NCBI GenBank assembly: GCA_040752395.1 | Contig: JBFMHD010000124.1 | Location: 1-8,120 of the forward strand | Direction: 5' to 3' | DNA length: 8,120 nucleotides | From: JBFMHD01 sp040752395 [NCBI: Candidatus Hydrogenedentota bacterium] | GTDB taxonomy: Bacteria > JBFMHD01 | Part shown: piece after piece, positions 1 through 8,120 of the stretch | Layout: each line of letters begins with the position of its first letter | Numbering within the stretch: the stretch's first letter is position 1 | Translations under genes and position numbers: made by a program | Notes under the pieces: model-generated | The model's database searches: none | What the model saw: only the letters and a program-made list of their open reading frames with translations | What the model was told of the DNA's origin: nothing

Positions 1-894
1 TTATCAGTAGATATTTGCTCATCTTTAAAAATAAATAAAATAAAAGATGGTTTTGAGATGGATTACGACCTCGGCACAGGGTTCTGGGTACAGGTATGGC
101 AGAATAAAAACCTGAACCTGAAAGAATATACTTCAATCAAACTTAAGGTTGCTATGCAAGGTGAGAAAAACCGTATCGAGATAAAACTTGTTGACAGCGA
201 TGGAACGAATTTTGGCTATAATATCGAAGATATGAACACAGATGGTAACGTAAAAGAGTTATTGATACCATTTTCGGATTTCAGGTATTTCTGGGGCGGC
301 GATAGTAATCTTGAGTGGGATAATGTAAAATCAATATGGATAGCGATCTCAAAGATGAACGGCGGTAAAGGGAAACTCGCTGTTACTTCTGTAGAACTCA
401 GTGACGAAGCGCCACTTAAAGTTGAAAAATCTGATCCATATTATTTGCCGATGGAATCATCCTCAGACTGGAGAATATCACAAGATGAAGGAACTGAACT
501 TAAAACCAGTGTAGTTGCTGGAAACAAAGGAAACGCTGTAGCACTTGAGTATGATCTTGTTAAAGGTAAATGGGTACAGATTTATAAAAATGTTAGCCTT
601 GATTTAATACCGTATAAAGAGATCTCCTTATGGTTTAAAGCAACTGGTAATCATAACCGTATTGAACTAAAACTCGTTGATAAAGACGGTACGAATTATG
701 GGTATCGTATAGAAGATTTAACACGGGACAATAAATGGCACAGGTATAAAATACCATTTGAAAAGTTTGAATATTTCTGGGGTGGTGATAATAATCTTGA
801 TGCAAAAAATATCATTTCAATCTGGATAGCTATCTCTGAAATTGAAGGTTTTGACGGCGAGGTTGCTGTCGATGAAATCGAATTTATTAAATAG
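1..894 (+). CDS. Tandem carbohydrate-binding-like protein, 5' end outside window
   Basis: The frame is open from base 1 to the TAG at 892-894 (297 codons). The first ATG, at 58, is probably internal, because the residues before it (KIKDGFEMDYDL) align with the matching part of the second repeat (GNAVALEYDL). Two copies of one beta-rich domain are visible, about residues 1-135 and 145-297 counted from base 1. Both share the core NRIE[IL]KLVD, then DGTN[FY]GY, then YFWGGD.NL, then a SIWIAIS strand. This resembles galactose-binding-like jelly-roll modules of the CBM11/CIA30 type, so a polysaccharide-binding role is inferred; no catalytic residues are seen. The same core recurs in the first module of the protein at 4874-6835. 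Unlike the two larger secreted proteins here it ends right after the second domain, with no CHU_C/FlgD-like C-terminal domain. The missing N-terminus could hold a signal peptide, more modules or an enzyme. Confidence 0.85.
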   Translation, partial: LSVDICSSLKINKIKDGFEMDYDLGTGFWVQVWQNKNLNLKEYTSIKLKVAMQGEKNRIEIKLVDSDGTNFGYNIEDMNTDGNVKELLIPFSDFRYFWGGDSNLEWDNVKSIWIAISKMNGGKGKLAVTSVELSDEAPLKVEKSDPYYLPMESSSDWRISQDEGTELKTSVVAGNKGNAVALEYDLVKGKWVQIYKNVSLDLIPYKEISLWFKATGNHNRIELKLVDKDGTNYGYRIEDLTRDNKWHRYKIPFEKFEYFWGGDNNLDAKNIISIWIAISEIEGFDGEVAVDEIEFIK

Positions 895-899
895 ATTTC

Positions 900-923
900 T
901 GTGCCTTTGCTACTTTGTGCCTA
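900..923. repeat. Three octamer tandem units (consensus TGYKMCTW)
   Basis: Three consecutive 8-nt units with period exactly 8 lie just after the stop of the first gene. The variants are TGTGCCTT, TGCTACTT and TGTGCCTA. It belongs to the class of short degenerate tandem repeats found in the other spacers of this window. No function is visible. Confidence 0.6.
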
Positions 924-977
924 ATGGTGGGTAATTTACTTTTGCAGGACGGCATATCAGCTATGCGACTTTCTTTA

Positions 978-996
978 GAATGTCGAATTGTAAATT
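978..996. repeat. Spacer repeat, copy 1 of a 19-nt element
   Basis: This 19-nt stretch (GAATGTCGAATTG followed by TAAATT) matches bases 3873-3891 in 18 of 19 positions; the only difference is C versus T at the seventh base. Both copies lie upstream of a gene for an exported protein. In the second copy the element leads into a heptamer array, which is absent here. Confidence 0.6.
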
Positions 997-1004
997 TCAC
1001 CCCA

Positions 1005-1043
1005 TTAGATATATATGATTAAATATCATTTTAACTTATCTAA
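1005..1043. promoter_or_regulatory. Possible nested hairpin upstream of the gene at 1068
   Basis: TTAGATA (1005-1011) is the reverse complement of TATCTAA (1037-1043). Inside it, ATGAT (1015-1019) pairs with ATCAT (1025-1029). The structure lies just ahead of the likely ribosome-binding purines AAAAGG (1051-1056). The region is AT-rich, so such pairing can occur by chance; a leader hairpin or protein-binding site is only a suggestion. I see no convincing -35/-10 pair in the spacer 895-1067. Confidence 0.25.
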
Positions 1044-1067
1044 CAGGGTAAAAAGGCAAATTTTAAA

Positions 1068-3737
1068 ATGATAAGAAAAAAAACAATTTGCAATTTAATA
1101 TTCGCAATTTATAATATATTTTTCTTATCCTTATCTCTACACGCTAATACAACTCTACTTATTGATAACTTTGATGATGGGAGCGACCCGCTTGAAATAG
1201 AGGCAGGAAGCACATCGAACACTTGCTGGAACACAGCAACACCTGTCTATACTCAGGAATCAAGATTCGGTAATACCGGTTATTCTTATAAACTTGTGGT
1301 CTCTGGTAATGATGGCGGAGCCATTATCTCCTGGCCTACCCCTAAAAATTTCAGCCAATACAAGGCTCTGACATTCAGAGTCAAAGGTTCAGCTACAAAT
1401 GCCGACTGCCGGATAAATCTCGAAGACAATAATGGCGGTGGACCTGCAACTGATAAAAGACCATTCATCGGTAATTTCTTGCAATACGGCGTCCAGACCT
1501 ACTGGCAGAAAGTAACTATACCTGTTTGCTCACTCTGTTATGACGAAGATAGTACCGCAATTACAAAATTAGTTTTCCTCGAAGATAATCGTGACGGAAC
1601 AATCTATTTAGATGATTTCGCACTCGTATCCGCAGCCAGTCCTGTATGGATAGACAATTTTGATGATAGTAATACCACTTCAAACTTCAATACTGACTGG
1701 AGTGATTGGTGGGGTACCGATGGACAGCTTATCAGTACTCAGTTTGTTAGTTCACCCTGTGCTTATAATGTTTACATAACAGGTGCCAATGGCGCAAGAT
1801 ATGTAGAACTGCCATCTTATGACATCAGTGGTGGCGATAGTAGTCAAATGAACCTGAAATTCAATGTTAAGGGTAAAATAACCACTACTCCAGTTGAAGG
1901 CTGGCTCATTGATATACCAGGTGCTGATGAAAATAAAGTTGTAATAGTTGGTAATGGGAATAACCTTATTGATGGTGAAGATACAATTACTGACGATATC
2001 TGGAGAACAGCTATAATACCTTTAACACATAGTGAATGGCAGGATGCACCAAGTCCTGATAATTTTACAGATGTTCAAAGATTTGGTATATACATGGCAG
2101 CTTGGGGTGATTCTATTATTATCGACAATATTCGTATCCAGGATGATTCTTATCCCGCTACACCATACAATCTCAAAGACGATACCCAGACAATCTCAAA
2201 TAGCCACATCTTTGATTCCTGGAACATTTTAACCTGTAACGCAGCTAAAGAGTCTTCTGACTCAACACTTCATTATGTCTGGTTTGAATACTCGTATGAT
2301 AATACTACCTGGTATCGTATCAGTAATGAGTATGATTGTAGTGACGAGACATATAGTTTTATCTGGTATGATACAGGTATCAGCGAAACAATGGCTTTTT
2401 CTATTCGTGCGGTTGCTGAGGATGTCACTGGTAATACCTCAGCTTCCTCCACTTTCTCAAACTGTTATTACGATAGAACAAACCCCTCTATGATTAGTGC
2501 GTTGATAACAAGTGCTACAACTATTTTAGTGTATTTGAATGAAGATATATCTGCTTCGACCCTCTCATCTTCTCAATTCAAAGTTAATGGGATATCGATA
2601 TCATCGGTTTCTGAGATACAACCAGGTGTTTTACAATTAACTTTATCAACCCCTATCTCGTTATCAGAAACCGCTTCCATCTATCATACCGGTGGTCTAT
2701 CAGACCTCGCTTCCAATGTCTCAACAGAGGATACTATAGCTTCATCAGTTGTATCAACTTTATCGCTTGCAATCATCGCTAACCAGACAACAGTATATAT
2801 TTATTTTAATCTACCTGTTGATTCTAATTCTCTTGATTCTTCTGATTTTAAGATTAATAATGATACTGTTACTTCTGCGGTATGGATTGATTCATACACG
2901 GTAAGATTAACATATACAGGTCTTAATTTTGGTGAGAGTGCGCAAGTATCAATAGTTTCAACCATTCTTGATTCAGATGGTGATACTATACCTCAAACAA
3001 GTGTAACCGGTTCCTGGACAATAATACCTGCAAGCGGTGGTACTATCAGATGTTATGCTGACTCAGCTACGTATGTTACTTTTCCAGCCGGCGCTGCAAG
3101 TGAACCTTTAGTAATAATAATCGCTGTTGATACCTCATTCTCAAATATTCTCTCTTATGATTTTAAAGCATATAAGTATTCTAATGGTTCTGAAGTCAAA
3201 AATTTTTTTAGCCCGGTTACTATTGTGATCCACTATTATGACCATAACACGGACGGCTTTGTAGATGTTGTTGGTAACGTACCACTAACCGAAGCTGCTT
3301 CAAAACTCGGAATGTATTATTACGATAATGGACAATGGATATTTGTATCAAATAATGTTAATACTCAAACTCAGAGTATTACGGGTACTGTAAATCATTT
3401 TACACTTTTTGCGATACAGGAATTAACCGGTATTACAGGTCAATTCAGATTCTTAACCGGCATTATAAACCCAGAACCAAATCCATTCACACCAAATGGC
3501 GATGGGATCAATGACCGAGCACGATGGCATTTTGAAAATATTAGTAGCGGTGTTGTAACCTTGAAAATATTTAATCTACGTGGACAATTAGTGGACGAGT
3601 TGACTTCAACAGGTGCTACTGAGATCGAATGGGATGGTAAAAATCGTTCAGGTAACCCTGCAAAATCCGGGGTCTATATCTATAGATTAGAGGGCCCAGG
3701 TCAAACACATACAGGAACCATAGTCCTGGCACGATGA
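1068..3737 (+). CDS. Secreted multidomain protein: CBM-like, Ig-like, ZU5-like and CHU_C/FlgD-like C-terminal domain
   Basis: An 889-residue exported protein. The ATG at 1068 is preceded by AAAAGG at 1051-1056 and gives a clean signal peptide (residues 1-26, cut after LHA). Two jelly-roll, CBM-like modules follow (about 27-188 and 192-358), each opening with (L/W)IDNFDD and ending in a [IL]DDF or IIDNI strand. Next come an FN3/Ig-like segment with several cysteines (about 362-468), two Big_5/SwmB-like Ig domains (about 472-560 and 565-652) and a ZU5-like module (about 655-783). The last has TFPAGA near its start, a DHNTDGFVD loop of DxNxDGxxD calcium-binding type at 725-733, and VNHFTLFAI at its end. 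The C-terminal domain (about 798-889) has NPFTPNGDGIND, EWDGKNRSG and KSGVYIY, typical of FlgD_ig/CHU_C domains that act in export or surface attachment in other bacteria. It ends in a basic residue. No enzyme active site is recognised, so a surface adhesin or glycan-binding scaffold is inferred. The stop codon lies inside a 24-nt repeat. Confidence 0.88.
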   Translation: MIRKKTICNLIFAIYNIFFLSLSLHANTTLLIDNFDDGSDPLEIEAGSTSNTCWNTATPVYTQESRFGNTGYSYKLVVSGNDGGAIISWPTPKNFSQYKALTFRVKGSATNADCRINLEDNNGGGPATDKRPFIGNFLQYGVQTYWQKVTIPVCSLCYDEDSTAITKLVFLEDNRDGTIYLDDFALVSAASPVWIDNFDDSNTTSNFNTDWSDWWGTDGQLISTQFVSSPCAYNVYITGANGARYVELPSYDISGGDSSQMNLKFNVKGKITTTPVEGWLIDIPGADENKVVIVGNGNNLIDGEDTITDDIWRTAIIPLTHSEWQDAPSPDNFTDVQRFGIYMAAWGDSIIIDNIRIQDDSYPATPYNLKDDTQTISNSHIFDSWNILTCNAAKESSDSTLHYVWFEYSYDNTTWYRISNEYDCSDETYSFIWYDTGISETMAFSIRAVAEDVTGNTSASSTFSNCYYDRTNPSMISALITSATTILVYLNEDISASTLSSSQFKVNGISISSVSEIQPGVLQLTLSTPISLSETASIYHTGGLSDLASNVSTEDTIASSVVSTLSLAIIANQTTVYIYFNLPVDSNSLDSSDFKINNDTVTSAVWIDSYTVRLTYTGLNFGESAQVSIVSTILDSDGDTIPQTSVTGSWTIIPASGGTIRCYADSATYVTFPAGAASEPLVIIIAVDTSFSNILSYDFKAYKYSNGSEVKNFFSPVTIVIHYYDHNTDGFVDVVGNVPLTEAASKLGMYYYDNGQWIFVSNNVNTQTQSITGTVNHFTLFAIQELTGITGQFRFLTGIINPEPNPFTPNGDGINDRARWHFENISSGVVTLKIFNLRGQLVDELTSTGATEIEWDGKNRSGNPAKSGVYIYRLEGPGQTHTGTIVLAR

Positions 3738-3756
3738 GGCAGTGCCTCAAGCCATT
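3733..3756. repeat. 24-nt palindromic direct repeat, copy 1, spanning the stop codon
   Basis: Identical over 24 nt to bases 3837-3860. It contains the interrupted palindrome TGAGGCAGTGCCTCA (7-bp arms around a single G), followed by AGCCATT. The TGA stop of the upstream gene (3735-3737) is formed by the first bases of the palindrome. There is no T-tract after the palindrome, so it does not look like an intrinsic terminator. It resembles a REP-like element. Confidence 0.8.
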
Positions 3757-3836
3757 CTACCATCAGGTAACTGTTATGCCATACTGAAAGAGCGGATTCT
3801 CCACGAAAAAAGCGAAACCTTGTTGACAAAGAGACG

Positions 3837-3860
3837 GATGAGGCAGTGCCTCAAGCCATT
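3837..3860. repeat. 24-nt palindromic direct repeat, copy 2
   Basis: The second exact copy, in the same orientation and 104 nt downstream of the first. The 80 bases between the copies (3757-3836) hold no ORF or structure that I can support. With only two copies and a long spacer it is not a CRISPR array. Confidence 0.8.
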
Positions 3861-3872
3861 ACAACGTTCTAC

Positions 3873-3910
3873 GAATGTTGAATTGTAAATTGAAGATTGG
3901 AAATTGCAGA
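3873..3910. repeat. Copy 2 of the 19-nt spacer element running into a TTGNARA heptamer array
   Basis: Bases 3873-3891 match 978-996 in 18 of 19 positions. Bases 3883-3910 are four consecutive heptamers with exact period 7: TTGTAAA, TTGAAGA, TTGGAAA and TTGCAGA (consensus TTGNARA). It lies in the non-coding spacer ahead of the barrel gene at 3970. Confidence 0.7.
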
Positions 3911-3949
3911 ATGCAAAAACAATTAAAATAAATTTGACTTTTGCATTTT
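3908..3949. promoter_or_regulatory. Possible hairpin ahead of the barrel gene at 3970
   Basis: Bases 3908-3918 can pair with 3939-3949 over 11 positions (one G-T wobble), around a 20-nt AT-rich loop; the core is AATGCAAAA against TTTTGCATT. The 3' arm ends about 20 bases before the ATG. TTGACT at 3934-3939 resembles a -35 box, but no -10 box lies at the right distance. Only the pairing is seen; any role in transcription or translation is inferred. Confidence 0.3.
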
Positions 3950-3969
3950 ACAATTAGAGAGAGTTGAGA

Positions 3970-4884
3970 ATGAAAAAATTAGCCGCTATAACTATCTTAA
4001 TTTTAATCTCTAAATCCGTGATTCATTCGTTTGATGCTTTTACTCTTTCACCTCGCATTATAGGTGTTGGCAGCTCGATGGTTGCTATCTCATCGGATGA
4101 AGGGTCATTATTTAATGGTGTTGCCGGGGCCTCTCATAGAAAACACTGGAGTTTTACTGCATCTTATGCTATGCCTTATATCAATCTTGATGATGATGAT
4201 ATCAGACAGGGTTATCTTGGCATCGTAGGCCCTGTACGTAATGGCTCATTGAGTTTTGCCTGGGGTAATTTAAGCACTAATATTTACAGCGAAGATGCTA
4301 TTCTGATTGGCTATGCGAAAAATATCGCAAAGTATTTTGATTTTCTTGATAAAGCCTTTGCTGGTATCAGTCTGAAATATTTACGTAAAGACTATCAAGC
4401 TAACAGATATACATTAATCGACCCTGTTTTTCAGCAGGGGAACGATATCGACGCTTTTACTTTTGATATCTCTTATCAGCAGGAGATAAAAAATAAATTG
4501 CGTGTAGGGTTCTCTTTTGAGAACCTTACTAAACCTGATTTGGGTTTGAAAGCAAAAGATGAGGTTGAACGTGTTTTCCGTATCGGGATAGCGTTTGTGA
4601 AACCCAAAGATAACCATTATAAATGTGTTGAATTATCAGGCGAACTCAATGGTGACGATTTTTTTGGTCATTTCGGCGCTGAATATCCTGTCTTTAACGG
4701 GTTACTTATTCTACGAAGCGGTTATGAGTTCGGGTCTGAAAGATTATCTAATTTATCATTCGGGTTTGGAATCTCAACTTTTAAATCTAAATTTACGCTG
4801 GATTATGCATTTAGAATATCATTAAAAGGTGCGGATGATGATATGAACGGCTCGCATTATGCAGGTATTTCATATGGCTATTAA
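3970..4884 (+). CDS. PorV/PorQ-like (UPF0164-type) outer-membrane beta-barrel protein
   Basis: A 304-residue protein from the ATG at 3970. This start gives a normal signal peptide beginning MKKLAAITILILI and has purine-rich GAGAGAG shortly upstream; a TTG at 3964 would add only two residues. The segment IIGVGSSMVAISSDEGSLFNG (about 30-50) followed by VAGAS is a degenerate form of the family motif GAR..GMG.A..A..DD...Y.NPAGL. The rest is alternating amphipathic strands, with GISLKY, GFSFENL and SFGFGIS among them, and the protein ends in Tyr (GISYGY), as expected for an outer-membrane barrel signal. Acidic stretches (LDDDD about 73-77, and ADDD near the C-terminus) probably lie in loops. In Bacteroidota, PorV is the type IX secretion shuttle that binds cargo C-terminal domains. 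Here the gene sits between two genes carrying such domains and overlaps the second by 11 bases. Family membership is likely; the secretion role is inferred. Confidence 0.75.
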   Translation: MKKLAAITILILISKSVIHSFDAFTLSPRIIGVGSSMVAISSDEGSLFNGVAGASHRKHWSFTASYAMPYINLDDDDIRQGYLGIVGPVRNGSLSFAWGNLSTNIYSEDAILIGYAKNIAKYFDFLDKAFAGISLKYLRKDYQANRYTLIDPVFQQGNDIDAFTFDISYQQEIKNKLRVGFSFENLTKPDLGLKAKDEVERVFRIGIAFVKPKDNHYKCVELSGELNGDDFFGHFGAEYPVFNGLLILRSGYEFGSERLSNLSFGFGISTFKSKFTLDYAFRISLKGADDDMNGSHYAGISYGY

Positions 4885-6835
4885 TTCTTCCTTTGTCTAT
4901 TGCTTCTTGATTCGGCCGACTCCAAGAGTCGCCACTACGCAGTTTTCCGTTATCTTGCTTCTTTCGTTATCTTTCTTTGCCGTTATCTTGCCTCTATCTA
5001 CATCTACTGCCTACGCTTTTCTCATCGATGATATGGAAAATTTTAGTGCGTATTCAGTTAGCGGTGATAATGGAACAAGTTATTCTGTTGATAGGGTTGA
5101 TATGGATGGCAATCCTGCCATCATGCATACTTTTACTTTTACAACCGGTTCCTGGAGCCAGATTGAACGTAGTTTTACAAGCCTTGATTTAACACGTGGT
5201 GACTCTATACGATTTAAATATCGTGGTGGCGGTACAAACAATAATTTAGAGATTAAACTTGTTGATGGCGATACCGAGACCTTTGGGTACACTTTGAATA
5301 GTGTAACTGCAAGCCCGACCTGGCAGACCGCAACCGTAAAATTCGAAGGACCTTCACCTGATTTTTCATACTGGTGGGGCGGTGATGCTACTACTGATAA
5401 AACACTTGATACTGATACTATAAAAAAGATTGAGTTTGCTATTAGTGGTAACGGCTCGGGTTATATAATTATCGATGACCTTGAATTATACCAGACAAAG
5501 ACATTCACTGATTCAACCCTTGATGATTTCAATGACAGCAATAACACCAATAATTTCGGTGGTACAAACGGCGTATATGTTGAGGATGCAACTGTCTCTT
5601 GCACGTTATCTTATTATGAGACATCGCCTTATGAAGGAGCAAGATGCGCTAAAATCGAATATAGTAGAGGCTCTAAATACTGTGGCGCTTATTTCCCGCT
5701 TAATTCTACTGACCTGCATCTTGCTACTCATCTCCAATTTTATATTAAAAGTGAATATGAGGGTGAATCTTTAAAAATCGAGCTCGGTAGCGCAAATAAA
5801 AATCATAAGATTACCTATTATAATGTCCCAACATCATGGACAAAGGTTTGTATCGTACTTGAAAACTACAGAGGTGGCTCAAGCGAGATACCTGATAGCG
5901 GATGGTATGCTATGACCGGTAATTTCGCTATCGGGTTTGAAGAAGGTATCAGTAGAACAAGTGGCACTGTGTATATAGATGATGTAAAATTTATACGTAA
6001 CCCACCTGCACCAGGACCAGTATTTACAATCGATGATTTTGAGGGACCATATCTTGTCGCTTATTCGACCGCAGCTGATAATAACGCAACTATTACTAAA
6101 TCTCAGGTGAGCGGATATTCAGGCTATGGCCTCAGACTTGATTATTCTATGAATAATGGTGCCTGGGTTGTTGCATATAGAGAAATGTATGCTGATTTTA
6201 ACAGAGGTACAGGACTACGGTTCAGGCTATATGGTGGTTCTGCCTCAAAAGACCTTGAGGTTAAAATTGCGGATAAAGATAACACTGTATTTTATAAAAA
6301 GTTTTTAAGTAAAACCGGGTATGCTTACTGGCAAACTGTTGATCTCCTATTTACAGAATTAAGCTTATTCTCAAAAGGTGATGATGACGACCTCTCGCTT
6401 TCACTGGTATCTAAAATTTATTTTGCTGTTTCAGGCTCAGGCTCTGCAAACGGTTCAATAATCATCGATGATTTAGAAGTATTAAATCTCGGGGCACCAG
6501 GCGAAGTGGTAAATCGTGGCATTATTCAATCTGTTTTAGTTGAAAATAACCCATTCTCGCCAAATGATGACGGTGTACAGGATTATGTACGATTTAACTA
6601 TAATCTCCTTGAACCTGCTAATGTTAAATTTGAAATAGTTGATTCTTCTGGTGACAGAATAATAGATTTATCGCCTTCAGGAATACAACAAGCCGGGACT
6701 AACTCAATTATCTGGAACGGCAAAACAGCTTCAAACAAGCGAGTAAGAAACGGTCTCTATTTATTTCATATCCGTGCAAATGGCACAAATGGCGGATCAG
6801 GAAATTATACGAATATTGTAGCAGTGGTGAGATAA
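4874..6835 (+). CDS. Secreted protein with three CBM-like modules and a CHU_C/FlgD-like C-terminal domain
   Basis: I prefer the ATG at 4874 (653 residues) to the one at 4859, because AGGT at 4863-4866 sits 7 bases upstream of it. It overlaps the previous gene by 11 bases, which suggests translational coupling. The leader is long: an n-region with a palindrome-encoded RPTPRVATT, then a hydrophobic core (VILLLSLSFFAVILPL), with likely cleavage after AYA at residue 48. Three jelly-roll modules follow (about 49-206, 215-375 and 384-538). They end in IIIDDLELY, VYIDDVKFI and IIIDDLEVL. Module 1 has LEIKLVDGD, TFGY and YWWGGD, matching the modules of the first gene; module 3 has the weaker LEVKIADKD. 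The C-terminal domain (about 550-653) has NPFSPNDDGVQD, IIWNGK and NGLYLFHIRA and is related to the one in the gene at 1068. No catalytic motif is seen. A surface-displayed polysaccharide-binding protein is inferred, possibly paired with a neighbouring barrel. Confidence 0.87.
   Translation: MAINSSFVYCFLIRPTPRVATTQFSVILLLSLSFFAVILPLSTSTAYAFLIDDMENFSAYSVSGDNGTSYSVDRVDMDGNPAIMHTFTFTTGSWSQIERSFTSLDLTRGDSIRFKYRGGGTNNNLEIKLVDGDTETFGYTLNSVTASPTWQTATVKFEGPSPDFSYWWGGDATTDKTLDTDTIKKIEFAISGNGSGYIIIDDLELYQTKTFTDSTLDDFNDSNNTNNFGGTNGVYVEDATVSCTLSYYETSPYEGARCAKIEYSRGSKYCGAYFPLNSTDLHLATHLQFYIKSEYEGESLKIELGSANKNHKITYYNVPTSWTKVCIVLENYRGGSSEIPDSGWYAMTGNFAIGFEEGISRTSGTVYIDDVKFIRNPPAPGPVFTIDDFEGPYLVAYSTAADNNATITKSQVSGYSGYGLRLDYSMNNGAWVVAYREMYADFNRGTGLRFRLYGGSASKDLEVKIADKDNTVFYKKFLSKTGYAYWQTVDLLFTELSLFSKGDDDDLSLSLVSKIYFAVSGSGSANGSIIIDDLEVLNLGAPGEVVNRGIIQSVLVENNPFSPNDDGVQDYVRFNYNLLEPANVKFEIVDSSGDRIIDLSPSGIQQAGTNSIIWNGKTASNKRVRNGLYLFHIRANGTNGGSGNYTNIVAVVR
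4917..4931. repeat. Short perfect palindrome inside the signal-peptide coding region
   Basis: CGACTC-CAA-GAGTCG has a 6-bp perfect stem and a 3-nt loop. It is read in frame as part of RPTPRVA in the n-region of the exported protein starting at 4874. It looks like a small REP-type palindrome taken into the coding sequence; the GAGTC core recalls the AGTC octamers at 6876-6899. Confidence 0.55.
4947..4991. repeat. Pyrimidine-rich CGTTATCTT repeat encoding the signal-peptide core, copy A
   Basis: Three imperfect units of about 16 nt, each containing CGTTATCTT (starting at 4948, 4965 and 4981), encode the hydrophobic core of the signal peptide. Bases 4955-4978 are identical over 24 nt to 7994-8017 in the last gene of the window. 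After one extra G here, a further 12 nt (CCGTTATCTTGC) also match. The 24-nt block is read TTG CTT CTT TCG here but in another frame in the other gene. Confidence 0.8.
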
Positions 6836-6840
6836 TATTA

Positions 6841-6868
6841 GTGGTTAGTGGTTAGGAGTTAGGGGTTA
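6841..6868. repeat. Four GKRGTTA heptamers in the spacer
   Basis: GTGGTTA occurs twice, then GGAGTTA and GGGGTTA, with exact period 7. The array starts five bases after the stop of the upstream gene and lies in the 79-base spacer before the second barrel gene. No promoter or terminator is evident in this spacer. Confidence 0.75.
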
Positions 6869-6875
6869 TAAGATA

Positions 6876-6902
6876 AGTCAAAGAGTCAAAGAGTCGAGGG
6901 TC
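6876..6902. repeat. Three AGTCRARG octamers, complementary to a repeat inside the next gene
   Basis: Three octamers (AGTCAAAG twice, then AGTCGAGG) with period 8 are followed by GTC. AGTCGAGGGTC (6892-6902) is the exact reverse complement of GACCCTCGACT at 7004-7014, inside the following gene. The GAGG in it is the only Shine-Dalgarno-like purine run before the ATG at 6915, though about 15 bases away and so poorly placed. Confidence 0.7.
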
Positions 6903-6914
6903 AATGAGTACATT

Positions 6915-7838
6915 ATGAGATTAGGCAGGATAATATTATTTACTATTTTCATATTTTTTATTTTCTCAGTCTCACGATCCACAACCCCTGACGCCAGACC
7001 CTCGACCCTCGACTTTCTACTCTCCACTCAATTACATGCTTCTGCATTTGACCGACTCGGTGCCGGAGTCCGTGCCAAAGGGATGGGGGATGCATTTACC
7101 GCTATTTCGGATGATGCTTCTTCGGTATATTGGAACCAGGCTGGTATCTCACAAATAACAAAAAAGAATATTATCTTAAATTATAGGGATTTATACAGTC
7201 TCGGTTTGATAAATTATGGTGAGATCTTTTTTATTCAGCCTGGCATCTGGAGAGGTGGGCTCGGGTTTGGGGTGCGACATTTCGGTACCTCCGCAAAAGT
7301 AGATTTTATCGATTATAATGAAAATACTTTTACCATAGCTTATGGCTGCGAAATAAAGAAAAATTTAAGACTCGGGGCAGCGCTTAAGTATTATGATGTA
7401 GATTATGATATTGATGCTAATGGCTTCGGGATTGATGTAAGTGCTATGTATAGCTTTGGGGATTATTTCACTTTAGGAGTTTTAATCCAGGATTGTTTAG
7501 AACCTGAGATCGAATGGGAAACCAGAGCTGTTGATAGATTGCCATTAAATATCCGCACCGGGCTTGCTTTTAAATGGGAAGAATTTTTAAATGTTGATAT
7601 CGATGTTGATAAAATAGCTGATGACGAGGATGACGAAGAACTGCATATAGGACTTGAGTACTGGCTGCCCCAAAAAATTATCGGCATCCGCGTTGGTGGC
7701 TACCAGCAGCGATCAAGTAAATGGGTCGGTACTATGGGGTTCGGGCTTCGTTACGACGTTTTCCAACTCGATTATTCCTATGAACATCATTATCTATTAA
7801 GCAGTACTCATTTTTTCTCTGTAGGCCTGGAGTTTTAG
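6915..7838 (+). CDS. PorV/PorQ family (UPF0164-type) outer-membrane beta-barrel protein
   Basis: A 307-residue protein from the ATG at 6915. The signal-peptide core (about residues 6-19, IILFTIFIFFIFSV) is followed by an unusual segment, TTPDARPSTLDFLLST (about 23-38), encoded by a tandem repeat, and then HASAF. The mature protein starts with the family hallmark: RLGAGVRAKGMGDA (47-60), then FTAISDDASSVYWNQAG (61-77), close to the PorV/PorQ motif with NQAG in place of the usual NPAG. Amphipathic strands continue to the end, with GLEYWL and IGIRVGGY (about 246-263) typical of the family and a C-terminal Phe (SVGLEF) as barrel-assembly signal. A strongly acidic stretch at about 227-242 (VDIDVDKIADDEDDEE) is probably a loop. 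It is much closer to the family consensus than the barrel at 3970. By analogy with PorV it may help export or anchor the C-terminal-domain protein encoded just upstream; that is inference. Confidence 0.83.
   Translation: MRLGRIILFTIFIFFIFSVSRSTTPDARPSTLDFLLSTQLHASAFDRLGAGVRAKGMGDAFTAISDDASSVYWNQAGISQITKKNIILNYRDLYSLGLINYGEIFFIQPGIWRGGLGFGVRHFGTSAKVDFIDYNENTFTIAYGCEIKKNLRLGAALKYYDVDYDIDANGFGIDVSAMYSFGDYFTLGVLIQDCLEPEIEWETRAVDRLPLNIRTGLAFKWEEFLNVDIDVDKIADDEDDEELHIGLEYWLPQKIIGIRVGGYQQRSSKWVGTMGFGLRYDVFQLDYSYEHHYLLSSTHFFSVGLEF
6981..7033. repeat. Heptamer repeat inside the leader-coding region of the second barrel gene
   Basis: On the - strand this reads as successive 7-nt units built on GT...GG: GTCGAGG twice, then GTCTGGC, GTCAGGG and GTTGTGG, preceded by the related GAGTGGA and GAGTAGA. 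It encodes about residues 23-40, between the hydrophobic core and the ASAF site. Neighbouring codons look like ordinary signal-peptide sequence, so the array looks like spacer repeat incorporated in frame. Confidence 0.65.
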
Positions 7839-7852
7839 AACAGGAGATAGTA

Positions 7853-7880
7853 GATTGAAAGATTCAAAGATTCAAAGATT
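7853..7880. repeat. GATTSAAA octamer array at the start of the last gene
   Basis: GATTGAAA, then GATTCAAA twice, then a partial GATT, with exact period 8. The proposed TTG start codon (7855-7857) lies within the first unit, so the repeat would encode the first residues (MKDSKIQRL). Confidence 0.75.
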
Positions 7881-8120
7881 ATTTCGGCATTCTGAATTTT
7901 TTAAAGGATGTTGGCTTCAGGCTACAGACTACAGGCTTCAGCCGGCTGTAGCCCGTAGCCCGAAGTCTGAAGCCTGTCCTGATACTTCTCACTTTGCTTC
8001 TTTCGTTATCTTTCTTTCCGTTATCTTGCTTCTTGCCTCTGTCCATGCCGAACCACTAATAATTGATAATTTCAATCAAGGTGGCCCACCAAATGCTCTC
8101 GGCACAGGGTATTTTGATTT
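7855..8120 (+). CDS. Exported protein with CBM-like N-terminus, 3' end outside window
   Basis: The frame has no stop from 7855 to the window end (88 codons). I chose TTG at 7855 because AGGAG (7842-7846) lies 8 bases upstream and no ATG or GTG occurs in this frame before the signal-peptide core; the ATG at 7908 is in another frame and stops after 16 codons. The predicted protein has an unusually long, repeat-encoded n-region (about 46 residues), then a hydrophobic core ASFVIFLSVILLLAS and likely cleavage after VHA at about residue 65. The mature part starts EPLIIDNFNQGG, very like the first strand of the jelly-roll modules in the genes at 1068 and 4874. It is therefore probably another multidomain binding protein of this cluster, starting 16 bases after the second barrel gene, likely in the same operon. 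Frame and signal core are well supported; the exact start is less sure. Confidence 0.65.
   Translation, partial: MKDSKIQRLFRHSEFFKGCWLQATDYRLQPAVARSPKSEACPDTSHFASFVIFLSVILLLASVHAEPLIIDNFNQGGPPNALGTGYFD
7914..7973. repeat. Mirror-image heptamer array, four plus four units around CCGG
   Basis: Four heptamers of consensus RCTWCRG (7914-7941), a CCGG centre (7942-7945) and four heptamers of the reverse-complement consensus (7946-7973) make a symmetrical 60-nt element. Folded on itself it gives about 22 pairs out of 28. An alternative register gives an 11-bp perfect stem, 7931-7941 with 7967-7977. The element is a multiple of three long and lies in the open frame of the last gene, encoding part of its n-region. 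Confidence 0.8.
7994..8029. repeat. Pyrimidine-rich signal-peptide repeat, copy B
   Basis: Bases 7994-8017 are identical to 4955-4978. CCGTTATCTTGC (8018-8029) then matches 4980-4991, with one base fewer between the blocks. Here the first block is read in the frame giving ASFVIFL and the second in the same frame as copy A (VIL). It forms the hydrophobic core of the last gene's signal peptide. Confidence 0.8.

Follow-up and report, generated by a model that had tools for sequence, protein, structure and literature searches.

In two genes of the analysed DNA, P4 and P6, the hydrophobic cores of the probable signal peptides are made from one and the same pyrimidine-rich repeat of 32 nt, which was probably copied between the two leaders at the DNA level and would then have slipped. 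The pair is a genuine and neat instance of repeat DNA serving as predicted signal peptide, for which kindred bacterial cases are already known, and it provides a clear natural case of one DNA block coding for a hydrophobic core in two frames. The features are collected in Table 1, where the window denotes the whole stretch of 8,120 nt that was analysed.

Table 1. Features of the window discussed in the text.
Feature	Position	Strand	Basis
Gene P4, probable exported protein with CBM_11 and C-terminal FlgD_ig	4874..6835	+	ORF, Pfam
Probable signal peptide of P4, MAINSSFVYCFLIRPTPRVATTQFSVILLLSLSFFAVILPLSTSTAYA	4874..5017	+	translation; hydrophobic core and AYA end by eye
32-nt pyrimidine-rich array, copy in P4; unit TTTCCGTTATCTTGCTTCTTTCGTTATCTTTC (from 4944-4975)	4944..4998	+	alignment, TRF
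Block A (20 nt) in P4, TTTCCGTTATCTTGCTTCTT, read SVILLL	4944..4963	+	exact repeat, frame
Block B (24-mer) in P4, TTGCTTCTTTCGTTATCTTTCTTT, read LLLSLSFF; reaches past block A on the 3' side	4955..4978	+	exact repeat, frame
GACCCTC heptamers, leader-proximal part of P5	6997..7013	+	TRF period 7, 2.4 copies, 100%, score 34
Octamer array AGATTCAA over start and first codons of P6	7852..7880	+	TRF period 8, 3.6 copies, score 51
Gene P6, cut by the window end	7855..8118	+	open-ended ORF
Probable signal peptide of P6, followed by EPLIIDNF...	7855-8049	+	translation, by eye
Heptamer-built palindrome in N-terminal coding part of P6	7913..7974	+	arms, units, fold
Block B (24-mer) in P6, TTGCTTCTTTCGTTATCTTTCTTT, read ASFVIFL; 5' of block A	7994..8017	+	exact repeat, frame
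32-nt array, copy in P6, entered elsewhere in the unit	7994..8034	+	alignment, TRF
Block A (20 nt) in P6, TTTCCGTTATCTTGCTTCTT, read SVILLL, frame as in P4	8015..8034	+	exact repeat, frame

A preliminary description of this DNA had pointed out the 24-nt identity (block B) and its reading as two different peptides, and both statements hold, as the two copies are exact and translation of the two ORFs gives the peptides listed. When up to 3 mismatches were allowed, these two copies were the only matches to the 24-mer in the window, and no match appeared in 200 shuffles. A second exact common block, block A, had been overlooked. The order of the two blocks is reversed between the P4 and P6 leaders, and one 32-nt array explains both of them. 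Compared with the tandem unit, the P4 array has two mismatches and an additional base at 4979, and in P6 all 41 of 41 bases fit. The alignment scores are 93 for P4 (200 randomised arrays: mean 26.5, maximum 49, a difference that arises partly by construction) and 82 for P6 (mean 27.2, maximum 48, likewise for 200 arrays). TRF detected a period of 17 in P4 (4943-4991, 3.0 copies, 79% matches, score 68) and of 15 in P6 (7998-8031, 2.3 copies, 90% matches, score 54), and the 32-nt unit is present about 1.7 times in P4 and 1.3 times in P6, which can also be counted as 2-3 imperfect sub-units. Since 32 nt do not make up a whole number of codons, the 24-mer falls into different frames on either side of block A. 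The one-base indel proposed earlier as the source of the frame difference is therefore not needed, as the register of block A gives one frame in both genes. The one-base difference itself is present as described, with an extra G at 4979 followed by 12 common bases (4980-4991 and 8018-8029), and the codon phase is identical for the CGTTATCTT units at 4981 and 8019; all that it does is to bring the downstream unit of P4 back into frame.

For the comparison of the leader cores we used 4937-5023 of P4 and 7978-8049 of P6, whose longest common word is 24 nt. Under peptide-preserving recoding at the codon usage of the window the longest word averaged 7.5 nt and peaked at 17, under dinucleotide shuffling of both cores it averaged 7.7 nt and peaked at 14, and 24 nt was reached in 0 of 3000 cases by either procedure. 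Both protein-level conservation and chance are thus ruled out as sources of the identity, confirming the earlier view that it exists at the DNA level, beyond protein conservation. Among the five leaders of the window 2 carry the array (P4 and P6), and the other 9 of the 10 possible pairs share words of just 6–8 nt at most. The P4 and P6 leaders align with a local score of 70, where 300 shuffles reached 28 at most, whereas the DNA 3' of them reaches a best local score of 14 against a shuffle mean of 14.8 (300 shuffles; just 71 nt of P6). As no DNA similarity extends past the leaders into these 71 nt, a recent whole-gene duplication of P4 and P6 is not supported as the source of the leader identity.

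The start of P4 was taken as ATG 4874, which has an AGG seen 8 nt upstream, with ATG 4859 as the other possible start. Its Pfam matches over the cut-off are CBM_11 (E 1.6e-19) and FlgD_ig (E 1.9e-8), and CHU_C stays with 21.2 bits under its cut-off of 27. P6 starts with TTG 7855, preceded by AGGAG (7842-7846) 8 nt upstream, and no ATG, GTG or TTG lies in frame between this codon and the hydrophobic core. The best 8-residue hydropathy in the coding frame of the leader cores is 2.86 for P4 and 3.38 for P6, and by inspection the predicted signal peptides end with AYA in P4 and with VHA in P6 (V at -3, A at -1). Judged from the translations, both leaders probably act as signal peptides.

That a pyrimidine-rich repeat is hydrophobic in more than one frame, as the preliminary description had stated, is true, but this is not peculiar to the present repeat. 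Among random 60-mers with the composition of the P4 array (n=5000) 77% have at least 2 frames holding a hydrophobic 8-mer, compared with 4.5% having at least 2 hydrophobic frames at 38% G+C and equal strands. Two of the three leaders without the array also scored with two hydrophobic frames (P2 and P5, not P3). Hydrophobicity in several frames comes from base composition alone, and a special multi-frame design of the repeat is ruled out: base composition and not the particular sequence carries the two-frame hydrophobicity. A Sec signal peptide requires little beyond a hydrophobic stretch. The reading in two frames can survive because most frames of T+C-rich DNA specify L, F, S, V and I and because the constraint on signal peptides is loose.

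We infer a copying event between the two leaders, and slippage within each. A leader or a short repeat block would have been copied at the DNA level between the 5' ends of P4 and P6, possibly by gene conversion, duplication or template switching, and slippage would then have altered the number and phase of the units in each copy; with a period not divisible by three, a single block could come to be read in two frames. The distribution of tandem repeats points in the same direction. At a TRF score of at least 40, leaders and intergenic stretches, 1130 nt in total with the leader limits drawn by eye, contain 7 arrays (100 shuffles: mean 0.05, maximum 1), and mature coding DNA, 6990 nt in total, contains none. 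Strong arrays in leaders and intergenic DNA and none in mature coding DNA make slippage together with leader-to-leader copying the likeliest explanation. At the laxer score of 30 the mature coding DNA contains 4 arrays (shuffle mean 1.28, maximum 4), so that leaders and intergenic DNA are where duplication is concentrated but not its sole location.

It could also be that the 32-nt array belongs to a dispersed repeat family that spreads, with genes gaining export signals wherever copies land and in any frame. A precedent is RU-2 within the predicted signal peptide of YPO1552 in Yersinia, described in part of PMC2759123, and other short arrays (heptamers, octamers and palindromes) are found at gene starts of the window and run into coding DNA. 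We consider this unlikely, however, since the window has just two copies, 3 kb apart and both in leaders, and no copy of this array in its intergenic DNA. A 22-mer core had 0 exact matches in genome_contigs and a 21-mer core 0 matches in viral_contigs, which has little bearing as the source genome is not included in genome_contigs. Two other repeats of the window (patterns of 21 and 20 nt) were absent from viral_contigs as well. Searches for relatives of the proteins and of the region were equally negative: against viral_contigs one stretch matched a peptide pattern of P4 and 116 stretches one of P5, with 0 confirmed in both cases, and none matched P2; against genome_contigs 281 stretches matched one of two peptide patterns from a two-row alignment of the CBM_11 unit, again with 0 confirmed; and no relatives were found for P4 among plasmids or for 4859-8120 among phages. 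As the peptide patterns were few and exact, this absence of relatives is weak evidence. A further-reaching idea, that short spreading repeats, maintained as pyrimidine-rich on one strand, are a frame-indifferent stock of export signals in this lineage from which genes for secreted (type IX-like) proteins capture units and so acquire or renew their signal peptides, appears quite doubtful to us. Should further copies be present in the genome, repeat DNA would have in signal peptides a site at which it cheaply becomes coding, and this would bear on the origin of new exported proteins.

Other explanations are less probable still. In a phase-variation switch slippage would bring the start codon into frame with the mature protein or take it out again, a mechanism known from the CTCTT repeats in opa leaders (PMC3960869) and the CT repeats of oipA (PMC10564699). 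P4 and P6 do have a non-triplet repeat inside the leaders of surface-type proteins, and past the array one of the other P4 frames stops within 20 codons and the second gives unrelated sequence ending at 5192. Known phase switches have longer uniform repeat tracts, and with the few copies counted above such a switch is very unlikely here. An error in sequence or assembly, by which base 4979 would be false and both leaders would share one frame, is likewise highly improbable. In another frame P4 does give ...ASFVIFL ahead of the extra base, like P6, but after the stop of the upstream gene that frame offers no ATG or GTG, just a TTG that lacks a purine-rich site. P4 as given, by contrast, has the ATG and AGG described above; furthermore, block A is already in one frame in both genes and the array accounts for the frames without any error. 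It is hardly probable that a pyrimidine-rich mRNA stretch similar to SECReTE was selected for targeting or translation. SECReTE is defined as at least 10 triplets with a pyrimidine at one position and is commoner in secretome genes of B. subtilis, according to part of PMC6625729. The P4 and P6 leaders show such runs, and the three longest every-third-base pyrimidine runs of the window have 23 (P4), 18 and 17 triplets (both P6), whereas in 100 mononucleotide shuffles the longest run averaged 11.5 triplets and never exceeded 19. Yet the motif is not specific, with 16 runs of at least 10 in the window, hydrophobic codons are enough to produce the runs at codon position 2, and the exact DNA identity would be left unexplained. 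In addition, the two arrays do not fold more stably as RNA than shuffles do (z -0.56 and 0.36), form no inverted-repeat stem-loop and have no Rfam match at gathering scores, ruling out a structured RNA element for them.

Several known systems resemble the P4 and P6 leaders, and the comparison draws on parts of the papers cited. In opa of Neisseria, which encodes outer-membrane proteins, CTCTT pentamers lie in the region coding for the leader peptide and slippage with phase switching is reported at about 1e-3 per cell per generation (PMC3960869). A pyrimidine-rich tandem repeat with a non-triplet unit is likewise found in both leaders here (period 32, TRF sub-units 17 and 15), and by our computation (CTCTT)n gives L, F and S in every frame. 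The pentamers of opa are uniform, whereas P4 and P6 have few and imperfect copies of a longer unit (TRF: 3.0 copies at 79% and 2.3 at 90%) and not many near-identical ones. The CT repeats of oipA from Helicobacter pylori also place a pyrimidine repeat in signal-peptide DNA, but as a dinucleotide tract with on/off switching (PMC10564699). Among small mobile repeats inside genes, RU-2 (YPAL) forms the part of the predicted YPO1552 signal peptide mentioned above, and an RU unit can be open in more than one frame, as in RU-1 and RU-1f (PMC2759123, PMC2229807). RU elements are 103–168 bp long and are described as MITE-like with multiple genomic copies, while the present array has 32 nt, two known copies and neither the inverted repeats nor the stem-loop of MITE-like intragenic repeats such as RU and RPE. 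In a partial survey of the literature we found no report of two genes whose signal-peptide cores come from one repeat read in two frames; the closest case is that of PMC2759123.

The other arrays of the window are heptamers and octamers and in this respect resemble the heptamer repeats of Beggiatoaceae, cyanobacteria and xanthomonads, which are short tandem units near start codons (PMC4679880, PMC4692102); inside ORFs those of Beggiatoaceae are mostly found at protein ends (PMC4679880). The 32-nt array is not heptameric, and in xanthomonads coding DNA is depleted of the G-rich heptamers. The gene P5 with its GACCCTC heptamers belongs to the PorV family (PorV_fam, 113 bits, cut-off 90). The palindrome of P6 is built from the units GGCTTCA GGCTACA GACTACA GGCTTCA ... 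GTAGCCC GTAGCCC GAAGTCT GAAGCC, its overlapping arms of 35 nt are 83% complementary, and the RNA of 7905-7982 folds with -39 kcal/mol (z -4.29).

Two exact blocks of DNA are shared between the leaders (probable signal peptides) of P4, a probable exported protein, and P6, which is cut by the window end. The 24-mer named in the preliminary description (block B) is present at 4955-4978 and 7994-8017 and is indeed read as LLLSLSFF in P4 and ASFVIFL in P6, and the extra G at 4979 of P4 and the 12 shared bases following it are also as described. Overlooked there was a 20-nt block (block A; 4944-4963 and 8015-8034), whose codon phase does not differ between P4 and P6 and which encodes SVILLL in each. 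P4 carries A before B with a 9-nt overlap and P6 carries B before A with a 3-nt overlap. Jointly they define a pyrimidine-rich 32-nt unit, TTTCCGTTATCTTGCTTCTTTCGTTATCTTTC (P4, 4944-4975), and in these regions TRF reported tandems of 17 nt (P4) and 15 nt (P6), about half-units. When the leaders were aligned to an array of head-to-tail copies of the unit, with 200 randomised arrays each as null, P6 7994-8034 matched at 41/41 bases (score 82, randomised maximum 48). P4 4944-4998 matches with two mismatches and one inserted base (93 versus 49), a score that is partly by construction as the unit was taken from P4 itself, so that the fit of P6 is the independent part. The leaders of P2, P3 and P5 scored 23, 16 and 14, under their own randomised maxima of 29, 24 and 33. 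Given that block A keeps its frame in P4 and P6 and that 32 is not divisible by 3, a copy of B preceding A and one following it must fall into different frames; the two frames of the 24-mer stand, but the puzzle seen in them dissolves. The extra G of P4 puts the next unit back in frame.

The longest word common to the two leader cores (4937-5023 and 7978-8049) is 24 nt. Redrawing codons at window usage with fixed peptides gave a mean shared word of 7.5 (maximum 17) and at least 24 in 0/3000 recodings, ruling out protein conservation as source of the DNA identity, which had already been judged a poor explanation from the sequence. Chance is ruled out by dinucleotide shuffles (mean 7.7, maximum 14, 0/3000 at 24). 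In the remaining nine pairs of leaders the longest shared word is 6 to 8 nt. The leaders of P4 and P6 are similar to each other (score 70, shuffle maximum 28), and the DNA 3' of them shows no similarity over the 71 nt of P6 compared (score 14, shuffle mean 14.8).

Most likely, the leader block was copied at the DNA level between P4 and P6 and reshaped by slippage afterwards. A dispersed repeat family may instead feed leaders across the whole genome; the sequence collections, searched with the patterns and queries used, yielded neither further copies nor relatives. Less likely is a slippage-driven switch; slippage and frame switching are described for the CTCTT repeats of opa leaders (PMC3960869). 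An RNA-level role of the pyrimidine runs, similar to SECReTE (PMC6625729), also appears less likely, even if SECReTE-like runs of 23, 18 and 17 triplets at both leaders speak for it. Repeats in leader DNA are already known, and the array is a variant of such cases: CT repeats are reported in the oipA signal-peptide region (PMC10564699), and RU-2 is described as contributing to the predicted YPO1552 signal peptide and RU-1 as open in two frames (PMC2759123, PMC2229807). Beyond these, a single repeat is common to two leaders here, in permuted order and two frames.

The pyrimidine-rich repeat had also been proposed to give hydrophobic residues in more than one frame. This holds for both cores (best 8-residue mean hydropathy for P4 4940-4999: coding frame 2.86, other frames 1.81 and 2.86; for P6 7990-8040: coding frame 3.38, other frames 2.40 and 1.14), but is a property of T+C-rich DNA generally, as most array-free leaders and most random sequences of P4 composition show the same. 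Two of three array-free leaders behave much alike (P2: 2.49, 1.20, 2.80 by frame; P5: 3.34, 2.21, 1.86), and P3 is hydrophobic in the coding frame only (3.34). At least two frames reach 2.0 in 77% of random 60-mers with P4 composition (n=5000), 4.5% of those at 38% G+C (n=5000) and 3% of 54-nt pieces of mature coding DNA (n=2000).

The window (38% G+C) contains 16 ORFs of at least 60 aa, six of which were taken as genes. Por_Secre_tail in P2 reaches 28.6 bits (cut-off 23), CHU_C in P4 stays at 21.2 bits (cut-off 27), and P4 and P6 had no NCBIfam matches above cut-off. We infer that the genes form a cluster for type IX-like exported surface proteins, for which Sec leaders would be needed.

Genes and repeat features of the window
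Feature	Position	Strand	Remarks
P1		+	5' end open; CBM_11, CIA30 pass Pfam cut-offs
P2		+	FlgD_ig, CHU_C pass Pfam cut-offs
P3		+	PorV_fam 56.4 bits, under cut-off
P4	4874-6835	+	CBM_11, CIA30, FlgD_ig pass Pfam cut-offs
P5		+	PorV_fam 113 bits, passes cut-off 90
P6	7855-8118	+	truncated by window end
Strong TRF arrays	3882, 6838, 6876		intergenic
Strong TRF arrays	4943, 6937, 7998		leaders
Strong TRF array	7852		across P6 start
Heptamers TTAGTGG/TTAGGAG/TTAGGGG, octamers AGTCAAAG	6838-6895		upstream of P5
GACCCTC heptamers	6997-7013		inside P5 leader
Heptamer-built palindrome	7913-7974		N-terminal coding part of P6

With leader limits drawn by eye and 100 shuffles as null, TRF at a threshold of at least 40 found 7 arrays in leaders and intergenic DNA (1130 nt; shuffle mean 0.05, maximum 1) and none in mature coding DNA (6990 nt; mean 0.22); at 30 or more the counts were 9 (mean 0.32) and 4 (mean 1.28, maximum 4). 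We picture this DNA as gathering short duplications where the protein sequence is loosely held, leaders included. Heptamer repeats are described elsewhere as located between genes (PMC4692102) and as retained mostly at protein ends (PMC4679880). With unit lengths of 7 and 8 nt, successive copies are bound to be read in different frames. The GACCCTC units in the P5 leader have their reverse complement, GAGGGTC, at about 6896-6902.

The only in-frame ATG, GTG or TTG upstream of the P6 core is TTG 7855, with AGGAG 8 nt before it (7842-7857); judging by the sequence, it is the likely start. The leader would then have 65 residues, and the palindrome would fall within a long, translated n-region. 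The fold of its RNA (7905-7982) has -39 kcal/mol (z -4.29), and a 20-nt piece had zero matches in viral_contigs, as had the 21-nt core of GATGAGGCAGTGCCTCAAGCCATT, an exact 24-nt repeat with palindromic core at 3733-3756 and 3837-3860, whose first copy supplies the P2 stop codon TGA (3735-3737). The n-region coding DNA of P4 also contains a small hairpin, CGACTC CAA GAGTCG (4914-4933), and the fold of 4905-4940 has -10.5 kcal/mol (z -2.22), equalled by 9/200 shuffles.
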